Origin: Methanoculleus receptaculi
GTDB lineage: Archaea; Halobacteriota; Methanomicrobia; Methanomicrobiales; Methanoculleaceae
Direction of reading: 5' to 3'
NCBI RefSeq assembly: GCF_033472595.1
Contig: NZ_CP137642.1
Coordinates: 62,001 to 126,000, forward strand
DNA length: 64,000 nucleotides
Part shown: in pieces, positions 1 to 64,000 of the stretch
Position numbering within the stretch: the first letter of the stretch is position 1
Layout of the letters: every line of letters begins with the position of its first letter
Position numbers and translations under genes: made by a program
Notes under the pieces: model-generated
Told to the model about the DNA's origin: nothing
What the model saw: only the letters and a program-made list of their open reading frames with translations
The model's database searches: none

Positions 1-124
1 GGAGAGTTCACTCCTCATCCAAAGGAACGGTGAAACCCCGTCGTCCTGAGGCATCAGCCCGTATCTTCTCACTCTGAAGTCTGGACATGCCTCTCTCAAC
101 TTCCCGACTGAAAGGTGAGTTGAT

Positions 125-297
125 ATGGAAGCAAAATGGAGAATTGATAATCGATCTCTGGTGTTGGGGACGTTAGTATTCTGTACTCTAATGATACTAA
201 GTCCAGTTTTTGAGCCCGCATCAGCGTATAGAGCGAGTAACTACGCTGTAAATGATGAAGGGATCTACACGTACCCTAAACAGACTTATTTTGATCA
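125..297 (+). pseudogene. 5' fragment of a secreted protein gene cut by an insertion sequence
   Basis: An ATG at 125 follows an AGGTGAG Shine-Dalgarno-like site. It opens a frame with a clear export signal: a short basic start, a hydrophobic stretch (LVLGTLVFCTLMILS) and a likely signal-peptidase site after PASA (residues 31-34). About 23 mature residues follow before the insertion sequence begins at 298, and the frame stops inside the element at TAG 299-301. The fragment at 2102-2670 is probably the rest of the gene. Joining both flanks across one copy of the TGATCA target duplication leaves them in different frames, with an early stop, so a frameshift was also present or arose later. The fragments could instead come from two genes. 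Confidence 0.55.
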
Positions 298-307
298 CTA
301 GGTCTCG
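298..307 (+). repeat. Left terminal inverted repeat of the insertion sequence
   Basis: The CTAGGTCTCG end lies directly after the TGATCA target duplication (292-297). It matches the right end with a two-base insertion. Confidence 0.7.
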
Positions 308-406
308 TCCGCCATTTTCCAATCTCGTCCCTCTTGCTTCCTATTCCTGATTGCCGCTTAGAATCAAACCGACACTTTTATTTCACCTAGTGTCCAATTG
401 ATCACC

Positions 407-2095
407 ATGAGTTGGATCCGGCGAATCAAGCGTGGAAACCAGGTCTACCTCTATGAGGTTACCAGCATATGGGAAGACGGTCGACCAAAACAGAAAATGA
501 TCCAGTATCTCGGCGTCGAGAGCGACCAGGAGAAGGTTCCAAAACCCAAGACCAAACGGATGCACCCCGAACGCATCTACCCCCTCCAGAGCCTGGTAGC
601 AGGAGATGTCATGCTCCTCTGGCAGATTGCAGAGTCGCTCAACATCGTCAACACAATTGACCGTTACGTCATGGGTCTGGAGGACATCGAAGGACCTTCC
701 CCCGGCAAGTATCTGCTGAGTTGGGCGATCAACCGTATTCTTGACCCTGAGAGTGCAACCCAACTGGATGCATGGGTGCGCTCAACCGCCCTCCCGGACA
801 TCCTTGGAATGGAACCAACTGACTTCACAAAAGACGCCTATCTTCGTTCGCTTGACGCCATCTGTTCTCAATCCCGTAAAACAGGACGGATCCAGAGCCA
901 CATTCCGACGATCGAGGTGGAACTATACCAGCGCTGGCGTCAACTCCATCCTCTCCCTGTCCAGAACCCCGAAACGATCGCCTTTGATCTCACCCCAATT
1001 CCAACTTACGGCACAGAGTGTCCTCTGATAGAGCCTGGAAGTGAGACCCATGAGACACACCTAAACCAGCTAAATCTCTCGGTGATGACTTCGTTCTTTG
1101 ATTCCTACCCCATCTCACACTTTGTTCATCCTGGGAGTTTCCACTCGATCACCACTGTCCCGGATCTGATGATCCGGTTGAACGACCTGATGACTGCCCC
1201 GGGAACGATCGTCTGGGACCGGGGCTACACCAGTAACGCCGAGATCGGGTGTGTCGAGGATGAGGGCTGGAAACTCATCTGTGGTGTTGCTAAACGAACA
1301 AAGGAGGTTCGAGATCTTCTCTCTGTAACAGAACCTCCGGTGGACCCGTATCATCTGGTCCCGACCCAGTGTATGCATATCTACGCGCAGAAGGTCGATA
1401 CCCCGCTGTTCGGGAGGAAGGGGTCGGTTGTGGTCTACCTGAATGCTGAACGACGGTTTCGGGAGATGGAGGCCCGAAACGGTATGATCTTCAAGATCCA
1501 GCAGGAACTGGCTGAACTTCAGAAAACCTGTAGCAGACTTGGCCGGGATACTGTCATCGAGAAGGTTGACCGGATCGTGCCGAAAGCATACCGGAAATTC
1601 TTCCGGATCTCTGTGGATGACGGTGAGAAGGGTGTATCTCTTGTCTGGGAAGTGAACGATGTGGCCAGAGTCGAGGCTGAACGGATGGATGGCAAGTATC
1701 TGCTGTATGCCTCGGATCCATCTCTCTCTGCGACCGATGTTGTTCGGATCTACTTTGAGAAGGATTACGTCGAGAAGGTGTTTCGGGATCTCAAGACGTT
1801 TGAGGAGGTTGCACCGATACGACACCGGCGTGAGTCCAGGGTTCTTGGGGTTATCTTTGTCTGCACGCTTGCGCTCCGGTTGAAGACGGCGTTACGGGTG
1901 ATGCTGGAGACTGAAGGGAAGAAGGAGATAAGTGCTGAGGAATTGCTGAAGAAACTTGGTCGGGTCCATAGAGTGGACCTCCAGAAAGATACTGAACGGG
2001 AGATCTGGTATACGGGGCTTCAGAAGAAGACGCAGGCAGTTCTGGAGAGAATCGGGATGAGGGGCATCTTCGGAACAAATGTTCGAGAAACCTAG
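407..2095 (+). CDS. IS1634/IS4-type DDE transposase
   Basis: This is the transposase that cuts and joins the ends of its own element. From ATG 407 it is about 562 residues; a TTG at 398 could add three. The acidic triad is recognisable: Asp near residue 194 (FDLTP), Asp near 271 (WDRGY) and Glu near 456 in YFEKDYVEKVFRDLK, the IS4-superfamily Y-x2-K/R-x3-E-type signature. The N-terminal SWIRRIKRGNQVYLYE segment is typical of the IS1634 group. The stop codon TAG at 2093-2095 is formed by the last bases of the right inverted repeat, so coding runs to the very tip of the element. No frameshift or internal stop is visible, so the gene may be active. Confidence 0.9.
   Translation: MSWIRRIKRGNQVYLYEVTSIWEDGRPKQKMIQYLGVESDQEKVPKPKTKRMHPERIYPLQSLVAGDVMLLWQIAESLNIVNTIDRYVMGLEDIEGPSPGKYLLSWAINRILDPESATQLDAWVRSTALPDILGMEPTDFTKDAYLRSLDAICSQSRKTGRIQSHIPTIEVELYQRWRQLHPLPVQNPETIAFDLTPIPTYGTECPLIEPGSETHETHLNQLNLSVMTSFFDSYPISHFVHPGSFHSITTVPDLMIRLNDLMTAPGTIVWDRGYTSNAEIGCVEDEGWKLICGVAKRTKEVRDLLSVTEPPVDPYHLVPTQCMHIYAQKVDTPLFGRKGSVVVYLNAERRFREMEARNGMIFKIQQELAELQKTCSRLGRDTVIEKVDRIVPKAYRKFFRISVDDGEKGVSLVWEVNDVARVEAERMDGKYLLYASDPSLSATDVVRIYFEKDYVEKVFRDLKTFEEVAPIRHRRESRVLGVIFVCTLALRLKTALRVMLETEGKKEISAEELLKKLGRVHRVDLQKDTEREIWYTGLQKKTQAVLERIGMRGIFGTNVRET
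2084..2095 (-). repeat. Right terminal inverted repeat of the insertion sequence
   Basis: CGAGAAACCTAG is the imperfect reverse complement of the left end. It supplies the transposase stop codon and is followed by the second TGATCA copy (2096-2101). Confidence 0.7.
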
Positions 2096-2101
2096 TGATC
2101 A

Positions 2102-2670
2102 TAGGTGCGCTGTTTAGGACGTACCCTTACATTCAGCAAGCAGCGCAAGAGCAGACATCCATGGGGTATTCAGCAAGTACGTTCATAGGAGTCGACGCAA
2201 ATTATGCATTCAACCGGCTGCCGGATGACCAAGTGTTCTACTTCAACGGCCATGGAGGACCAGGGATGATAGATTTCGGTACGACCTATCTCTACGCATC
2301 CGTTTCTGGTTATGATTCAATCTCAGAGTTCACATCAGGGCAGTTAAATGATCTGGCTCTGGCCGTTTTTGTGGGTTGCAACACTGGCTTAACAAGTTCT
2401 GGAGGCCTCGGGAATCTGTTGACAGAGTCCACGTCGAGGGGTACAGATTGTGCACTTGGATTTACCGATCAAATTGAATCCAATAAAGCGGGATACTGGT
2501 CGGATAATTTCTGGGGTCAACTTGATCAGGGAGAAACAGTTGGAGATGGAGCAGCAGAAGCTTTGCAGTATACAAGAATTTACTACCTCTGGCAGACTGG
2601 GGGAGTAGAGTCGTACATCATTTATGGGAATTCGAACTTGAAAATTGATCCGGCAGTCGCGGGGGTCTGA
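2102..2670 (+). pseudogene. 3' fragment of a secreted caspase-fold (clan CD-like) protein
   Basis: An open frame of about 190 codons follows the insertion sequence without a start of its own; the first internal ATG is at 2161. It contains FNGHGGPG and, about 40 residues later, FVGCNTG, each preceded by a hydrophobic strand. This His-then-Cys spacing resembles the catalytic dyad of caspase-fold peptidases (gingipain, legumain and CHAT-like families). Assignment is by motif only. No transmembrane segment is present, so the original protein would have been exported through the signal peptide encoded at 125. The stop is three bases before the PepSY-like gene at 2674, which suggests co-transcription. 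Loss of the promoter-proximal part makes it a likely pseudogene. Confidence 0.55.
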
Positions 2671-2673
2671 AGC

Positions 2674-3501
2674 ATGAGAACTCACAACATATTACTTGCT
2701 TGCGCTTTGATGTGCTGCATCGGCATCATATTGGTATCTGGAGCCAGCGCAATCTCTCAGGGAGAGAAAAACGTTGAAAGTCAAATTGTCAATCAAAACA
2801 ACATCCTTGACTGTGAAGAGGCAAAACACCAGATTCAGGCATTTATGGAGGGTAAAGACATCAGCATTGAATACAAGGGTACGATGCCCACTCCCTCCGG
2901 TGAGATGATGCTGTTCAGATCCGACGATGAGATATATTATATAAATTCTCAATCGAGATCCATTGAAGGAGCAATGTTCTTTAAATCACTCGATAACTCG
3001 AATGAAGTGCAGTTAAATGCAGAAAATGCCCAAAAAATTGCCGAGGACTACGCCAAATCAAAGTATAGGCCATTTACACAGAAGAACATGCAATTAATCA
3101 GATCAGATCTTCTGGATCACGGAGACGGAGGGAAAGAATACCTTTTCGTCTGGTGTGAGATTGTAAACGGCGCCTTGACCCCAAATTACGTCTCGATCTC
3201 TATTAATCCAAACAGTGGAGAAGTAATTTCATACATCGGGATTGAAAGGACACTGGATGTTGATCTTGATCCGGAGATCTCCAGACAGGATGCGATCAAG
3301 ACGGCAATCACCCAGTTTAAAGAAATCGAAGTGTCAAACGTGGACACTCAGTTAGCAGTTATATACACGGATCAGAATGAACAGTGCCTTACATGGGTTG
3401 TTACCATCGACGGAGAGGAAAGTGACAGCACTATACGGGGCGGAACGGTCCTCGTTGATGCGATGAGCGGGAAGGTTGTACAGGTTGATCCGTATCTCTA
3501 A
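2674..3501 (+). CDS. Secreted PepSY-type protein
   Basis: The 275-residue product starts with a signal peptide (hydrophobic ILLACALMCCIGIILVSGASA, cleavage near residue 26). It has two PepSY/YpeB-like segments: residues about 110-190, with NPNSGEVISYIG, and about 205-275, with VDAMSGKVVQVDPYL. Each ends in the V/I-D/N-x-x-(S/T)-G-x-V strand-turn typical of PepSY repeats. PepSY domains are often found in peptidase propeptides or peptidase inhibitors. The gene sits three bases after the caspase-fold fragment, so inhibition or maturation of that peptidase is a reasonable inference. Its start is secured by the signal peptide. Base composition is lower in GC than the genes after 3530. Confidence 0.65.
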   Translation: MRTHNILLACALMCCIGIILVSGASAISQGEKNVESQIVNQNNILDCEEAKHQIQAFMEGKDISIEYKGTMPTPSGEMMLFRSDDEIYYINSQSRSIEGAMFFKSLDNSNEVQLNAENAQKIAEDYAKSKYRPFTQKNMQLIRSDLLDHGDGGKEYLFVWCEIVNGALTPNYVSISINPNSGEVISYIGIERTLDVDLDPEISRQDAIKTAITQFKEIEVSNVDTQLAVIYTDQNEQCLTWVVTIDGEESDSTIRGGTVLVDAMSGKVVQVDPYL

Positions 3502-3529
3502 CCTCCCCTCGTTTTTAGCCGGTGCAATC

Positions 3530-4495
3530 ATGACACCCGACCGTCAAACGACCCTGCGGAACCTCAAGCGCCTCCTCCCCGCCTCGCTCATCGCCGGCCT
3601 CGCCGGCGGCGGACTGCTGGTGCTCCTGACCTATGTCCATACATGGTGCTGGGGTGGTATCGCCTGCTACAACCACGGACTCTTCGACGCCATCGGCACG
3701 TTCCAGAACCTGGTGCTCGGCATTCTCTCCCTCCTCCTCGCCGGGATGCTCCCGGCCGCCCTCTCGCGGGAGGGCGGGACGAGGAGGGGTTCGGCCGTCC
3801 TAGCGGGCGGGATCGCCGGGTTCACGGCATTTCTCGTCCTCGAGATGTATTCAATGGTAACAGCGGCCTTCGGGCACGGATACGCCGCCGGGCTCTCCGA
3901 CGTCCTCTCTCTGGCCCATGACACCCTCGCGAACCACGCTCTCCCCCTCCTCGCCATCGGCCTCGCTATGGCGGCCCTCGCCGCCCTCGGGGCATTCGTC
4001 GTCTCGTTCTTCCGGGAGAGAGCCGCCGGGCCAAGCGAGGGTGCCGCGGCATCCCGGCTCATCCTCTGCTCCACGGTCGCCCTCATCCTCGTCGCCGTGG
4101 TTCTCCCCCCGCTCGCCGCTCATGCAATGCTCGGTGCAGGGATGGTCGACGTGAACCCCGGAACGGCGCTGATGACAACTGCGGTCTCCGTCGAACGCAC
4201 CGCGCCCGACACCCTCGTCCTCACCGCCCGCGAAGTGCCTCCCGCCTCCGTGCTCGACCCCGGTGCGCCGTTCTCGGTCTTCATGAACGGCGTCGACGTC
4301 TCCAACGCCTCCGCGTGCACCGCAAGCGGTTTTGCCGCGACGGTCGAGCCGGCCGGAGGACTTGAGGCCATTAAAGGGTCGGAGGCCACCTGGACGGGGG
4401 CCGGGGTCTTGAACAACGGTACGCCGGTGGGCGTCGTGGTCATGGCCCACGGAGTTGACGGCTCGGAGCTCGTCGTCATGAACCTCGTGGTCTAA
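3530..4495 (+). CDS. Membrane protein with a C-terminal extracytoplasmic domain, function unknown
   Basis: ATG 3530 gives about 321 residues; earlier in-frame codons overlap the PepSY gene and look non-coding. Hydrophobic segments lie near residues 17-35, 55-80, 90-115, 135-160 and 180-205. After the last one comes a predicted outer domain of about 110 residues, beginning MVDVNPGTALMTTAVSVE, made of beta-like strands. That topology, a final helix followed by a strand-rich domain, loosely resembles archaeal pilin-like proteins, but no known family is recognisable. The gene is very GC-rich and marks a sharp compositional change from the 1-3500 island. Confidence 0.6.
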   Translation: MTPDRQTTLRNLKRLLPASLIAGLAGGGLLVLLTYVHTWCWGGIACYNHGLFDAIGTFQNLVLGILSLLLAGMLPAALSREGGTRRGSAVLAGGIAGFTAFLVLEMYSMVTAAFGHGYAAGLSDVLSLAHDTLANHALPLLAIGLAMAALAALGAFVVSFFRERAAGPSEGAAASRLILCSTVALILVAVVLPPLAAHAMLGAGMVDVNPGTALMTTAVSVERTAPDTLVLTAREVPPASVLDPGAPFSVFMNGVDVSNASACTASGFAATVEPAGGLEAIKGSEATWTGAGVLNNGTPVGVVVMAHGVDGSELVVMNLVV

Positions 4496-4591
4496 AGCAG
4501 GTTGGCTCCACGCTCCGCCGGCACCTTGCGGAGAGAAATGCCCGCAGGAGAGTCGTTGCGGGTAAAAAAGAGAACCGGGGATGCCGGGCCC

Positions 4592-5770
4592 TTACGACCC
4601 CTCGATCCGGGTATCATATTTCTCGTTCAAGACGTGCTCTTTCACGACCGTCCCCTCCGGGATGATGACCTCCGGCCAGATCCTGGCCCCGGCGTGGACG
4701 ACCACACCGTTTTTCAGCGCCACCTGCGGTCCGATTACCGTGTCGTGCTCGATGCTGCATTTATTGCCGATTACTGTATCGTTGTCGATGATGCTTCCGC
4801 ACACCGTGGTGCCTCTCCCGACCACCACCCGGTTGTAGAGGGATGAGGAGAAGATCTTCGCGCTCTCTTTGATGATACACCCCTCGCCGATACTCGTGTA
4901 AGGGCCGATGATGACGTTCTCCGCGATTGTAGTCCCGGCACCGATCGAGACCGGCCCGATCACCCTGGAGTTTGTACCTATCGAGACAAAACCGCCAATA
5001 TGCACCGGACCAAGGATTCGGCCACCCCTGATGGCGAGGTCTCCGGAGATGCTGGTGAAACTGATCCCCTGCAGTTTCCAGCGCTCGGCCTCGCGCAGCG
5101 ACCTCGGGTTCCCCACGTCAGACCAGTTGCCCCGGACGGGCCAGCCCTTAAGGACATAGCCCTCTTCCATCAAGGCTGGAAAAAGGTTCCGGGCAAAGTC
5201 AAACTTCTCCCCTGCCGGGATGTGGTCAAAGACCCCCGGATCGCAGGCATATATCCCGGTGCTTGCCAGGTTCGAGAAGATCTCCCCGGGACCGGGCTTC
5301 TCCCTGAACCGTTTTATCCGGCAGTCTGCATCGATCTCGGCTATCCCGTAACCTGTGGGGTCGTCGATGCTGATCAGCCCGATGGTGGTGATCGAGTCGT
5401 TGGCAAGGTGTTCGCGGTATAGCTCAAGCAGGTTCAAGTCCACCACATGATCGCCGCCAACGACCAGAAAAGGCTGGCCATCAAGGTATTTCTGGGCGTT
5501 CTTGACGCTTCCAGCCGTCCCTAGTTTTGTCTTCTCGTGGACGTAGGTTATATTGACACCAAAGAGCGACCCATCGCCAAGCGCCCCCTCGATGGCCTCG
5601 CTCATGTAACCGAGGGTGACCACCACATCGTTGAACCCCAGGTTTGAGAGGTGTGAGACCAGGTGCTGGATCGAGGGTTTGTTGACGATTGGAATGCAGG
5701 GTTTTGGACGCCCGAATGTGAGGGGGCGGAGCCGTGTCCCCTCCCCTCCACACATTATGCACACCTTCAT
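4592..5770 (-). CDS. Sugar-1-phosphate nucleotidyltransferase with left-handed beta-helix domain
   Basis: The 392-residue protein starts MKVCIMCGGEGTRLRPLT, the nucleotide-binding loop of nucleotidyltransferases, with the following PKPCIPI substrate motif. Residues about 1-230 form the transferase domain; VVGGDHVVD holds the metal-binding Asp. Residues about 245-385 carry hexapeptide repeats of the (I/V)-G-x-G-x-x-I type, forming a left-handed beta helix. It should activate a hexose-1-phosphate with NTP to give a nucleotide sugar for glycans or S-layer glycoprotein. Mannose-1-phosphate guanylyltransferase is the usual annotation for this architecture, but glucose-1-phosphate thymidylyl- or uridylyltransferase cannot be excluded. 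The start is set by the conserved N-terminus; upstream in-frame residues are not family-like. Confidence 0.85.
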   Translation of the reverse strand: MKVCIMCGGEGTRLRPLTFGRPKPCIPIVNKPSIQHLVSHLSNLGFNDVVVTLGYMSEAIEGALGDGSLFGVNITYVHEKTKLGTAGSVKNAQKYLDGQPFLVVGGDHVVDLNLLELYREHLANDSITTIGLISIDDPTGYGIAEIDADCRIKRFREKPGPGEIFSNLASTGIYACDPGVFDHIPAGEKFDFARNLFPALMEEGYVLKGWPVRGNWSDVGNPRSLREAERWKLQGISFTSISGDLAIRGGRILGPVHIGGFVSIGTNSRVIGPVSIGAGTTIAENVIIGPYTSIGEGCIIKESAKIFSSSLYNRVVVGRGTTVCGSIIDNDTVIGNKCSIEHDTVIGPQVALKNGVVVHAGARIWPEVIIPEGTVVKEHVLNEKYDTRIEGS

Positions 5771-5923
5771 GCCACTCCATTGTGTGCGTATCGATTTAAC
5801 CTTATTGAGATTGAATCTGCATGTGTCCCATTGATACAGACCGCATGCTGAAAAACCGCCCCCCACCCCGGGGGCGGGTCATTCCGAATCTTTATCCTCC
5901 CGTGCGCAAGAGACTCATCTTGA

Positions 5924-6421
5924 ATGACAGAGTTTGAGTGCAGGCTCTGCGGCAAGTGCTGTATGAACGCCGGAGACGCTCTCATCGAGATCGATAGAAA
6001 ACTGAACAGTCGTGAGTATCTCTGTCGGCAGAAGATCGTCGGCGGGACGTTTCGCGCCCGCGTCGAGGAGCGGTTTCTCGATGCTTTCAGGGAGACCTCA
6101 GAGAGAGATGCAAACCCTTCCTGGTGCCCCTTCCTGCGGCCCATGCCGGGCCGCAAAGGGAAGTACATCTGCACCATCCACAACACACGTCCTCCGATCT
6201 GCAGATCATACATCTGCTGCAGCATGCGAATCTACGACTCCTCCGGAGAGGAGGCAGGAAAGGTTAAAGGCAGGCGGAGCCTTGTCACGGAGGATCCTGC
6301 ACTGCGGCAGTGCTGGGAGGAGGAGGTGGCACCGCTTGCGATCGACGACGATAACGCCTGGAAGAAGGAGGTTGCCGCCATCCTCGACCATGCGGGCTAT
6401 CGGGTAGAGGCCTATGAATGA
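5924..6421 (+). CDS. YkgJ-type cysteine cluster protein
   Basis: This 165-residue protein begins MTEFECRLCGKCCMN, the CxxCxxCC signature of the YkgJ/Fli B-type putative zinc- or iron-chelating family. Further cysteines follow at SWCPF, YICTIH and RPPICRSYICC, giving the usual eight-cysteine cluster. No signal peptide or membrane segment is visible, so it should be cytoplasmic. The family role is unknown beyond metal chelation; Fe-S cluster binding is possible. The gene overlaps the next Cys-rich gene by 8 bp, which suggests translational coupling and a joint function. Confidence 0.75.
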   Translation: MTEFECRLCGKCCMNAGDALIEIDRKLNSREYLCRQKIVGGTFRARVEERFLDAFRETSERDANPSWCPFLRPMPGRKGKYICTIHNTRPPICRSYICCSMRIYDSSGEEAGKVKGRRSLVTEDPALRQCWEEEVAPLAIDDDNAWKKEVAAILDHAGYRVEAYE

Positions 6422-6677
6422 GCGTGAGCGTCGCCTCCCCGTCATCGGGGGCCGGGTCACGTGTACGCAAAACGAGGCAGTTCCCGTGGAGAGATGCGGG
6501 CTCTGTGTCCATTCCTCACGGGTCGTGATCGCAGGAAGAGAACTGCCGTCACCGGCGCGGGCTTACTGCAGCCTCTGCCGTGGCGCGCCAGATATCGATA
6601 TGACAAAGGTTGAGGCCGTCCTCTGCGACGACCACACGGGCGAGGGCTTCCGCAGCATAGCAAACGTTATAAGTTAG
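6414..6677 (+). CDS. Small cysteine-rich protein, function unknown
   Basis: This 87-residue reading frame starts at the ATGAATGA overlap with the YkgJ-type gene. Cysteines occur as single C17, then CGLC (28-31), CSLC (52-55) and a late single Cys in VLCDDH. Two CxxC knuckles suggest a zinc- or Fe-S-binding fold. No family is recognised. The coupling to a metal-chelating protein is the only clue to function. The stop at 6677 lies four bases from the convergent gene at 6682. Confidence 0.55.
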   Translation: MNERERRLPVIGGRVTCTQNEAVPVERCGLCVHSSRVVIAGRELPSPARAYCSLCRGAPDIDMTKVEAVLCDDHTGEGFRSIANVIS

Positions 6678-6681
6678 CAGG

Positions 6682-7017
6682 TCACTTCCGCCAGAACTCC
6701 CAGGGGTGTTTCGTCTGGAACGGAACCCCTTTTGTCTCGCGGTTCCAGTCGGTCTCGATCGTGTGATGAACCAGCCGGACCTCCTTCTTGAGTTCGGCAA
6801 GAACATTCTTGACCTCCTCAAGTTCCTGCTGCAGCCGGTTAAACTCTTCAAACGAGCGCGGTTGCCGCACTGGAGCCTCTCCAGCATCCTTGCAGGAGAG
6901 ACCGGCCTCGATCAACTCCAGGATGGCCTCATTTCTGTCGAGGGAATGCTCTCTCGCGAACTGATCGATCTGCTCCATCAGGTCGGGATCGAGTGCAAAC
7001 GAACATCTCATCGCCAT
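6682..7017 (-). CDS. Ribbon-helix-helix protein with C-terminal coiled coil
   Basis: In this 111-residue protein, residues 3-42 (MRCSFALDPDLMEQID through LIEAGL) fit the MetJ/Arc/CopG ribbon-helix-helix pattern: a short polar strand followed by two helices. Residues about 58-85, with spaced Leu, Val and Glu residues, predict a coiled coil for oligomerisation. It is probably a DNA-binding regulator or the antitoxin-like half of a module, but no toxin gene is adjacent. Two in-frame ATGs (7017 and 7011) are possible starts. Confidence 0.65.
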   Translation of the reverse strand: MAMRCSFALDPDLMEQIDQFAREHSLDRNEAILELIEAGLSCKDAGEAPVRQPRSFEEFNRLQQELEEVKNVLAELKKEVRLVHHTIETDWNRETKGVPFQTKHPWEFWRK

Positions 7018-7111
7018 GGATCGTCAACACCCCCGATTATACAACCTCTTTGCTGATTATACTGTCTGCCGAGAACTCTGAGAGACGATCCACTCACCAT
7101 ATAGCAACTCG

Positions 7112-7150
7112 AAAAAAATTCTCCCCTGCCTCTCCATGAAAGGGGGCAGG
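7112..7150 (-). terminator. Hairpin plus T-run terminator after the SUI1 gene
   Basis: On the minus strand the SUI1 stop codon is followed at once by CCTGCC (7150-7145), a loop, GGCAGG (7130-7125), a few bases, then seven T residues (complement of A at 7112-7118). This is the form of an intrinsic terminator; archaeal transcription also ends at T-runs alone. Confidence 0.5.
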
Positions 7151-7456
7151 TCAACTGATATTTTCCAGGTTATAACCTTTCTGCGCGAGCAAGGCCTTCA
7201 CCCGTTCGCGATGGTTGCCCTGCAGTTCGATCGAAGAGTCCTTGACCGTACCGCCACAGGCCAGTTTTGCCTTCAGGAACTTTGAAAGGTCATCGAGATC
7301 TATGTCATATGGGTCGAGACCCTCGATGACCGTGACCTCCTTTCCATACCGACGTTTATTGATCTTTACAGTAATTCTCTGTTGTTCCTTTGCAACTTCC
7401 TCACAGATGCACAGTTCTTTTGGCAGTCCGCATGTCGGACAGATCCCACCGTTCAT
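7151..7456 (-). CDS. SUI1/eIF1-family translation initiation factor (aIF1)
   Basis: This 101-residue protein has an N-terminal Cys cluster [13 protein letters not shown] (residues 6-18), typical of archaeal members. It is followed by the SUI1 fold with the basic loop [15 protein letters not shown] and the signature [12 protein letters not shown]...[12 protein letters not shown]. Family members bind the small ribosomal subunit near the P site and help select start codons. The length matches the family. It stands alone, with its own terminator-like hairpin and unrelated neighbours. Confidence 0.9.
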
Positions 7457-7498
7457 TGCATGTACCTTTCAGCTCTCGTTATATATTATTTGGTATGG

Positions 7499-9145
7499 TC
7501 ATCCATCGATCTGGCATACGTCACAGCCAAGTGATAGCACCTGGTCTGGCCTGCTGCGATAACGATAGACTGTAATCCCTTTACAGCGGAGTTCATGAGC
7601 AAGGGAATAGATCTGACTAATCTCCCCCACGGTTGCGCGCTCCGGGAGGTTAACCGTCTTTGAGACTGCATTATCCACATACTTCTGGAATGCGGCCTGC
7701 ATCCGGACGTGGTGCTCCGGGGTGATCTCAAGGGCCGTCTTAAAGAGGTCAAGAGTAGGGTCGTCCAGAGGGAGGCCAGCAACCGTTCCATGGCGGCGGA
7801 CGTGTTCGACCACGTCCTTTCCGCCGGCGGTGGAGGGCAGGAACTCAGTGATCAGGCTGCTTACAATCCTCACAGGCTGGCCGTCGATCGTCCGCTCGTA
7901 GGCAAAAGAGAAGACCGGTTCGATACCGCTCGTCGTCCCGGCTATAAGATGGATCGACCCCGTTGGAGCAATGGTTGTGACGGTGGCGTTGCGCATATCC
8001 CCGTGGAAGACCGAACCCTCGATCGCCGGAAACGGGCCCTTCTCCATGCCCAGTTCCTCTGAGCGCTCCCGCGCCGTGGTCTGAACCTTCTCCATCAGGT
8101 TCTCGGCAAACCGGAGCGCTTCCTCCGATTCGTAGGGAATACCTAGGCGTATGAGCGCTTCGGCAAACCCCATCACCCCGAGCCCGATCTTTCTTGTGGC
8201 CAGGGTCTTCTCGCGGATCTGAGGGAGAGGGAAATGGTTAACATCGATGACCGAGTCGAGAAACTCGACGCCGCATCGGACCACCCTGACCAGCAGGTCA
8301 TCATCGATCTCGCTCTTCCTGATGCACCTGGCCAGGTTAATGCTACCCAGGTTGCAACTCTCATAGGGGTAGAGGGGCTGCTCACCGCATGGGTTGGTAG
8401 CCTCGATGAGACCAAGGTGCGGTGTGGTGTTCCGCCGGTTGATCTCGTCGAGAAAGATTACACCAGGTTCACCTGAGATCCAGGCCGATTCAGCAATGAT
8501 GCGCCAGAGCGAGCGAGCGTTGATACTCTTCCAGACGCTGCCGTCACGCGGGTTTACGAGGTCGTAGTCGGGACCACCCTCCAGGCTCCGGAGGAACTGC
8601 TCATCAACCCCGACAGAGATGTTGAAGTTTGTAAGCCCGCCCTCACGTTTGCAGGTAACAAACTCCTCGATGTCCGGGTGAGAGGCAGCGAGCACGCCCA
8701 TGTTTGCCCCCCTTCTCCGCCCGCCCTGACGTACCGCCGCTGTCGCTGCATCAAAGACCCGCATGAACGAGACCGGCCCGGTTGCGGCACCCCTCACACC
8801 GTTGACTATGTCCCCGCGAGGCCTGAGGCGTGAGAACGAGAACCCGGTCCCCCCGCCGGACTGATGGATGAGCGCCATATGTGTGAGGGTTCTAAAGATA
8901 CCCTCAATCGAGTCCTCCACAGGGAGGACAAAGCACGCGGAGAGTTGTCCTCCGGGAGTGCCAGCGTTCATCAGGGTAGGTGAGTTCGGCAGGAAAAGGA
9001 GATCCGAGAGGAGTGAGAAGAACTCGCGCGATCGTTCCGTTCCACCAACGGCGCTGGCAGCACGCCAGAAAAGACCCTCAGGACTCTCGCCTGGAAGGAG
9101 GTAGCGGCGTTCCAGGAGGAGACGGGCTGCTGGAGTGAGTTCCAT
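7499..9145 (-). CDS. nrdJ: Adenosylcobalamin-dependent (class II) ribonucleotide reductase
   Basis: Reduces ribonucleotides to deoxyribonucleotides using a radical generated from adenosylcobalamin. Visible catalytic residues are Cys71 (LSACFVLP), N251-x-C253-x-E255 in [14 protein letters not shown], the partner Cys264, and a C-terminal CDVC pair that would relay electrons from thioredoxin or glutaredoxin. At 548 residues it is short; no N-terminal ATP-cone is present, so allosteric activity control through that module is absent. ATG 9145 ([10 protein letters not shown]) is chosen over a start four codons upstream. It stands 59 bp from, and divergent to, cobyric acid synthase, an enzyme of its cofactor pathway. 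Confidence 0.93.
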
Positions 9146-9204
9146 ATTACCCTTCATGGAACCCCGGCCTTAATAAGCCGTTGTGTCCAACTCTTCTGCT
9201 GACG

Positions 9205-10677
9205 ATGTCTCTTATCGTGCTCGGAACTGCATCCCACGTCGGCAAAAGCGTGACCGTTGCAGCACTCTGCCGTGCGCTATACCGGCGCGGGATCGCGGTT
9301 GCGCCTTTCAAATCCCAGAACATGAGCCTCAACTCCTACGTCACCGCCGACGGGAGTGAGATCGGGATCGCTCAGGCCGCCCAGGCTTTTGCTGCCGGGA
9401 TCGAACCAGAGGCCGATATGAACCCGATCCTCCTCAAACCAAAGGGGGAGGCGGTCTCGCAGGTGGTTCTACTCGGCCGGCCTTACAAGGATGTGCAGAT
9501 CCGGGACTACTACATGGAGACGGATAAACTTCTTGCAGAGGCGGTTGCCGCTTTCGAACGATTGCAGAGACGGTTCGGAAACGTTGTGGTGGAGGGTGCC
9601 GGAGGGGCGGCTGAGGTGAACCTCTACGAGCGTGACATCGCAAACATAAGGCTCGCCCGGGCACTCCGCCTTCCAGTTCTCCTGGTCGCAGATATAGAGC
9701 GGGGCGGGGTCTTTGCCCAGATCTACGGCACTCTTGCCCTCCTTCCCGAAGAGATCCGATCGCTTGTAAAGGGGGTTATCATCAACAAGTTCAGGGGCGA
9801 TCCCGCGCTGTTTGAATCGGGTGTTGCCAGACTCGAAGAACTCACAGGTGTGCCGGTCCTCGGTGTGGTGCCATACAACGATATCCGTATTCCAAGCGAG
9901 GACTCCCTCTCTATAAGCGAGAGGCAATGCGCGGCGACAGAAAACGCGATCAGGATCGCCGTCATCCGGCTCCCACGGATCTCAAACTTCACCGACTTCG
10001 AGCTCCTCGAGCGGCACGCTTCTGTTGAGTATGTCACGCCAGGAGAATCGCTTGCCGGATACGACTGTATCATCCTCCCGGGGACGAAGAACACCGTGGA
10101 GGATCTCAACGTCCTTCGCGGGCACGGCGTGGAGAAGGAACTCGAGGTTTCCGGGGAGAGGGGTGTCCCGATCATCGGGATCTGCGGGGGATACCAGATG
10201 CTCGGGAAGGCTATCATCGATAGGGGTATCGAGTCTGGGGGCGACCCTGCCGAGTATACGGGTTTCGGGCTCCTCGACGTTGTCACGGCGTTTACCGGAT
10301 ATCGCAAGACGACGGTGCAGGTCAGGCGGCGGGCAACAGGCCCTGGCCCCATACTCCAGGCTATGGGAGAGGTGGAGGGTTACGAGATACATATGGGCGA
10401 GACCGAGCGGCGAGGACTGCCAGAGGCGTTCGCCGGAGAAGGCGCTGCGACACCCGACGGCCTGGTCTTCGGGACATACATGCACGGGCTCTTCCAGAAC
10501 CCCGGTGCTGTAAACGCCCTCCTCGCCTATCTATCGAAACGCCGGGGGCTGCCGTTTGAGCCTATAACGGAGGCGGACGGCGGCGCATTGGGCGCATCCG
10601 CAGCATACGGTGACCTGGCCAGGCATTTTGAGGCGCATGTTGATATGGATACGATCCTGGGCTTTTTTACCAGATGA
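9205..10677 (+). CDS. cobQ: Cobyric acid synthase
   Basis: Amidates four side chains of adenosylcobyrinic acid a,c-diamide, using glutamine and ATP, in cobamide synthesis. The 490-residue protein has the N-terminal P-loop GTASHVGKS and the CobQ signature [13 protein letters not shown]. The C-terminal class I glutaminase domain has the nucleophile Cys near residue 327 ([10 protein letters not shown]) and the catalytic His in [12 protein letters not shown] 9205 gives the conserved MSLIVLGT start. Cobamides are needed here for methanogenic methyl transfer and for the divergent ribonucleotide reductase. A 59-codon frame overlaps its stop by ATGA. Confidence 0.95.
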
Positions 10678-10853
10678 AAGCATCTCTCCTGCATTTCCTG
10701 GCAAAATGGCCGGCATCTATTCCAGAGATTCGGGAAGAGCCCATACCTCCGGAGATTGAAATGCCTGTTACCCGAGGGGGCCATCGATTGCATCATGAAG
10801 ATCGGTCTTTTGCATTGGAAGTGGGGATCAAGCCGGATCAAAAGGAAGAATGA
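10674..10853 (+). CDS. Possible small ORF coupled to cobQ
   Basis: A 59-codon frame starts at the ATGA that overlaps the cobQ stop and ends at TGA 10851. The predicted product is hydrophilic, with a proline- and glutamate-rich middle ([14 protein letters not shown]) and a charged end. It has no recognisable family, signal peptide or cysteine motif. The ATGA overlap is the only positive evidence, and such overlaps can occur by chance in a 190-bp gap, so this is a tentative call. Confidence 0.25.
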
Positions 10854-10868
10854 CGCATCCCGGCCGCC

Positions 10869-11918
10869 TCAGAGGAAGAACCGGAACGCAACCCAGGCTA
10901 TCAGCACCATCAACGCCGAGTACTTCAGCCCTGCGACCGCCCGTCCTTCGCCCATGACGCCCGCCGCAAGCCCTGAGAAGAACCCCTGGATAAGCGCCGC
11001 ATGGCAGAAGACGCGGTTGTAGAGGAAGATATCCACACTACCCATAAACGACTGCGCGGACGCTGACCCTGAGGCCGCAACAGTCTCCCCAGCCTCCGCC
11101 ATCGTTGCAAGGAAAGTACCTGAGAGCACGGCGATGACGAATAAGAAGACGAAGAACGACATCAGGATGATGATCATGTAGATCATCATCCCCGTCTTTC
11201 GCTCCGTTTTCAGGTTGAAAAACTCATAGGCGTCGTGCGCAGCCGCCCGAAGCACCTCGCTGACATCGCCGCCCGCGGAACTTGCCTGAGCGATCAGTTC
11301 GACGCTCCGCTCCGCAAGCGGGGTGCTCACGGCCTTCCCGAACCTGCGAATCGCCTCCACAAACGGGACGCCCCAGGACATCTCAGTATCGAGTTTGCGG
11401 ATATGGGGTGTGAGTGCCCCGTAATCGCCTTCCGAGACTATATGTATGGCGTGTGGGAGCGTCATACCGGAATCGTTCATCCCGGCCACATCCCGGAAGA
11501 AGTTCGGGAGAGAGGCCTCGACGCTCGATACGCGAATCGATTCCTTGAGATCGAGGATGGCAAAAGGCACGATGGCGATGATTATCGCGAATACGGCGAC
11601 ATCGTCAAGCATGGTCGTCCCGAAGATTGCCGCGAAACCGTAAGACGTCACTATGCTTACAAATCCACCGATGAAGAGGAGGAGAGCTGCAGGAACGGAT
11701 ATAAACAGGGCGGTGTAGGGCTCCTCAATCATCACCCTGAGCGGATGTTTGAGGAAGCGGTAGAACCCTTCCTGGTACTTCCGCCGCTGCTGGATCCTCT
11801 TAAGGATCTCCTCGTCCCGCACCACGACCGGATCGGGCTGAGGCGCCTCCTCCGGCATATCAACCGGCTGCGGCCGGTTTCGATTCAAAAGATCGTCAAA
11901 AAGGTCTTTAAATCCCAT
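10869..11918 (-). CDS. Type II secretion F-domain platform protein (TadC/FlaJ-like), second copy
   Basis: Inner-membrane platform protein of a pilus- or secretion-type machine. A 60-residue cytoplasmic start is followed by hydrophobic segments near residues 72-95 and 105-125. A cytoplasmic helical F domain follows (about 130-235, with PNFFRDVAGMNDSG and the typical ELIAQASSAGGDVSEVL). Further membrane segments lie near 245-270, 300-320 and 330-349. It begins one base after the stop of the other platform protein. Paired TadB/TadC-like proteins are normal in Tad-type systems; archaeal pili often have two such proteins or one fused FlaJ. Confidence 0.85.
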   Translation of the reverse strand: MGFKDLFDDLLNRNRPQPVDMPEEAPQPDPVVVRDEEILKRIQQRRKYQEGFYRFLKHPLRVMIEEPYTALFISVPAALLLFIGGFVSIVTSYGFAAIFGTTMLDDVAVFAIIIAIVPFAILDLKESIRVSSVEASLPNFFRDVAGMNDSGMTLPHAIHIVSEGDYGALTPHIRKLDTEMSWGVPFVEAIRRFGKAVSTPLAERSVELIAQASSAGGDVSEVLRAAAHDAYEFFNLKTERKTGMMIYMIIILMSFFVFLFVIAVLSGTFLATMAEAGETVAASGSASAQSFMGSVDIFLYNRVFCHAALIQGFFSGLAAGVMGEGRAVAGLKYSALMVLIAWVAFRFFL

Positions 11919-11919
11919 A

Positions 11920-12843
11920 TCACACCTCCGGCGTTATTGAACTGATCAGGATGACAAACATCAGGCTCCCGAAGGGCACAAGCAGGTAGATGATTATATA
12001 CAGGAAGAGCGGGTTCGAGTCGCCCGATAAGATCGTCATGACCGACTGGAGGATGATCAAAAAGAGCATGCCCGCAACGATTGCGGTGACGTAGGACTCC
12101 GCGACCAGCCCGAGCGTCTCCAGGAACGCCTTCTGCTGCTGGTGGTTCTCAAGCGTATACTGGTGTGCCTTCGTGCGGAAGTACTCTGTCAGGTTACTCC
12201 CGCTGGAGATGCTTGCAACCGCTCCCTGGAGGAACTCCCGCATCCGGTCACTCGGCGTCGCCTGCGCAACCGCCCGCAGGGCCTCAAGGAGGTCTTTACC
12301 GAAGAAGTCGGTCTCGCGGGTGATGTAACGTGCCTCTACGGCGCTCTCACCATATATCTGACTCTGACCGAGTGACCGGAAGACCTCATCTGGTGTTATT
12401 CCCGCCGAGGACATGGCTGTAACATAATTTATGGCGTACGGGAGGGTGGCATCGATGTTCCGGCGGCGCTCCCCTGCCAGTATACCCGGGTAGATGATGA
12501 AGACGATGTAGGTGATCCCGCCGAATACCAGGAGGGCGATGATCGTGATGACGATGGTGCCAAGCACCATCTTGTAGTCATTCAAAGCATAGAGGAACTC
12601 CGGGACCGCCCCACGGTAGACTATCATATCAGGGACGCGAAGGATATATGTCAGGAGCCCGATCAGAACGGCCGCTACGAGACCAACCATGATCGATGTG
12701 ACATAGGCGGTCGCAAGGTAGGCCTCGAATGGCGTCGTCATCCGCGCCCCCATCATATCGTTGCGGAGCTTAACATAATCCGCCCGTTTATCCTTTAATC
12801 TGTGGCCGAGAAGGTTGAAACAGAAACGCTCGTAACTGTTCAT
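11920..12843 (-). CDS. Type II secretion F-domain platform protein (TadB/FlaJ-like), first copy
   Basis: This 307-residue membrane protein has two hydrophobic segments near residues 42-65 and 90-125. A cytoplasmic T2SSF domain follows (about 130-230; TLPYAINYVTAMSSAG and LLEALRAVAQATPSD), then membrane segments near 245-270 and 280-300. Its start overlaps the ATPase stop by 4 bp (ATGA at 12840-12843), so the two are translationally coupled. Together with the second platform protein it should form the membrane base on which the ATPase acts. Confidence 0.85.
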   Translation of the reverse strand: MNSYERFCFNLLGHRLKDKRADYVKLRNDMMGARMTTPFEAYLATAYVTSIMVGLVAAVLIGLLTYILRVPDMIVYRGAVPEFLYALNDYKMVLGTIVITIIALLVFGGITYIVFIIYPGILAGERRRNIDATLPYAINYVTAMSSAGITPDEVFRSLGQSQIYGESAVEARYITRETDFFGKDLLEALRAVAQATPSDRMREFLQGAVASISSGSNLTEYFRTKAHQYTLENHQQQKAFLETLGLVAESYVTAIVAGMLFLIILQSVMTILSGDSNPLFLYIIIYLLVPFGSLMFVILISSITPEV

Positions 12844-15200
12844 GCAGGACCCCCCTCCCCATATAGGTCCGCGCGCACCCGCTGGATGACCGCCTCCGGG
12901 TCCCTGAAGTAGGAGATCAGTATCTTGCTAACATCCTGGTAATGTCTGATCTTCTTGATGCGCATCCACTCAAGCACTTCCTGACGCCGTTTCAACTCTT
13001 CGCGCATCCGCTCTTCGCTCCAGCCCCGGTCCTCCATGATCTGCTCCAGGATGTAGGATTTGCCGGAATACCGGATCTCATCAGTCACCGGGTGCCACCG
13101 GAAGACCTCGTTTGTGATCAGTTCGTTCGTCCGGGGATCGACGTCCAGTATCTCGATGAGGTGTTTGTTGCGCCGGATCCGCTGGCCGCCCACCCGGGCC
13201 TGCACCTGGATGGACATAAGGTCAAGCGCAGAGAGCATGTTCCTGGGTACACCGATCGGCGGGTTCTCAAGACGATGGACCGCACTTGCCACCGAATCTG
13301 CGTGCATCGTCGCGTAGGTTACATGACCGGTGCTCATGGCCTGGAAGAGGGTCAGGGCCTCGCGACCGCGAACCTCGCCGACCAGGAGGTACTCCGGGCG
13401 CTGCCGGAGGGCGGCGCGGAGCAGTTCATACATATCGATCTCCCCCCGTCCATCCTGTGAGAACGAGTCACGGGTGACACTCGGGATCCAGTTCGGGTGG
13501 GGCAGTTTAAGTTCCCGGGTGTCCTCGAGGGTGATTATCTTTGCAAGCGGCGGGATAAAGAGCGATATGGCGTTCAACGTCGTGGTCTTCCCGGAAGCCG
13601 TACCGCCGGCAAAGATGCATGATTTACCGTTCTCAACTGCCAGCCAGAGGAAAGCGATCCCGAGCGGGGAGAAGGTGTGCCACTCGATGAGGTCTGTTGG
13701 AGTGATCGGTTCATCCCGGAACTTCCGGATGGTGAACGTCGAGCCGTGAGCGGTCACCTCTGAACCGAGAGTCATCTGGATGCGCGAGCCATCGTTCATG
13801 GTGGCATCCAGCATCGGTTCGGCGATCGAGATGTACTTCCCCGCCCGCTGCGCAAGTTTCGTGACGAAGGAGTCGAGCTCCGCTGCGTCGGTGTATACAA
13901 GATTCGTCCTCAGAGACTCGTAGGTTGTGTGGTAGACGAATATAGCGCTACCGACACCGTCACAGGAGATATCCTCGACATACTTGTCATGCATAATTGG
14001 ATCGATCAGACCATCGCCAAGAAACTCCTTCTCCACCTGGTAGAGGACTTTCTCCCGGCCGACAGGATCGAGGCGAATCCCATAATCGGCGATGATCGTG
14101 TTAACCGCATCACGCAACACCCTGCGCGCCTCCTCGCGGCTGAGGTTCCGGCAGGTGATATTGAGGGTCTCAAAGAGGCGCTCCCTGATCTCCTGGAAGA
14201 GATCACGCTCCCCTGGCGTGAGTACCGGTTCTATGACGTGGTAGGTGTACTCATGCGTCGAGGTGTCATAGGTCACGCGGATGTAGGCGTAGGGTTCGTT
14301 CACCGGGTAGAGCTCAATCTCCTCCACCCCCAGGGAGGGGTGCAAGGTGAGGTCGACGAGGGGTCCATGCAGGAGGGGGTTGTAGTCTTCGACCTTCTGC
14401 TCGAGGGTGGGCACCTGGAACTTCCTGATAACCCCAAACCGGGGTTTTGGAACCTCCTCGGCAGGGATTGCCACCTCTGCGGCTGCAGCGGCGAAAGATG
14501 AGGGCGTGTATGACCGGGAGAATAGTTCGTCAAACTCCGATACGACCCGGGCGTTGTCGACAAAGTCATAGAAGTGCTCATTGCGGTTGATGCTCAGTTC
14601 ATCGATGGAGAAGGTAGCGCTCCTGGGGAGGATCAGGTCTGCAAGGTTCCCGAGTTCATCGACCGATCTCACCCCCTCAAAAGTCTCTTCATATGTGCCG
14701 GATTCATCGGTCTCCCGCCATCCCCATCTGCGCTCGCGGATGCCTGCATGAACGGGATGGCGCGAAGCGGCGGGCGTGAACGCCGGCTCCGGCCGGGCCG
14801 GCTTCTCCACCACCGGCGGTTCAGCGGGCGATTCCAGCGCGGTGCCGGCCTCACCGGGCACCTCCACATAAGAAGAGACCGGTTCCTCAACAATACCCGG
14901 CCCCTGCCCCTCGATCCGCTTGAGGAGAGCCTGGATCGGGTCTTCAGCCGTGGTTGTGCGCCGTTCCGCCGCACTTCCTGTTCTTGCCACGCTCTCGATG
15001 AGAGCCCTGATCTCATCATCCTTCCGGACATGCACCGGCACCGGTTCCGGGCGTTCCCCCCACCACGTATCGATAAAGAGTTCGCTGGCAGGATCATTCG
15101 CTATGGCATCCTCCTCCCCAAAACCCAGTTTCTGTGGCCGGGAGAGGAGGTTTCTGACCGACGCTATCAACTCGCGCTCCTCGTCACCATTCTTACTCAT
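12840..15200 (-). CDS. Type II/IV secretion system ATPase (TadA/GspE-like) with long N-terminal extension
   Basis: Hexameric ATPase expected to power assembly or secretion through the two platform proteins. ATG 15200 (MSKNGDEERE) follows a GGAG site. The C-terminal half carries Walker A GGTASGKTTT, an Asp box (ITLEDTRELKLPHPNW), Walker B LLVGEVRGREALTLFQ and the His box TGHVTYATMHAD. About 290 residues precede the conserved N-terminal domain of the motor. They are rich in Glu, Pro and Ala and contain no obvious fold, so the 786-residue protein is longer than most FlaI or TadA proteins. Archaellum FlaI is unlikely because no archaellin or fla accessory genes are present. Confidence 0.9.
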   Translation of the reverse strand: MSKNGDEERELIASVRNLLSRPQKLGFGEEDAIANDPASELFIDTWWGERPEPVPVHVRKDDEIRALIESVARTGSAAERRTTTAEDPIQALLKRIEGQGPGIVEEPVSSYVEVPGEAGTALESPAEPPVVEKPARPEPAFTPAASRHPVHAGIRERRWGWRETDESGTYEETFEGVRSVDELGNLADLILPRSATFSIDELSINRNEHFYDFVDNARVVSEFDELFSRSYTPSSFAAAAAEVAIPAEEVPKPRFGVIRKFQVPTLEQKVEDYNPLLHGPLVDLTLHPSLGVEEIELYPVNEPYAYIRVTYDTSTHEYTYHVIEPVLTPGERDLFQEIRERLFETLNITCRNLSREEARRVLRDAVNTIIADYGIRLDPVGREKVLYQVEKEFLGDGLIDPIMHDKYVEDISCDGVGSAIFVYHTTYESLRTNLVYTDAAELDSFVTKLAQRAGKYISIAEPMLDATMNDGSRIQMTLGSEVTAHGSTFTIRKFRDEPITPTDLIEWHTFSPLGIAFLWLAVENGKSCIFAGGTASGKTTTLNAISLFIPPLAKIITLEDTRELKLPHPNWIPSVTRDSFSQDGRGEIDMYELLRAALRQRPEYLLVGEVRGREALTLFQAMSTGHVTYATMHADSVASAVHRLENPPIGVPRNMLSALDLMSIQVQARVGGQRIRRNKHLIEILDVDPRTNELITNEVFRWHPVTDEIRYSGKSYILEQIMEDRGWSEERMREELKRRQEVLEWMRIKKIRHYQDVSKILISYFRDPEAVIQRVRADLYGEGGPA

Positions 15201-15825
15201 CCGGTCTCCTCGCAATATCGATACCTACCTCTACCCTGGGTTCATGAAACTCCACGATGCAGCGTGTACGCTCCCCTATCCGGTCAGATACAATACACAT
15301 ATACCGCCCATTGAGCAGCCGAAAACAGACCCGTCCCCCCACATCTGTCACATCGCTTGCAAGCATAACCTTCCCCTTCCGGATTGTGACGCGGGCCCCC
15401 GCAACAGGTGCGCGGCCATCATGCACGATCAGACAGAGCACACCAACCCGCTGTCTGTCTGTAGCCCCGACTATCGGAATATCGAGGCGGCCGTTCTTCA
15501 TCAGGTGACTCTTCTCAAAGACCCTGCACCGCGACGTGAGAGCATCGACGACAGTCTGCGCAACCAGGTAGAGTTCGAACGTTTCATCCCCTGTCAGGTG
15601 CAGTGCTGCCTGGTCACCAAAGAGCGTTCCCTTCCCGTCGACAAGGATTGCGCCGTCCGGTTCGCCCCTCGAGATGATGAGGAAAAAATCGCTCGCCTCA
15701 CCTCTCGATACACCTATACCACTTGGAGAATGAGCAGCGCTGTAGTGCAGCAACTCCTCATAAGTAAAGCGCCCCTCGCACACCGACTGGCCGAGGACCT
15801 CTGCCATCAGGTCGTTTATTTCCAT
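15193..15825 (-). CDS. Secretion-cluster partner protein with carboxypeptidase-regulatory-like domain
   Basis: This 210-residue protein of unknown function overlaps the ATPase start by 8 bp, so it is the first gene of the secretion operon. Residues about 1-120 are predicted alpha/beta, with a GEPDGAILVDGKGTL segment. Residues about 125-200 resemble a beta-sandwich of the carboxypeptidase-regulatory type, with PVAGARVTIRKGKVMLASD and GGRVCFRLLNGRYMCIVS, the usual add-a-trait, then-transmit pattern. No signal peptide is visible, so it probably acts in the cytoplasm with the ATPase. It may sense or regulate assembly, which is inference from position. Confidence 0.6.
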   Translation of the reverse strand: MEINDLMAEVLGQSVCEGRFTYEELLHYSAAHSPSGIGVSRGEASDFFLIISRGEPDGAILVDGKGTLFGDQAALHLTGDETFELYLVAQTVVDALTSRCRVFEKSHLMKNGRLDIPIVGATDRQRVGVLCLIVHDGRAPVAGARVTIRKGKVMLASDVTDVGGRVCFRLLNGRYMCIVSDRIGERTRCIVEFHEPRVEVGIDIARRPDE

Positions 15826-16141
15826 GAGGATCTTCTGGCAATGCCCTGTGTTTTCATGTTGGAAAGGGGATTTGCACCCCTATCACAATATACCACATCT
15901 ATACGCTATTATTAATATCTTATGATTGTCAAACATCAGACAAAAAAAATTTCCGGGGAATAGACCGGCTGCAGAGCGAGAGAGAGGTTTGCTGGCGATG
16001 GGCACCCCTCATACCCTCCTGCCCGGAGAAAAAGGTGCAATGCATGCGAATCTCCGGTCAATCGCGAAAAACCGCATTGAAACATTCTGCAGGACAAGAC
16101 CGCCAGAAATAAGAGATAACACGTAAACAAACTACCTGCCC
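15826..16141 (+). other. Divergent promoter region between secretion operon and prepilin peptidase
   Basis: No gene is supported in these 316 bp. A strongly AT-rich stretch near 15885-15955 includes TATTATTAATATC-like sequence suited to archaeal TATA boxes for either direction. A 66-codon forward frame at 15926-16126 has no start signal and no family-like content. Confidence 0.5.
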
Positions 16142-16948
16142 ATGATTCTTCAGCCCATGGCAGCAATTCCGCTTATGATTTCAGCAGGTGCAATCGGGAT
16201 CACGCTAATATACGCCTCGATCCTGGACCTGAGAGAGCGGCGGGTGCCGCATAAAACATGGCGGCCCGCCCTCGCGATCGCGGTCCCGGTAGCTGTCTGG
16301 GTATATGTGCTGACCTTTATCGCGGACTGGCGGACGGCGGCAGCGTATCTTACCCTGGTCGCAGTATTCTGCGGCTTTTTTTACCTTTTCCAGGCGATGA
16401 ACCTCTTTGGGGGGGCAGACGCGTATGCCCTCATCGTCATCACGGCATGCATCCCGTTCCACCCGTTTGAAACCATCTTTGGCACCTCGCCCCTGGGGTT
16501 CTTCCCCTTCACCGTGCTGATAAATGCTGTGCTCATCAACATCGCGGCACCCCTTGCCATACTTCTGAAGAACCTTGTTGAGGGGAACCGGGCTCCACTC
16601 TCATGCTTATTCCTTGGTTTTCCTGTTAGTGGAGAGAAGATCCAGAACGAGTTTGGTTTTGTTATGGAAGATCTAGAAGAAGGGGAGGACGGTAGACTGG
16701 TTCGACGGTTCATCGGTTTTACTGAGTCGCTTCGCCGCATCATACGGGGAGAGCGCAGGATCTACACAAAAGATCTCAGACAGCACCCCGATGAATACCA
16801 GAAGGAACTCACCCTCTACAGGAAGGCCGGCAGGGTCTGGATATCTTACGGTATTCCGTTCATCATCCCGATTACAGCGGGATTCCTGACAGCATTGTTC
16901 GTGGGAGACATTTTCTTTGTGATCATGAAAGCGATCGCAGGAATGTGA
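16142..16948 (+). CDS. Archaeal prepilin/preflagellin peptidase (A24 family)
   Basis: Membrane aspartyl protease that cleaves class III signal peptides of pilins or archaellins. The two catalytic aspartates are visible: the first in [11 protein letters not shown] (residue about 29), at the end of helix 1, and the second in LFGGADAY (near 99), matching the GxGD/GGAD motif. Further hydrophobic segments occur at 55-85, 100-150 and 235-265. The soluble charged loop of about 70 residues before the last helix resembles FlaK/PibD relatives. It faces the secretion operon across a 316-bp promoter gap. No type IV pilin gene with a class III signal sequence is seen nearby, so its substrates must be encoded elsewhere. 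Confidence 0.85.
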
Positions 16949-16953
16949 TAGGT

Positions 16954-17319
16954 ATGGATATAGATTTCAAAAACGGTTTGATCCCTGTCATAGCACAGGA
17001 TAGGCGGACACGTGAGGTCCTGATGCTCGCCTACGCAAACGCTGAGGCGCTGGAACTTACCAGAACAACCGGATACGCGCACTACTACAGCAGAAGCAGA
17101 CAGAAGATCTGGAAGAAAGGGGAGGAGAGCGGCCACATACAGCGGGTCTGCCGGATACTTGTCGACTGTGATGCGGACGCCCTCCTCTATGAGGTGGAAC
17201 AGACCGGCGCAGCGTGTCATACCGGCCACACATCCTGCTTCTTCCGGACGATCGAGGGAGAGGAGATCGCCGGACTGGTCTTCGATCCGGAGAAGGTATA
17301 CGCTAATAAGGATGAATGA
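16954..17319 (+). CDS. hisI: Phosphoribosyl-AMP cyclohydrolase
   Basis: Third step of histidine synthesis: opens the adenine ring of phosphoribosyl-AMP. The 121-residue protein has the family features [30 protein letters not shown], the Zn/Mg-binding DCDADALLY and the cysteines of [14 protein letters not shown]. It is the stand-alone monofunctional form, without the HisE domain. ATG 16954 gives the conserved [13 protein letters not shown] start; a GTG at 16945 overlapping the peptidase stop is the alternative. No other his gene is adjacent. Confidence 0.93.
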
Positions 17320-17342
17320 CTTCATAACTATGGTGATTTTTT

Positions 17343-19232
17343 ATGAAAATTGTACCCGATACGAGCGTCGTAATAGATGGACGTATAACCTCGCTGATAA
17401 AAACCGGGGAATATAAAGGAGCAACAATAATCATACCGGAAGCCGTCGTCGCTGAACTGGAGGCCCAGGCAAATCAGGGGCGGGAGATAGGTTTTTCCGG
17501 TCTGACCGAACTTCAGGAACTATTCAGGATGTCAGAAGAGGGTCTCATCGAACTCCAGTTTGCTGGAGAGCGCCCCAGCCTCGATCAGGTGAAACTCTCA
17601 AGCGGCGGCGAGATCGATGCACTCATCCGGAACGTGGCGATCGACCATAAAGCCCGGTTTATCACGAGCGATCTGGTGCAGGCGGAGGTTGCAAAGGCGA
17701 AAGGGCTTGATGTTCTCTATCTCCGACCGCAGATCGGCGATTTCTCGCCGCTCTCGATCGACCAGTTCTTCGATGAAGAGACGATCGCTATCACCCTCAA
17801 AGAGCGGGCTCTGCCGGTGGCAAAGATAGGTAAACTCCAGGCAACCAGGCTTGTCACACTCCGGGACACCCCTATGACCGAACACGAACTGAAAGTGATG
17901 GCACAGGAACTGCTGGAGCGAGCAAAACGTGATCCGGACGGTTTCATCGAGCTTGAAAAAAGGGGGATCACCGTCGTCCAGATCGGGTCGCTCCGGATCT
18001 CGATCGCGAGGAGACCTTTCTCAGACGGCATGGAGATCACAGTGGTCAGGCCGCTTATTGACCTCTCGCTCGACGATTACGCTATGGCACCGGAGATCAA
18101 GCAACGGATCCTTGGTGACCGCCGCGGCGTCCTGATCGCAGGACCCCCGGGCGCTGGAAAGACAACCCTTGCTCAGAGCCTCGCCACATTTCTGGCCGAC
18201 CATAACTTCATTGTCAAGACGATGGAGGCACCACGGGACCTTCAGGTGTCCGACAACATCACCCAGTACACGGCGCTTGAAGGCAGCATGGTGAACACTG
18301 CAGAGGCCCTCCTGCTTGTCCGGCCTGATTACGTCATATTTGACGAGATCCGGAAGAGTGAGGACTTTGCTGTCTACGCTGACATGCGGCTTGCCGGGAT
18401 GGGCATGGTCGGCGTGGTGCATGCGATGGAGGTGCACGACTGCCTCCGGCGGTTCTGCGACCGGGTGGACTACAGCATCCTCCCCCAGATCATTAACACC
18501 ATCATATTTGTGGCTCATGGCGAAATCAAGAAAATTTACGACCTTGAATTGACTATCAAGGCCCCTGAGGGCATGCCACCTGACGCGCACGCACGCCCGG
18601 TGATCGTCGTTCGCAACCACACCCGCGGAGAGCCTGAGATCGAGATATTCCGCTACGAGGGCGAAACCCTGGTGATGCCGCTTGCAAACAGGGAGGCCAC
18701 GGAGCCCGTTGCTGTTGCAGAACCGCCGGCCATCGTGACACCAGCAGCAGAATCCAGGGAGAGTGCCGCCCGGAAGATTGCAGAGAAAGAGATCCAGCGC
18801 GAGATCGGGCGCTACACAAACGGTCCGGTGGATGTGAGGATCATCAACGAGAACAAGGCTGTAGTCTACATCGAGGACAGGGACGTCCCGGCAGCGATCG
18901 GAAAGGGGGGCAAGAACGTATCAGCGATCGTGAACAAACTCGGGATAGGTATTGACATCCGGCCCAGGAGTGAACTCGATGCGGAAAAACCAGCGGAGGG
19001 AGAGATGCACCTTGCCGGCGGTCTCACGATCCGCCTGGACAAGAAGCAGCTTACCATAGTCTCCCCGGAGCACAGGGGCAGGATCGTGGATGTTTTTGCA
19101 GGAAAGGAGTATCTATTCACAGCGACGGTTAACGATGAAGGAGAAGTCATCCTGGCCAGGAACAGCACGATTGCGCAGGAACTGATGAAGCGCTACAACG
19201 ATGCTGAGACGATCCGGCTGCGGCCGGTGTGA
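17343..19232 (+). CDS. PIN domain - ATPase - KH domain protein
   Basis: Conserved archaeal three-part protein of 629 residues. Residues 1-140 are a PIN nuclease-like domain (VPDTSVVIDGR with Asp6, and FITSDLVQAEVA with a further acidic residue). Residues about 250-420 are a secretion-type P-loop ATPase with GPPGAGKTTLAQ near 267 and YVIFDEIRKSEDF as Walker B. Residues about 495-560 are a type I KH RNA-binding domain with the IGKGGKNVSAI loop near 520. The combination implies an RNA-directed ATPase or ribonuclease. The family role is not established. It is followed 40 bp later by leuS. Confidence 0.85.
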   Translation: MKIVPDTSVVIDGRITSLIKTGEYKGATIIIPEAVVAELEAQANQGREIGFSGLTELQELFRMSEEGLIELQFAGERPSLDQVKLSSGGEIDALIRNVAIDHKARFITSDLVQAEVAKAKGLDVLYLRPQIGDFSPLSIDQFFDEETIAITLKERALPVAKIGKLQATRLVTLRDTPMTEHELKVMAQELLERAKRDPDGFIELEKRGITVVQIGSLRISIARRPFSDGMEITVVRPLIDLSLDDYAMAPEIKQRILGDRRGVLIAGPPGAGKTTLAQSLATFLADHNFIVKTMEAPRDLQVSDNITQYTALEGSMVNTAEALLLVRPDYVIFDEIRKSEDFAVYADMRLAGMGMVGVVHAMEVHDCLRRFCDRVDYSILPQIINTIIFVAHGEIKKIYDLELTIKAPEGMPPDAHARPVIVVRNHTRGEPEIEIFRYEGETLVMPLANREATEPVAVAEPPAIVTPAAESRESAARKIAEKEIQREIGRYTNGPVDVRIINENKAVVYIEDRDVPAAIGKGGKNVSAIVNKLGIGIDIRPRSELDAEKPAEGEMHLAGGLTIRLDKKQLTIVSPEHRGRIVDVFAGKEYLFTATVNDEGEVILARNSTIAQELMKRYNDAETIRLRPV

Positions 19233-19272
19233 GATGAGGGGACTGTGAAGAAGAGATATCTGGAGGAATAGT

Positions 19273-22050
19273 GTGAGCGGACTTGATATGCAAAAGAACG
19301 AGAGAGGCTGTCTCGAGCGGTGGGAGCATGCGTTCGAGGTGGATCCGGCGGATAAGGACAAGTATTACCTGACGGTGGCATACCCCTACCCCAGCGGGGC
19401 GATGCATGTCGGCCACGGGCGAACCTACATCGTTCCGGACGTCGTCGCCCGCTATCAGCGGATGAAGGGAAAACAAGTCCTCTTCCCGATGGCGTTCCAC
19501 GTCACCGGTACGCCGGTGATAGGGATCTCAAAGAGGATTGCAAAAGGCGATGAACAGACGATAGGGCTTTACCGTGACATTTACCGGGTGCCCCAGGATA
19601 TTCTCGACCGGTTCATCGACCCTATGGAGATTGTCCGCTACTTCTCGGATGAGTATCGGCGGGTGATGCAGAAGTGCGGCCTCTCGATCGACTGGCGGCG
19701 CCGGTTCATCACCATCGACCCGCAGTACAGCAGGTTTATAGAGTGGCAGTATCAGCACCTGCACGAGAAGGGGCGCGTTGTAAAGGGTGCCCACCCGGTC
19801 AAGTACTGCCCCCAGTGCGAGAACCCCGTCGGAGACCACGACCTCCTCGAGGGCGATAAGGCCGAGATCGTCAGGTTTACTCTCGTTGTCTTCCTGCTCG
19901 GCGACATTAAAATCCCGTGTGCAACCCTCCGCCCCGAGACCATCTACGGTGTGACGAACCTCTGGGTGAGACCCGATCTCACCTATGTCCGGGCGAAGAT
20001 TGATGGCGATGAGTGGATCTTAAGCCGAGAGGCGGCAGCAAAACTGGCGCTGCAGGATCACGATGTCCAGATCACCGGGGAGGTAGCCGGGACGTCGCTG
20101 ATCGACCAGAGGGTGTCCCACCCGCTCTGCGGTGAGGTCCCCATCCTGCCGGCGACGTTTGTTGACCCGGACATGGGAACCGGGATCGTTATGAGCGTTC
20201 CAGCACACGCGCCCTTTGACTACGTCGCAATCCGTGACCTGCAGCGAGAGGGGAGATATACATCCATACAACCGATCCCGCTCATCTCAGTCGAGGGGTA
20301 TGGCGATATACCGGCAAAGGACGCGGTTGAGCGGGCGGGTATCCAGGACCAGAACGATCCAGATATAGAGAAACTCACCCAGGAGGTCTACAACGCTGAA
20401 TTCTCCCGGGGGAGGGTCTTTGAGAAATACGGCGGAAAACCTGTGAAAGAGGCACGGGATGAGGTGGCTGCACTGATGATGGAGCGTTATGGCTCCATCC
20501 CGATGTATGAGTTCGACACCCGACAGGTGATCTGCCGCTGCGGCAGCAGGGTCTATGTGAAGATCCTCCACGGCCAGTGGTTCCTGGCCTACAGCGACCC
20601 GTCCTGGAAAGAAGAGGTGAAGACCGTGCTGGAGGGGATGGCGCTTGTCCCGCCCGAGGTCAGGGCGGAGTTTGAGCGGACGGTCGACTGGCTGAAGGAC
20701 TGGGCCTGCACCCGCCGCGTTGGACTCGGGACGAAACTGCCCTGGGACCCGACCTGGATAGTCGAGCCGCTCTCTGACTCGACGATCTACATGGCCTACT
20801 ACACGATCGCCCACCACCTGAAAGAAATACCGGCAGAAAACCTGACGCCGGAGATCTTCGATTACATCTTCCTCGGTGAGGGTGAGCCAGCGACCCTCGA
20901 TCGCAGCACACTTGAGCGTCTCAGGAGCGAGTTCCTCTACTGGTACCCCTACGACTACCGGTTCTCGGCAAAGGACCTCATCTCAAACCATCTCACGTTC
21001 CAGGTCTTCCACCACTCCGCAATCTTCCCACCGGAACTGCAGCCCCGGGGCATGGTGGTCTTTGGCATGGGGCTCCTGAACGGCGCGAAGATGTCCTCGA
21101 GCAAAGGTAACGTTTTCCTTCTCGAGGACGCCCTCTCGGAGTTCGGCGCCGACACTGTCAGGATGTTCCTTGTGGGAAGCGCTGAGCCCTGGCAGGACTT
21201 TGACTGGCGCAACGACCTTGTATCGTCGACTAAAAAACAGATCGAGCGGTTCTTGAACACAATCCAGGAGGGAAAGGGGGCTGAGGGCTCCTGCGAGATC
21301 GATGCATGGCTTGAAAGCAGGTTGCAGCGCCGCATAGAGAGCACCACGGCAGCGCTCGAGTCGTTCCAGACGCGACAGGCTCTGCAGGAGGCGTTCTTTG
21401 GTATCGAGGCCGACCTGAAATGGTACCGCCGCCGCCTGCCGGATGGCGTGACCGGCAGTGAGGTATTGCGTGACCTCTGCCACACCTGGGTCCGGCTGCT
21501 TGCCCCCTTCATACCGTTCACTTGCGAGGCGCTATGGAGGGATCTCGGCGAGGAGGGAATGGTCTCGTTCGCCCCGTGGCCGGAGGCCGACGAGACGAAG
21601 GTAAATCCAGAGGTTGAACTCGCGGAGGAACTCCTCGCAAGGACCGTCGAGGATATCGAGTCGATCAAAAAGCTCATACCGATGGAACCGAAATCGATCA
21701 CCCTCTTCGTCGCACCAGCCTGGAAACACGAGATCTTCCGGATCGTTGCATCTTCAGACGACAGGACCAGCGGTATGCGCGAGGTGATGCAGAACGAGGA
21801 GGTCCGCAGGCGCGGTCGTGAGGCGGCAGATGCAACAAAGCAGATAACGAAACTCGTGCTGAAACTGCCGCCGCTTCTCGTGCAGCAGATCGCTGAGTTG
21901 AAACTCGATGAGCAGGAGATCCTTGAGAGTTCACGGACGTTCCTGGAACACGAGTTCGGCGTTCCGGTGAGTGTTCAGATCGCCGAGGAGAGCGTGCACC
22001 CCAAGGCCTCGGTTGCGTTGCCGTTTAAGCCGGCGATAGTGATAGAGTAG
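19273..22050 (+). CDS. leuS: Leucyl-tRNA synthetase, archaeal type
   Basis: Charges tRNA-Leu. This 925-residue class I synthetase has the HIGH-type HVGH at residues 45-48, the CP1 editing insertion over about 220-400, zinc-binding cysteines ([21 protein letters not shown]) and the KMSKS-type KMSSSKGN near 605. The anticodon-binding and C-terminal domains fill the last 250 residues. The GTG start at 19273 is supported by a GGAGG site seven bases upstream; ATG 19288 is the next option. A T-run follows the stop at once (22056 onward). Confidence 0.95.
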
Positions 22051-22637
22051 GACCCTTTTTCATCCTCCTGCCAGTTTTTTTGTCTTGCTGCCATTTGTGG
22101 CGCTGAACCGTGGGGGAAACCGGCCAGGAATGTTGAATTCCAGGTTCCGCATGCCAGCCCTCCCGAGGGGGCTTCCTGGAGGCCATCAAATAAACGGTTC
22201 TGAGGTATTAAATCACCTCCGGGAAAAATCTTTCGTCGACAACTCCCGCTCACGGGAGAGCAGGCAGTTGATGGCGATTGGCATGGTGAAGCCGCGCCAG
22301 GGATGGAAACGGGGTATTCAAAGAGGCTTCCGTGAAAATGGCACTATAGCAGGAGATGTCTCGCCACCTCCCCATCACTCGCGTCTCATCCGGAGGCTCT
22401 CGTTCATTGACCCCCTCCAGGTAATAGCGTCTCGCAAAAACCCGGCCACCCCCAGGCACAGGTATAATGGCGGTATAAAGGCGGTCTGCGGCAATACAGA
22501 GCCGCGGGGGTCCGTTGCCCGTGGCGAAGTTCATCAAACAGAGGCGCAGCCCGAAAGAATTGGTTTTGCAGCCCCCTCTTAATGGCCGTTCTGGCCGCAA
22601 AATAGAATATGGTGCCCTGTACCTGAGGATAACCCGT
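22051..22637 (+). other. 587-bp gene-free stretch with short hairpins
   Basis: No convincing gene lies between leuS and the convergent 108-residue gene. T-runs at 22054-22060 and near 22075 could end leuS transcription. Two short perfect inverted repeats stand out: GAGGT...ACCTC at 22202-22219, and CTCCCG-CTCA-CGGGAG at 22243-22258. Forward (22085-22582) and reverse (22250-22600) frames are open but have no family-like sequence, no Shine-Dalgarno site and shifting hydrophilic composition. The stretch may hold an RNA gene or gene remnants. Confidence 0.4.
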
Positions 22638-22964
22638 CTAATCCTTTCCCTTCACGGACTGCTGGGCTTTCTTCGCCCGCTCTTTTGCAGTGTAGCCGGT
22701 TACCTGCTGGAGGTAGTTGCGGAATCGACGGTTTGTGTCCAGGATCGTCTCATCATCTGCGGATGAGTCTGACTCGGTATGGACAAACAGCGTCCTCCCT
22801 CCGGCACCTGCCCAGACCTCAAGGCGCAGGAGCGCTCCGTAGGACACGATATAATGCCCATCCTCCGTCAGGCGGGGTTCGACGCCGAACTGGTCGCGGA
22901 GACTCTGTAGCATTGATTCTGTAAGCTTTTTCGTGTATCCGCGTTTGATCTGGTATTCTTGCAT
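22638..22964 (-). CDS. Small conserved methanogen protein (DUF5611-like)
   Basis: This 108-residue basic protein has predicted alpha-beta content and no cysteine motif. It reads MQEYQIKRGYTKKL, then FGVEPRLTEDGHYIVSYGALLRLEV with alternating hydrophobic strands, and ends in a lysine-rich helix (ERAKKAQQSVKGKD). I believe it belongs to a small methanogen family of unknown function often labelled DUF5611; that assignment is from memory. It is divergent from the PAC2 gene at 23024 with about 59 bp between starts. Confidence 0.6.
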   Translation of the reverse strand: MQEYQIKRGYTKKLTESMLQSLRDQFGVEPRLTEDGHYIVSYGALLRLEVWAGAGGRTLFVHTESDSSADDETILDTNRRFRNYLQQVTGYTAKERAKKAQQSVKGKD

Positions 22965-23023
22965 AATATTTTTAAGGGATATCCATCTATCTTAACCTAA
23001 CCGAAGAGCGAGTGATTGATCCC

Positions 23024-23737
23024 ATGGACGATATAAAGGTTACAGCCAGAGCGCCTGGCGGCACCGATGATACCGTGCTGATTGGTTTTCCCGGCAGTGG
23101 GCTCGTTGGGAGTATTGCCCTCCAGTACCTCGTTGAGCAGATGGAATTTGAGCAGATCGGGACCATTACAAGCAAATATTTCCCGCCTGTCGCCCTGATA
23201 GCAAAAGGTGTCATCAGCGCCCCGGTACGCCTGTATGAGAAGGATAACCTCTTAACAGTCGTCTCCGATGTCCCCATTCATCCAGCGATCTGTTACGAGG
23301 TGGCAAACGGCATCATGGACTGGCTCACCCAGTTTGATATAAAGGAGGTCGTCACGATCGCCGGGATCATCACAAACGAACCGGAAAAGAGAGTTTTCGG
23401 GGTCGCAACCAGCGCCGAATTACTGCAGCGTATCGAGGATAAAGCGATCATCCTCCCCATGGCGAGCCTATCAGGTGTTGCAGCAAGCATCCTCACGGAG
23501 TGCAAGACGCGTGGGATCCCGGGGGTAGGGCTGCTCGGGGAGACGATGAACACACCTGACCCGCGGGCAGCTGCAGCAACGATTGAAGTTCTGAACCAGA
23601 TCTACGACCTCAACCTGGATGTCCAGCCATTGCTCGAACAGGTGGTTGAGATCGAGGCGGCAATGGCCCAGATCGCCGAGCAGGTGCAGAATACGGAGGG
23701 GCAGCCTCGAAGAGAGCAGCTGCCGATGTACGGGTGA
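23024..23737 (+). CDS. PAC2-family proteasome assembly chaperone homologue (copy 1)
   Basis: This 237-residue protein has the PAC2 fold signature VLIGFPGSGLVGSIALQYLV near the start and GVGLLGETMNTPDPRAA near residue 170. A C-terminal helix of about 45 residues follows (LEQVVEIEAAMAQIAEQVQ). Archaeal homologues are thought to assist 20S proteasome assembly, but direct roles are not settled. ATG 23024 follows an AGTGAT site at the right distance. The DUF473 gene begins 5 bp after its stop. A second PAC2 gene occurs at 51624. Confidence 0.8.
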   Translation: MDDIKVTARAPGGTDDTVLIGFPGSGLVGSIALQYLVEQMEFEQIGTITSKYFPPVALIAKGVISAPVRLYEKDNLLTVVSDVPIHPAICYEVANGIMDWLTQFDIKEVVTIAGIITNEPEKRVFGVATSAELLQRIEDKAIILPMASLSGVAASILTECKTRGIPGVGLLGETMNTPDPRAAAATIEVLNQIYDLNLDVQPLLEQVVEIEAAMAQIAEQVQNTEGQPRREQLPMYG

Positions 23738-23742
23738 TCTGC

Positions 23743-24132
23743 ATGAAATACGCAGCGTTAACAGGAATCTCACCATCAGTAATCGCTGAACTCAAGAGCG
23801 GAAAGCCACGAACCCTCGAACTGAACAGCGCTCACAACATCATAACCCTGACCGGGACCGCACCCGGAGACTGCATCTTCATGACCTCGATCACCGAGGA
23901 AGACCTCTCTCCAGGAGACCCGGGGATAATGGTCGATCTCCTCGCCCTCGATATAAGCATGAGGCGGGTTGAGGTTGTCAACCCGGTCTTTTACGAGGAG
24001 AGGGAGAGGATGTCTGCAAGGATCAAGGTCCGGTTCCGGGGGGTGACCATAGCCCGCGACGTGGAGGGGCGGAAATGGGGGGAGCCAACCAGGGTTGAGA
24101 TCGTCACACCGGCTTGCTACCGGGCCGGGTGA
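23743..24132 (+). CDS. DUF473-like conserved methanogen protein
   Basis: The 129-residue product begins MKYAALTGISPSVIAELKSG and is predicted to be a small beta-rich protein, with hydrophobic strands IITLTGTAPGDCIFMTS and MSARIKVRFRGVTIARDV. The name DUF473 is from recall of this N-terminus. Function is unknown. It lies 5 bp after the PAC2 gene and is probably in the same transcript. An ACCCT-CAA-AGGGT hairpin at 24166-24178 follows. Confidence 0.6.
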   Translation: MKYAALTGISPSVIAELKSGKPRTLELNSAHNIITLTGTAPGDCIFMTSITEEDLSPGDPGIMVDLLALDISMRRVEVVNPVFYEERERMSARIKVRFRGVTIARDVEGRKWGEPTRVEIVTPACYRAG

Positions 24133-24177
24133 CACACCCTTACACCCTTCTCCCTCGGAAATGAGACCCTCAAAGGG

Positions 24178-24186
24178 TTAATATTA
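24178..24186 (+). promoter_or_regulatory. Box A (TATA) candidate for tRNA-Arg
   Basis: TTAATATTA is centred about 35 bp upstream of the mature tRNA start. The tRNA-Phe gene has a similar box at about 33 bp. Confidence 0.4.
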
Positions 24187-24216
24187 CCAGGCAACCAATG
24201 TATAAAACCACCACGT

Positions 24217-24291
24217 GGGTCTGTGGCTTAGTCAGGATAGAGCGCCGGGCTTCTAACCCGGATGTCGGGGGTTCGAATCCCTCCAGGCCCG
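24217..24291 (+). tRNA. tRNA-Arg (anticodon TCT)
   Basis: A full cloverleaf can be drawn. The acceptor stem is GGGTCTG with CAGGCCC plus discriminator G. The D arm is GCTTAGTCAGGATAGAGC. The anticodon stem CCGGG/CCCGG encloses CTTCTAA with TCT as anticodon, and the T arm is GGGGG-TTCGAAT-CCCTC. CCA is not encoded. UCU reads AGA and probably AGG codons. Confidence 0.95.
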
Positions 24292-24397
24292 TCTGACCGC
24301 TTCTCAGGAGATTGCAGTTCCAGGTATCTTCTAACCGCATAACGGCGGCCCATTCTTCATTGATCTTGGAAAAATGATTGTATCAGTCCTGACCCTC

Positions 24398-26392
24398 TCA
24401 CCGCACCTTCGTCCCAGGGCTGACTGGACGGAGGGGGACAAGAAGCGAGGCCTCGTCACCGGCGGCAAGTATCATCCCCCTGCTCTCGACCCCAAAGATC
24501 TTTGCCGGGGCGAGGTTTACGACCACAGCAACCTCTCTGCCCACAAGGTCTTCGGGGGTGTAGAACTGCGCGATCCCGCTGACCACCTGGCGTTTCTCGC
24601 CACCGACGTCGAGGATGAGTTTGTAGAGTTTCTTTGATCCATCGATCGGTTCGGCCGCAACAACCCTTGCTATGCGGATGTCGAGTTTTGAAAACTCATC
24701 GATGGAGACTGTCGGTGCTTTTGCCCCTGCAGCCTCCCCGGCCTTCGCAACCCGCGCCTCCATGACCTTCTCAAGCGCCTCGACCTGTTCTTTCTCGATC
24801 TTTTTAAACAGTGGAACGGGTTTTCCAAGTGCTCTCGCCCCAATCGGCGCTGTAGCCTCAGCGATCGGATGTGCCGCGAGATCGTCGTCGTAGCCGAGCA
24901 TCGTCCACGCCCGCTGCATGGAGCCCGGCATCAGGGGCTGGAAGACCACTGTAAGGGCCTTGACCATCTGGAGACAGTCAGCGATAACCTGCTTTGCAGC
25001 GGCCTGATCCTCCTTGATCAGTTTCCAGGGGGCGTTGTTCTGGATGTAAGCGTTCCCGAACGAGGCCAGGCTCATCATACCATCGACGGCACCCTTGAAG
25101 TCGTAATCGCGCATCCGGGCATCTATCGCGGCAAGCGAGCGCTCGATCTCCTCGATGATACCCGGTTGTGGAGCAACGTCTGGCACACCGGAGAACTCCT
25201 TCTCGGCGAAGTACATCGTCCGGTATATGAAGTTCCCGAGCGTCCCCACGATCTCATTATTCACCCGCTCGGCGTAGACCTTCCAGGAGAAGTCCAGCTC
25301 CTTCGTGTGGCTGGTGTAGGAGAGGAGATAGTAGCGGAGGTAGTCCGCAGGGAGCCCCTGGTCCAGGTAGTCATCGTTTGTCCAGACAACATACCCGCGA
25401 GACTTTGAGAACTTCTTGCCATCGATTGTGACCATGCCGCTTGCAACCACCGCGTGCGGGAGACCGTATCCTGCTCCTTTGAGGAGCGCCGGCCAGAAGA
25501 TGCAGTGGTGGTAGATGATATCCCCGCCGATGAAGTGAGTAACCCTCGTAGTATCGCCGCACCAGTAGTCTTTCCAGTCGACCCCGACAGCGTTTGCCCA
25601 CTCCTTCGTGAACGAGATGTAACCGATTGGCGCGTCCACCCAGACGTAGACGACAAGGTCGTCACGCCCCGGAAATTTAACACCCCAGTCAAGCGTCCGG
25701 GTAATGCACCAGTCGCGCAGCCCATCCTTCACCCAGCCGAGAGCGTAGTTCCTGGCGGTGGCCGTGCCCCGGAGGGTGGGCAGGTAGTCCAGAAGGAAGT
25801 CCCGGAATGCCGAGAGCCTGAAGAAATAGTGCTCCTGTTTGCGATATTCAGCCTTGCTACCACAGATCTTGCAGACAGCATCCCTGAGTTCACCAGGCTC
25901 CAGGTGCTGTCCGCAGCCCTGGTCACACTCATCGCCCCTCGCAATCGCCCCGCAGTGAGGGCAGACACCCTCCACATAGCGGTCCGGGAGAAACCGCTCG
26001 CACTGCGGGCAGTAACTCTGGCTGACAGTCTTTTCGTAGACATAGCCGTTATCTATCAACCGCTGCACGACCGAGCGGGTGGTCTCATGGTTCATGGAGT
26101 CGTCGGTCATGCCAAAGTGGTCGAAGACGACGTCCATCCGTCGGAACGTATCATAGAAATGCTCGTGATAGCGCTCCGAGAGTGCCCTGGGCGTCGAGCC
26201 CTCCTGCTCGGCGCTGATCACGATCGGCGTTCCATGGTTATCAGAACCACATATAAAAGCGACCTCCTCTCCCGACCGGCGCATATAGCGGACGTAAAAG
26301 TCCGCCGGCACGTAGGTCCGCAGGTGCCCAATGTGGCAGGGACCATTCGTGTACGGGAGCCCGCACGTTACCAGCAACGGCTTACCACTCAT
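24398..26392 (-). CDS. metG: Methionyl-tRNA synthetase with C-terminal tRNA-binding domain
   Basis: Charges initiator and elongator tRNA-Met. This 664-residue class I enzyme has HIGH at residues 20-23 (GPCHIGHLRTY). A two-knuckle zinc domain follows (CPQCERF, CPHCGAI, CDQGCGQ, CKICG). KFSKS near 326-331 is the KMSKS variant. An EMAPII/Trbp111-type domain covers the last 110 residues (FSKLDIRIARVVAAEPI through FGVESRGMILAA). It is divergent from the 26435 gene with 42 bp between starts. Confidence 0.96.
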   Translation of the reverse strand: MSGKPLLVTCGLPYTNGPCHIGHLRTYVPADFYVRYMRRSGEEVAFICGSDNHGTPIVISAEQEGSTPRALSERYHEHFYDTFRRMDVVFDHFGMTDDSMNHETTRSVVQRLIDNGYVYEKTVSQSYCPQCERFLPDRYVEGVCPHCGAIARGDECDQGCGQHLEPGELRDAVCKICGSKAEYRKQEHYFFRLSAFRDFLLDYLPTLRGTATARNYALGWVKDGLRDWCITRTLDWGVKFPGRDDLVVYVWVDAPIGYISFTKEWANAVGVDWKDYWCGDTTRVTHFIGGDIIYHHCIFWPALLKGAGYGLPHAVVASGMVTIDGKKFSKSRGYVVWTNDDYLDQGLPADYLRYYLLSYTSHTKELDFSWKVYAERVNNEIVGTLGNFIYRTMYFAEKEFSGVPDVAPQPGIIEEIERSLAAIDARMRDYDFKGAVDGMMSLASFGNAYIQNNAPWKLIKEDQAAAKQVIADCLQMVKALTVVFQPLMPGSMQRAWTMLGYDDDLAAHPIAEATAPIGARALGKPVPLFKKIEKEQVEALEKVMEARVAKAGEAAGAKAPTVSIDEFSKLDIRIARVVAAEPIDGSKKLYKLILDVGGEKRQVVSGIAQFYTPEDLVGREVAVVVNLAPAKIFGVESRGMILAAGDEASLLVPLRPVSPGTKVR

Positions 26393-26434
26393 CCTTATCT
26401 ACTCTCGTTGCGATGCTAATAAAGATACCAGCGC

Positions 26435-27223
26435 ATGGCACGACGAATCAGAATACCGGTGAGATCGTTTGGCTCAGAGGTCGGGAGGCCCGGCGTCCCG
26501 GAACTTGCGGAATGGCTGAAAGGGAAAACCGGGACAGAGGTGGATCTTACCACCTACCGGCTCGAACGCTCGCTTGACGCCCAGGACGGTGTCTCAATTC
26601 CAGCTGCTGGCGGCCTCTTCTATGCCGAACGGTTACGGGAGGTCTTTACCAGCATGAAGAACGGAGTGCTGATCGACGAACCCGGTGTCGAACCGGCGGC
26701 CGTGACCGCAGATGCCCTGTTTGTGCGGGGGAGATGTAAAGACGCCAGGATTGCTCTTCCTGCACCGCACATCATGGGGTTCCGGGACAACTACATCGGA
26801 GACCGGGAAGAATTCGCCGAGACTATCTCAGACCTCTACGCTGGACTCATGCGGGATATGCGCGACCAGGGTCTCGCGGGGCACGTTCTGATAGCGGATA
26901 CACCTGAGGTGATCGAACTCGAGCGGCTGGCTGGCAGAAAAGTCCTCTTCTTCCCTCGCAACCCGACGAGGTTCGACATTGAACTCCTGCTCGAGTACCA
27001 GGACTCTCTCATCCTCCCGGCGACTGATCTCGACCGCCTTCCCGACCTTATGGAACGGTTCCGTCTCCGGAAGTTAATCCTTCTCAACCCGGAGGAAGGG
27101 GACGTTGTGGCGGCGACCGGGATAGTCGACGCTGATAGCCTCGAGGTGGGTGGCTACTGTGCAGATACCGCCTGCCCTGACTACTGGAAGAGACTTCTGG
27201 ACAGAGCGTTCATTCCTCGATAG
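26435..27223 (+). CDS. Conserved archaeal protein of unknown function
   Basis: This 262-residue cytoplasmic protein has alternating helices and strands and no signal or membrane segment. I see no catalytic motif I can name. Notable segments are VSIPAAGGLFYAERLREVF, APHIMGFRDNYIGDREEF and a C-terminal GGYCADTACPDYWKRLLD with two cysteines. Its 3' end overlaps the convergent DHH phosphoesterase gene by 14 bp. Confidence 0.6.
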   Translation: MARRIRIPVRSFGSEVGRPGVPELAEWLKGKTGTEVDLTTYRLERSLDAQDGVSIPAAGGLFYAERLREVFTSMKNGVLIDEPGVEPAAVTADALFVRGRCKDARIALPAPHIMGFRDNYIGDREEFAETISDLYAGLMRDMRDQGLAGHVLIADTPEVIELERLAGRKVLFFPRNPTRFDIELLLEYQDSLILPATDLDRLPDLMERFRLRKLILLNPEEGDVVAATGIVDADSLEVGGYCADTACPDYWKRLLDRAFIPR

Positions 27224-28190
27224 ACTCTGCAACCGCCGCAAGGTCGCGGTAATGGCGGTTCCGCTTGATCAGCCAGAATAGAAACCGGTCAAGCAGGCTG
27301 AAGGTGAACGTCCCCCCTGCCGCGTGAGGATGACCCCCACCGGAGAACTGCCGGGCGACAAGATGGCTGATCGGCGGGACGGAACGAATGGAGATGCGGC
27401 CGTTTGAAGAGACGATCACCTCGATATCGCTCCCCATCTCCTGGCGGATGGCATGGGCAGTCTCACTTGGGTAGCCATAGAGCGGGGCGAAAGCGATCCT
27501 GTAGCGGCCGCCCTGGATGATGGTGGCATGCCGGATGCTCCTTCTGATGTCACGCTCCATCTCCTGGAGGATCTCCCTATATTCGTTCTCGATACGCTCA
27601 TCGAGGATGATGCCCCGGACAAAGTTGTCGCGGACGTAATCCCTGAGACCCTTCCGCATCACCACCTGGCCGAGCATCTTCGACCTTGGGTCCAGGTGCT
27701 TCCAGAGGTCGTAGTCGCAGACGACACGCGCAATCTCTTCTGCCACGGTATCGCCTGGAGCAAGGTCGCGGGCGACGATCCCGGTTGCACAGGTGGCAAC
27801 GTCGATATGGAGGATGTCCGTCCTCTTATCGACTGTGCGGATCTCGTCCTTCGTCCAGCGGTGATGATCGCGCCACTCGATCCGCCAGCCATTTGAACGC
27901 GCCCTGGCCAGCCGCTGCTCAACCCCGTCCTGATAACCGATATCCGATATGCTGAGGAGATCGCCACGGCCGGGGGAGGCAGCAACGGCATCAAGGAGAG
28001 AGAGGAACCTCCCTACCGAAGACCAGACGGTGAAGACGTCGTCACCCAGGGCTCTACGGTGAATGGCGTCGCTCCCGACGGCGTCGAGGTCGTTGTGCGT
28101 CAGGTGCACGACGCTTTCCTTCCTTGTGGAGAGGGCCTGCATCAAGTTCCCTGGATGGGCTTCAGGTTTTCGATCGATTCCGTCCATCAT
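27210..28190 (-). CDS. DHH-family phosphoesterase
   Basis: Metal-dependent phosphoesterase of the RecJ/NrnA/PDE superfamily, 326 residues. The DHH domain shows motif I THNDLDAVGSDA (near 32-43), the DHH core WRDHHRW (near 106) and DTDILHIDVATCATG. The DHHA1 domain ends in FSGGGHPHAAGG (near 285), which binds the phosphate. The usual substrates are short oligonucleotides or cyclic dinucleotides; the sequence does not decide between them. The end overlaps a convergent gene by 14 bp. Confidence 0.85.
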   Translation of the reverse strand: MMDGIDRKPEAHPGNLMQALSTRKESVVHLTHNDLDAVGSDAIHRRALGDDVFTVWSSVGRFLSLLDAVAASPGRGDLLSISDIGYQDGVEQRLARARSNGWRIEWRDHHRWTKDEIRTVDKRTDILHIDVATCATGIVARDLAPGDTVAEEIARVVCDYDLWKHLDPRSKMLGQVVMRKGLRDYVRDNFVRGIILDERIENEYREILQEMERDIRRSIRHATIIQGGRYRIAFAPLYGYPSETAHAIRQEMGSDIEVIVSSNGRISIRSVPPISHLVARQFSGGGHPHAAGGTFTFSLLDRFLFWLIKRNRHYRDLAAVAESIEE

Positions 28191-28263
28191 TCAAACATCG
28201 GTTTTATGATGAGATAAACAGGCGGTTTGCTATCCCGTCCACTCCCAGGGGGGCAACACAGAG

Positions 28264-28271
28264 TTTATTAA
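28264..28271 (+). promoter_or_regulatory. Box A (TATA) candidate for tRNA-Phe
   Basis: TTTATTAA is centred about 33 bp upstream of the tRNA-Phe 5' end, consistent with archaeal TATA placement. Confidence 0.45.
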
Positions 28272-28299
28272 GAACTACTGCCAACACTCTTAGGCAGGG

Positions 28300-28373
28300 G
28301 CCCCTGTAGCTCAGACTGGGAGAGCGCCAGACTGAAGATCTGGTTGTCCCCGGTTCAAATCCGGGCGGGGGCA
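28300..28373 (+). tRNA. tRNA-Phe (anticodon GAA)
   Basis: The acceptor stem is GCCCCTG with CGGGGGC plus discriminator A. The D arm is GCTCAGACTGGGAGAGC. The anticodon stem CCAGA/TCTGG encloses CTGAAGA with anticodon GAA, and the T arm is CCCGG-TTCAAAT-CCGGG. CCA is not encoded. A T5 run at 28384-28388 could end its transcript. Confidence 0.96.
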
Positions 28374-28400
28374 CTCCCGATGCCTTTTTCTGGTCTTGCT

Positions 28401-28419
28401 GCATCAGATCTTCTGATGC
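28401..28419 (+). promoter_or_regulatory. Perfect hairpin enclosing the trpF start codon
   Basis: GCATCAGA-TCT-TCTGATGC forms an 8-bp stem with a 3-nt loop. The ATG of trpF (28416-28418) lies inside the 3' arm. If translation starts there, the structure would mask the start codon. Confidence 0.5.
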
Positions 28420-29060
28420 GGGTTAAATTCTGTGGAACCGCCAGCCTTGCTGATCTGCGGTGTGCAGTCGCTGCGGAATGCGATGCCGTGGGATTCATCA
28501 TGGGTGTGATACACCGGAGCAGCGATGCTGTAACCCCGGCAGAAGCCGCAAGGATGATACGTCAGCTCCCGCCGTTCATCGAGCCGGTCACGGTCACCCA
28601 CCTCCAGGAAACGCAGGCACTGATCGACCTGGTGAGAGAGTCGCACTGCACGACGCTGCAGGTCCAGAATGACGTCGATCCATCCGACCTGGAGGTCATC
28701 CGCCAGGCTCTCCCCTGCGTAAAGATCGTTAAGGCCGTCCACGTGATGGATAGATCGTCCATTGCAACAGCAAGACGCTACGAGCCCTATGCCGATGCCA
28801 TCCTCCTCGACACAAGGACGGAAGAGAGGATCGGGGGAACGGGGATTCCTCATGACTGGAATATAAGTGCAGAGATAGTGGCAAACTCAACGGTTCCCGT
28901 GATACTTGCAGGGGGGCTCACCCCGGAGAATGTCAGAGACGCGATACAGAAGGTTCGCCCCTACGCTGTCGATGTGCATACCGGTGTCAAGAAAGACGGT
29001 GTCCGCAACCTGGAAAAGACGCTTGCGTTTGCCAGGGCAGCAAGAGACGCTCTGAAGTAA
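28416..29060 (+). CDS. trpF: Phosphoribosylanthranilate isomerase
   Basis: Converts N-(5-phosphoribosyl)anthranilate to CdRP in tryptophan synthesis; a TIM barrel of about 214 residues. Catalytic Cys sits in MRVKFCG and the catalytic Asp in LLDTRTEERIGGTG. The phosphate-binding end is PVILAGGLTPENV and AVDVHTGVKKDG. The family start (MxVKxCG) favours ATG 28416, which lies within a hairpin; ATG 28380 is the alternative and would add 12 residues. No other trp gene is near. The gene begins only 42 bp after tRNA-Phe with no clear promoter between. Confidence 0.9.
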   Translation: MRVKFCGTASLADLRCAVAAECDAVGFIMGVIHRSSDAVTPAEAARMIRQLPPFIEPVTVTHLQETQALIDLVRESHCTTLQVQNDVDPSDLEVIRQALPCVKIVKAVHVMDRSSIATARRYEPYADAILLDTRTEERIGGTGIPHDWNISAEIVANSTVPVILAGGLTPENVRDAIQKVRPYAVDVHTGVKKDGVRNLEKTLAFARAARDALK

Positions 29061-29136
29061 GACCGCCGTATAAACTTTAGGTAGCACAAAAATCAGGCCA
29101 GATCCCGCCGGATGATTATATGATCCCTTCAGGCTC

Positions 29137-29305
29137 TCATACCTCTTTCGGTATCCTGATCGTGAAGGTGCTCCCCTCGCCAACCTGGCTTGCCACCGTT
29201 ATCTCCCCTCCATGCAACCGGACATACCTGTTTGCGATCGAGAGGCTCAGGCCCACCCCACCGCCTTTTTTATCTTGCAGGGAGTGAAGGGGGCGGAGCA
29301 GGAAG
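29137..29305 (-). pseudogene. 3' fragment of a sensor histidine kinase (ATP-binding end)
   Basis: The minus strand reads about 55 codons of the HATPase C-terminus: LRPLHSLQDKKGGGVGLSLS (the F and G2 boxes, normally GxGLGL), then IANRYVRLHGGEI, GEGSTFTIRIPKEV and a stop at 29137. The fragment begins at the TnpB element. The missing middle of the gene (dimerisation region, phospho-acceptor His, N box) is not found on the other side of the element. Confidence 0.8.
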
Positions 29306-30640
29306 ACCCCGGTCGAGAGGCGCGGGGATGAAAGCGGAGCCGCCCTTCTGATATAGATCCGGAGATTACAGAAAACTATATCCTATTATAACGCTTAATA
29401 TTGCTTCTGTGCTCCAAGCCTACAAGTATCGGATGTATCCTTCAAGAGAGCAAATCACGCTCCTCATGAAGCACATCCATGCCTGTCGGTTTGTGTACAA
29501 CCATTCTCTGGAACAGAAGATCAAAGCATACGAACAAGATGGCCAAAAACTCTCTTGCTTCGACTTGAACAATCGTCTTCCTGCCCTCAAGGAAGAATAT
29601 CCGTGGCTCAAGGAAGTCAACTCGCAGTCGCTCCAGAGTGCAAACAAGAACCTCGACAACGCTTTCACCCGGTTCTTCAGGGAGAAGAAGGAATTCCCCC
29701 GATTCAAGTCAAAGAAGAACCCTGTACGGTCTTTTCAGGTACCACAACATTACCATGTGAATTTTGACCAGAGGACGATCAAATTCCCTAAGATCGGTGA
29801 GGTTAAGACCGTCTTCCACCGAATCTTCACCGGGAAGATGAAGTATGCCACGGTGTCTGTAACATCGACGGGAAAATGGTTTGTCAGCATCCTTGTCGAC
29901 GACGAGGAACCTGAGCCTAAACCTGTAGCGTTCACATCTGACACGACGGTCGGGATTGATGTTGGCTTAACCGACTTCGCAGCCTTCTCCACTGGAGAGA
30001 AGATTGAGAACCCCCGATACCTGAAGACCTCCCTCCAGCGGTTGAAAGTGTTGCAAAGGCGAGTGTCACGGAAGAAGAAGGGGTCAAAGAACCAAGAGAA
30101 GGCGATCCGGAAACTTGCCCGGTGCCATGAAAAAGTCGCCAACCAAAGAAACGATTTCCTGCACAAAATCTCTTTTCGAGTTGTGAGCGAGAACCAAGCT
30201 ATTGCAGTGGAGTCGTTGAATGTTGGCGGGATGATGAAGAACCATTGTCTGGCACAGGGGATTGGAGATGTATCGTGGAGCACGTTCTTTACGATGCTGG
30301 ATTACAAATGTCGAAAGTATGGGAAGACGCTCCTGAAGATCGGGCGGTTCGATCCATCCTCAAAGATATGTAATAATTGTGGATATCTCGAGCGGGATCT
30401 TGCCCTCTCTGACAGGGAATGGGTCTGCCCGGTCTGTGATACTCATCACGACCGCGATATCAATGCGGCGATCAATATCAAGAAGTTCGCCCTGCAAGAA
30501 CAGAATCTTGTCGGGGTATCAGGTGCGGGACGCACCGTTGAGCCTGTGGACTCGCTCCCGGTGGGGAGGAGGATGAAGCAGGAAGCCACGCCCGAGAGGC
30601 GCGTGGTAGTTCACCCTGATCGCAGGCACCCCCAAAAGGG
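29301..30640 (+). mobile_element. IS200/IS605-group element with TnpB only (ends approximate)
   Basis: A TnpB gene with flanking palindromic sequence sits inside a kinase gene; no TnpA is present, so the element is non-autonomous for transposition. The two ends share GGAAG, a short variable stretch, and the 11-mer CGAGAGGCGCG (29314-29324 and 30593-30603). Each lies in a small hairpin (CCCC...GGGG on the left, CCACGC...GCGTGG on the right). The right-end region after the RuvC domain is where TnpB guide RNAs arise in known systems. Exact ends are inferred, and the right boundary could be 20-40 bp off. Confidence 0.6.
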
Positions 30641-30695
30641 GCGACCCTGTATCCAAGGAGGGAGAGGCTGGTCTGGCCGAGCACGAAACCGGTGA
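29409..30695 (+). CDS. tnpB: TnpB, RNA-guided nuclease of IS200/IS605-type elements
   Basis: This 428-residue protein starts at GTG 29409, giving the usual MLQAYKYRMYPSREQ. The RuvC catalytic residues are present: Asp184 (GIDVGLTDF), Glu268 (AVESLNVGG) and Asp350 (DRDINAAINIKK). The zinc finger CNNCGYLERD...CPVCDTHHD lies between the last two. All key residues are intact, so guided DNA cleavage is plausible. The final 40 or so residues (basic, PERRVVVHPDRRHPQKG) run through the element end into kinase sequence, so the native C-terminus may be shorter or the frame read-through. TATTATAACGCTTAATA upstream could serve as promoter. Confidence 0.9.
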   Translation: MLQAYKYRMYPSREQITLLMKHIHACRFVYNHSLEQKIKAYEQDGQKLSCFDLNNRLPALKEEYPWLKEVNSQSLQSANKNLDNAFTRFFREKKEFPRFKSKKNPVRSFQVPQHYHVNFDQRTIKFPKIGEVKTVFHRIFTGKMKYATVSVTSTGKWFVSILVDDEEPEPKPVAFTSDTTVGIDVGLTDFAAFSTGEKIENPRYLKTSLQRLKVLQRRVSRKKKGSKNQEKAIRKLARCHEKVANQRNDFLHKISFRVVSENQAIAVESLNVGGMMKNHCLAQGIGDVSWSTFFTMLDYKCRKYGKTLLKIGRFDPSSKICNNCGYLERDLALSDREWVCPVCDTHHDRDINAAINIKKFALQEQNLVGVSGAGRTVEPVDSLPVGRRMKQEATPERRVVVHPDRRHPQKGRPCIQGGRGWSGRARNR

Positions 30696-30975
30696 CGAGG
30701 ATCACAGTCACATGGAACGCCTGTGGAGGGAACCAGAGAGCGGTAAGGAGGATCGGGACGCAGTAGACCAGGGTGCAGGGGGTGGAGAGATTCACAGGCG
30801 CAACCGCCGTGAGCATAAGCGATACCCCTGCGAATGACGATAGAACGATCATTTTGACGAGATCTGTCGCGGTGAAGCGATCCTGGTTTAGGCAACTCAA
30901 GAGATGCCGGTTCTCTGGCATGTCCAATAGAGAGATCTCACCATTATCTATATTTATAGGCTCCGAAAACATCAT
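30640..30975 (-). pseudogene. 5' fragment of a sensor histidine kinase (membrane sensor part)
   Basis: The minus-strand frame from ATG 30975 encodes about 40 polar residues and then three hydrophobic segments: IVLSSFAGVSLMLTAVAPV, TLVYCVPILLTALWFPPQ and FHVTVILVTGFVLGQ. These are typical of the membrane sensor of methanogen kinases. It then runs into the TnpB element. With the fragment at 29137-29305 it represents the two ends of one kinase gene. Roughly 200 or more middle codons are absent, so insertion was accompanied or followed by deletion. Confidence 0.65.
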
Positions 30976-31141
30976 CCGATTTTAAAATGATTTTTACAAA
31001 AATAATCCGATATACCCGCGCATTACTGGATTTTCTCATGAACCTCTCCAGATCTCCCGGAGAGGCGGTGCAGCCTGCCCGATGATGATTCCTGCCGCAA
31101 CCGAAGGTAGCATTATGATGGTCGTCGTTCAACCCAGAAAT

Positions 31142-31822
31142 ATGCGTCCTTTCGTCTTTGTAAATGTTGCCATGAGCGCTGATGGGAAGATCTCGACCGC
31201 TGAGCGCCGGCAGGTGAGGATTTCAGGCGATGACGATTACTCGCGGGTCGACCGGATCAAGGCAGAGAGCGACGCCATCATGGTCGGGATCGGCACGGTG
31301 CTCTCCGACAACCCCTCGCTCACGGTCAAGTCACCCGATCTCAGGGCATGGCGGAGAGAGGCCGGAAAGGATGAAGACCCGATTCGTGTCGTTGTGGACA
31401 GCAGGGGAAGAACTCCCCCGGATGCAGACATCCTGCACAGGGGAGCGGGAAAGCGGATCATAGCCGTCTCACGGGCAGCATCGCCAGAAACGCTGGATGT
31501 CCTCAGGCGGTACGCCACCGTCATCGTAACCGGCGATGAGACAGTCGATCTTTCAGCCCTGCTCGAAGAACTCTACCGGCTGGGTGTCCGGCGCCTGATG
31601 GTTGAAGGGGGAGGGACTTTAATCTGGGCGCTTATGGAAAAAGGTCTGGTCGACGAACTTCAGACCTTCATCGGCAACATCATAATCGGCGGAAAAGATG
31701 CCCCCACCCCTGTCGACGGCACCGGTTCTTTCCGCGATGAGGACTTCCCACGGCTCGCGCTCATCGAAGCCGACCGGCTGGATGAGGGTCTGCTGATAAG
31801 GTGGAGGGTAAAGAGGGCGTGA
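31142..31822 (+). CDS. 2,5-diamino-6-ribosylamino-4(3H)-pyrimidinone 5'-phosphate reductase
   Basis: RibD C-terminal/DHFR-like reductase of about 226 residues that makes the ribitylamino intermediate for riboflavin and coenzyme F420 in archaea (the step called ArfC in methanogens). Conserved pieces are VNVAMSADGKIS at the start, DAIMVGIGTVLSDNPSLT, RVVVDSRGRTPPDA and LMVEGGGTLIWALMEKGLVDEL. ATG 31142 is chosen because the family begins MRPFVFVNVAMS; earlier in-frame ATGs overlap a hairpin at 31043-31065. Its upstream neighbour is the broken kinase, divergent. Confidence 0.9.
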   Translation: MRPFVFVNVAMSADGKISTAERRQVRISGDDDYSRVDRIKAESDAIMVGIGTVLSDNPSLTVKSPDLRAWRREAGKDEDPIRVVVDSRGRTPPDADILHRGAGKRIIAVSRAASPETLDVLRRYATVIVTGDETVDLSALLEELYRLGVRRLMVEGGGTLIWALMEKGLVDELQTFIGNIIIGGKDAPTPVDGTGSFRDEDFPRLALIEADRLDEGLLIRWRVKRA

Positions 31823-31879
31823 TGATACGGTTCGAGTGGATGAATGCACGCCGATGGCGATAAAAAGAGAGAGGTGGGA

Positions 31880-32341
31880 TTATTTGACTTCTACGATCTT
31901 GTCAACGACCTTGTAAGAGCCTCCTGTGACAAGTGATACAGTTATCTGGACGCGATTCTCCCCTTTAGCATCACTGATGATGAGTTCATCGCCCGTGATT
32001 GGCTTCATCGAACCGGTGACAACCTCTCCGGTTGACTTGATCACGACAACGTCGATACTCTTCACAAAATCCTGGCCTTTACCGCCGCTGAAGACGATCC
32101 GCAGATCGTCTGTTATCGTTGGGGTCAGGCCTTCCGAGACATCGAATGTAACCTCTTTTCCGGGCGGCAGGGTCTGTGTCGGTTCAGGGATCAATGATGG
32201 CGGTGTTCCCGTGGGCGCGGCTGTCGCCTGAGCGGTTTCAGTCGGGGTCGGGCCGTTTGACTCTTCAGAGCCTGTGCATCCTGCGCTGAATGAGAAGACG
32301 AGCAGAAGCGCAACCAGTAGGGGTAGCAACCTGAAGTTCAT
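31880..32341 (-). CDS. Lipoprotein of unknown function
   Basis: The 153-residue product starts MNFRLLPLLVALLLVFSFSAGC. The lipobox FSAGC gives cleavage before Cys22, so it is a membrane-anchored outer-surface lipoprotein. A low-complexity Thr/Pro/Ala spacer of about 35 residues follows, then a beta-rich domain of about 95 residues (VTFDVSEGLTPTITDDLRIV, VKSIDVVVIKSTGEVV, QITVSLVTGGSYKVV). Function is not recognisable. ATG 32341 is preferred; an earlier frame start would place charged residues before the signal. Confidence 0.7.
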   Translation of the reverse strand: MNFRLLPLLVALLLVFSFSAGCTGSEESNGPTPTETAQATAAPTGTPPSLIPEPTQTLPPGKEVTFDVSEGLTPTITDDLRIVFSGGKGQDFVKSIDVVVIKSTGEVVTGSMKPITGDELIISDAKGENRVQITVSLVTGGSYKVVDKIVEVK

Positions 32342-32497
32342 ATGCCATGAGTGGGTACCAATGTATTTCACCTTTTCGCCACGTCCCGGTATGGCCTTGT
32401 AAACATCTTGAGGGGATGCTGCCGTTTACCCACACCAGTAGATATGTTTTTAGGCGCGGGAAGGAAACTCCTATCCACATCAGCGAAGGTGCAACCG

Positions 32498-34087
32498 ATG
32501 AATCTACGAAGACCAAACGCCAACGAGGCAACAGGAACGACCAATCGCTCCCGCGATGTTGTACCGATGTCGGGCCTCTGCACAAAGTGTGTAGATGGGT
32601 GCAAGGGGGCCTGTGAGATCTGGCTCTCATCATTCCGGGGCAGAGAAGTACTCTATCCGGGTCCATTCGGCGAGATCACTGCCGGCGCGGAGAAGAATTA
32701 CCCGGTCGACTACTCACACCTGAACATCCAGGGCTATGCCCGGGGTGCAAAGGGGTTTCCGGAAGGCGTCGAGGCCAACCCCGATACCGCCGTCTTTCAG
32801 GATGTCGATACCCGAACGGAGTACGGCTGGGACATAAAGGTCCCTATGCGGGTTCCGATCTTTACGGGGGCGCTCGGATCAACCGAGATCGCCCGGGCGA
32901 ACTGGGAGCACTTTGCCATTGGCGCTGCCATAGCGGGCATAACCCTGGTCTGTGGTGAGAATGTCTGCGGTGTTGACCCCCGACTGGAACTCGATCACAA
33001 CGGCAAGATCAGCAGGTCGCCCGAGATGGACCGGCGTATCGAGACCTACCGGAAGTTCCACGACAAATACGGCGAACTCCTGGTGCAGTTAAACGTCGAG
33101 GACACAAGGCTTGGAACCGCGGAGTACGTCTCGTCGAAACACAACCTGGAGACGATCGAACTGAAATGGGGGCAGGGCGCAAAGTGCATTGGCGGAGAGA
33201 TCAAGGTCAACAGTCTCGAAAGGGCGCTGCAACTCAAAAGTCGCGGCTACATTGTCCTCCCTGACCCTACACTGCCAGAAGTCCAGGCAGCCTTCAGGGA
33301 CGGCGCCATAAAGGAGTTCGAACGCCATTCACGTCTTGGCTTCATCAGCAGGGAGGGATTCCTCGAGGAGGTCGACCGCCTCCGCGATATCGGATTCAAG
33401 CGGGTAACCCTGAAGACCGGCGCCTATTCGGCTGTCGAACTTGCGATGGCGCTGCGCTACAGTGCTGAAGCAAAGATCGACCTCCTCACCATCGATGGCG
33501 CGCCCGGCGGCACGGGAATGAGTCCCTGGCCTATGATGAACGAATGGGGAATCCCGACGTTCTATATCGAGGCACTCGCCTATCGGTTCGCCGGGCGGCT
33601 GAGAGAACGCGGTATCCGTGTTCCTGATATCGCCATTGCCGGGGGGTTCTCGGATGAAGCAAACGTCTTCAAAGCGATCGCCATGGGCAGTCCCTACGTC
33701 AGGGCTGTCTGCATGGGCCGTGCCCTCATGATCCCGGGTATGGTCGGGAAGAACATCCAGAAGTGGCTCGCAGCCGGTGAACTCCCGAGATCGGTCTCGA
33801 AGTATGGCAACAGCGTCGGTGAGATCTTCGTCTGTTACGAGGAGCTCAGAGAGAAGTATCCCGACCGGATCGACGAGATTCCGCTTGGAGCGCTTGGGAT
33901 CTACACCTACACCCAGAAGTTCAGGACGGGGCTCCAGCAGATCATGGCCGGGTCCAGAAACTTCAGCCTTAAGATGATCTCCCGCAACGATCTGATGGCC
34001 CTGACCGAGGAGGCGGAAGCGGTCTCCGGTATCCCCTACGTGATGAACGCCTATCGCGATGCTGCCGAGGCAATCCTGGATTCGTGA
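32498..34087 (+). CDS. FMN-binding glutamate synthase-like protein, archaeal type
   Basis: This 529-residue protein is related to the FMN-binding synthase domain of glutamate synthase. Core signatures are LNVEDTRLGTAEYVSSKHNL, IKWGQGAKxxGG-like WGQGAKCIGGEI, DGAPGGTGMSPWP, and IAIAGGFSDEANVFKAIAMG near the FMN phosphate site. The N-terminus has a cysteine cluster, CTKCVDGCKGACE, that could hold an Fe-S cluster. There is no glutaminase domain, so it would need ammonia or a separate amidotransferase subunit, or it may have a different reaction. ATG 32498 follows AAGGTG at good spacing. Longer upstream codons are out of character. Confidence 0.85.
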   Translation: MNLRRPNANEATGTTNRSRDVVPMSGLCTKCVDGCKGACEIWLSSFRGREVLYPGPFGEITAGAEKNYPVDYSHLNIQGYARGAKGFPEGVEANPDTAVFQDVDTRTEYGWDIKVPMRVPIFTGALGSTEIARANWEHFAIGAAIAGITLVCGENVCGVDPRLELDHNGKISRSPEMDRRIETYRKFHDKYGELLVQLNVEDTRLGTAEYVSSKHNLETIELKWGQGAKCIGGEIKVNSLERALQLKSRGYIVLPDPTLPEVQAAFRDGAIKEFERHSRLGFISREGFLEEVDRLRDIGFKRVTLKTGAYSAVELAMALRYSAEAKIDLLTIDGAPGGTGMSPWPMMNEWGIPTFYIEALAYRFAGRLRERGIRVPDIAIAGGFSDEANVFKAIAMGSPYVRAVCMGRALMIPGMVGKNIQKWLAAGELPRSVSKYGNSVGEIFVCYEELREKYPDRIDEIPLGALGIYTYTQKFRTGLQQIMAGSRNFSLKMISRNDLMALTEEAEAVSGIPYVMNAYRDAAEAILDS

Positions 34088-34190
34088 TCGGAGATCTCCA
34101 CCCTGCCGGGGATGAACGCTGCCATACCCCCTGTGAGGCATTGAGGGGGCCGGCCAACACTTTTTCTGCGTAAAAGATCGATGGCATAAT

Positions 34191-34943
34191 ATGCGCAGCA
34201 TAAACATCCGGACCTGGGAGGCGCGGCTGGGGATTGCTCTTGTTCTTTCATCCATCGTCGTCTATACCGTGAAGTATCTCCTGCTCGGCGACCCGGAGAA
34301 CACCTACCACTACATCTTCAACGCCCTGGGGTTTCTGCCGATAAATGTTCTCCTGGTCACCCTGATCCTGAACCAACTCCTGAGCGTCAGGGAGAAGCGC
34401 AAGCGGCTGGATAAATTGAACATGGTCATCGGTACCTTCTTCTCGGAGGTGGGTACCGGCCTCCTGGCGTTCCTTTCTGACCGCGATCCGGCCCTTCCGG
34501 AGATCCGGCAGGACCTCATCGTAACAGACGCCTGGACACCGGAGAAGTTCTCCACAGTTCGCGAACGTACCCGGAGGCGTCACTCCAGGCTCAACATAGA
34601 TGCAGCAGACCTGCAGGAACTCTGCCGCTACCTGACAGAGAAACGTGGTTTTCTCCTCCGATTGTTGGAGAACCCTGTGCTGCTTGAGCACGAGTCGTTC
34701 ACAGAACTCCTCCGGGCGGTCTTTCACCTTACCGAAGAACTTGAGCGCCGGGGGGACTTTGCCGCTCTCCCGGCAAGCGACGTGGGGCATCTCGCCGGGG
34801 ATGTGGACAGGGTTTACAATCGCCTGACCGGGGAATGGCTCGCTTACATGGAGTACCTCCAGCGCAACTATCCTTATCTCTTCTCACTTGCGATGCGGAG
34901 CAACCCCTTCGATGAGACGGCGTCCCCGATCGTGAGGGTATGA
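34191..34943 (+). CDS. Two-helix membrane protein with cytoplasmic helical domain
   Basis: In this 250-residue protein, hydrophobic segments at about 12-32 and 45-65 are separated by a short loop (GDPENTYHYIFNALG). A helical domain of about 180 residues follows, rich in Leu, Arg and Glu. No enzyme motif is seen. Relatives with this look are found in methanogen genomes as uncharacterised integral membrane proteins. It precedes, but is 175 bp from, the oxidoreductase genes; a T8-run near 34999 separates them. Confidence 0.6.
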   Translation: MRSINIRTWEARLGIALVLSSIVVYTVKYLLLGDPENTYHYIFNALGFLPINVLLVTLILNQLLSVREKRKRLDKLNMVIGTFFSEVGTGLLAFLSDRDPALPEIRQDLIVTDAWTPEKFSTVRERTRRRHSRLNIDAADLQELCRYLTEKRGFLLRLLENPVLLEHESFTELLRAVFHLTEELERRGDFAALPASDVGHLAGDVDRVYNRLTGEWLAYMEYLQRNYPYLFSLAMRSNPFDETASPIVRV

Positions 34944-35118
34944 AAATGGCCCTCTATATTTTCATCTGGTATGCATGTGGCCTTGTGGGCATCATGTAGT
35001 TTTTTTTTGCGGTACTGTACGGCCTGCGGTATTTTTGCCACCCCGTCTCAGACACCGTCTCCCGACGCCTGCAGGAACCTATTTATCCATGAGCGAACTT
35101 ATGCGAGGTCTGAACACC

Positions 35119-36777
35119 ATGCAAGAATACTCGTTACTGATCGGTGGAAAGGCTGGCGAGGGTATCAACACGGCAGGCCTCTCCATAGCAGGTCTCTTCT
35201 CCAGCCTCGGTTACCGCGTCTACATGTACTTCGATTACCCCTCGCTCATCCGGGGCGGGCACAACTTTGCAATCATTCGCGCCGCGGACAGGCCAATCGG
35301 GGCGCACCGCACCAGGGTCGACGTTCTGCTGGCCCTTGACCGTAAAACCATTGAGACCCATAAGGAGCGGATCGACGGGAAGACAACGGTCATCTACGAC
35401 TCCTCGCAGGTGAAAGAGGGGATGGGTTACGGCCTCCCCCTTGATGATATCATTGCGGAAGAGAGAGCGTCCCCGATAACCAGAAACTCCGCGATGCTCG
35501 GAGCGCTTGCCCGTGTTGCAGGGATCGACCGGGAGATACTCGAAGATGTCCTCCGCGCAGCCGTCCCGGAAAAACACCTGGATTCAAACCTCCGGGTTGC
35601 TGCAAGGGGCTACAGCGCGGTGGAGAGCGTCTTTTCCGTAAAACAGCTGGATGCCCCGGCACTCCCTGTCCTGACGGGTAACGAGGCCGCCGGGCTCGGA
35701 CTGGTCTACGGCGGGCTTGATACCTACGTCGCCTACCCCATGACACCCTCATCGGGGGTTCTCCATTTTCTGGCCGGCCGCGCCGAAGATCTCGGGATCA
35801 GGGTGATCCACCCGGAAAACGAGATAAGCGTCATCCTGATGGCTCTTGGGCTTGCCTACACAGGGGAAAGAGCAGCGGTCGGAACCTCCGGTGGAGGGTT
35901 CTGCCTGATGACCGAAGGGCTTTCGTTTGCCGGGATGTCGGAGATGCCGGTGACAATAGTGCTGTCGCAGCGGCCCGGCCCGAGCACCGGTGTGCCTACA
36001 TACACCGCGCAGAGCGACCTCCACTTCGCCCTGAACGCCGGCCAGGGGGAGTTTCCAAGGCTCGTCGTCGCCCCGGGGGATCCGCATGAGGCCTGCGCCT
36101 GGTCCGCGACCGCGCTGATGCTCTCCTGGCGCTACCAGGTCCCGGCGATCATCCTGATGGATAAGACGCTCGCTGAAGGTGCCTGCTCCTTCGATCTCGA
36201 TGCATCAACTCCGCCGCGGGACCACGAACCGCTGCTCGAGGATGGAGAGGGAGAATACCGGCGTTACCGCCTGACTGAGGATGGAGTATCCCCGCTTGCC
36301 TTCCCGGGAATGGAAGGGGTGACGGTCAAGGCAAACAGCTACGCCCATGACGAGAGGGGGTTTACAACCGAGAAAGCAGAGGAGATCCGTGCACTGCAGG
36401 AGAAACTGCTCAGAAAAGCCGGGAGCCTGAAAGCGGAACTTGAGGGCTACCAGACCGTGAAGACCTACGGTGCACCTGACGCGGCGAGGACCATCATATG
36501 CTGGGGATCGCAGAAATGGGTGTGTATCGAGGCCGCCGCCGGGGTCGGCGCGCGGGTTGTTCAGCCTGTTGTGCTTGCCCCGTTCCCGGTTGAGGCCTGG
36601 AGCAAGGCGATGGCCGGCGCGGGAGAGGTGGTCTGCGTCGAGAACAATGCCACGGGTCAGGTCGCCCGTCTTCTCAGGGAGCATGGATTCGATCCAGGCA
36701 GATCCATCCTGAAGTACGATGGTCGACCGTTTGCGGTCGATGAACTCACTGCAAGGCTCGAAGAGGTGTTTGTATGA
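35119..36777 (+). CDS. 2-oxoacid:ferredoxin oxidoreductase, fused gamma-alpha subunit
   Basis: Together with the next gene it should oxidise a 2-oxoacid to the acyl-CoA with ferredoxin as acceptor. Residues 1-180 are the gamma domain (LLIGGKAGEGINTAG; YPSLIRGGHNFAIIR). Residues about 190-550 are the alpha domain with the YPITPSS-type YPMTPSSG, GTSGGGFCLMTEG and RPGPSTGVPTY. ATG 35119 follows GAGGT; ATG 35089 or 35101 are alternatives. The substrate (2-oxoglutarate, branched-chain or pyruvate) cannot be told from sequence alone. No delta (ferredoxin-like) subunit gene lies nearby, as in the two-subunit type. Confidence 0.88.
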   Translation: MQEYSLLIGGKAGEGINTAGLSIAGLFSSLGYRVYMYFDYPSLIRGGHNFAIIRAADRPIGAHRTRVDVLLALDRKTIETHKERIDGKTTVIYDSSQVKEGMGYGLPLDDIIAEERASPITRNSAMLGALARVAGIDREILEDVLRAAVPEKHLDSNLRVAARGYSAVESVFSVKQLDAPALPVLTGNEAAGLGLVYGGLDTYVAYPMTPSSGVLHFLAGRAEDLGIRVIHPENEISVILMALGLAYTGERAAVGTSGGGFCLMTEGLSFAGMSEMPVTIVLSQRPGPSTGVPTYTAQSDLHFALNAGQGEFPRLVVAPGDPHEACAWSATALMLSWRYQVPAIILMDKTLAEGACSFDLDASTPPRDHEPLLEDGEGEYRRYRLTEDGVSPLAFPGMEGVTVKANSYAHDERGFTTEKAEEIRALQEKLLRKAGSLKAELEGYQTVKTYGAPDAARTIICWGSQKWVCIEAAAGVGARVVQPVVLAPFPVEAWSKAMAGAGEVVCVENNATGQVARLLREHGFDPGRSILKYDGRPFAVDELTARLEEVFV

Positions 36778-37646
36778 CCCCGGACCGGTCTGCCGCTGGA
36801 CTTATAACTCCGGTGCAGAACACCTGGTGTCCTGGTTGCGGTAACTTCTCGATCCAGCACATGATGAGATCGGCCATCGCAGAAATCTCGGAGGAGGAGG
36901 GTATACCCATCGAGAAGTTCGTCTTCCTTGGCGGTATCGGGTGCCACGGGAAACTGATGGATTACCTGAACGTCAACAGCCTCTACACCATCCACGGCCG
37001 TTCAATCCCGGCAGCCACCGGGATACGCCTGGCAAACCGTGACCTGCGGGTAATCTGTCACGTCGGCGACGGTGACATCTACGCCGAGGGGCTTGACCAC
37101 CTCATCTTTGCGGCCAAGCGGAACACCGATATAACCGTGATCGTCCACGACAACCGGGTCTACGGTCTGACGACCGGACAGTACACCCCGACGTCGCCCA
37201 CAGGGTTCCGGGGGCGTTCTACGCCGCGGGGGGTGGCGGAGCAGCCCATGAACCCGCTCGAGGTGATGCTCGCCGCCGGGGCCACCCACATCGCACGGGG
37301 CTACACCCGGAAGACCCGGCACCTCAAAGATATCTTCAAAGAGGCGATAATGCACCGCGGATTCTCTTTCGTCGATCTCCTCCAGATCTGTGCAACCTAC
37401 TCCAACCTGACCGACTACTATGACGCGCATATCTACGAGATGCAGGATGGCGATCTCGATACCGGTCGGTTCGAGAGCGCTCTTCAAAAGATCAGGGAAT
37501 GGGACTACGACCGGGATGCGCCTATCGCGATCGGGACGTTCTATTCGATTGAGCGGCCCCTCTACGAAGAGGGTTTCAGTGTACCGCCGAGCGGGCTTGA
37601 AGAGCGGCGCGGGCGCGTCCAGAGGTTGGTCGAGGGCTGGAGGTGA
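36774..37646 (+). CDS. 2-oxoacid:ferredoxin oxidoreductase, beta subunit
   Basis: Thiamine diphosphate-binding subunit of 290 residues, overlapping the alpha subunit by ATGA. The ThDP motif is VGDGDIYAEGLDH...VHDNRVYGLT. Cluster cysteines are visible in WCPGCGN (19, 22), GIGCHG (near 57) and LLQICATYSN (near 203), matching the [4Fe-4S] site of this family. It completes a two-protein enzyme with the gene before it. The stop is followed by a GGGGG-rich 95-bp gap to the convergent agmatine deiminase fusion. Confidence 0.9.
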   Translation: MTPDRSAAGLITPVQNTWCPGCGNFSIQHMMRSAIAEISEEEGIPIEKFVFLGGIGCHGKLMDYLNVNSLYTIHGRSIPAATGIRLANRDLRVICHVGDGDIYAEGLDHLIFAAKRNTDITVIVHDNRVYGLTTGQYTPTSPTGFRGRSTPRGVAEQPMNPLEVMLAAGATHIARGYTRKTRHLKDIFKEAIMHRGFSFVDLLQICATYSNLTDYYDAHIYEMQDGDLDTGRFESALQKIREWDYDRDAPIAIGTFYSIERPLYEEGFSVPPSGLEERRGRVQRLVEGWR

Positions 37647-37741
37647 GGGGGGTCATTTTACACCCCCGCCGGCTTTTCCGGCAAACTGCCCTCAAAGCCA
37701 ACTCTTTCCGCGACTTATAACTTCAATCTCCCATGACCCGC

Positions 37742-39679
37742 TTACTTCTTTCGGGAGGGGCTTTCTGCCCTCTGGCCGGTGACATCGGACGAAATTGATG
37801 GCTGCTGAAGAGTTATACAGTGAACTCCGCCCATCCCCTCGACCAGTGCCGTGCAGTCTATCCCGATGACCTTCCTGCCCGGGAAAGCCTGCCGAATCCG
37901 TGCCAGGGCTGCAGCATCGTTGGGGTGTTTGAAGGTCGGCACAAGCACAACGGTGTTTCCTATGTAGAAGTTCGCGTAACTGGCCGGCAATCGTACTTCA
38001 CCGCCGACCCTGCCTGGTGTCGGGAGGGGGATTACCGTTAAGGGTTTACCGTCCTGGTCGGTTGACGACCGCAGGATCTCGTAGTTCTCCTTCAGCGGAG
38101 CGTAGTTCTCGTCATCCCTGTCGTCTTCGATGACACAGAGGACGGTTGTCGGGTTCACGAACCGCGCGATGTTATCGACATGACCACCGGTTTCGTCGCC
38201 AGCGATCCCCTCTTTCAGCCATATGACATGGCTGACACCGAGGTATGCCTCCAGATAGGCCTCGATATCCTCACGTGCGCTCCGTGGGTTCCTGTTCGGG
38301 TTCATGAGGCACGACTCAGTCACGATCGCCGTCCCGGCGCCGTTAACCTCGACCGAAGACCCTTCGAGAACGATACCGGGGGTGAATATCGGGAGGTTCA
38401 GGTCACGGTTCATCATGAGCGGGACTTCTGAATCCTTCTTGAGGTCAGGATACTTCTCTCCCCAGGCATTGAAGTTCCAGTGCACCATCGCAAGGCTCTC
38501 TGTCCTGCGGTTGATCACAAACATCGGCCCGTAATCGCGGAGCCAGACATCGGCATAATCGAGCATGTGGAACCGCACACCGGACGCATCGATGCCGCCC
38601 TCAAGGAGTATCCCCCCAACACGGGTATGCATCTGCTCCCCGGTTACAAGGAGGTTGACAGTCTCCGAGCGGCGGAGCGCTGCAATGATCTCAACATAGT
38701 TCCACTCCACCGCGGCAAGGTCAGGGAGCATCTCCCGGTCATAAGGCCAGGCGAGCCAGACAGCATCGTGCGGCTCCCACTCTGCAGGCATCCGGTAACC
38801 CAGTGCCTGCGGCGTCTTGCCCGGCGGGAACTTCCGGATGAGCGCCCTGTAGGTCTCCGGCCTCCGGTTTTGGAATAGATTCCATCTTTCCCGGGCAGCC
38901 TCATTCATCGAGGGGTCAACCTCTGCGATGAGGACCTCCTCATCGGCCTCGCTCGCGCGGGCAATGACGTTTCCAAACGCATCTGCGATGAACGAACTCC
39001 CAAAGAACCGGATACACCCCTCCTCGCCCACCCTGTTTACAGCGGCGATGTGAAGACCGTTTGCTATCGCGTGACCGCGCTGGACGGTTTCCCACGCCTC
39101 ACGCCAGTCGCTGCCGGGAGATCTCTCACCGGAGATCCAGCCGATTGCGGAGGGGTAGAAGATCATCTCGGCGCCCCGCAGCGCAACCACCCTTGCAGCC
39201 TCGGGGAACCACTGATCATAGGAGATGAGCACGGCTATACGGCCATAGCGGGTGTCATAGAGCCTGTAGCGGTCGCCGGCGTGGAAGTATCTTTTGTCGT
39301 AGATGGGCGGATCCTGATGGATGTGCACCTTCCGGTAGGCAGGGAAGAGCACCCGACCGTCAGCATCGATCACCACCGCGGAGTTGTAGTGTTCACCGGA
39401 CGCGGCCCGTTCGTAGATAGGCAGAATGAAGACCGCACCATGCTCCCGGGCAAGTGCCGAGAACGCCTCTGTCGAAGCGTCGGGGATCGTCTCGGCGTAG
39501 GCCGAGGCGTCCGCATCCTCATACTGAGGGAAGTAAGGGGCACGATAGAGTTCCGGAAGGCAGATGATCCGCGCACCCTTTGAGATCGCCGAGCCTGCCA
39601 TATCCAGGGCGTGCTTGAGGTTGTGATCGGGGTCTTCGCTTACCGCTGTCTGGATGAGGGCGATCGTTTGCTTGCTCAT
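37742..39679 (-). CDS. Nitrilase-family domain (catalytic Cys lost) fused to agmatine deiminase
   Basis: This 645-residue fusion begins at ATG 39679, nine bases after GAGGAG. Residues 1-290 are a nitrilase fold closest to N-carbamoylputrescine amidase: Glu43 (LPELYRAP), Glu96 (GEHYNSA) and Lys117 (YRKVHI) are present. The nucleophile site reads LISYDQWFPE, with Ser153 where CWDQWFPE is expected, and the next Trp is Tyr. Two codons are changed, so a single sequencing error is unlikely. Residues 292-630 are agmatine deiminase (AguA) with DYGPMFV, GHVDNIARF (His500) and the nucleophile Cys621 in GMGGVHCITLQQP. The deiminase should yield carbamoylputrescine; the second step may be lost, altered or supplied elsewhere. 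Confidence 0.9.
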   Translation of the reverse strand: MSKQTIALIQTAVSEDPDHNLKHALDMAGSAISKGARIICLPELYRAPYFPQYEDADASAYAETIPDASTEAFSALAREHGAVFILPIYERAASGEHYNSAVVIDADGRVLFPAYRKVHIHQDPPIYDKRYFHAGDRYRLYDTRYGRIAVLISYDQWFPEAARVVALRGAEMIFYPSAIGWISGERSPGSDWREAWETVQRGHAIANGLHIAAVNRVGEEGCIRFFGSSFIADAFGNVIARASEADEEVLIAEVDPSMNEAARERWNLFQNRRPETYRALIRKFPPGKTPQALGYRMPAEWEPHDAVWLAWPYDREMLPDLAAVEWNYVEIIAALRRSETVNLLVTGEQMHTRVGGILLEGGIDASGVRFHMLDYADVWLRDYGPMFVINRRTESLAMVHWNFNAWGEKYPDLKKDSEVPLMMNRDLNLPIFTPGIVLEGSSVEVNGAGTAIVTESCLMNPNRNPRSAREDIEAYLEAYLGVSHVIWLKEGIAGDETGGHVDNIARFVNPTTVLCVIEDDRDDENYAPLKENYEILRSSTDQDGKPLTVIPLPTPGRVGGEVRLPASYANFYIGNTVVLVPTFKHPNDAAALARIRQAFPGRKVIGIDCTALVEGMGGVHCITLQQPSISSDVTGQRAESPSRKK

Positions 39680-39703
39680 CTCCATCATCTCCTCATACCG
39701 TAG

Positions 39704-39717
39704 GACGCTCCAGCGTC
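39704..39717. promoter_or_regulatory. Palindrome next to the mntP TATA box, operator candidate
   Basis: GACGCT-CC-AGCGTC, a 14-bp inverted repeat, is directly followed by TTATAAC (39718-39724), a plausible TATA box for mntP with a leader of about 30 nt. It sits between mntP and the divergent deiminase fusion. Confidence 0.4.
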
Positions 39718-39777
39718 TTATAACAATCGTCGTAACACAGCGTTTATCCAGCATCCCACCAGATCTCTACGGACGCG

Positions 39778-40338
39778 ATGGACACAGCCGCAACCATCCT
39801 CATCGCAATCGGGCTTGCTATGGACGCGTTTGCCGTCTCGATCAGTGGTGGGGTGGGTATGCGGGAGGGAGGGCACCGCTGGCCCCTGATCGCAGGCGCA
39901 CTCTTCGGCGGGTTCCAGGCGGGTATGCCGGTGCTCGGCTGTCTTGGCGGGACAGCGGTCGCAGGGGTCATCGGATTCTACGGCCCCGGGGTTGCGTTCC
40001 TCCTGCTTGTGCTGATCGGCGGAAAGATGATCCTCGAGGCGGTGCGCGGGGATGGTGAGAACGCGCAGTTTGCAAACTTGAGTGCAGTCACCATCCTGCT
40101 GCTTGCCGTCGCGACAAGCATCGATGCGCTTGCTGTCGGTGTCTCGTTCGCCATGCTGGACACCCCTATCCTCTGGCCCGCAGCCATCATCGGGATCGTG
40201 ACATTCGCGTTCTCTGCTGCCGGAGTGGTTCTAGGGAGATCTATTGGCCGGATTGCCGGGCGAAACGCTGGGGTCATCGGCGGTGTGATCCTTATCGGCA
40301 TCGGTCTGCAGATCCTGCACGAACATCTTCTCTTCTAA
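39778..40338 (+). CDS. mntP: MntP-type putative manganese efflux pump
   Basis: This 186-residue membrane protein has six hydrophobic segments built from two repeats. Each repeat contains the MntP signature: [14 protein letters not shown] in the first half and [15 protein letters not shown] in the second. In bacteria this family exports Mn(II). The start ATG 39778 gives the [18 protein letters not shown] family N-terminus. No yybP-ykoY-type leader is evident. The only regulatory hint is the palindrome at 39704-39717. Confidence 0.9.
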
Positions 40339-40638
40339 GACAGGATCGAGAGATGATACTGCCCCGCCAATATGCGTAACCGGAGGCGGTCAAAATTTCT
40401 CCCGGCAATCTCCATGCACTGCCCCTCCACGCGGGAGGGCATCGAATCATGAGCAAACTGGTTTGATGGGCTCCTGGTGGTCTCAACCGATCCCGTATAC
40501 CCCATTCGACACGTATAAGAACACACCAGACGCAATACGTAGTAAACCTCATGAAAAACCGTATAGACCGCGCATCCCGCGTGGAACGCTTCCGAAAGCC
40601 GTATTCGGAAGAGCAAAACCAATGAGGCAAGTTCAATC
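40339..40638 (+). other. 300-bp leader/intergenic stretch before the zinc-ribbon gene
   Basis: No gene is visible between mntP and the 40639 gene. It contains an imperfect hairpin at 40421-40442 (TGCCC...GGGCA) and the perfect one listed separately at 40589-40611. A 111-codon reverse frame (40335-40670) has no family-like content. Confidence 0.45.
40589..40611 (+). promoter_or_regulatory. Perfect stem-loop 27 bp upstream of the zinc-ribbon gene
   Basis: CTTCCGAA-AGCCGTA-TTCGGAAG makes an 8-bp stem with a 7-nt loop in the probable leader of the 40639 gene. It lacks a T-run, so it is either an RNA control element or a protein-binding inverted repeat. Confidence 0.45.
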
Positions 40639-41094
40639 ATGACTTCCAGAATGCATACCCCCCACACCACCTGTCCAGGCTGCCATGAAGAGGTATTCCT
40701 GGACGAACTTGTGGGTGGGCACTGTCCCCTCTGCGGGTATTCCCTCGATGACGACGATGGAACATGCAGTGAATACGAGGAGACTATTGAGCGCTCCGAT
40801 CTCGGGTGGATGGTCTTCCAATATTATGTCTTCAAGCGGTTCTGCGGGGAGGGTGCAACACCCCTCCAGGTCATGCAGATTCTCTCCCGCTACGAGGAGG
40901 CCTGCCATTGCAACCCCCTGGAAGCGGAGAAGATGCAGTTCACTCTGGAAGTACCAATGCGTCGCCTGGAGCGACTCCTCCCGAAGAGGTGTGAAAGGTG
41001 CGGGAGGATATTCTTCCGGGGTGGTAGAGCGGTTATATCAGGGGACCTTGTGTCCCCCGACTACCGGAGGTCCCATATCTGCCCATCCTGCTGA
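40639..41094 (+). CDS. Zinc-ribbon protein of unknown function
   Basis: This 151-residue protein has two zinc-binding parts: CPGCHEEVFLDE...CPLCG at residues 12-35, and CERCGRIF...CPSC at the C-terminus (the last four residues). They are linked by a helical middle, LGWMVFQYYVFKRFCGEG and PMRRLERLLPKRCERC. Paired ribbons of this sort bind nucleic acid or act as scaffolds; no family is named. Its stop abuts the convergent proS stop (41094 and 41095). Confidence 0.6.
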   Translation: MTSRMHTPHTTCPGCHEEVFLDELVGGHCPLCGYSLDDDDGTCSEYEETIERSDLGWMVFQYYVFKRFCGEGATPLQVMQILSRYEEACHCNPLEAEKMQFTLEVPMRRLERLLPKRCERCGRIFFRGGRAVISGDLVSPDYRRSHICPSC

Positions 41095-42528
41095 TCAGTA
41101 GGTTCTGGCAACCAGGGCAGACGTGCCTTTGCTGCCGCAGGCGATACACGGACCGTCCGAGACTGTGATGAGGCCGGAGTGGATCTCGGAGCCAATGATG
41201 CCCGCATCCACCACCGCCTCAATCTTTTCTGCACACTCGCGCGACCCGCACCAGTGAACCACTGCAACCCCGGTCTTCAACGCTTCTGCGGTCTCCTCAA
41301 GACTTGACGTGGTGGTGATGCGGTCGGCCATTGCCCGCCGCGCAACCTCGGAGATCTCCTCGCCAAACTCTGCAAGGATCGAATGAATCCCTTCAACAAC
41401 ACCACGCCGGTCGAGCGTGGTCTTCCTGCCGGTGCGGCTGACGGCGACAACGGTGTTTGCATCGATGTCTCTGGGCCCGATCTCGATCCGCAACGGGACG
41501 CCGCGCATCTCCCAGTGGTAGTACTTCGCCCCCGGCCGCATATCCCGGTCGTCAACCTTAACGGTGTAGCCAGCATCCCGGAGTTCCAGTTCAAGCGCCC
41601 TGGCAGCCGAGATGACCTCATCACGCCTCTTCCCGACGATGATCGGTACAATTACTATCTCGATCGGCGCCACCTCCGGCGGCAGCACCAGCCCTTTATC
41701 GTCGCCGTGGACGCTGATCACAGCCGCAATAGACCGTTCTGATATGCCGTAGCAGGTCTGATAGGCATACTGCTGCTCCCCGTTAACGTCCTCGTAGGTG
41801 ATCTCGTAGGTGCGGGAGAAGTGGTCGCCAAGCATATGAACCGTCCCGATCTGGAGCGTCTTGCCATCGGGCATGATGGTATCGAGGGCGACGGTGTAGT
41901 CTGCGCCAGGGAACCTGTCCCATGCCGGGCGGCGGGAGACTATCACCGGCACCCGGATTCGGTCATAGAACTCACGGTAGAGGCGAATCGCAGCCTCAAC
42001 CTGCGCTTCCGCCTCCTCCCTTGTTGCGTGGACGGTGTGCGCCTCCTTAAACGATGTGATCTCCCGGAGACGGATGAGCGGGCGGGTGTGCTTTGTCTCG
42101 TAGCGGAACGTATTGACGATCTGGTAGAGTTTTAAGGGCAGATCGGTGTGCGACCGGATCCAGAGTGAGTACATCGGATAGATGGCGGTCTCGCTCGTAG
42201 GACGGAGGGCGAGCGGGACGTCGAGTTCGGTCCTGCCGCCGTGGGTGACCCAGTAAACCTCATCCTCAAACCCCTTGATATGTTCGGCCTCTTTCATGAA
42301 CTCGGTCTTCGGGATGAGAAGAGGAAACATCGTCTCAGCATGGTCGCGGTCCATGATCTCCCGGAGAATTGCGTATGCACGTTTCCTGATACCGAAACCG
42401 TGGGGGTACCAGACATACAGCCCCTTGACCGGATAACGGACATCCATGATCTCGGCTCGCCAGAGGATCTCGTTGTACCAGCTCGAAAAATCTTCTTTCC
42501 GGGGGATTGCACCTGTATCTTCTTCCAT
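41095..42528 (-). CDS. proS: Prolyl-tRNA synthetase, archaeal/eukaryal type
   Basis: Class II synthetase of 477 residues charging tRNA-Pro. The three class II motifs are seen as [20 protein letters not shown] (motif 1), [17 protein letters not shown] (motif 2) and [11 protein letters not shown] in the anticodon domain. The C-terminal zinc-type domain has [11 protein letters not shown] and CIACG and ends in a Tyr (ARTY), as in archaeal ProS. It lacks the bacterial editing insertion. The start gives a polar leader before [14 protein letters not shown], matching family members. Confidence 0.95.
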
Positions 42529-42564
42529 CCGTTTTCCTACCTCGAAACTCTTGATCTGCCGCTA

Positions 42565-43131
42565 TTAAGTTATCATACTTAGGATTGCGGGCGTAATAAA
42601 TGCCTCCACAACCGCAGCGACCGCAAGAAGAGGGATGACGACCCGGAGAAAGAGGCGAGCAAGAGAGAGGGCTTCTGCAGCGGCATCCCCGGCACCATGC
42701 CATTCAGCGATGAGCGCACGTGCAAGGAGAAAACCGAGCCCCCCCGATATCAGGACGGCAGGTATCTCGAAGATGCCGTGCGGGACGAGCGCCGCCACGA
42801 CGTAGAGCGCCCCCTGCTGAGATCTCACAAGTTCTGTCACCACACCTATCAACAGCCCGTTGACCGAGATGATCAGCATCGTGACCAGGCCAAGAGATGC
42901 GCCCCCCAGGAAGAGGAGGAGGCATGTGCTCAGGTTGTTCAAGAAGATCCTGAACGCCAGCACCGCCAGGGAATCGGAGAGTATCTGACCTACCACCTGC
43001 TCATTGAATAGCGATAGAACCTCATCTCCAAACCCCGGATTGAGGACGACGAAGCCTGCGCCGATGGCGATCGATACCGCAAAGAAGACGGCCGCAAATA
43101 TTGTGGCACGGGTAAGACTGTTCTCAGACAT
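42565..43131 (-). CDS. SpoIIM-family membrane protein
   Basis: This 188-residue integral membrane protein has about five hydrophobic segments and the family pattern FLNNLSTCLLLFLGGASLG and ALVPHGIFEIPAVLISGGLGF (PHG.xE). SpoIIM/Stage II sporulation M-like proteins occur in many archaea with unknown roles, often as membrane permease-like partners. It starts at ATG 43131 within the last codons of the DUF63 gene (8-bp overlap), so the two are coupled. Confidence 0.8.
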   Translation of the reverse strand: MSENSLTRATIFAAVFFAVSIAIGAGFVVLNPGFGDEVLSLFNEQVVGQILSDSLAVLAFRIFLNNLSTCLLLFLGGASLGLVTMLIISVNGLLIGVVTELVRSQQGALYVVAALVPHGIFEIPAVLISGGLGFLLARALIAEWHGAGDAAAEALSLARLFLRVVIPLLAVAAVVEAFITPAILSMIT

Positions 43132-43969
43132 AAAGCACCATCCGTGTGAGATCACGTATCCCCGGCGCCATCCCGACTATTATCATGGCAAGGAGTATGA
43201 GGTGCCAGAACCCCGTATCCCCCTCGCGGCGGTAGAGTTCCAGGACATACACGGCAGGCACGATCACAGCGAACTTCAGGAGGAACATAGAGAACGCGGT
43301 GCCTGTCGCATCGATAAGCGCCCCACCAACAACGTGCTGCTCGACGTAATGGACTGGGTGGAGATCTATGCCGTAACTTGTTGCGCTCGCATCCAGCATA
43401 TGCCCAAATATAAGGAGTTTGTAGAGCAGGTTTGAGACATAGCCCCACTTCAGCACGTATGCCAAGAACACCCAGAGGGCAACCGAGGTTACCGCTGCAA
43501 GAGCCAGGATGGCGGCGAGGACGCCGAGCGCGATCGTCGTCTCTGTGAGGCCAAACCAGACAAGCGCCGCGCCAGAGAGGAGAGAACCAGCAACCCCCAC
43601 ACCAGCATATACCTTGCTGTAGCGGCTGACAAGGCCGGCGTTCTCCGCGATCTTCCCTCCAAAGAGGGCAACGCCTGCGATCAGAGCGATCAGAAAGAAG
43701 ATCAATGGCGTGATCAGGAGAAACCTGAGATCGGAGGTGATCATCCCGGTATCCTCAACGACCCTCAGGAGACCGCCAAAGACAACGTAGGGCAGGGTCG
43801 CAAGCACCAGCTCGTCATCGATGGCAATCCCATAGCGACGGAGCCCCCGGTAAAGGAGATAAACCGCTACAACAAGGATCAGGGCGTATGTCAGGGTATC
43901 GACAAGTGTATACGCTTCACCATAGCGTATAGGATCGATGTAATATTTGTAGAGGAACTCCCTAATCAT
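43124..43969 (-). CDS. DUF63-family membrane protein
   Basis: This 281-residue protein starts MIREFLYKYYIDPIRYGEAYT, the DUF63 N-terminus, followed by seven to eight hydrophobic helices. The typical motif YVVFGGLLRVVEDTG lies after the second helix, and GHMLDASATSYGIDLHP in a later loop. The family is archaeal and of unknown function. The SpoIIM gene overlaps its end by 8 bp. Only 11 bp separate its start from the divergent egsA start. Confidence 0.8.
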   Translation of the reverse strand: MIREFLYKYYIDPIRYGEAYTLVDTLTYALILVVAVYLLYRGLRRYGIAIDDELVLATLPYVVFGGLLRVVEDTGMITSDLRFLLITPLIFFLIALIAGVALFGGKIAENAGLVSRYSKVYAGVGVAGSLLSGAALVWFGLTETTIALGVLAAILALAAVTSVALWVFLAYVLKWGYVSNLLYKLLIFGHMLDASATSYGIDLHPVHYVEQHVVGGALIDATGTAFSMFLLKFAVIVPAVYVLELYRREGDTGFWHLILLAMIIVGMAPGIRDLTRMVLYV

Positions 43970-43980
43970 TGTTGATCTAA

Positions 43981-45063
43981 ATGAGCGCAGACCGCATAAA
44001 CTTACTCCGAACAAAGGTCTTTGACAAGTCCAAATGGATGCAGCTCCCGCGTGATGTCCTCATCGGTCATGATGTCATCGAGCAGATCCCGGCCGTCTGC
44101 GAAGACCTTGCCCTCGGCGACTCTGTGCTCATCGTATCAGGGGGCCGGACGCGGGATGTTGCCGGAAGGCGGGTCGAATCTCTTCTTTCAGCGTCCTATG
44201 ACGTCAGGACGTTCATCGCGATAGATGGCGACCCCCTCGAGACGATCAGAAAGGCCGAGGCAGCGGCGGCAGAGGTTGCGTTCGTGATCGGTGTCGGGGG
44301 GGGCAGGGTGATTGACACTGCAAAGATCGCATCCTACAACACCGACCGCCACTTCATCAGCGTCCCGACTGCTGCGTCGCACGACGGGATAGCCTCGTCA
44401 AGGGCATCGGTTCCTACCGCCGAGGGGAACGTCTCGCTCGCCGCTGAGCCTCCCATCGCTGTGGTTGCCGACACCGCCGTCATCGCATCAGCACCACACC
44501 GGTTGCTCGCATCCGGGTGTGCGGACATCATCGCAAACTATACCGCGATCCTCGACTGGGAACTCTCTCACCGTCTCAGGGGCGAACCCATATCGGAGTA
44601 TGCCCTGACGCTCTCCCGCATGACCGCCGAGATCCTATTTGATAACGCAGACCTCATCAAGCCGAACTCCGAGGAGAGTGCCTGGATCGTAACGAAAGCC
44701 CTGGTTTCCTCAGGCGTTGCCATGAGCATCGCAGGCTCGTCCCGACCCGCAAGCGGCGGCGAGCACAAGTTCTCCCACGCGCTGGAGCGTCTGGCGCCAG
44801 GAAAGGGACTCCACGGCGAGAAGTGCGGTATTGGCGCGATCATCACGATGTACCTCCACGGCGGGGACTGGAGAGGGATTCGCGACTCACTGCGAAAGAT
44901 CGGCGCTCCGACAACCCCCGCGGAGATCGGGGTGGATGACGAGACCGCCGTGGAGGCACTGCTTGCGGCGCGGACGATCCGGCCGGAACGGTTCACGATA
45001 CTGGATATGGGGTTGACGCGCGAGTCTGCGCGGAACCTGGTGAGGATGCTCTACCAGGAGTGA
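43981..45063 (+). CDS. egsA: sn-Glycerol-1-phosphate dehydrogenase
   Basis: Makes sn-glycerol-1-phosphate from DHAP with NAD(P)H, the first committed step of archaeal ether lipid synthesis. The 360-residue protein is of the iron-alcohol-dehydrogenase/glycerol dehydrogenase fold. It shows VIGVGGGRVIDTAK (NAD site), PTAASHDGIASSRAS, and metal ligands in SGCADIIANYTAILDW, ASGGEHKFSHALE and GLHGEKCGIG. The start is only 11 bp from the divergent DUF63 start, so its promoter must lie inside that gene. The UPF0179 gene follows after 7 bp. Confidence 0.95.
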   Translation: MSADRINLLRTKVFDKSKWMQLPRDVLIGHDVIEQIPAVCEDLALGDSVLIVSGGRTRDVAGRRVESLLSASYDVRTFIAIDGDPLETIRKAEAAAAEVAFVIGVGGGRVIDTAKIASYNTDRHFISVPTAASHDGIASSRASVPTAEGNVSLAAEPPIAVVADTAVIASAPHRLLASGCADIIANYTAILDWELSHRLRGEPISEYALTLSRMTAEILFDNADLIKPNSEESAWIVTKALVSSGVAMSIAGSSRPASGGEHKFSHALERLAPGKGLHGEKCGIGAIITMYLHGGDWRGIRDSLRKIGAPTTPAEIGVDDETAVEALLAARTIRPERFTILDMGLTRESARNLVRMLYQE

Positions 45064-45070
45064 GTGTGTG

Positions 45071-45523
45071 ATGGCAGAGGAGAAGGTAAAGGTGACCCTG
45101 ATCGGGGTAACACTCGCAAAACCGGGACTTGATTTCGTCTATGAAGGCATTCTGTCTCCTGAGTGCGATGGCTGCAAGGTGCGCAAGATCTGTCACAACC
45201 TTCAGCCACAAAAGAAGTATCGGATCGCTGCTGTCCGCCCGAACACCCGGCACGACTGCCCCGTCCACCACGAGGCGGTGATCGCTGTCGACGTCGTGGA
45301 AGGGCCGGTCGTCGCGCTGATCAGCGCTGAGATGGCAATCGTGAACTCGAAGGTCAGTTACGAGTTTACCTGTCCACGAACGGGCTGCCGGGGCTACCGG
45401 CTCTGCCACCCAGATGGTATCATCGACGGGGGAAAGTACATCATCGATGAGGTTCTTGGCAACGCCCCCGATGTATGCGAGCGAGGCTGGACTCTCAAAC
45501 TCGTGGAACTGCGGCCGGTCTGA
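45071..45523 (+). CDS. UPF0179-family protein
   Basis: This 150-residue archaeal protein has a Cys-rich N-terminal half: SPECDGCKVRKICHNLQP (C-x2-C-x4-C), HDCPVHH, and later FTCPRTGCRGYRLCHPDG. It is likely to bind zinc or an Fe-S cluster, with function unknown. ATG 45071 is preferred over a GTG one codon earlier. It is probably co-transcribed with egsA. Confidence 0.8.
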   Translation: MAEEKVKVTLIGVTLAKPGLDFVYEGILSPECDGCKVRKICHNLQPQKKYRIAAVRPNTRHDCPVHHEAVIAVDVVEGPVVALISAEMAIVNSKVSYEFTCPRTGCRGYRLCHPDGIIDGGKYIIDEVLGNAPDVCERGWTLKLVELRPV

Positions 45524-45607
45524 GATACTGCTGCTTCAGGCCCAAATTTCTTCTAACCAGGGTTTCTGTGCTCTGGTGGGCCCACAGAGGCTTCACCAAT
45601 GGAGTTC

Positions 45608-46480
45608 CTACGGCCTGCTGACCCCTACAAGCCGCCAGGCGAGAGAGAGGAGTTCGTCGAGGTCACGAAGTCTGGCAAGCCACGATGACGGGATGGCCTC
45701 AAGCCCGAACCTCGCCCCGGCAAGCCCGCCTGTGATCGCACCAACGGTGTCTGCGTCACCCCCCAGGTTTATAGCCGCAATGACCGCGTCTTTAAACGAC
45801 CTGGCATCCATGAAGACCCTGACAGCGCAGTGGGTGCAGACTATAGCATCAAGCGACGGCACCGGCGGGTATGCCCGATAATTCTCGAGCATCCCCAGGA
45901 GTTCATGATCACGGCAGGCTCTGAGCGCCCGCCCGAAGGAAGTTGCAGCCTCCTCACCCCGGCACATCCCGCTGACCATCATGTTGACGAACGCCGAAGC
46001 CTCGCCGGCCGCGGGATCAAAGTGGGTCACGCGCGAGGCGGCAAGACTCACCTCCCGCACTTCATCCGGTGGATAAAAGATCCCGATCGGGATGCCGCGC
46101 ATGACGCAGCCGTTACTCCGGCTGCCCCCCCGCTCTTCGTGGACCAGTCTTGCGGCGGTCCCGGCTGGAATACCCCTCTCGATCAGATCGAGGACGGCAC
46201 GCGATGTCGGCCCGAAGAACTTCGGGTTAGCGTGATATACCCGAACCAGTCGCCGAGCGAAGTCATCGGGGTCGAAACCTCCGCACGCAAGAAGGGTCTG
46301 CGCCAGGGCCGCTGCCTGGAGGGTGTCGTCGGTGTACTGCCCCGGCAGGACGTCATGAACCCCTCCACCCTCCATCTCCGTTACGGTCATTCGAGGCGGA
46401 GGAAGGGCTTCAAGGGGCGCGCCCATGGCATCCCCGATTGCAAGCCCGATAAGGGCTCCGACGCCGCGCGTCTTGAGCAT
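45608..46480 (-). CDS. ADP-ribosylglycohydrolase
   Basis: Removes ADP-ribose from modified proteins or small molecules (DraG/ARH type), 290 residues and all-alpha. Metal-binding motifs are present at both ends: GLAIGDAMGAPLE, the GQYTDDTLQA site near residue 50 and the C-terminal INLGGDADTVGAITGGLAG. There is no partner ADP-ribosyltransferase or nitrogenase gene in the window, so the substrate is unclear. It is divergent from the UPF0058 gene with 68 bp between starts. Confidence 0.9.
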   Translation of the reverse strand: MLKTRGVGALIGLAIGDAMGAPLEALPPPRMTVTEMEGGGVHDVLPGQYTDDTLQAAALAQTLLACGGFDPDDFARRLVRVYHANPKFFGPTSRAVLDLIERGIPAGTAARLVHEERGGSRSNGCVMRGIPIGIFYPPDEVREVSLAASRVTHFDPAAGEASAFVNMMVSGMCRGEEAATSFGRALRACRDHELLGMLENYRAYPPVPSLDAIVCTHCAVRVFMDARSFKDAVIAAINLGGDADTVGAITGGLAGARFGLEAIPSSWLARLRDLDELLSLAWRLVGVSRP

Positions 46481-46548
46481 ATAAAAAGATCACCAACAAA
46501 ATATATCTACCCGCGAACAGTAGTATTCTTCGAGGAAAGGTGATAACC

Positions 46549-46821
46549 GTGCAAAAGGAAGAGCTGCTCCACCTGCATATGCTGTTAGTTCAAGTCAAGA
46601 AGTACTACGAGACCGTCACCGGGGAAGAGATCCAGGCCGACCAGTATAACGCTCTCCACATATCCCCCGTGCATATCCACAAGAACAAGGTAACACACAA
46701 GAAAGCCATACTGACTCTTGGAAACGAGATCGTCCAGCACATCAGGGCCAACCACAACCCCTACATCCAGTATCAAACCGATTTTCAGTCACAGTCCGAA
46801 CGTATTGCAACCGAACACTAA
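46549..46821 (+). CDS. UPF0058-family protein
   Basis: This small basic archaeal protein of about 90 residues reads MQKEELLHLHMLLVQVKKYYE, HISPVHIHKNKVTHKKAIL and a polar tail. The start is GTG 46549, placed by a clean AAAGGTGAT Shine-Dalgarno five bases upstream and by the family N-terminus; a GTG nine bases earlier is not family-like. The family is conserved in euryarchaea without a defined function. It precedes elp3 by 3 bp, suggesting co-transcription. Confidence 0.8.
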   Translation: MQKEELLHLHMLLVQVKKYYETVTGEEIQADQYNALHISPVHIHKNKVTHKKAILTLGNEIVQHIRANHNPYIQYQTDFQSQSERIATEH

Positions 46822-46824
46822 ACG

Positions 46825-48399
46825 ATGAGCGATACCGATACATACCGGGAGATCATCTCCCGCATCCTTTCTACCGGGCACAGCCCTGCCGACGTCCAGA
46901 AGATCAAACTGGAGTTCTGCCGGGAGTACGGGATCGATATGCCCCGAAACTCGGCGATCCTTGCCGCCGCTTCAGCGGAAGAGCGTGAACTGCTCAGGCA
47001 TCTCCTCCAGGTGAAACCCACACGGACGCTATCGGGCGTTGCCCCCGTTGCGGTGATGACCTCCCCTCATCCCTGTCCCCACGGCAGATGTCTCCCATGC
47101 CCCGGCGGGCCTGAGCACCCCTTCGGGTCGCCGCAGAGTTACACGGGTGAGGAGCCAGCTGCACTCCGGGCAAGAGAGCACGGTTTCGACCCCTACGCCC
47201 AGGTGCAGGCACGTCTCGGGCAGTTTGAGGCGCTCGGCCACCACATCGAGAAGGCGGAGGTGATCGTGATGGGCGGGACGATCACCGCCCGACCGATCGA
47301 TTACCAGGAGTGGTTCGTCGGCGCGGCCGTTCAGGCTATGAACGATTATCCGCGGGCGGGCACGGCACCAGCAGGACCCGATCTCGATGCAATCGCCGCC
47401 TCAAACGAGTCTGCAAGGGTCAGGTGTGTCGCGATAACCTTTGAGACGCGGCCTGACTGGTGCCTCAAAGAGCATATTAACCGGATGCTTGGGATGGGCG
47501 TGACCAAGGTGGAACTTGGCGTCCAGCACCTGGACGACCGTATCTTGGAGTATAACCGACGCGGGCATACCGTCGCAGAGACGGTTGCGGCGAACGGTCT
47601 CCTGCGCGATGCCGGGTTGAAGGTGGGGTTCCACGTGATGCCGAATCTCCCGGGAGCGAGCATGGCTGATGACCGCCGGATGTTTGAGGACCTCTTCGCC
47701 GATGAGCGGTTCAGACCGGATTTCCTGAAGATATACCCGACACTGGTGACGCCGGGCACGGAGATAGAGGCACTCTGGGAACGCGGCGAATACCAGCCCT
47801 ACACAGAGGATGAACTGATCGATCTCGTCGCCTATGCAAAGTCTCTCCTCCCGGAGTATGTCCGGCTCCAGCGCATCCAGCGGGATATTCCGGCAAGGTT
47901 GATCACCGCGGGTTCAAGGCACAGCAACTTCAGGCAGCTTGCAGGAGCGCGACTCCGAGAGCAGGGAGGCCGATGCCGGTGCATCCGGTGCCGTGAGGCA
48001 GGGCGGTCACCGGCTCCGGAAGAGGTGAGTATCTCGACCCTGGTCTATCGTGCATGCGGTGGGGAGGAGCGGTTCATACAGGCAGGCTCAAAAGACACCC
48101 TCATCGGGTTTGCAAGGCTCCGGTTTCCGCAGCAGACGTTCCGCGAGGAACTCACCGGCGCGGCACTCCTGCGCGAACTCCACGTTTACGGGAGTCTGGT
48201 CCCGATAAGCACCCCTGCGTCCCCTGAGGAGTGGCAGCACCGCAGTTACGGTGCGCAACTCCTCTCACGAGCGGAAGAGGAGGCACGGGATCATGGTTGC
48301 CGCCGTATCGCGGTGATGAGCGGTGTGGGTGTGCGGCCCTACTACAGGAAACAGGGATATGAACGTGTGGGGCCATACATGATCAAGACATTCCCATGA
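46825..48399 (+). CDS. elp3: Elp3, tRNA wobble-uridine modification enzyme (radical SAM and GNAT)
   Basis: Single-subunit archaeal Elp3 of 524 residues; with SAM and acetyl-CoA it adds a carboxymethyl group to U34 of tRNA. The radical SAM cluster cysteines are C84, C89 and C92 in CPHGRCLPC, the CxxxxCxxC form typical of Elp3. The TIM-barrel region includes VIVMGGTITARP and VELGVQHLDDRILEYNRRGH. Residues about 380-524 form the GNAT domain, ending YYRKQGYERVGPYMIKTFP. Its stop overlaps priS by ATGA. Confidence 0.95.
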   Translation: MSDTDTYREIISRILSTGHSPADVQKIKLEFCREYGIDMPRNSAILAAASAEERELLRHLLQVKPTRTLSGVAPVAVMTSPHPCPHGRCLPCPGGPEHPFGSPQSYTGEEPAALRAREHGFDPYAQVQARLGQFEALGHHIEKAEVIVMGGTITARPIDYQEWFVGAAVQAMNDYPRAGTAPAGPDLDAIAASNESARVRCVAITFETRPDWCLKEHINRMLGMGVTKVELGVQHLDDRILEYNRRGHTVAETVAANGLLRDAGLKVGFHVMPNLPGASMADDRRMFEDLFADERFRPDFLKIYPTLVTPGTEIEALWERGEYQPYTEDELIDLVAYAKSLLPEYVRLQRIQRDIPARLITAGSRHSNFRQLAGARLREQGGRCRCIRCREAGRSPAPEEVSISTLVYRACGGEERFIQAGSKDTLIGFARLRFPQQTFREELTGAALLRELHVYGSLVPISTPASPEEWQHRSYGAQLLSRAEEEARDHGCRRIAVMSGVGVRPYYRKQGYERVGPYMIKTFP

Positions 48400-49511
48400 A
48401 ACCCGCGACCCTCGAGTTCGTGAAACAGAGGTTTGCCGACTATTACCGGCGGTGCAACCTCATCGTCCCTTCATCCTTCGAGCAGCGCGAATGGGGTTTT
48501 GTCTTCTTCGACGCCGCACCAGAACTCCGGATGCGGCGGCATATGGCTTTTACCGACCGTGATGAGCTCACCGCCTACGTTAAAAACCTGGTCCCCGCGC
48601 ACGTATACTACTCGACGGCCTACTACCAGACACCGTCGGCACCAAAGATGAACGAGAAAGACTGGGCCGGTGCCGACCTTGTCTTCGATCTCGATGCCGA
48701 CCAGATAGTTCGCGGTCCCTACGCGATGATGCTTGCACGTGTCAAGGAGGAGACACTGAAACTGATCGAGATGCTGACCGAAGAACTGGGGTTCTCGCGC
48801 AACCGTATGCGTATCGTCTTCTCCGGGGGGCGGGGCTATCACATACACATCACCGATATCGCTGTTTCAGGCTGGGGAAGCCAGGAGCGGCGCGAGATTG
48901 TGGATTACGTATGCGGGATAGGACTCGATCCAGAGATTATGCTCTCTTCCGGGGGCGAACCGAGGGGATGGCGACGGCGCTACACGGAGACGCTTCGAGG
49001 CTACCTCTCACACCTTGCAGCTCTCGACCCTGCGGAGGCAACAGCCCGCCTCACAGGTCTTGAGGGTATCGGCAAACGGACGGCAGCACAGTTCGTGGCA
49101 GATGCCGGGGCCCTCTCCAGGGCCCCGGCAGAGGAACTCCTGCAGAACAGGGTTGTTCGGGCAATCACGGCATCACCCGAGTTTGAGAAGAGGCTCAGGG
49201 ACGCCGGTGCGCATGCAGATGAACCAGTCACGACCGATATCAAACGGCTTATCCGGACACCGGGAACGCTGCACGGCGGCAGCGGGATGCGGGTCGTCCC
49301 ACTCGATCTCCACGACCTGGAGGACTTCGACCCCCTTGTGGACGCGGTGGTCTTTGGCGAGAGGGATATCCGGGTGGACGTTAAGGCAAACTTCGTCGCA
49401 TCAATGCTCGGGAACACCTACACGCTCAAGGCAGGGACCCAGACAGTCCCGGAAGCGCTTGCGATCTATCTATGCTGCAGGAACATGGCAGAGATAGCAG
49501 GGGGTGGATGA
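48396..49511 (+). CDS. priS: DNA primase small (catalytic) subunit
   Basis: Catalytic subunit of the archaeal/eukaryal primase, 371 residues. Key features are DLVFDLDADQI, the acidic pair for metal binding (near 107-110), FSGGRGYHIHI, the nucleotide-binding SGGRGxHxH motif, and RLIRTPGTLHGGSGMRV near the end. It overlaps elp3 upstream and GINS downstream by 4 bp each, so the three genes are translationally coupled. The large subunit PriL is not in the window. Confidence 0.95.
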   Translation: MKPATLEFVKQRFADYYRRCNLIVPSSFEQREWGFVFFDAAPELRMRRHMAFTDRDELTAYVKNLVPAHVYYSTAYYQTPSAPKMNEKDWAGADLVFDLDADQIVRGPYAMMLARVKEETLKLIEMLTEELGFSRNRMRIVFSGGRGYHIHITDIAVSGWGSQERREIVDYVCGIGLDPEIMLSSGGEPRGWRRRYTETLRGYLSHLAALDPAEATARLTGLEGIGKRTAAQFVADAGALSRAPAEELLQNRVVRAITASPEFEKRLRDAGAHADEPVTTDIKRLIRTPGTLHGGSGMRVVPLDLHDLEDFDPLVDAVVFGERDIRVDVKANFVASMLGNTYTLKAGTQTVPEALAIYLCCRNMAEIAGGG

Positions 49512-50164
49512 TGGTCCCAGATATTCTGGAGAAACTCCGGCAGATGCTGCTGGATATGCAGCACTCGGGAAGGCTTTCACATATCGAGCCCGGTCTCTAC
49601 GAGAATGCAAGGGCTTACATCGAGAAACTCAAGGAGGACTACTACAGCCTTGAGAACCCGCTGGAGAACCGGGAGGGGGGCCTGATCATCGAGGCGATCG
49701 GCAGCGTCAACGACACCGTCCAGGAGATCTTCTCCATCCGGACAAGACAGATCCTGGACCTTGCGTTCCAGCAGATCGAGGGGGAGTACGTCGATAAGGA
49801 GGAGACCCGAAAGATGCTCCCCGAGGAGCGGGCGATGTTCAAACGGATCGTGGAGGCCATTGAGGAGTGCCGGGAGGCGCTCATCATGGGTGAGGCAAAA
49901 CTCTTTGCCGGGGAGGGGGTGACCGATGAGGTGAGTTGTGAGGAGATGGAACAAACCCCAACGCTAACGTCACCCCCCACCCCAAGAACCCCGGGGTTGA
50001 CAGCATACGCCCTTGTACATGTGTGCTCCGATGTGGAATCGTTCATGGGACTGGATGGGAGAACCTATGTGCTGAAAGAGGGGGATATCATCACCCTCCC
50101 CGAAAAGAATGCGGAACTCCTCTGCGAGCACAACATAGGCTTAAATATCAGGCTTAACAAGTAA
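49508..50164 (+). CDS. GINS-family DNA replication protein
   Basis: This 218-residue protein has an N-terminal helical A domain (ILEKLRQMLLDMQHSGRLSHI; AFQQIEGEYVDKEETRKMLP) and a C-terminal beta-rich B domain (VHVCSDVESFMGLDGRTYVLKEGDIITLPEKNAELL split over two strands). A proline- and threonine-rich linker joins them. This A-then-B order matches archaeal Gins51. It links MCM helicase with primase and Cdc45/GAN. ATG 49508 overlaps the priS stop; ATG 49511 is nearly equal. Confidence 0.88.
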   Translation: MMVPDILEKLRQMLLDMQHSGRLSHIEPGLYENARAYIEKLKEDYYSLENPLENREGGLIIEAIGSVNDTVQEIFSIRTRQILDLAFQQIEGEYVDKEETRKMLPEERAMFKRIVEAIEECREALIMGEAKLFAGEGVTDEVSCEEMEQTPTLTSPPTPRTPGLTAYALVHVCSDVESFMGLDGRTYVLKEGDIITLPEKNAELLCEHNIGLNIRLNK

Positions 50165-50201
50165 TATAGGTACCCGAATCTATTGAATAGAGGTTAATAT
50201 C

Positions 50202-50480
50202 ATGAAAATGCCGTCCAAATTCAAGACTTACTGCCCGTTCTGCAGGAGTCACCAGATTCACGAGGTTGTGAAGGTTAAGAGGGGCAAAGTGCGTCACTTC
50301 AACTGGATCGACCGCCAGAAGGCACGCAGGAGCACGGTTGGAAACATGGGCAAGTTCAGCAAGGTTCCTGGCGGCGACAAACCGACAAAGAGGACAAATG
50401 TCAAATACAGATGCACGGTCTGTGGAAAGTCCCATCTCCGCCCCGGGGTCAGGATCGGCAAATTCGAACTTACGGAGTGA
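50202..50480 (+). CDS. rpl44e: Large-subunit ribosomal protein L44e
   Basis: Basic 92-residue zinc-ribbon protein of the large ribosomal subunit near the E site. [10 protein letters not shown] and CTVCGKSH supply the zinc ligands; [20 protein letters not shown] is the family signature. It heads the run rpl44e-rps27e-aIF2 alpha-nop10-PAC2, a conserved euryarchaeal order. A possible second ATG is two codons in. Confidence 0.96.
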
Positions 50481-50487
50481 TAACAGA

Positions 50488-50676
50488 ATGGTCCAGGTGA
50501 GCAGGGAGAACAGGAGCAAGTTCCTGAAGGTAAGGTGCCCCGACTGCGAGAACGAGCAACTCGTTTTTGAGCGAGCAAGCACAATTGTTGAGTGTAACAT
50601 CTGCGGGCGGGTTCTTGCAGAACCCCGTGGCGGAAAAGCCGATATAAAGGCTGAGGTTGTTGCTGTAGTTGAGTGA
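50488..50676 (+). CDS. rps27e: Small-subunit ribosomal protein S27e
   Basis: This 62-residue zinc-ribbon ribosomal protein starts at ATG 50488. The zinc site is CPDCENEQLVFE...CNICGRVL. The length is normal for the family. It lies 7 bp after rpl44e and 7 bp before the aIF2 alpha start, so all are surely co-transcribed. Confidence 0.95.
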   Translation: MVQVSRENRSKFLKVRCPDCENEQLVFERASTIVECNICGRVLAEPRGGKADIKAEVVAVVE

Positions 50677-50683
50677 TCGTTCC

Positions 50684-51463
50684 ATGCACGAGAGAGAGTG
50701 GCCCGAGGAAGGAGAACTTGTCGTCTGCACCGTCTCTGATGTCAAGGACTTTGCGGCGTTCGTGAGCCTTGATGAGTACAACGGCCGTAGAGGGCTCATA
50801 CCGATCTCCGAGATAGCGCGGGGCTGGATTAAGCACATCCGGGACTACGTACGTGAAGGGCAGAAGGTCGTCTGCAAGGTCCTGAACGTGGATCCTGACC
50901 GTGGTCACATCGATCTCTCGTTAAAAGACGTGAACGAGCACCAGCGGCGTGAGAAGATTCACGAGTGGAAGAACGAGCAGAAAGCCGCAAAATGGATCGG
51001 GTTTGCTGCCGAGGCTGCCGGGGTGGACAGGGGCATAATCGAAGAAGCCATATACCGTGAATATGGTCAGTTGTACCCCGCATTCGAAGAGATCGTCGGC
51101 ACAGGCGGAGAGGCTGCAGAGAGGCTGAACCTGGATGAACCTGTCAAAAGAGCACTCATAACCATCGCAAACGAGAACGTAAAAGTTCCAAGGGTGACGA
51201 TCAGCGGATATCTGATCCTCTCAACACCACGGCCCGATGGTGTCAACGTGATCCGCCGGGCGCTACGGAGTGCGCAGCCGAAGATGGACAACGTGGATAT
51301 CGATCTGGTCTACATCGGCGCCCCGAAATACAGGATAAAGGTGACCGCACCGGATTACAAGGAGGCCGAGAAGGCAATCGAGAAGGCGGCAAACGCCGCC
51401 ATCGGTGTGGTTGAGCGGGCCGGTGGCGCTGGGAAGTTTATCCGGAAACAGAAGACCGGATAG
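50684..51463 (+). CDS. Translation initiation factor aIF2, alpha subunit
   Basis: Alpha subunit of the heterotrimer that delivers Met-tRNA to the small ribosomal subunit, 259 residues. The N-terminal S1/OB domain (GELVVCTVSDVKDFAAFVSL; YNGRRGLIPISEIARGW) contains the loop that carries the regulatory Ser in eukaryotes; here the loop reads SEIARGWIKHI. A helical middle and a C-terminal alpha-beta domain follow. ATG 50684 gives the family N-terminus; an upstream in-frame start overlaps rps27e. Confidence 0.95.
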   Translation: MHEREWPEEGELVVCTVSDVKDFAAFVSLDEYNGRRGLIPISEIARGWIKHIRDYVREGQKVVCKVLNVDPDRGHIDLSLKDVNEHQRREKIHEWKNEQKAAKWIGFAAEAAGVDRGIIEEAIYREYGQLYPAFEEIVGTGGEAAERLNLDEPVKRALITIANENVKVPRVTISGYLILSTPRPDGVNVIRRALRSAQPKMDNVDIDLVYIGAPKYRIKVTAPDYKEAEKAIEKAANAAIGVVERAGGAGKFIRKQKTG

Positions 51464-51474
51464 GTTTTTATAAT

Positions 51475-51642
51475 ATGAGCAGTCGTATTCGCCGATGTCC
51501 ACACGACGGGAGATACACTCTCTCAATCATCTGCCCGGTCTGCTGTCGGCCATGCGGGCCGGCTCACCCGGCACGTTTTTCACCACAGGATAGGTACGGG
51601 TATTACAGGAGGACGCTGCGCAGATGGAAGACGTCACAGTAA
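51475..51642 (+). CDS. nop10: Nop10, H/ACA RNP protein
   Basis: A 55-codon gene encodes the small H/ACA pseudouridylation RNP subunit that joins Cbf5 and the guide RNA. The product begins MSSRIRRCPHDGRYTLSIIC and contains CPVCCRPCGPAHPARFSPQDR, matching the Nop10 order CPxCGxYTL-CPxCG-P-PARFSPxDRYGxYRR. The usual first Cys pair is altered: CPHD in place of CPxC. The rest of the zinc ribbon is intact. It overlaps the PAC2 gene by 19 bp. Confidence 0.93.
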   Translation: MSSRIRRCPHDGRYTLSIICPVCCRPCGPAHPARFSPQDRYGYYRRTLRRWKTSQ

Positions 51643-52361
51643 CCTTCACAAGAGATGATGAGATCGAGGCCTCAGTCCTGATCGAGGGGCTGCCCGGCAT
51701 AGGACACGTTGGGAAACTTGTTGCCGAGCACCTGATCCATGAACTTGAGGCCGAGAAGATCGGGGAGATCTCCTCGATCTATTTCCCGCCGCAGGTGGTG
51801 GTCGACGAGCGTGGCGTCGCACATCTTGTCAACAATGAGATCTATCGTTGTGATAAGAACGGGCTGGCGATACTCTTTCTCGTTGGGGATTTCCAGAGCA
51901 CCTCGGCCGAAGGCCATTATATCCTGACCGAATGCTATCTGGACATTGCGCAGGATCTTGGTGTGCGGCGGATATACACCCTGGGAGGCTACGGTGTTGG
52001 CCACCTGGTCGAGAACCCGAGGGTGCTTGCCGCGGTTAACATGGAGCACCTCCTCTCCGAGGTGGAGGGCGCCGGAGGAGCATTTGAGGGCGGCGGGATG
52101 ATCGTCGGGGCTTCAGGCCTTCTGCTCGGCCTAGGGTTCGCACGGGGCATGGAGGGTGTATGCCTGATGGGCGAGACAAGCGGCTATATCGTCGATCCAA
52201 GAAGTGCCGACAACCTGCTCACGGTGCTCTCCTGCCTCCTCGGGATCAAGGTCGACCATACCCTTCTGCAACAGCGTGCCGAGGAGATGGAACGGATCAT
52301 AGCAAAGATCCAGGAGACCGAAGAGGCCAGAGGCCGTGAAGACCTGAACTATATCGGGTAA
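51624..52361 (+). CDS. PAC2-family proteasome assembly chaperone homologue (copy 2)
   Basis: This 245-residue protein has the PAC2 signature VLIEGLPGIGHVGKLVAEHL at the start and a GETSGYIVDPRSADNLL motif near residue 190. It ends in a charged helical tail (LQQRAEEMERIIAKIQETEEA). It is the partner of the conserved Nop10-PAC2 pair and overlaps nop10 by 19 bp in another frame. A second PAC2 gene at 23024 has lower similarity in the loops; the two may form a heteromeric pair. Confidence 0.85.
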   Translation: MEDVTVTFTRDDEIEASVLIEGLPGIGHVGKLVAEHLIHELEAEKIGEISSIYFPPQVVVDERGVAHLVNNEIYRCDKNGLAILFLVGDFQSTSAEGHYILTECYLDIAQDLGVRRIYTLGGYGVGHLVENPRVLAAVNMEHLLSEVEGAGGAFEGGGMIVGASGLLLGLGFARGMEGVCLMGETSGYIVDPRSADNLLTVLSCLLGIKVDHTLLQQRAEEMERIIAKIQETEEARGREDLNYIG

Positions 52362-52759
52362 TTTTTTTCGCAGAATCGCAAAATACAGATAGTCTTTGGC
52401 CCGTGAGATTGTCCTGCCCATCTCCCTGATGGGCAGGCCGTTCCTGTTAACCGCAAGGCCGCTGACAGGCCTTTTTGATCTCCACGTTTCTTTAGAGCAG
52501 TCCGGTTCCCGGCAGCGAACATAGCAATTGCACCCTGCCCTGAACTCCCGCTGAGTTGCCTGAACGGGACAACCTCTACTGGCAATACAGGTGTGCATCA
52601 ACTGTCTTTCCTTCGTCGGGCCAAACCCCGGACGCCGGAGCGTATCCGTGTTTTCCGTGGTTTTCCTCACCGCCATCGGCGCCGGGAAGAGGAACCCGAT
52701 GGTGACACCTCTCCAGGAGGGGTTTGCGGGGATGCTGCTCTCACCTCAGGCATCGCCAG
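52362..52759. other. 398-bp structured gene-free stretch between convergent genes
   Basis: No gene is supported between the PAC2 gene and the convergent regulator. It holds a perfect 9-bp stem, CCTGCCCAT-7nt-ATGGGCAGG, at 52413-52437, then the terminator-like hairpin listed separately. Frames crossing it are open but composition and cysteines look random. The stretch is longer than needed for two terminators and may hide an RNA gene. Confidence 0.4.
52455..52476 (+). terminator. Hairpin plus T-run after the PAC2/translation operon
   Basis: AAGGCC-GCTGACA-GGCCTT is followed by TTT: a 6-bp stem ending in a five-T run (52472-52476). It lies about 95 bp after the PAC2 stop and fits an end for the rpl44e-PAC2 transcript. 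Confidence 0.5.
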
Positions 52760-53173
52760 TCATTTATCAAGGCCAAAAGACCGGTCAATCTCAGCAGCCG
52801 CGGCCTCGAGGTCTTCAAGAACACGGAGAGCGTCTTTGCGTAACTCCTGCACCAGCGACTGGAGGGAGTTCCCGCGCAGATAGATCCGTTTCCTGTGGCG
52901 GTAGACGACACCAGCATCGACAAGGTTTCTTATGTGGTGGTTGACACGTGAACTGGAGATGTTCAAGTCACGGGATATCCTCTCCACCGATACACCCTCT
53001 CCGGCACTCTGGTAGGAGATGAGTGCAGCCAGGATCCGCCTGGCAACCTGGTCAACGTCTCTCCCCTCACCTACACCGAGGCTGTTGAAGAGCCATTCAA
53101 GGTTCTCTTCCGCCCCTCTCCCCCTCGGTCTCTCGATCTGCCTGAATGTAATCTGCCTCGCCATCGGTGCCAT
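52760..53173 (-). CDS. Winged-helix transcription regulator next to groES-groEL
   Basis: This 137-residue protein has a central winged helix-turn-helix: ARRILAALISYQSAGEGVSV, ISRDLNISSSRVNHHIRNLV and the wing YRHRKRIYLRG. A C-terminal helix follows, LVQELRKDALRVLEDLEAAAAEI, likely for dimerisation. ATG 53173 is chosen because a minus-strand TATA box (53204-53209) would place the transcript start a few bases upstream, giving a nearly leaderless message; ATG 53164 is the alternative. Its divergence from the chaperonin genes suggests that it regulates them and itself. Confidence 0.75.
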   Translation of the reverse strand: MAPMARQITFRQIERPRGRGAEENLEWLFNSLGVGEGRDVDQVARRILAALISYQSAGEGVSVERISRDLNISSSRVNHHIRNLVDAGVVYRHRKRIYLRGNSLQSLVQELRKDALRVLEDLEAAAAEIDRSFGLDK

Positions 53174-53203
53174 CGCTAATCCATGTCTATGGCACCTAGA
53201 ACG

Positions 53204-53209
53204 TATAAA
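53204..53209 (-). promoter_or_regulatory. TATA box candidate for the regulator gene
   Basis: TTTATA on the minus strand (TATAAA on plus) is centred about 33 bp from the ATG at 53173, so the transcript would have almost no leader. Confidence 0.4.
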
Positions 53210-53220
53210 CATATCTATAA

Positions 53221-53239
53221 TATCGAGAAGATTTCGATA
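53221..53239. promoter_or_regulatory. Inverted repeat TATCGA-N7-TCGATA between the two promoters
   Basis: A perfect 6-bp inverted repeat (half-sites 53221-53226 and 53234-53239) lies 11 bp from the regulator TATA box and 12 bp from the groES TATA box (53252-53259). Its midway position and dyad symmetry fit the binding site of a dimeric regulator such as the adjacent winged-helix protein. Confidence 0.55.
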
Positions 53240-53251
53240 ATTTTGATAAGG

Positions 53252-53259
53252 TTTAAATA
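53252..53259 (+). promoter_or_regulatory. TATA box candidate for groES-groEL
   Basis: TTTAAATA centred near 53256 predicts a start near 53283 and a leader of about 25 nt carrying AAGGTGAT just before the groES ATG. Confidence 0.5.
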
Positions 53260-53306
53260 TTCATACATCCGTAAATATTTGTAAAGTTCCTCTGAAGGTG
53301 ATAAAC

Positions 53307-53579
53307 ATGAAGATTGTCCCAATCGGAGAACGGGTTCTTATCAAGCCGATCAAGAAGGAAGAAGTTACAAAGAGCGGTATTTATATCCCCGAATCGGCAC
53401 GCGAAACCAGAAAAGAGGGAACCGTTATTGCGGTAGGCAGGCGCGATGACGGATCAGACCTCCCGCTAAAACCAGGCGACCACGTTCTCTACGGTGGCTA
53501 CACCTCGGACACGTTTGAGATCGACTCTGAAACCTATGTTTTCGTCCCTTTTAAGGACATCCTGGCAAAGATCGAGTGA
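53307..53579 (+). CDS. groES: Group I co-chaperonin GroES
   Basis: The 90-residue lid of bacterial-type chaperonins. It shows IVPIGERVLIKPIKKEEVTKSG, the mobile loop region (SGIYIPESARETRKEG), GDHVLYGGYTSDTFEID and a C-terminal FVPFKDILAKIE. ATG 53307 follows AAGGTGAT at good spacing. Most archaea rely on the group II thermosome, so this gene and the groEL after it are of bacterial ancestry. The same pair is known from methanogens such as Methanosarcina. Confidence 0.95.
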   Translation: MKIVPIGERVLIKPIKKEEVTKSGIYIPESARETRKEGTVIAVGRRDDGSDLPLKPGDHVLYGGYTSDTFEIDSETYVFVPFKDILAKIE

Positions 53580-55203
<1,624 letters not shown>

Positions 55204-55205
<2 letters not shown>

Positions 55206-55225
55206 GGCAAATTGCCTCTTTTTTT
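55204..55225 (+). terminator. Intrinsic-type terminator of groES-groEL
   Basis: GAGGCA-AAT-TGCCTC forms a 6-bp stem and is followed by seven T residues (55219-55225). It begins within the groEL stop codon, so the operon ends here. Confidence 0.7.
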
Positions 55226-55282
55226 CCCGCCAGCCCCTGCCAATGCACGGCCGGAGGGGGGTGGGCCCGGGGCCTGCCCTCT

Positions 55283-55708
55283 TCAGCCCTCTGCCAGGGG
55301 CATTCCTGCAGCCTGCCAGGCGCTGATCCCGCCCTCTATCTCGTAGACCTCGCGAAACCCGGCCTCATCCATCAATTTGTGAACACCTGCGCTCCGCATC
55401 CCCCTCCGGCAGTATATAAGGTAGGTTCCATCTGGATCAAGCCTCTCAATCTGTTCTGGGAAGGTCGCGGCGTCGATGTTTATTGCGCCAGGGATGTGCC
55501 CCCCGGCAAACTCATCAGCCGTCCTGAGATCGATGATGAGAAATCCGGGGTCGTTCTCCATATCTTCGATCATTATGGCGGCCTCGGCAGGATGGATCAC
55601 CTTAGAACCCGGTTTTTCCCCGTCCGAATCACTTCCGAGACACGCACAGGCGAGGGTAATGCCGAGAACGGCAAGGAGGAGCGGCGGAATACGGAAGGTA
55701 TCGACCAT
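55283..55708 (-). CDS. Membrane-anchored rhodanese-like lipoprotein
   Basis: This 141-residue protein has a signal with lipobox-like ITLACACLGS, giving a lipid-modified Cys near residue 21 or 23. A rhodanese domain follows: DLRTADEFAGGHIPGAINID, then the active-site loop YCRRGMRSAG with Cys near 99, and GGISAWQAAGMPL at the end. Surface rhodaneses carry sulfur or act in redox protection; the substrate is unknown. The 170-bp gap to asnB upstream suggests its own promoter. Confidence 0.85.
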   Translation of the reverse strand: MVDTFRIPPLLLAVLGITLACACLGSDSDGEKPGSKVIHPAEAAIMIEDMENDPGFLIIDLRTADEFAGGHIPGAINIDAATFPEQIERLDPDGTYLIYCRRGMRSAGVHKLMDEAGFREVYEIEGGISAWQAAGMPLAEG

Positions 55709-55878
55709 ACTTCCATATCACCGGCAGCAACGATAAAGAGGTTTCGGTCATCCGCCATCCTCACCCCCGGGCTTCCCCCTGCTACCAAGTCCGGTCGTTT
55801 CAGGCCGAATTATAGATTCAAACGGTGCGGCATCCGGGGCCACGACCGGAAGATGCTGAAGCCACGCTCAGCAACGTC

Positions 55879-57705
55879 TCAGATAACTGCACTTCCCTCT
55901 TCAAACCCCCGGAGCCACAGCTCCGCACAGGCTATCCGCCAGAACTCGGTGGAGTAAGCACTCTTCCCCGCAAGAAATTCCCGATAGTTTCGGAGCACGC
56001 GCTCTGCATCCCAGTAGGGCCTACCTGAAAACTCCGACGAGGAGAAGAGTTCAAGGACGCGGGGTGCAAGCTCCCCCCTCATCCAGACCTCCTCGGGGGT
56101 GACAAAACCCATCTTGTCGCTCCTGCAACGGATGCGGTCAGGGACCAGCCCCCTGATCGCCCGCCGCAGGACGTACTTTGTGACACCACCACGTATCTTC
56201 TGGTCGAGCGGGAGCGACGCAAGGTACTCCACAACCCGGTAATCCAGGAAAGGAACCCGGGCCTCGATCGAGAAGGCCATCGAGTTCCGGTCCTCCCAGT
56301 GGAGCAGTAGTGGGAGGTTTGAGACCGTGATCTCCCGTTTCAGCACCTCATCAAGCGTTCCTGCGTAGCGGAGAACCTCCGGCGGAGACCCCAGGAGGAG
56401 ATCACGCCGCTGCGACCGGACAGGAACCTGGCGTAACGCCCACCAGAAAAACGAACGATGTAGCCTGAGGATTCCGATAACCTCCCTGATGACCGCCAGG
56501 ACCTCACCATGCCCAAGAAGGGTGCGGATATAGGGCACCAGATAGGCAATGTAGCCCCCAAGTTGCTCATCGGCGCCCTGCCCGTCGAGAACCACCTTCA
56601 CCTCCTCCCGTGCAAGCCGCATCACGCAATACTGAGCGTAGATCGAGAGTGACGCAAACGGTTCGTCCTGCATATAGAGCAACCGCTCAATATCCTCCCA
56701 GAGACCGTCGGTGCCCGGGCTCGTCCGGCGGTTCTCGACCCCGGTCGCCGCAACCACTGTATCGATGTAGCGGCTCTCATCAAACCTCCCGTCCTCGAAA
56801 CAGACCGAGAACGTCTTCTGCCGGTCACCAACGCTCTCAGGGCTCTCTGAACGCAGCAGATGGTTGATCAGGGCGGTTACAGTTGATGAGTCGATCCCGC
56901 CAGAGAGACACGTCCCGACAGGGACGTCGCTCCTGAGCCTGAGTCTGACAGCATCGGTCAGGAGGTTCAGGAGATCTCGTGCTGCGGCCTCATCATCGAT
57001 CCCGGCCCCACGCGGTGTGGGGTTCATCTCGAAATCCCAGTAACGCTCCGGCTCCCCAACACCACTTTCTGTGACGAGAAGCACGTGCGCAGGAGGAATC
57101 TGGAAGACGCCATCATACATCGTCGCTGGAGTATGGTCGGCAACACCCCAGGCCAGGAAAGCCAGAAGCATCCGGTCGTTCGGCCGTTTCCCGGCATCAG
57201 GGTGCACCCGGAGCGCCTTGATCTCCGAGGCAAAGAGGAACGAACCACCAGCCACTGTATAGTAGAAGGGCTTGACACCCAGGCGATCGCGGGCGCAGTA
57301 GAGTTCCCGCCGACGGCCGTCCCAGATGGCAAAAGCCCACATCCCGTTGAACCGCTGCAGGCAGCCCCTCCCCCACTCCTCGTAGGCATGTAGGATCACC
57401 TCCGTATCGGTTGCAGATAAGAAAGAATGTCCTGCAGCCAGGAGTTCGTCCCGGAGCTCACGGTAATTGTAGATCTCACCGTTGAAGACTACCCATATCG
57501 AACCGTCCTCGTTTGGCATCGGCTGCCGTCCCTCATCGGATAGGTCGATGATGGCAAGACGCCGGTGGGCGAGGCCGACCGGGCCCGAGAAGAAACACCC
57601 CTCCCCGTCTGGCCCCCGGTGGGCAAGTCTCTCTGCCATCGCCGCGATGAGGGCCGCATCCGCCTCTCCGCCGTCAAGGGCAAACTGCCCGGCAATACCA
57701 CACAT
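55879..57705 (-). CDS. asnB: Asparagine synthase (glutamine-hydrolysing)
   Basis: This 608-residue enzyme has the N-terminal glutaminase domain (MCGIAGQ with nucleophile Cys2; RGPDGEG; VFNGEIYNYRELR) and the C-terminal synthetase domain with the P-loop SGGIDSSTVTAL near residue 265. It transfers glutamine nitrogen to aspartate or another acid. It begins 24 bp after the end of the carboxymuconolactone decarboxylase-like gene, so it may be the last gene of the methanogenesis marker operon. Related AsnB-type enzymes also amidate natural products and cofactors, so free asparagine is the default rather than the only substrate. Confidence 0.9.
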   Translation of the reverse strand: MCGIAGQFALDGGEADAALIAAMAERLAHRGPDGEGCFFSGPVGLAHRRLAIIDLSDEGRQPMPNEDGSIWVVFNGEIYNYRELRDELLAAGHSFLSATDTEVILHAYEEWGRGCLQRFNGMWAFAIWDGRRRELYCARDRLGVKPFYYTVAGGSFLFASEIKALRVHPDAGKRPNDRMLLAFLAWGVADHTPATMYDGVFQIPPAHVLLVTESGVGEPERYWDFEMNPTPRGAGIDDEAAARDLLNLLTDAVRLRLRSDVPVGTCLSGGIDSSTVTALINHLLRSESPESVGDRQKTFSVCFEDGRFDESRYIDTVVAATGVENRRTSPGTDGLWEDIERLLYMQDEPFASLSIYAQYCVMRLAREEVKVVLDGQGADEQLGGYIAYLVPYIRTLLGHGEVLAVIREVIGILRLHRSFFWWALRQVPVRSQRRDLLLGSPPEVLRYAGTLDEVLKREITVSNLPLLLHWEDRNSMAFSIEARVPFLDYRVVEYLASLPLDQKIRGGVTKYVLRRAIRGLVPDRIRCRSDKMGFVTPEEVWMRGELAPRVLELFSSSEFSGRPYWDAERVLRNYREFLAGKSAYSTEFWRIACAELWLRGFEEGSAVI

Positions 57706-57729
57706 ACCAGGGATACCGGCAACCGGTTA

Positions 57730-58179
57730 TTACTTATCCGAACAGGTCTTATTCAGCCCGGTTCCGTTGAGATCGCATGTTGGGCAGGAGGCAGAGGGGC
57801 CATCCACCACCCGGTAAGCATCCGCCAGGACGGCAGAGTTTGCAAGCATCCCCGCGATCAGGATCACCTCGAGGATCTCGGCCCGGGTTGCGCCCTTTGC
57901 CATCGCCGTCTGCATGTGGTACTCAACACAGTGGCTGCACTTGAGGGCAGCCCCCACCGCAAGGCTGATCAATTCGATCACCTTGGGCTCGAGCTGGCTG
58001 GTCTCCGTGACGGCACCCTTGTAGAGGAGGTGTGAGATCAGGATCTCAGGCCGTTCTGCCATCCTCTCAAAGATCAGGGGGACCCTGCCGTATTCACTCT
58101 CGATCTCCCGGAGGAGGTCCTCCGCGATGGCATCTGGCCCGCGTTCCATAATCCTCGTGAGTATCTTCTCAAAGTCCAT
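57730..58179 (-). CDS. Carboxymuconolactone decarboxylase/AhpD-like protein
   Basis: This small all-helical protein of about 149 residues has the CxxC redox pair CSHCVEYHMQTAM (near 72-75), the hallmark of AhpD-like members, and the EILEVILIAGMLAN helix after it. AhpD relatives reduce peroxides or cycle disulfides. It lies about 5 bp after mmp7 and ends 24 bp before asnB, in line with the MCR-activation operon. A redox or reductive role in that operon is inference. ATG 58179 is used; GTG 58182 is an alternative. Confidence 0.85.
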   Translation of the reverse strand: MDFEKILTRIMERGPDAIAEDLLREIESEYGRVPLIFERMAERPEILISHLLYKGAVTETSQLEPKVIELISLAVGAALKCSHCVEYHMQTAMAKGATRAEILEVILIAGMLANSAVLADAYRVVDGPSASCPTCDLNGTGLNKTCSDK

Positions 58180-58184
58180 CACAA

Positions 58185-59126
58185 CTACACCAATATCCTG
58201 GTTTCCGAAAAAGGTTTTACCCTGATCAATATGTAGTTGCGCATCCGCGACGGTGTAACCTCGGCGATATCCCCGAGTGTGACGCCCTCCGTGACCTCAA
58301 GCGACCTGATCTCCGGAGCGTAGGAGTCGTAGGGGAGTTTCACCCTGAGCCCCTCCATCTGCACTGTCACCGGCGTCGGGTGCGTCAGCAGCGTGACCTC
58401 CGGGACCTCCTCCTCGATGATCGTCATCAGGCGCGGGGGAAAGACTGAGAGAGGATCTTTTGCAAGAACATCACGGCGTGCGTCCAGCACCCGCGAGACC
58501 TCGTCCACCAGTTCATCAAGTTTCGCGAGTTCCTCCGGGCGCTTGAACCGGTGCATGATCCTGCCGATCCCCCCGACATACCCTTCGACCGGCGGATCGA
58601 TGATCCGCATCAATGTCTCGCGGTCTGGAGCACCGGTCACCACGATCGGAACGTGGATCCCACGGCGGAGCACCGGGAACTTATGCTGTATACACTCCTC
58701 AAAGTTGCCGAGCATGTATACAGCGAGGTCGTGCTCGTTGATGACGTCCCGTTCCTCGTCGTTGAGGTTTGCAATTCGCTTCCCGAACCCCCTGGCAAGC
58801 CCGACCATATTGGTCTTTGCCCCCGAACGCCTCAGGTACTCGGCGATATCGCAGGAGGCGTGGGGGAGGTGATGGATCTCAAGGCTCGGGCTGACAACAG
58901 CGATCTCTGTCCCAACAAGGGGGGCCTCCGTCACCTGCCCGGCAAGCGGTCTGGCAACCGCGCGTATCAGGTCGATGTCATCCCGGGGCACAAACGACTG
59001 GAGCACTACATCCTGCGCCATGACGTGTTTCTGCACCACGTAGCCGCCAAGGTCATCGATCAGGTCCATGATCTCGTCATGCCGGTAGACGCCGCCCTTG
59101 TAGGTCACCGGAACGAGCGTTGTCAC
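58185..59126 (-). CDS. mmp7: Methanogenesis marker protein 7
   Basis: This 313-residue protein is found only in methanogens and relatives. It begins LVPVTYKGGVYRHDEIMDLI, with HHLPHASCDIAEYLRRSGA and GNFEECIQHKF in the middle. Mmp7 has been identified in the ATP-dependent complex that activates methyl-coenzyme M reductase, together with McrC, Mmp3, Mmp17 and component A2. It overlaps mmp17 by 4 bp. The identification is from recall of the family and operon order. Confidence 0.88.
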   Translation of the reverse strand: MTTLVPVTYKGGVYRHDEIMDLIDDLGGYVVQKHVMAQDVVLQSFVPRDDIDLIRAVARPLAGQVTEAPLVGTEIAVVSPSLEIHHLPHASCDIAEYLRRSGAKTNMVGLARGFGKRIANLNDEERDVINEHDLAVYMLGNFEECIQHKFPVLRRGIHVPIVVTGAPDRETLMRIIDPPVEGYVGGIGRIMHRFKRPEELAKLDELVDEVSRVLDARRDVLAKDPLSVFPPRLMTIIEEEVPEVTLLTHPTPVTVQMEGLRVKLPYDSYAPEIRSLEVTEGVTLGDIAEVTPSRMRNYILIRVKPFSETRILV

Positions 59127-59707
59127 AGCGTCACCCCCATCTTCTCAAAGAGCGGCATAACCATCCTCTCCACGACATCACCGGGTAGCGTATCCTCACT
59201 TGCAACATAGTAAAATTTACCTTCCCGGATGTACTGGCGACGGACCTTGAACCCCTCTGGAGCCATATACTGCATAGCATAGATGATGTCTTTATGCAGA
59301 GTCTCGCTTGGATCGGCAACCACCACCTGCTCGAGGTCTTCTTCTCCTGCCATACCCGCAGGGAGGATGATGGTGAAACGATCAGGCTGTTCGACGTTCT
59401 CCTTGCCATAAATATCCCAGAGGACCCTGAGCAGCGGCGCAAGATAGGTCTCATCACCGATATCGAGTATGATCTCGGTATCGCCACGTTTGACGTTTGC
59501 AAAGTCGCCAACATGGATTGCGCGTGGCATGTGGCGCAGGACACCCGCAGCGATGAAGATAGGGATCTTCGGGTCGACGTAGATATGCAGCCGATCGATC
59601 ACCTTGATGAGATCCAGATCCTGGAGAACGTCGTCTGCAACACGCTCATAGGCCTTCCTCCCGACCTCATCCGGCGACTCAACAACGAAGTAGTTCTGCG
59701 GAGGCAT
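59123..59707 (-). CDS. mmp17: Methanogenesis marker protein 17
   Basis: This 194-residue protein starts MPPQNYFVVESPDEVGRKAY, with LHIYVDPKIPIFIAAGVLRH and LGDVVERMVMPLFEKMG-like DVVERMVMPLFEKMGVTL at the end. There is no cysteine motif and no membrane segment. It is a member of the methyl-coenzyme M reductase activation complex. Its start lies one base from the mmp15 stop and its end overlaps mmp7 by ATGA. Confidence 0.88.
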   Translation of the reverse strand: MPPQNYFVVESPDEVGRKAYERVADDVLQDLDLIKVIDRLHIYVDPKIPIFIAAGVLRHMPRAIHVGDFANVKRGDTEIILDIGDETYLAPLLRVLWDIYGKENVEQPDRFTIILPAGMAGEEDLEQVVVADPSETLHKDIIYAMQYMAPEGFKVRRQYIREGKFYYVASEDTLPGDVVERMVMPLFEKMGVTL

Positions 59708-60946
59708 CTACTCTCCTTCAACGAACCCTGAAGCAAGCAGGGCAGACCCGACCGCGCCGATGTACTGTGAGTGCGGCGGAACAACGACCTTTACCTGCAG
59801 GAGTTCGCCCATCGCGTGAACCAGACCCTCGATCAGGGAGGTGCCGCCGACCATTATCACCGGTTCCTTGATATCGATCTCCTGCAACTGCTGCTCGAAT
59901 ACCTGTTCCGCCACGCTGTGACAGGCCGCGGCCGCAACGTCCTCCCGCATGCTACCTGCGGCGAGCGCGTTCACAAGGCTCTGCGTCCCAAATACGATAC
60001 AGTAACTGTTCATCGGGACCTTCTTCGCCAGCCCTTTCATGGCCAGGGGACCGAGCTCGGTGATATCAACACCAAGACGTTTTGCGGTCATCTCCAGGAA
60101 CCGGCCGCTTGCCCCGGCGCAGATCCCACCCATTGTAAACGTCCCGGGGATACCATCGATCACGCTGATCGCCTTGTTATCCATCCCGCCGATATCTATG
60201 ACGGTTGAAGTACCTCGCTGGTGATCGGCGAGGTAGACGGCACCCTTCGAGTTCACTGTCAGTTCCTCCTGAATCAGGTCAGCCCCAAAGTGCCTGCCGA
60301 CCAGGAACCGCCCGTAACCGGTCGTCCCGATCGCCTGGATCTCCTCGCGTGCAATACCGGACATCTCAAGCGCCTGGGCAACGGCACCTTCGGCGCTCTT
60401 GATCACCTCAACCGTTGGAAGCCAGCCGGTTCCCAGGATCCTGTTGTCCTTCATCACGACCGCCTTCGTGGTGCTCGAACCAGAGTCGATCCCCATCGTG
60501 ATCCCGGTCTGCGCCTCGCGGGCGAGAAGCGCCCTCCGGCGGGCTATAGTGGTCAGCGCCTCCATACGGGTGAGGAGGGTTCCCGCTGTCGTCCGCTCGG
60601 TGAAGGAGTAACTCACCACCGGCAGCCTTGAATTTTCGTGGATGTAGCGCCGGAGTTCGTTCCGGACGATCGCCGCCTCGGCGCACCGGAAACAGGTGCA
60701 GATGAAAACCGCGTCGGCATCCACCTTCCCCTCCACCAGCGCCATACCACGGGCAATCATGAGTTTTAAATCGGCGCTCCGAACATCCAGGCCGAACGCA
60801 TCGAACGATCGCTCAACGTCACCGAGAGCTATGTCGGGGAAGAAGACCTCTGCATTCACCGCTTCAGCGGCCTTGTAGATCTCGTTCTGGACACCACTGT
60901 ACTCCGACCCGCAGGAGAGCTGCGCGATCCGCACCTTCCTGCTCAC
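59708..60946 (-). CDS. mmp15: Methanogenesis marker protein 15 (ASKHA-type ATPase family)
   Basis: This 412-residue protein resembles the ATPase activators of 2-hydroxyacyl-CoA dehydratases and benzoyl-CoA reductase. Residues about 1-145 form an extra N-terminal domain with [14 protein letters not shown]. The ATPase domain shows [16 protein letters not shown] (phosphate 1), [13 protein letters not shown] (phosphate 2) and [13 protein letters not shown] (adenosine). The Fe-S cluster cysteine motif is [10 protein letters not shown]. Related activators use ATP to push electrons to low potential, which suits reduction of the Ni(I) cofactor F430, but that role is unproven here. It overlaps mmp5 by 4 bp. 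Confidence 0.9.
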
Positions 60947-61395
60947 GCTTCAACCTCCCCTGGAAGATTGTCAAGGAACTTCCTGACAGCCGCTACAAAC
61001 TGCACACCCTCTTCCTCGTTCCCCGGGTAATCCAACTCCAGTATCGGGATACCACTCTGGCGCAGGATAAAGAGGAGCAACTCATCTGTTCTGGCGCATC
61101 CCATGCACCCGAACGCGAGATCGGCATCGTTGACGATGATTGCAGCCTCGGCCTCTTCGAGGAGCGGGCCGTAGATTGCCATCCTGCCCCTGACGCCCGA
61201 GGGCACCTCGACTGCCGCATACTTCAAGCCGCGCTTTGGTTCTTCGGGCGTGATCTGCAGTGGCGGGGAGTCGACCCCGGCGGTCTGTATCCGCTCCCGG
61301 ATACCGAGGGCTGCACCGAGCGGTTTATGGCCGAACCTGGCCACCAGATCGGAGAGGATAAGGCTCGTTGCAGGGTAGATAAACACCTTTGCCAT
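60943..61395 (-). CDS. mmp5: Methanogenesis marker protein 5
   Basis: This 150-residue methanogen protein contains [18 protein letters not shown], a CMGC pair that could bind metal or an Fe-S cluster, and [19 protein letters not shown] at the start. The dehydratase-subunit-like setting fits its neighbour mmp15, which resembles dehydratase activators. Function is unknown. It begins 5 bp after mmp6. Confidence 0.87.
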
Positions 61396-61400
61396 TGAAT

Positions 61401-61865
61401 TCAGGACTCCTCTGACTCTATCAGTTCTTGTAATCGCCTTATATCGAGTTTTGTTCTCTTCTCGCGGGCAGGAAGCACCGGTTCGGGCTCCTCACCCCTT
61501 CGTCGGTCGAGTTCCTCAAGTCCGCGGCCGATGTGGCGGAGGAGTCGAAACTCCCGCTCGTGCCCGAGATAGCCCGGTCTCGCCCCGCCAAGGTTCGCCC
61601 GGCAACGTCTCGAATCACCCGGGGGGAACCCCCTGTCTTTGACGAAGATGTGCTCGGGATCGATGCTGCGGATCACCTCAATGAGTCTATCGACTGCATC
61701 CGCTTCACCGGTAACCTGCAGCCCAAAGCAGGTCTCTTTGATCAGGACGCCTTCAGAAACCTCATACGCCCGAAGCGCGAGTTCACCAGGTGTCATGCTG
61801 GGGGACTCAACGAAGACGTATTTGGTCACCGTCCCTGCATATTCGGGAGTGTATTCGGCCATCAT
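61401..61865 (-). CDS. mmp6: Methanogenesis marker protein 6
   Basis: This 154-residue protein begins MMAEYTPEYAGTVTKYVFVE and continues with TPGELALRAYEVSEGVLIKE and EHIFVKDRGFPPGDSRRC. It has a basic, helical C-terminal part. Function is not known. It starts in a 4-bp overlap with the mmp3 stop (61862-61865). The second ATG one codon on is equally possible. Confidence 0.87.
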   Translation of the reverse strand: MMAEYTPEYAGTVTKYVFVESPSMTPGELALRAYEVSEGVLIKETCFGLQVTGEADAVDRLIEVIRSIDPEHIFVKDRGFPPGDSRRCRANLGGARPGYLGHEREFRLLRHIGRGLEELDRRRGEEPEPVLPAREKRTKLDIRRLQELIESEES

Positions 61866-63388
61866 TTAACCTCCCTTACATATACCGTCGAGCCTTCACG
61901 CAGCCCCGCCAGTTTCTCCGTATCAAGAACCTTGCCGATTATGTTCGTTCCCGTGAACGGCTCAGAGGTTGGACCAAACTCGGTGCTGACTACGGTGCGG
62001 ACACCGACCATCCCAACCCCTCTGCGAGAGTCATTCGTCATCGCGAGTATGAATGCCGGTACCTCATCCGTGGGTGTGTTCTCAGGTATGATCCCAACAC
62101 TCTTCTCGATCTTCGGTTTGAAGAGATAGACATCCTCAAAGATGAAGATAAGCGGCATCTTTCCGATGGCGTGGTGTTTGAGCCCGGTCACCTCACGGAA
62201 TATCCTGACCGACCTTGGTGCGGCCTCATCATCAAGGGTGATGGCGATAACACGCTCGGGGGGTTCGGTCCTGACGCTGACCTCACCGGCGGCAAGAACC
62301 TCAAGCGTCGTCTCGGGGGTCTGGCCGACGACGACGCGATCGCCTCCGGCTACATCGGTGATGAGGGAGATTCCGCGCCTCTCGGCAACCTCCTTTGCCT
62401 CATCCACCGCAAGACCGATCAGATCAAACCGTTCCGGCTCCGCCCGGATTGCCAGAATGTCACCCTCGCCGGCAAACCGGGCAAGTTCTATGCCGTGGGC
62501 GACCTGGCCTACAACGGTATGTGCCGGACTTGGTGATACACCCTGAGTGTAGATGTAGACCGATCCCCTGGATTTTCCCGATGTCCTGACCGTGACAGTC
62601 CCTTCAAGCCTTGAACGGGGAAGTTCCGCCGGGACGGCTGTCGGGACGAGGTGTGTATCAGAGATATAGGTGCTGCTTGAACGATCCACTCTGAACCTCC
62701 CGTCCTGCACTGAGAGAAGGAAGTACTCAACGCTTCTCGCGGCTGTGGTATCGATCTCTTCTTTGCTGAAACCCTGCACATCAACCTCCAGGTAGGAGAT
62801 GACCTGCATCCCATCCTCAAGCGGAAACCCTGCATCGTGGGTGATGATGGCGTGGGAGCGGTCGGTACTCTGGAGCACACGTTCGACCGCCGTTATCTGA
62901 TCACCCTCCCCGAACCGATCGATCACGCCACGGCCGGTGACGACCCGGCCGACAACACCGCCCCCTCTCGGGGCACCGTGGTCGGCAACATGCCTGATGC
63001 GCGCGAAGATCAGGTATGACCTGGAGGGATCGTAGCCGCCGCATCCCAGTATCACGTCTCCGCGCTCGTAATGCCAGGGTTCCCGCACAGGCCGGATATC
63101 TGACTTGAACGGCCCGAAAGCAGCGGCATAGCGATCCTGCCAGTGCAGGCGCAGCCGCCCCGTGATCTCTGGCTGAAGGAGACGGCTGGCTACCGCAGGA
63201 TCCGACGTCTCGATCACCAGACCTCCCGCTGTGGTGGTCAACCTGATCTCCGCCGACTCGGCCGCGCCCTCCTCTACTCTCGGACGTATGATGGCAACGC
63301 TGCACTGCCAGTCCCATCCCAAAAGAAGATCGCCAAGAGACGAACCCTCTGGAACCTCAACACGTTTGCCGTCCAGGTGGATCTCCAT
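61862..63388 (-). CDS. mmp3: Methanogenesis marker protein 3 (UPF0288)
   Basis: This 508-residue protein starts at ATG 63388 with a ubiquitin-like leader: MEIHLDGKRVEVPEGSSLGD. Notable segments are GDVILGCGGYDPSRSYLIFARI, RSHAIITHDAGFPLEDG, TVVGQVAHGIELA (cyclophilin-like GQV loop) and GVRTVVSTEFGPTSEPFTGTN. Mmp3 is a member of the methyl-coenzyme M reductase activation complex with Mmp7, Mmp17, McrC and component A2. It begins 10 bp after the atwA stop, so it is coupled to its ATP-providing partner. Confidence 0.9.
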   Translation of the reverse strand: MEIHLDGKRVEVPEGSSLGDLLLGWDWQCSVAIIRPRVEEGAAESAEIRLTTTAGGLVIETSDPAVASRLLQPEITGRLRLHWQDRYAAAFGPFKSDIRPVREPWHYERGDVILGCGGYDPSRSYLIFARIRHVADHGAPRGGGVVGRVVTGRGVIDRFGEGDQITAVERVLQSTDRSHAIITHDAGFPLEDGMQVISYLEVDVQGFSKEEIDTTAARSVEYFLLSVQDGRFRVDRSSSTYISDTHLVPTAVPAELPRSRLEGTVTVRTSGKSRGSVYIYTQGVSPSPAHTVVGQVAHGIELARFAGEGDILAIRAEPERFDLIGLAVDEAKEVAERRGISLITDVAGGDRVVVGQTPETTLEVLAAGEVSVRTEPPERVIAITLDDEAAPRSVRIFREVTGLKHHAIGKMPLIFIFEDVYLFKPKIEKSVGIIPENTPTDEVPAFILAMTNDSRRGVGMVGVRTVVSTEFGPTSEPFTGTNIIGKVLDTEKLAGLREGSTVYVREVK

Positions 63389-63398
63389 CACGCGCACC

Positions 63399-64000
63399 TC
63401 AGGTGGTTTCGGCCCCACCCATCACCTTTCGTTCATCTTCGGTGAGATGAGCGAGCACCTCTTCGGTCGGACCCATCTGGATGATCTTGCCTCCCCGCAT
63501 GAGAACCACGCGATCACAGATATCTCGCACAAAATCAATGTCGTGTGAGACCACGATGAACGTCTCATCCATCTCTTCGCGGGAGTGGAGGATTGAGTGC
63601 TTCACATCGAGCTTCGTGATGGGATCCATCGTACCGGTCGGCTCGTCAAGGACAACAAGCCTGGGTTCGCGGATGAGCACCTGGGCGAGAGCCACCCGAT
63701 GTTTCTCCCCTTCAGAGAGCTGACCCGGATAACGGTCCAGGATCTCCCTGCTCTTTTCTGGCGTAAACCCGGCCATACCGAGCGTGATGACCGCCTTGCG
63801 CATTGCCAGTTCTTTCGGGAATTCAAGACCGATCGCGTCGGTAAGGTTGTCCAGCACAGTCCTGTGGGGATAGAGGTCATACTCCTGGTGGAGAAGCCCG
63901 ATGTAGGCCTTCGCCCGGCCGCGGTTCTCAATGCCGGGTTTTGTCATATCGATCCATTCGTCCCCGATCCGGATGTTCATCTCACCGGTTGTGGGCTCAA
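63399..64000 (-). CDS. atwA: AtwA, ATP-binding component A2 of MCR activation (5' end beyond window)
   Basis: The last 200 or so residues of an ABC-type ATPase with two nucleotide domains run off the right edge; the frame is open at 64000 (EPTTGEM before the first internal ATG). The visible second domain has a Q loop in GLLHQEYDLYPHRT, the signature LSEGEKHRVALAQ, Walker B LVVLDEPTGTMD and the H loop VVSHD. The Walker A of this domain is beyond the edge. Component A2 supplies ATP for reductive activation of methyl-coenzyme M reductase. It is the upstream gene of the mmp operon. Confidence 0.88.
   Translation of the reverse strand, partial: EPTTGEMNIRIGDEWIDMTKPGIENRGRAKAYIGLLHQEYDLYPHRTVLDNLTDAIGLEFPKELAMRKAVITLGMAGFTPEKSREILDRYPGQLSEGEKHRVALAQVLIREPRLVVLDEPTGTMDPITKLDVKHSILHSREEMDETFIVVSHDIDFVRDICDRVVLMRGGKIIQMGPTEEVLAHLTEDERKVMGGAETT

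Follow-up and report, generated by a model that had tools for sequence, protein, structure and literature searches.

In the 64,000-nucleotide stretch of Methanoculleus receptaculi DNA that was analysed (the window), a gene fusing an N-carbamoylputrescine amidase-like (CPA, AguB) half to an agmatine deiminase-like (AguA) half encodes Ser at the position of the amidase nucleophile Cys. The same Ser was found in a second genome, and both halves of the protein are under purifying selection. The protein is probably, though by no means certainly, a natural pseudo-amidase within a bifunctional-type enzyme: the dead half would be kept for its fold, for assembly or for ligand binding, and the loss would be tolerated by way of agmatinase. 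The gene and its two parts are the following.

37742-39679, minus strand: fusion gene (N-carbamoylputrescine amidase-like plus agmatine deiminase-like), 645 amino acids, defined by open reading frame and Pfam matches; synteny conserved with the closest relative, genome G075, and other Methanoculleus.
38828-39679, minus strand: N-terminal nitrilase-fold (CPA/AguB-like) half, residues 1-284, from PF00795 and an AF2 model compared with MtCPA (5h8j/5h8k).
37790-38818, minus strand: C-terminal agmatine deiminase (AguA/AIH)-like half, residues 288-630, from PF04371 and the model compared with 1xkn and MtAIH.

The uninterrupted reading frame of 645 codons agrees with an earlier description made from the sequence only (the sequence-only reading), which had proposed a single nitrilase-agmatine deiminase fusion protein. 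The source genome is a single contig of 1.98 Mb, 99.76% complete. Pfam profile search located CN_hydrolase (PF00795) at residues 5-263 (182.7 bits versus a gathering score of 23.2) and PAD_porph (PF04371) at residues 296-627 (390.9 bits). In an AF2 model built with 48 fusions (mean pLDDT 88.6) the amidase half aligned to the plant N-carbamoylputrescine amidohydrolase MtCPA with Z about 39.5, and the deiminase half to the agmatine deiminases 1xkn (Z 48.9) and MtAIH (Z about 46). By fold as well as by Pfam gathering score the protein is a member of the nitrilase superfamily. It scored below the cut-offs of both equivalog families, with 249.0 bits for AguB (TIGR03381, cut-off 410.25) and 276.2 bits for AguA (TIGR03380, cut-off 381.8). 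A normal Cys-bearing Methanoculleus fusion (L007 in genome G063, positions 1501-3432) also fell below both (AguB 283.5 and AguA 288.8 bits), so family membership leaves the native substrates presumptive here. Across the Methanoculleus loci compared, the fusion gene is adjoined by a gene pair (window 34975-37646) resembling, by sequence appearance, the subunits of a 2-oxoacid:ferredoxin oxidoreductase.

AguB-AguA fusions are nothing unusual and occur widely in archaea and in some bacteria. An order-wide search gave a match in 200 of 232 genomes and a fused match in more than 100; beyond the order, fusions were found in Methanothrix, Bathycorpusculum, Micrarchaeota, Acidobacteria, Algoriphagus and Azotobacter. 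In six genomes of one genus within the order (G220, G222, G223, G226, G229 and G230; loci L125-L130) the halves are adjacent separate matches, and the amidase part retains its Cys. When the fusions were aligned at the column of residue 153, as the sequence-only reading had proposed, Cys was present in all 117 other fusions aligned from the order and throughout 80 named loci of archaea and bacteria (ICYDQW, ICFDQW, ICWDQW and similar). Only the window (ISYDQW) and G075 (ISNDQW) have the Ser motif. Their fusion proteins are 87% identical, and the gene tree joins them with full support in a clade of two tips (the Ser clade) inside the Methanoculleus clade, sister to its remaining members. A degenerate search pattern limited to the TCN codons of serine matched 2 of 393 phylum genomes, again these two, and no convergent Ser was seen elsewhere. 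Since an independent genome carries the same Ser, Ser153 is neither a sequencing or assembly error nor a private mutation. A literature search on nitrilase pseudoenzymes and on replacement of the nucleophile by serine found none.

The replacement itself was thus correctly recognized in the sequence-only reading, and it is clade-specific; the wider remodelling of the site had been missed. The positions of interest in the amidase half are listed below.

39221-39223, minus strand: codon 153, TCC (Ser) replacing the nucleophile Cys of the 117 aligned fusions and 80 named loci.
39296-39298, minus strand: codon 128, Asp replacing the invariant second catalytic Glu (MtCPA Glu132), from the alignment and PMC4812014.
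39317-39319, minus strand: codon 121, His replacing the invariant channel Pro (MtCPA Pro125), from the alignment and PMC4812014.
39329-39331, minus strand: codon 117, catalytic Lys kept (alignment).
39551-39553, minus strand: codon 43, catalytic Glu kept (alignment).

Of the AguB Glu-Lys-Cys triad, Glu43 and Lys117 are therefore present and Cys is Ser153. Glu96, which had been counted with them as a remaining catalytic residue, lies in a column of R, E, K or N; the true second Glu corresponds to position 128. In MtCPA this residue, Glu132, contributes to Cys activation and is likely to orient the carbamoyl group; Pro125 forms part of the channel lining (PMC4812014). Both Ser species carry P121H, E128D, C153S, T177S, E189G/K and G267N at columns that vary little or not at all in the other 117 fusions, and the loop KVHVPYDPLFYEK has become KVHIHQDPPIYDK or KVHLHNDPPIYDK in them. 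Other changes are private to one tip (C40S, F132V and N271D in G075; G190S and F268L in the window). One extra residue, common to both species, was noted just upstream of the catalytic Lys (residue 112, window about 39344-39346; VLFPAYRK versus LLPAYRK). In leave-one-out counts over both halves, the window protein had 15 changes at columns conserved to at least 99% and G075 had 14, against a maximum of 5 and a median of 0 in the others. Clustering in the MtCPA pocket was weak in a Fisher-type test (changed in both species were 3 of 10 invariant pocket positions and 3 of 69 others). Judged from these residues, the amidase site is altered as a whole, beyond the Cys alone. The proposal that the domain holds carbamoylputrescine as a sensor or channel is weakened by three of the changes, namely P121H in the channel wall, E128D at the carbamoyl-positioning Glu and the replacement of E189 by Gly or Lys. 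Tyr154 had been taken as a second replacement, so that no fewer than two codons would have to differ. Among the 117 other fusions, 91 have Tyr and 26 have Phe at position 154, so that Tyr is ancestral and the two-codon argument fails: at codons 153-154 the relatives have TGC or TGT followed mostly by TAC, and the Ser species TCC-TAT and TCC-AAT.

The deiminase half retains its catalytic triad, including the Cys621 and His500 named in the sequence-only reading.

37817-37819, minus strand: codon 621, deiminase catalytic Cys kept (alignment; MtAIH Cys366).
38174-38194, minus strand: codons 496-502 (ETGGHVD), His500 and Asp502 of the triad kept, D496E and D498G changed (alignment).

The Cys621-His500-Asp502 triad of AguA and the DxWxRD motif are intact. 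D496E, D503N and Q624L occur in both Ser species, and F318L, G441S, L459M and D498G in the window only. Hence the deiminase half is itself not untouched, and this partner, presumed to be active, may be altered.

Selection was estimated with codon models in our own home-made implementation (not PAML or HyPhy), using 6-9 Methanoculleus per gene. Tips were pooled; single-tip estimates were unstable in four-omega fits (korB, window tip 7.3). Pooled tip omega was 0.143 for the amidase half and 0.085 for the deiminase half, and eight neighbouring genes used as controls gave 0.035-0.16. An omega of 1 was rejected for the tips of both halves (2dlnL 91.7 and 155.3, respectively). Codons were then split by their invariance outside the genus, keeping the branch lengths of the full fit. 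At the invariant codons omega rose from 0.000 in the background to 0.065 in the Ser clade for the amidase half (2dlnL 27.9) and from 0.0018 to 0.031 for the deiminase half (2dlnL 14.7). The remaining codons showed no rise (0.134 to 0.134 in the amidase half, 0.142 to 0.093 in the deiminase half). Because the increase is confined to formerly invariant codons, functional positions appear to have lost constraint while the fold is still constrained. The amidase half thus shows two of the marks of a pseudoenzyme, loss of catalytic residues (C153S and E128D, in two species) and purifying selection. The claim that the rest of this half is conserved holds for its fold and does not hold for positions 121, 128, 177, 189 and 267.

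Genes of polyamine metabolism were compared in 12 genomes, both Ser species included. The arginine decarboxylase gene PvlArgDC and one ureohydrolase were present in all 12. The ureohydrolase of the window genome scored above the agmatinase equivalog cut-off (TIGR01230, 217.0 versus 174.3 bits) and aligns at 67-81%; the agmatinase sequence motifs are intact in both Ser species. No second CPA was recognized among the other CN_hydrolase genes of the genome. Their two products were rejected as replacements: one of 268 amino acids has a DLRFPE motif and scores far under the AguB cut-off, and one of 530 amino acids resembles NAD synthetase in sequence. No putrescine carbamoyltransferase was recognized (the OTCase family has two copies in each of the 12 genomes, with no extra one in the Ser species), nor was there an extra amidase-signature amidohydrolase (one copy in each of the 12). 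Spermidine synthase family PF01564 had no match in any of the 12 genomes; its absence is hence not specific to the Ser clade. Each of the 12 also has two deoxyhypusine synthase-family (DHS) genes.

These observations are consistent with the following course. The ancestor of the two species would have carried a normal AguB-AguA fusion whose amidase half contained Glu-Lys-Cys. On the stem of the Ser clade the nucleophile would have become Ser and the substrate pocket would have changed (P121H, L125P, F126I, E128D, T177S, G267N), most likely with loss of N-carbamoylputrescine hydrolysis. Selection would still act on the amidase fold, whose simplest role would be to assist the assembly or stability of the deiminase half; the latter, with its triad intact, could still turn agmatine or a relative into a carbamoyl product. 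If the other enzymes have the activities of their families, the decarboxylase would convert arginine to agmatine and agmatinase would convert agmatine directly to putrescine; loss of the amidase would be tolerable because of this direct route. Carbamoylputrescine as the end product of the fusion, as suggested earlier, is possible: the lack of a recognizable second CPA, carbamoyltransferase or extra amidohydrolase speaks for it and the intact agmatinase gene against it. Some findings do not fit a pseudo-amidase easily. Agmatinase is genus-wide, so redundancy alone fails to explain a change limited to the Ser clade, and both species keep Glu43 and Lys117, although an entirely dead site could do without them. 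The altered deiminase sites also speak against it.

The main rival of the pseudo-amidase reading, since the same branch also saw changes at deiminase positions, is a shift in the function of the whole fusion. Both sites would have been jointly retuned to a different substrate; the deiminase triad would still be active, and the amidase pocket would serve for binding or altered chemistry. The rise of omega only at formerly invariant sites of both halves, the sharing of D496E, D503N and Q624L by the two species and the unchanged overall purifying selection speak for it. However, other deiminase sequences likewise have Glu at position 496 (2ewo) or Asn at position 503 (6nib), so these replacements do not require a new substrate, and the further changes specific to each tip resemble loosened more than new constraint. 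We consider such a shift a serious but rather unlikely alternative.

Early decay, in which the cell would need neither activity and would slowly be losing the gene, is improbable. Agmatinase would be redundant with the fusion, invariant residues are lost from both halves, and the genomes (1.98 Mb for the window species, 1.9 Mb for G075) are small compared with the 2.2-2.9 Mb of most genus members listed. Against this, the reading frame is intact in two species, the omega of both halves is like that of conserved neighbours, and neutrality was rejected at the tips. The earlier statement that the change is not simple decay is upheld on these grounds and not by the count of codon differences on which it had leaned.

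It is quite improbable that the amidase half is still active with Ser153 taking over as the nucleophile, perhaps together with the newly acquired His121 and Asp128, even though all three are common to both species and Glu43 and Lys117 are kept: in MtCPA the C158S replacement left putrescine bound and reactivity "strongly diminished" (PMC4812014), and BCG_2279c, a natural Cys387-to-Ser homologue of apolipoprotein N-acyltransferase (Lnt), does not replace Lnt function (PMC3850990). That these residues form a rebuilt serine hydrolase site in a lineage-specific branch is fainter still as a prospect; it would be a nucleophile change within the nitrilase superfamily.

The nearest known systems are the Cys-bearing AguB-AguA fusions of Methanomicrobiales and other archaea and bacteria, which have the same domain order and length and, in the Methanoculleus loci compared, a conserved gene neighbourhood. 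The window fusion is 69-74% identical to those of other genus members and about 38-64% to those from outside the genus. They differ from it in having Cys153 in all those read and in keeping Glu128 and Pro121 in those aligned from the order. MtCPA (Medicago truncatula, PDB 5H8I-5H8L) shares the fold and the Glu-Lys positions of the amidase half, but the wild type keeps Cys158, Glu132 and Pro125 and is unfused; its engineered C158S is the same change as the natural one in the window. The agmatine deiminases 1xkn (putative), MtAIH (6NIB/6NIC), 2EWO and E. faecalis 2JER share the fold of the other half (Z 46-49) and the Cys-His-Asp triad; they are unfused, and the window protein additionally has D498G, G441S and Q624L. 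BCG_2279c, like the window protein, is a retained protein in which the superfamily nucleophile Cys is Ser, but it belongs to another branch of the superfamily and is a membrane enzyme without a deiminase fusion. A dead nitrilase-fold domain is thus already known; as far as we found, an AguB-AguA fusion that is under ordinary selection with one half dead is apparently new. Annotating the gene as an N-carbamoylputrescine amidase would add a pathway step that may be missing. The Ser clade is a single-clade case in which the nucleophile has been lost from an enzyme half whose fold is under ordinary selection, and its many close Cys-bearing controls make a structural or regulatory role of the amidase half, apart from catalysis, directly testable in these fusions.
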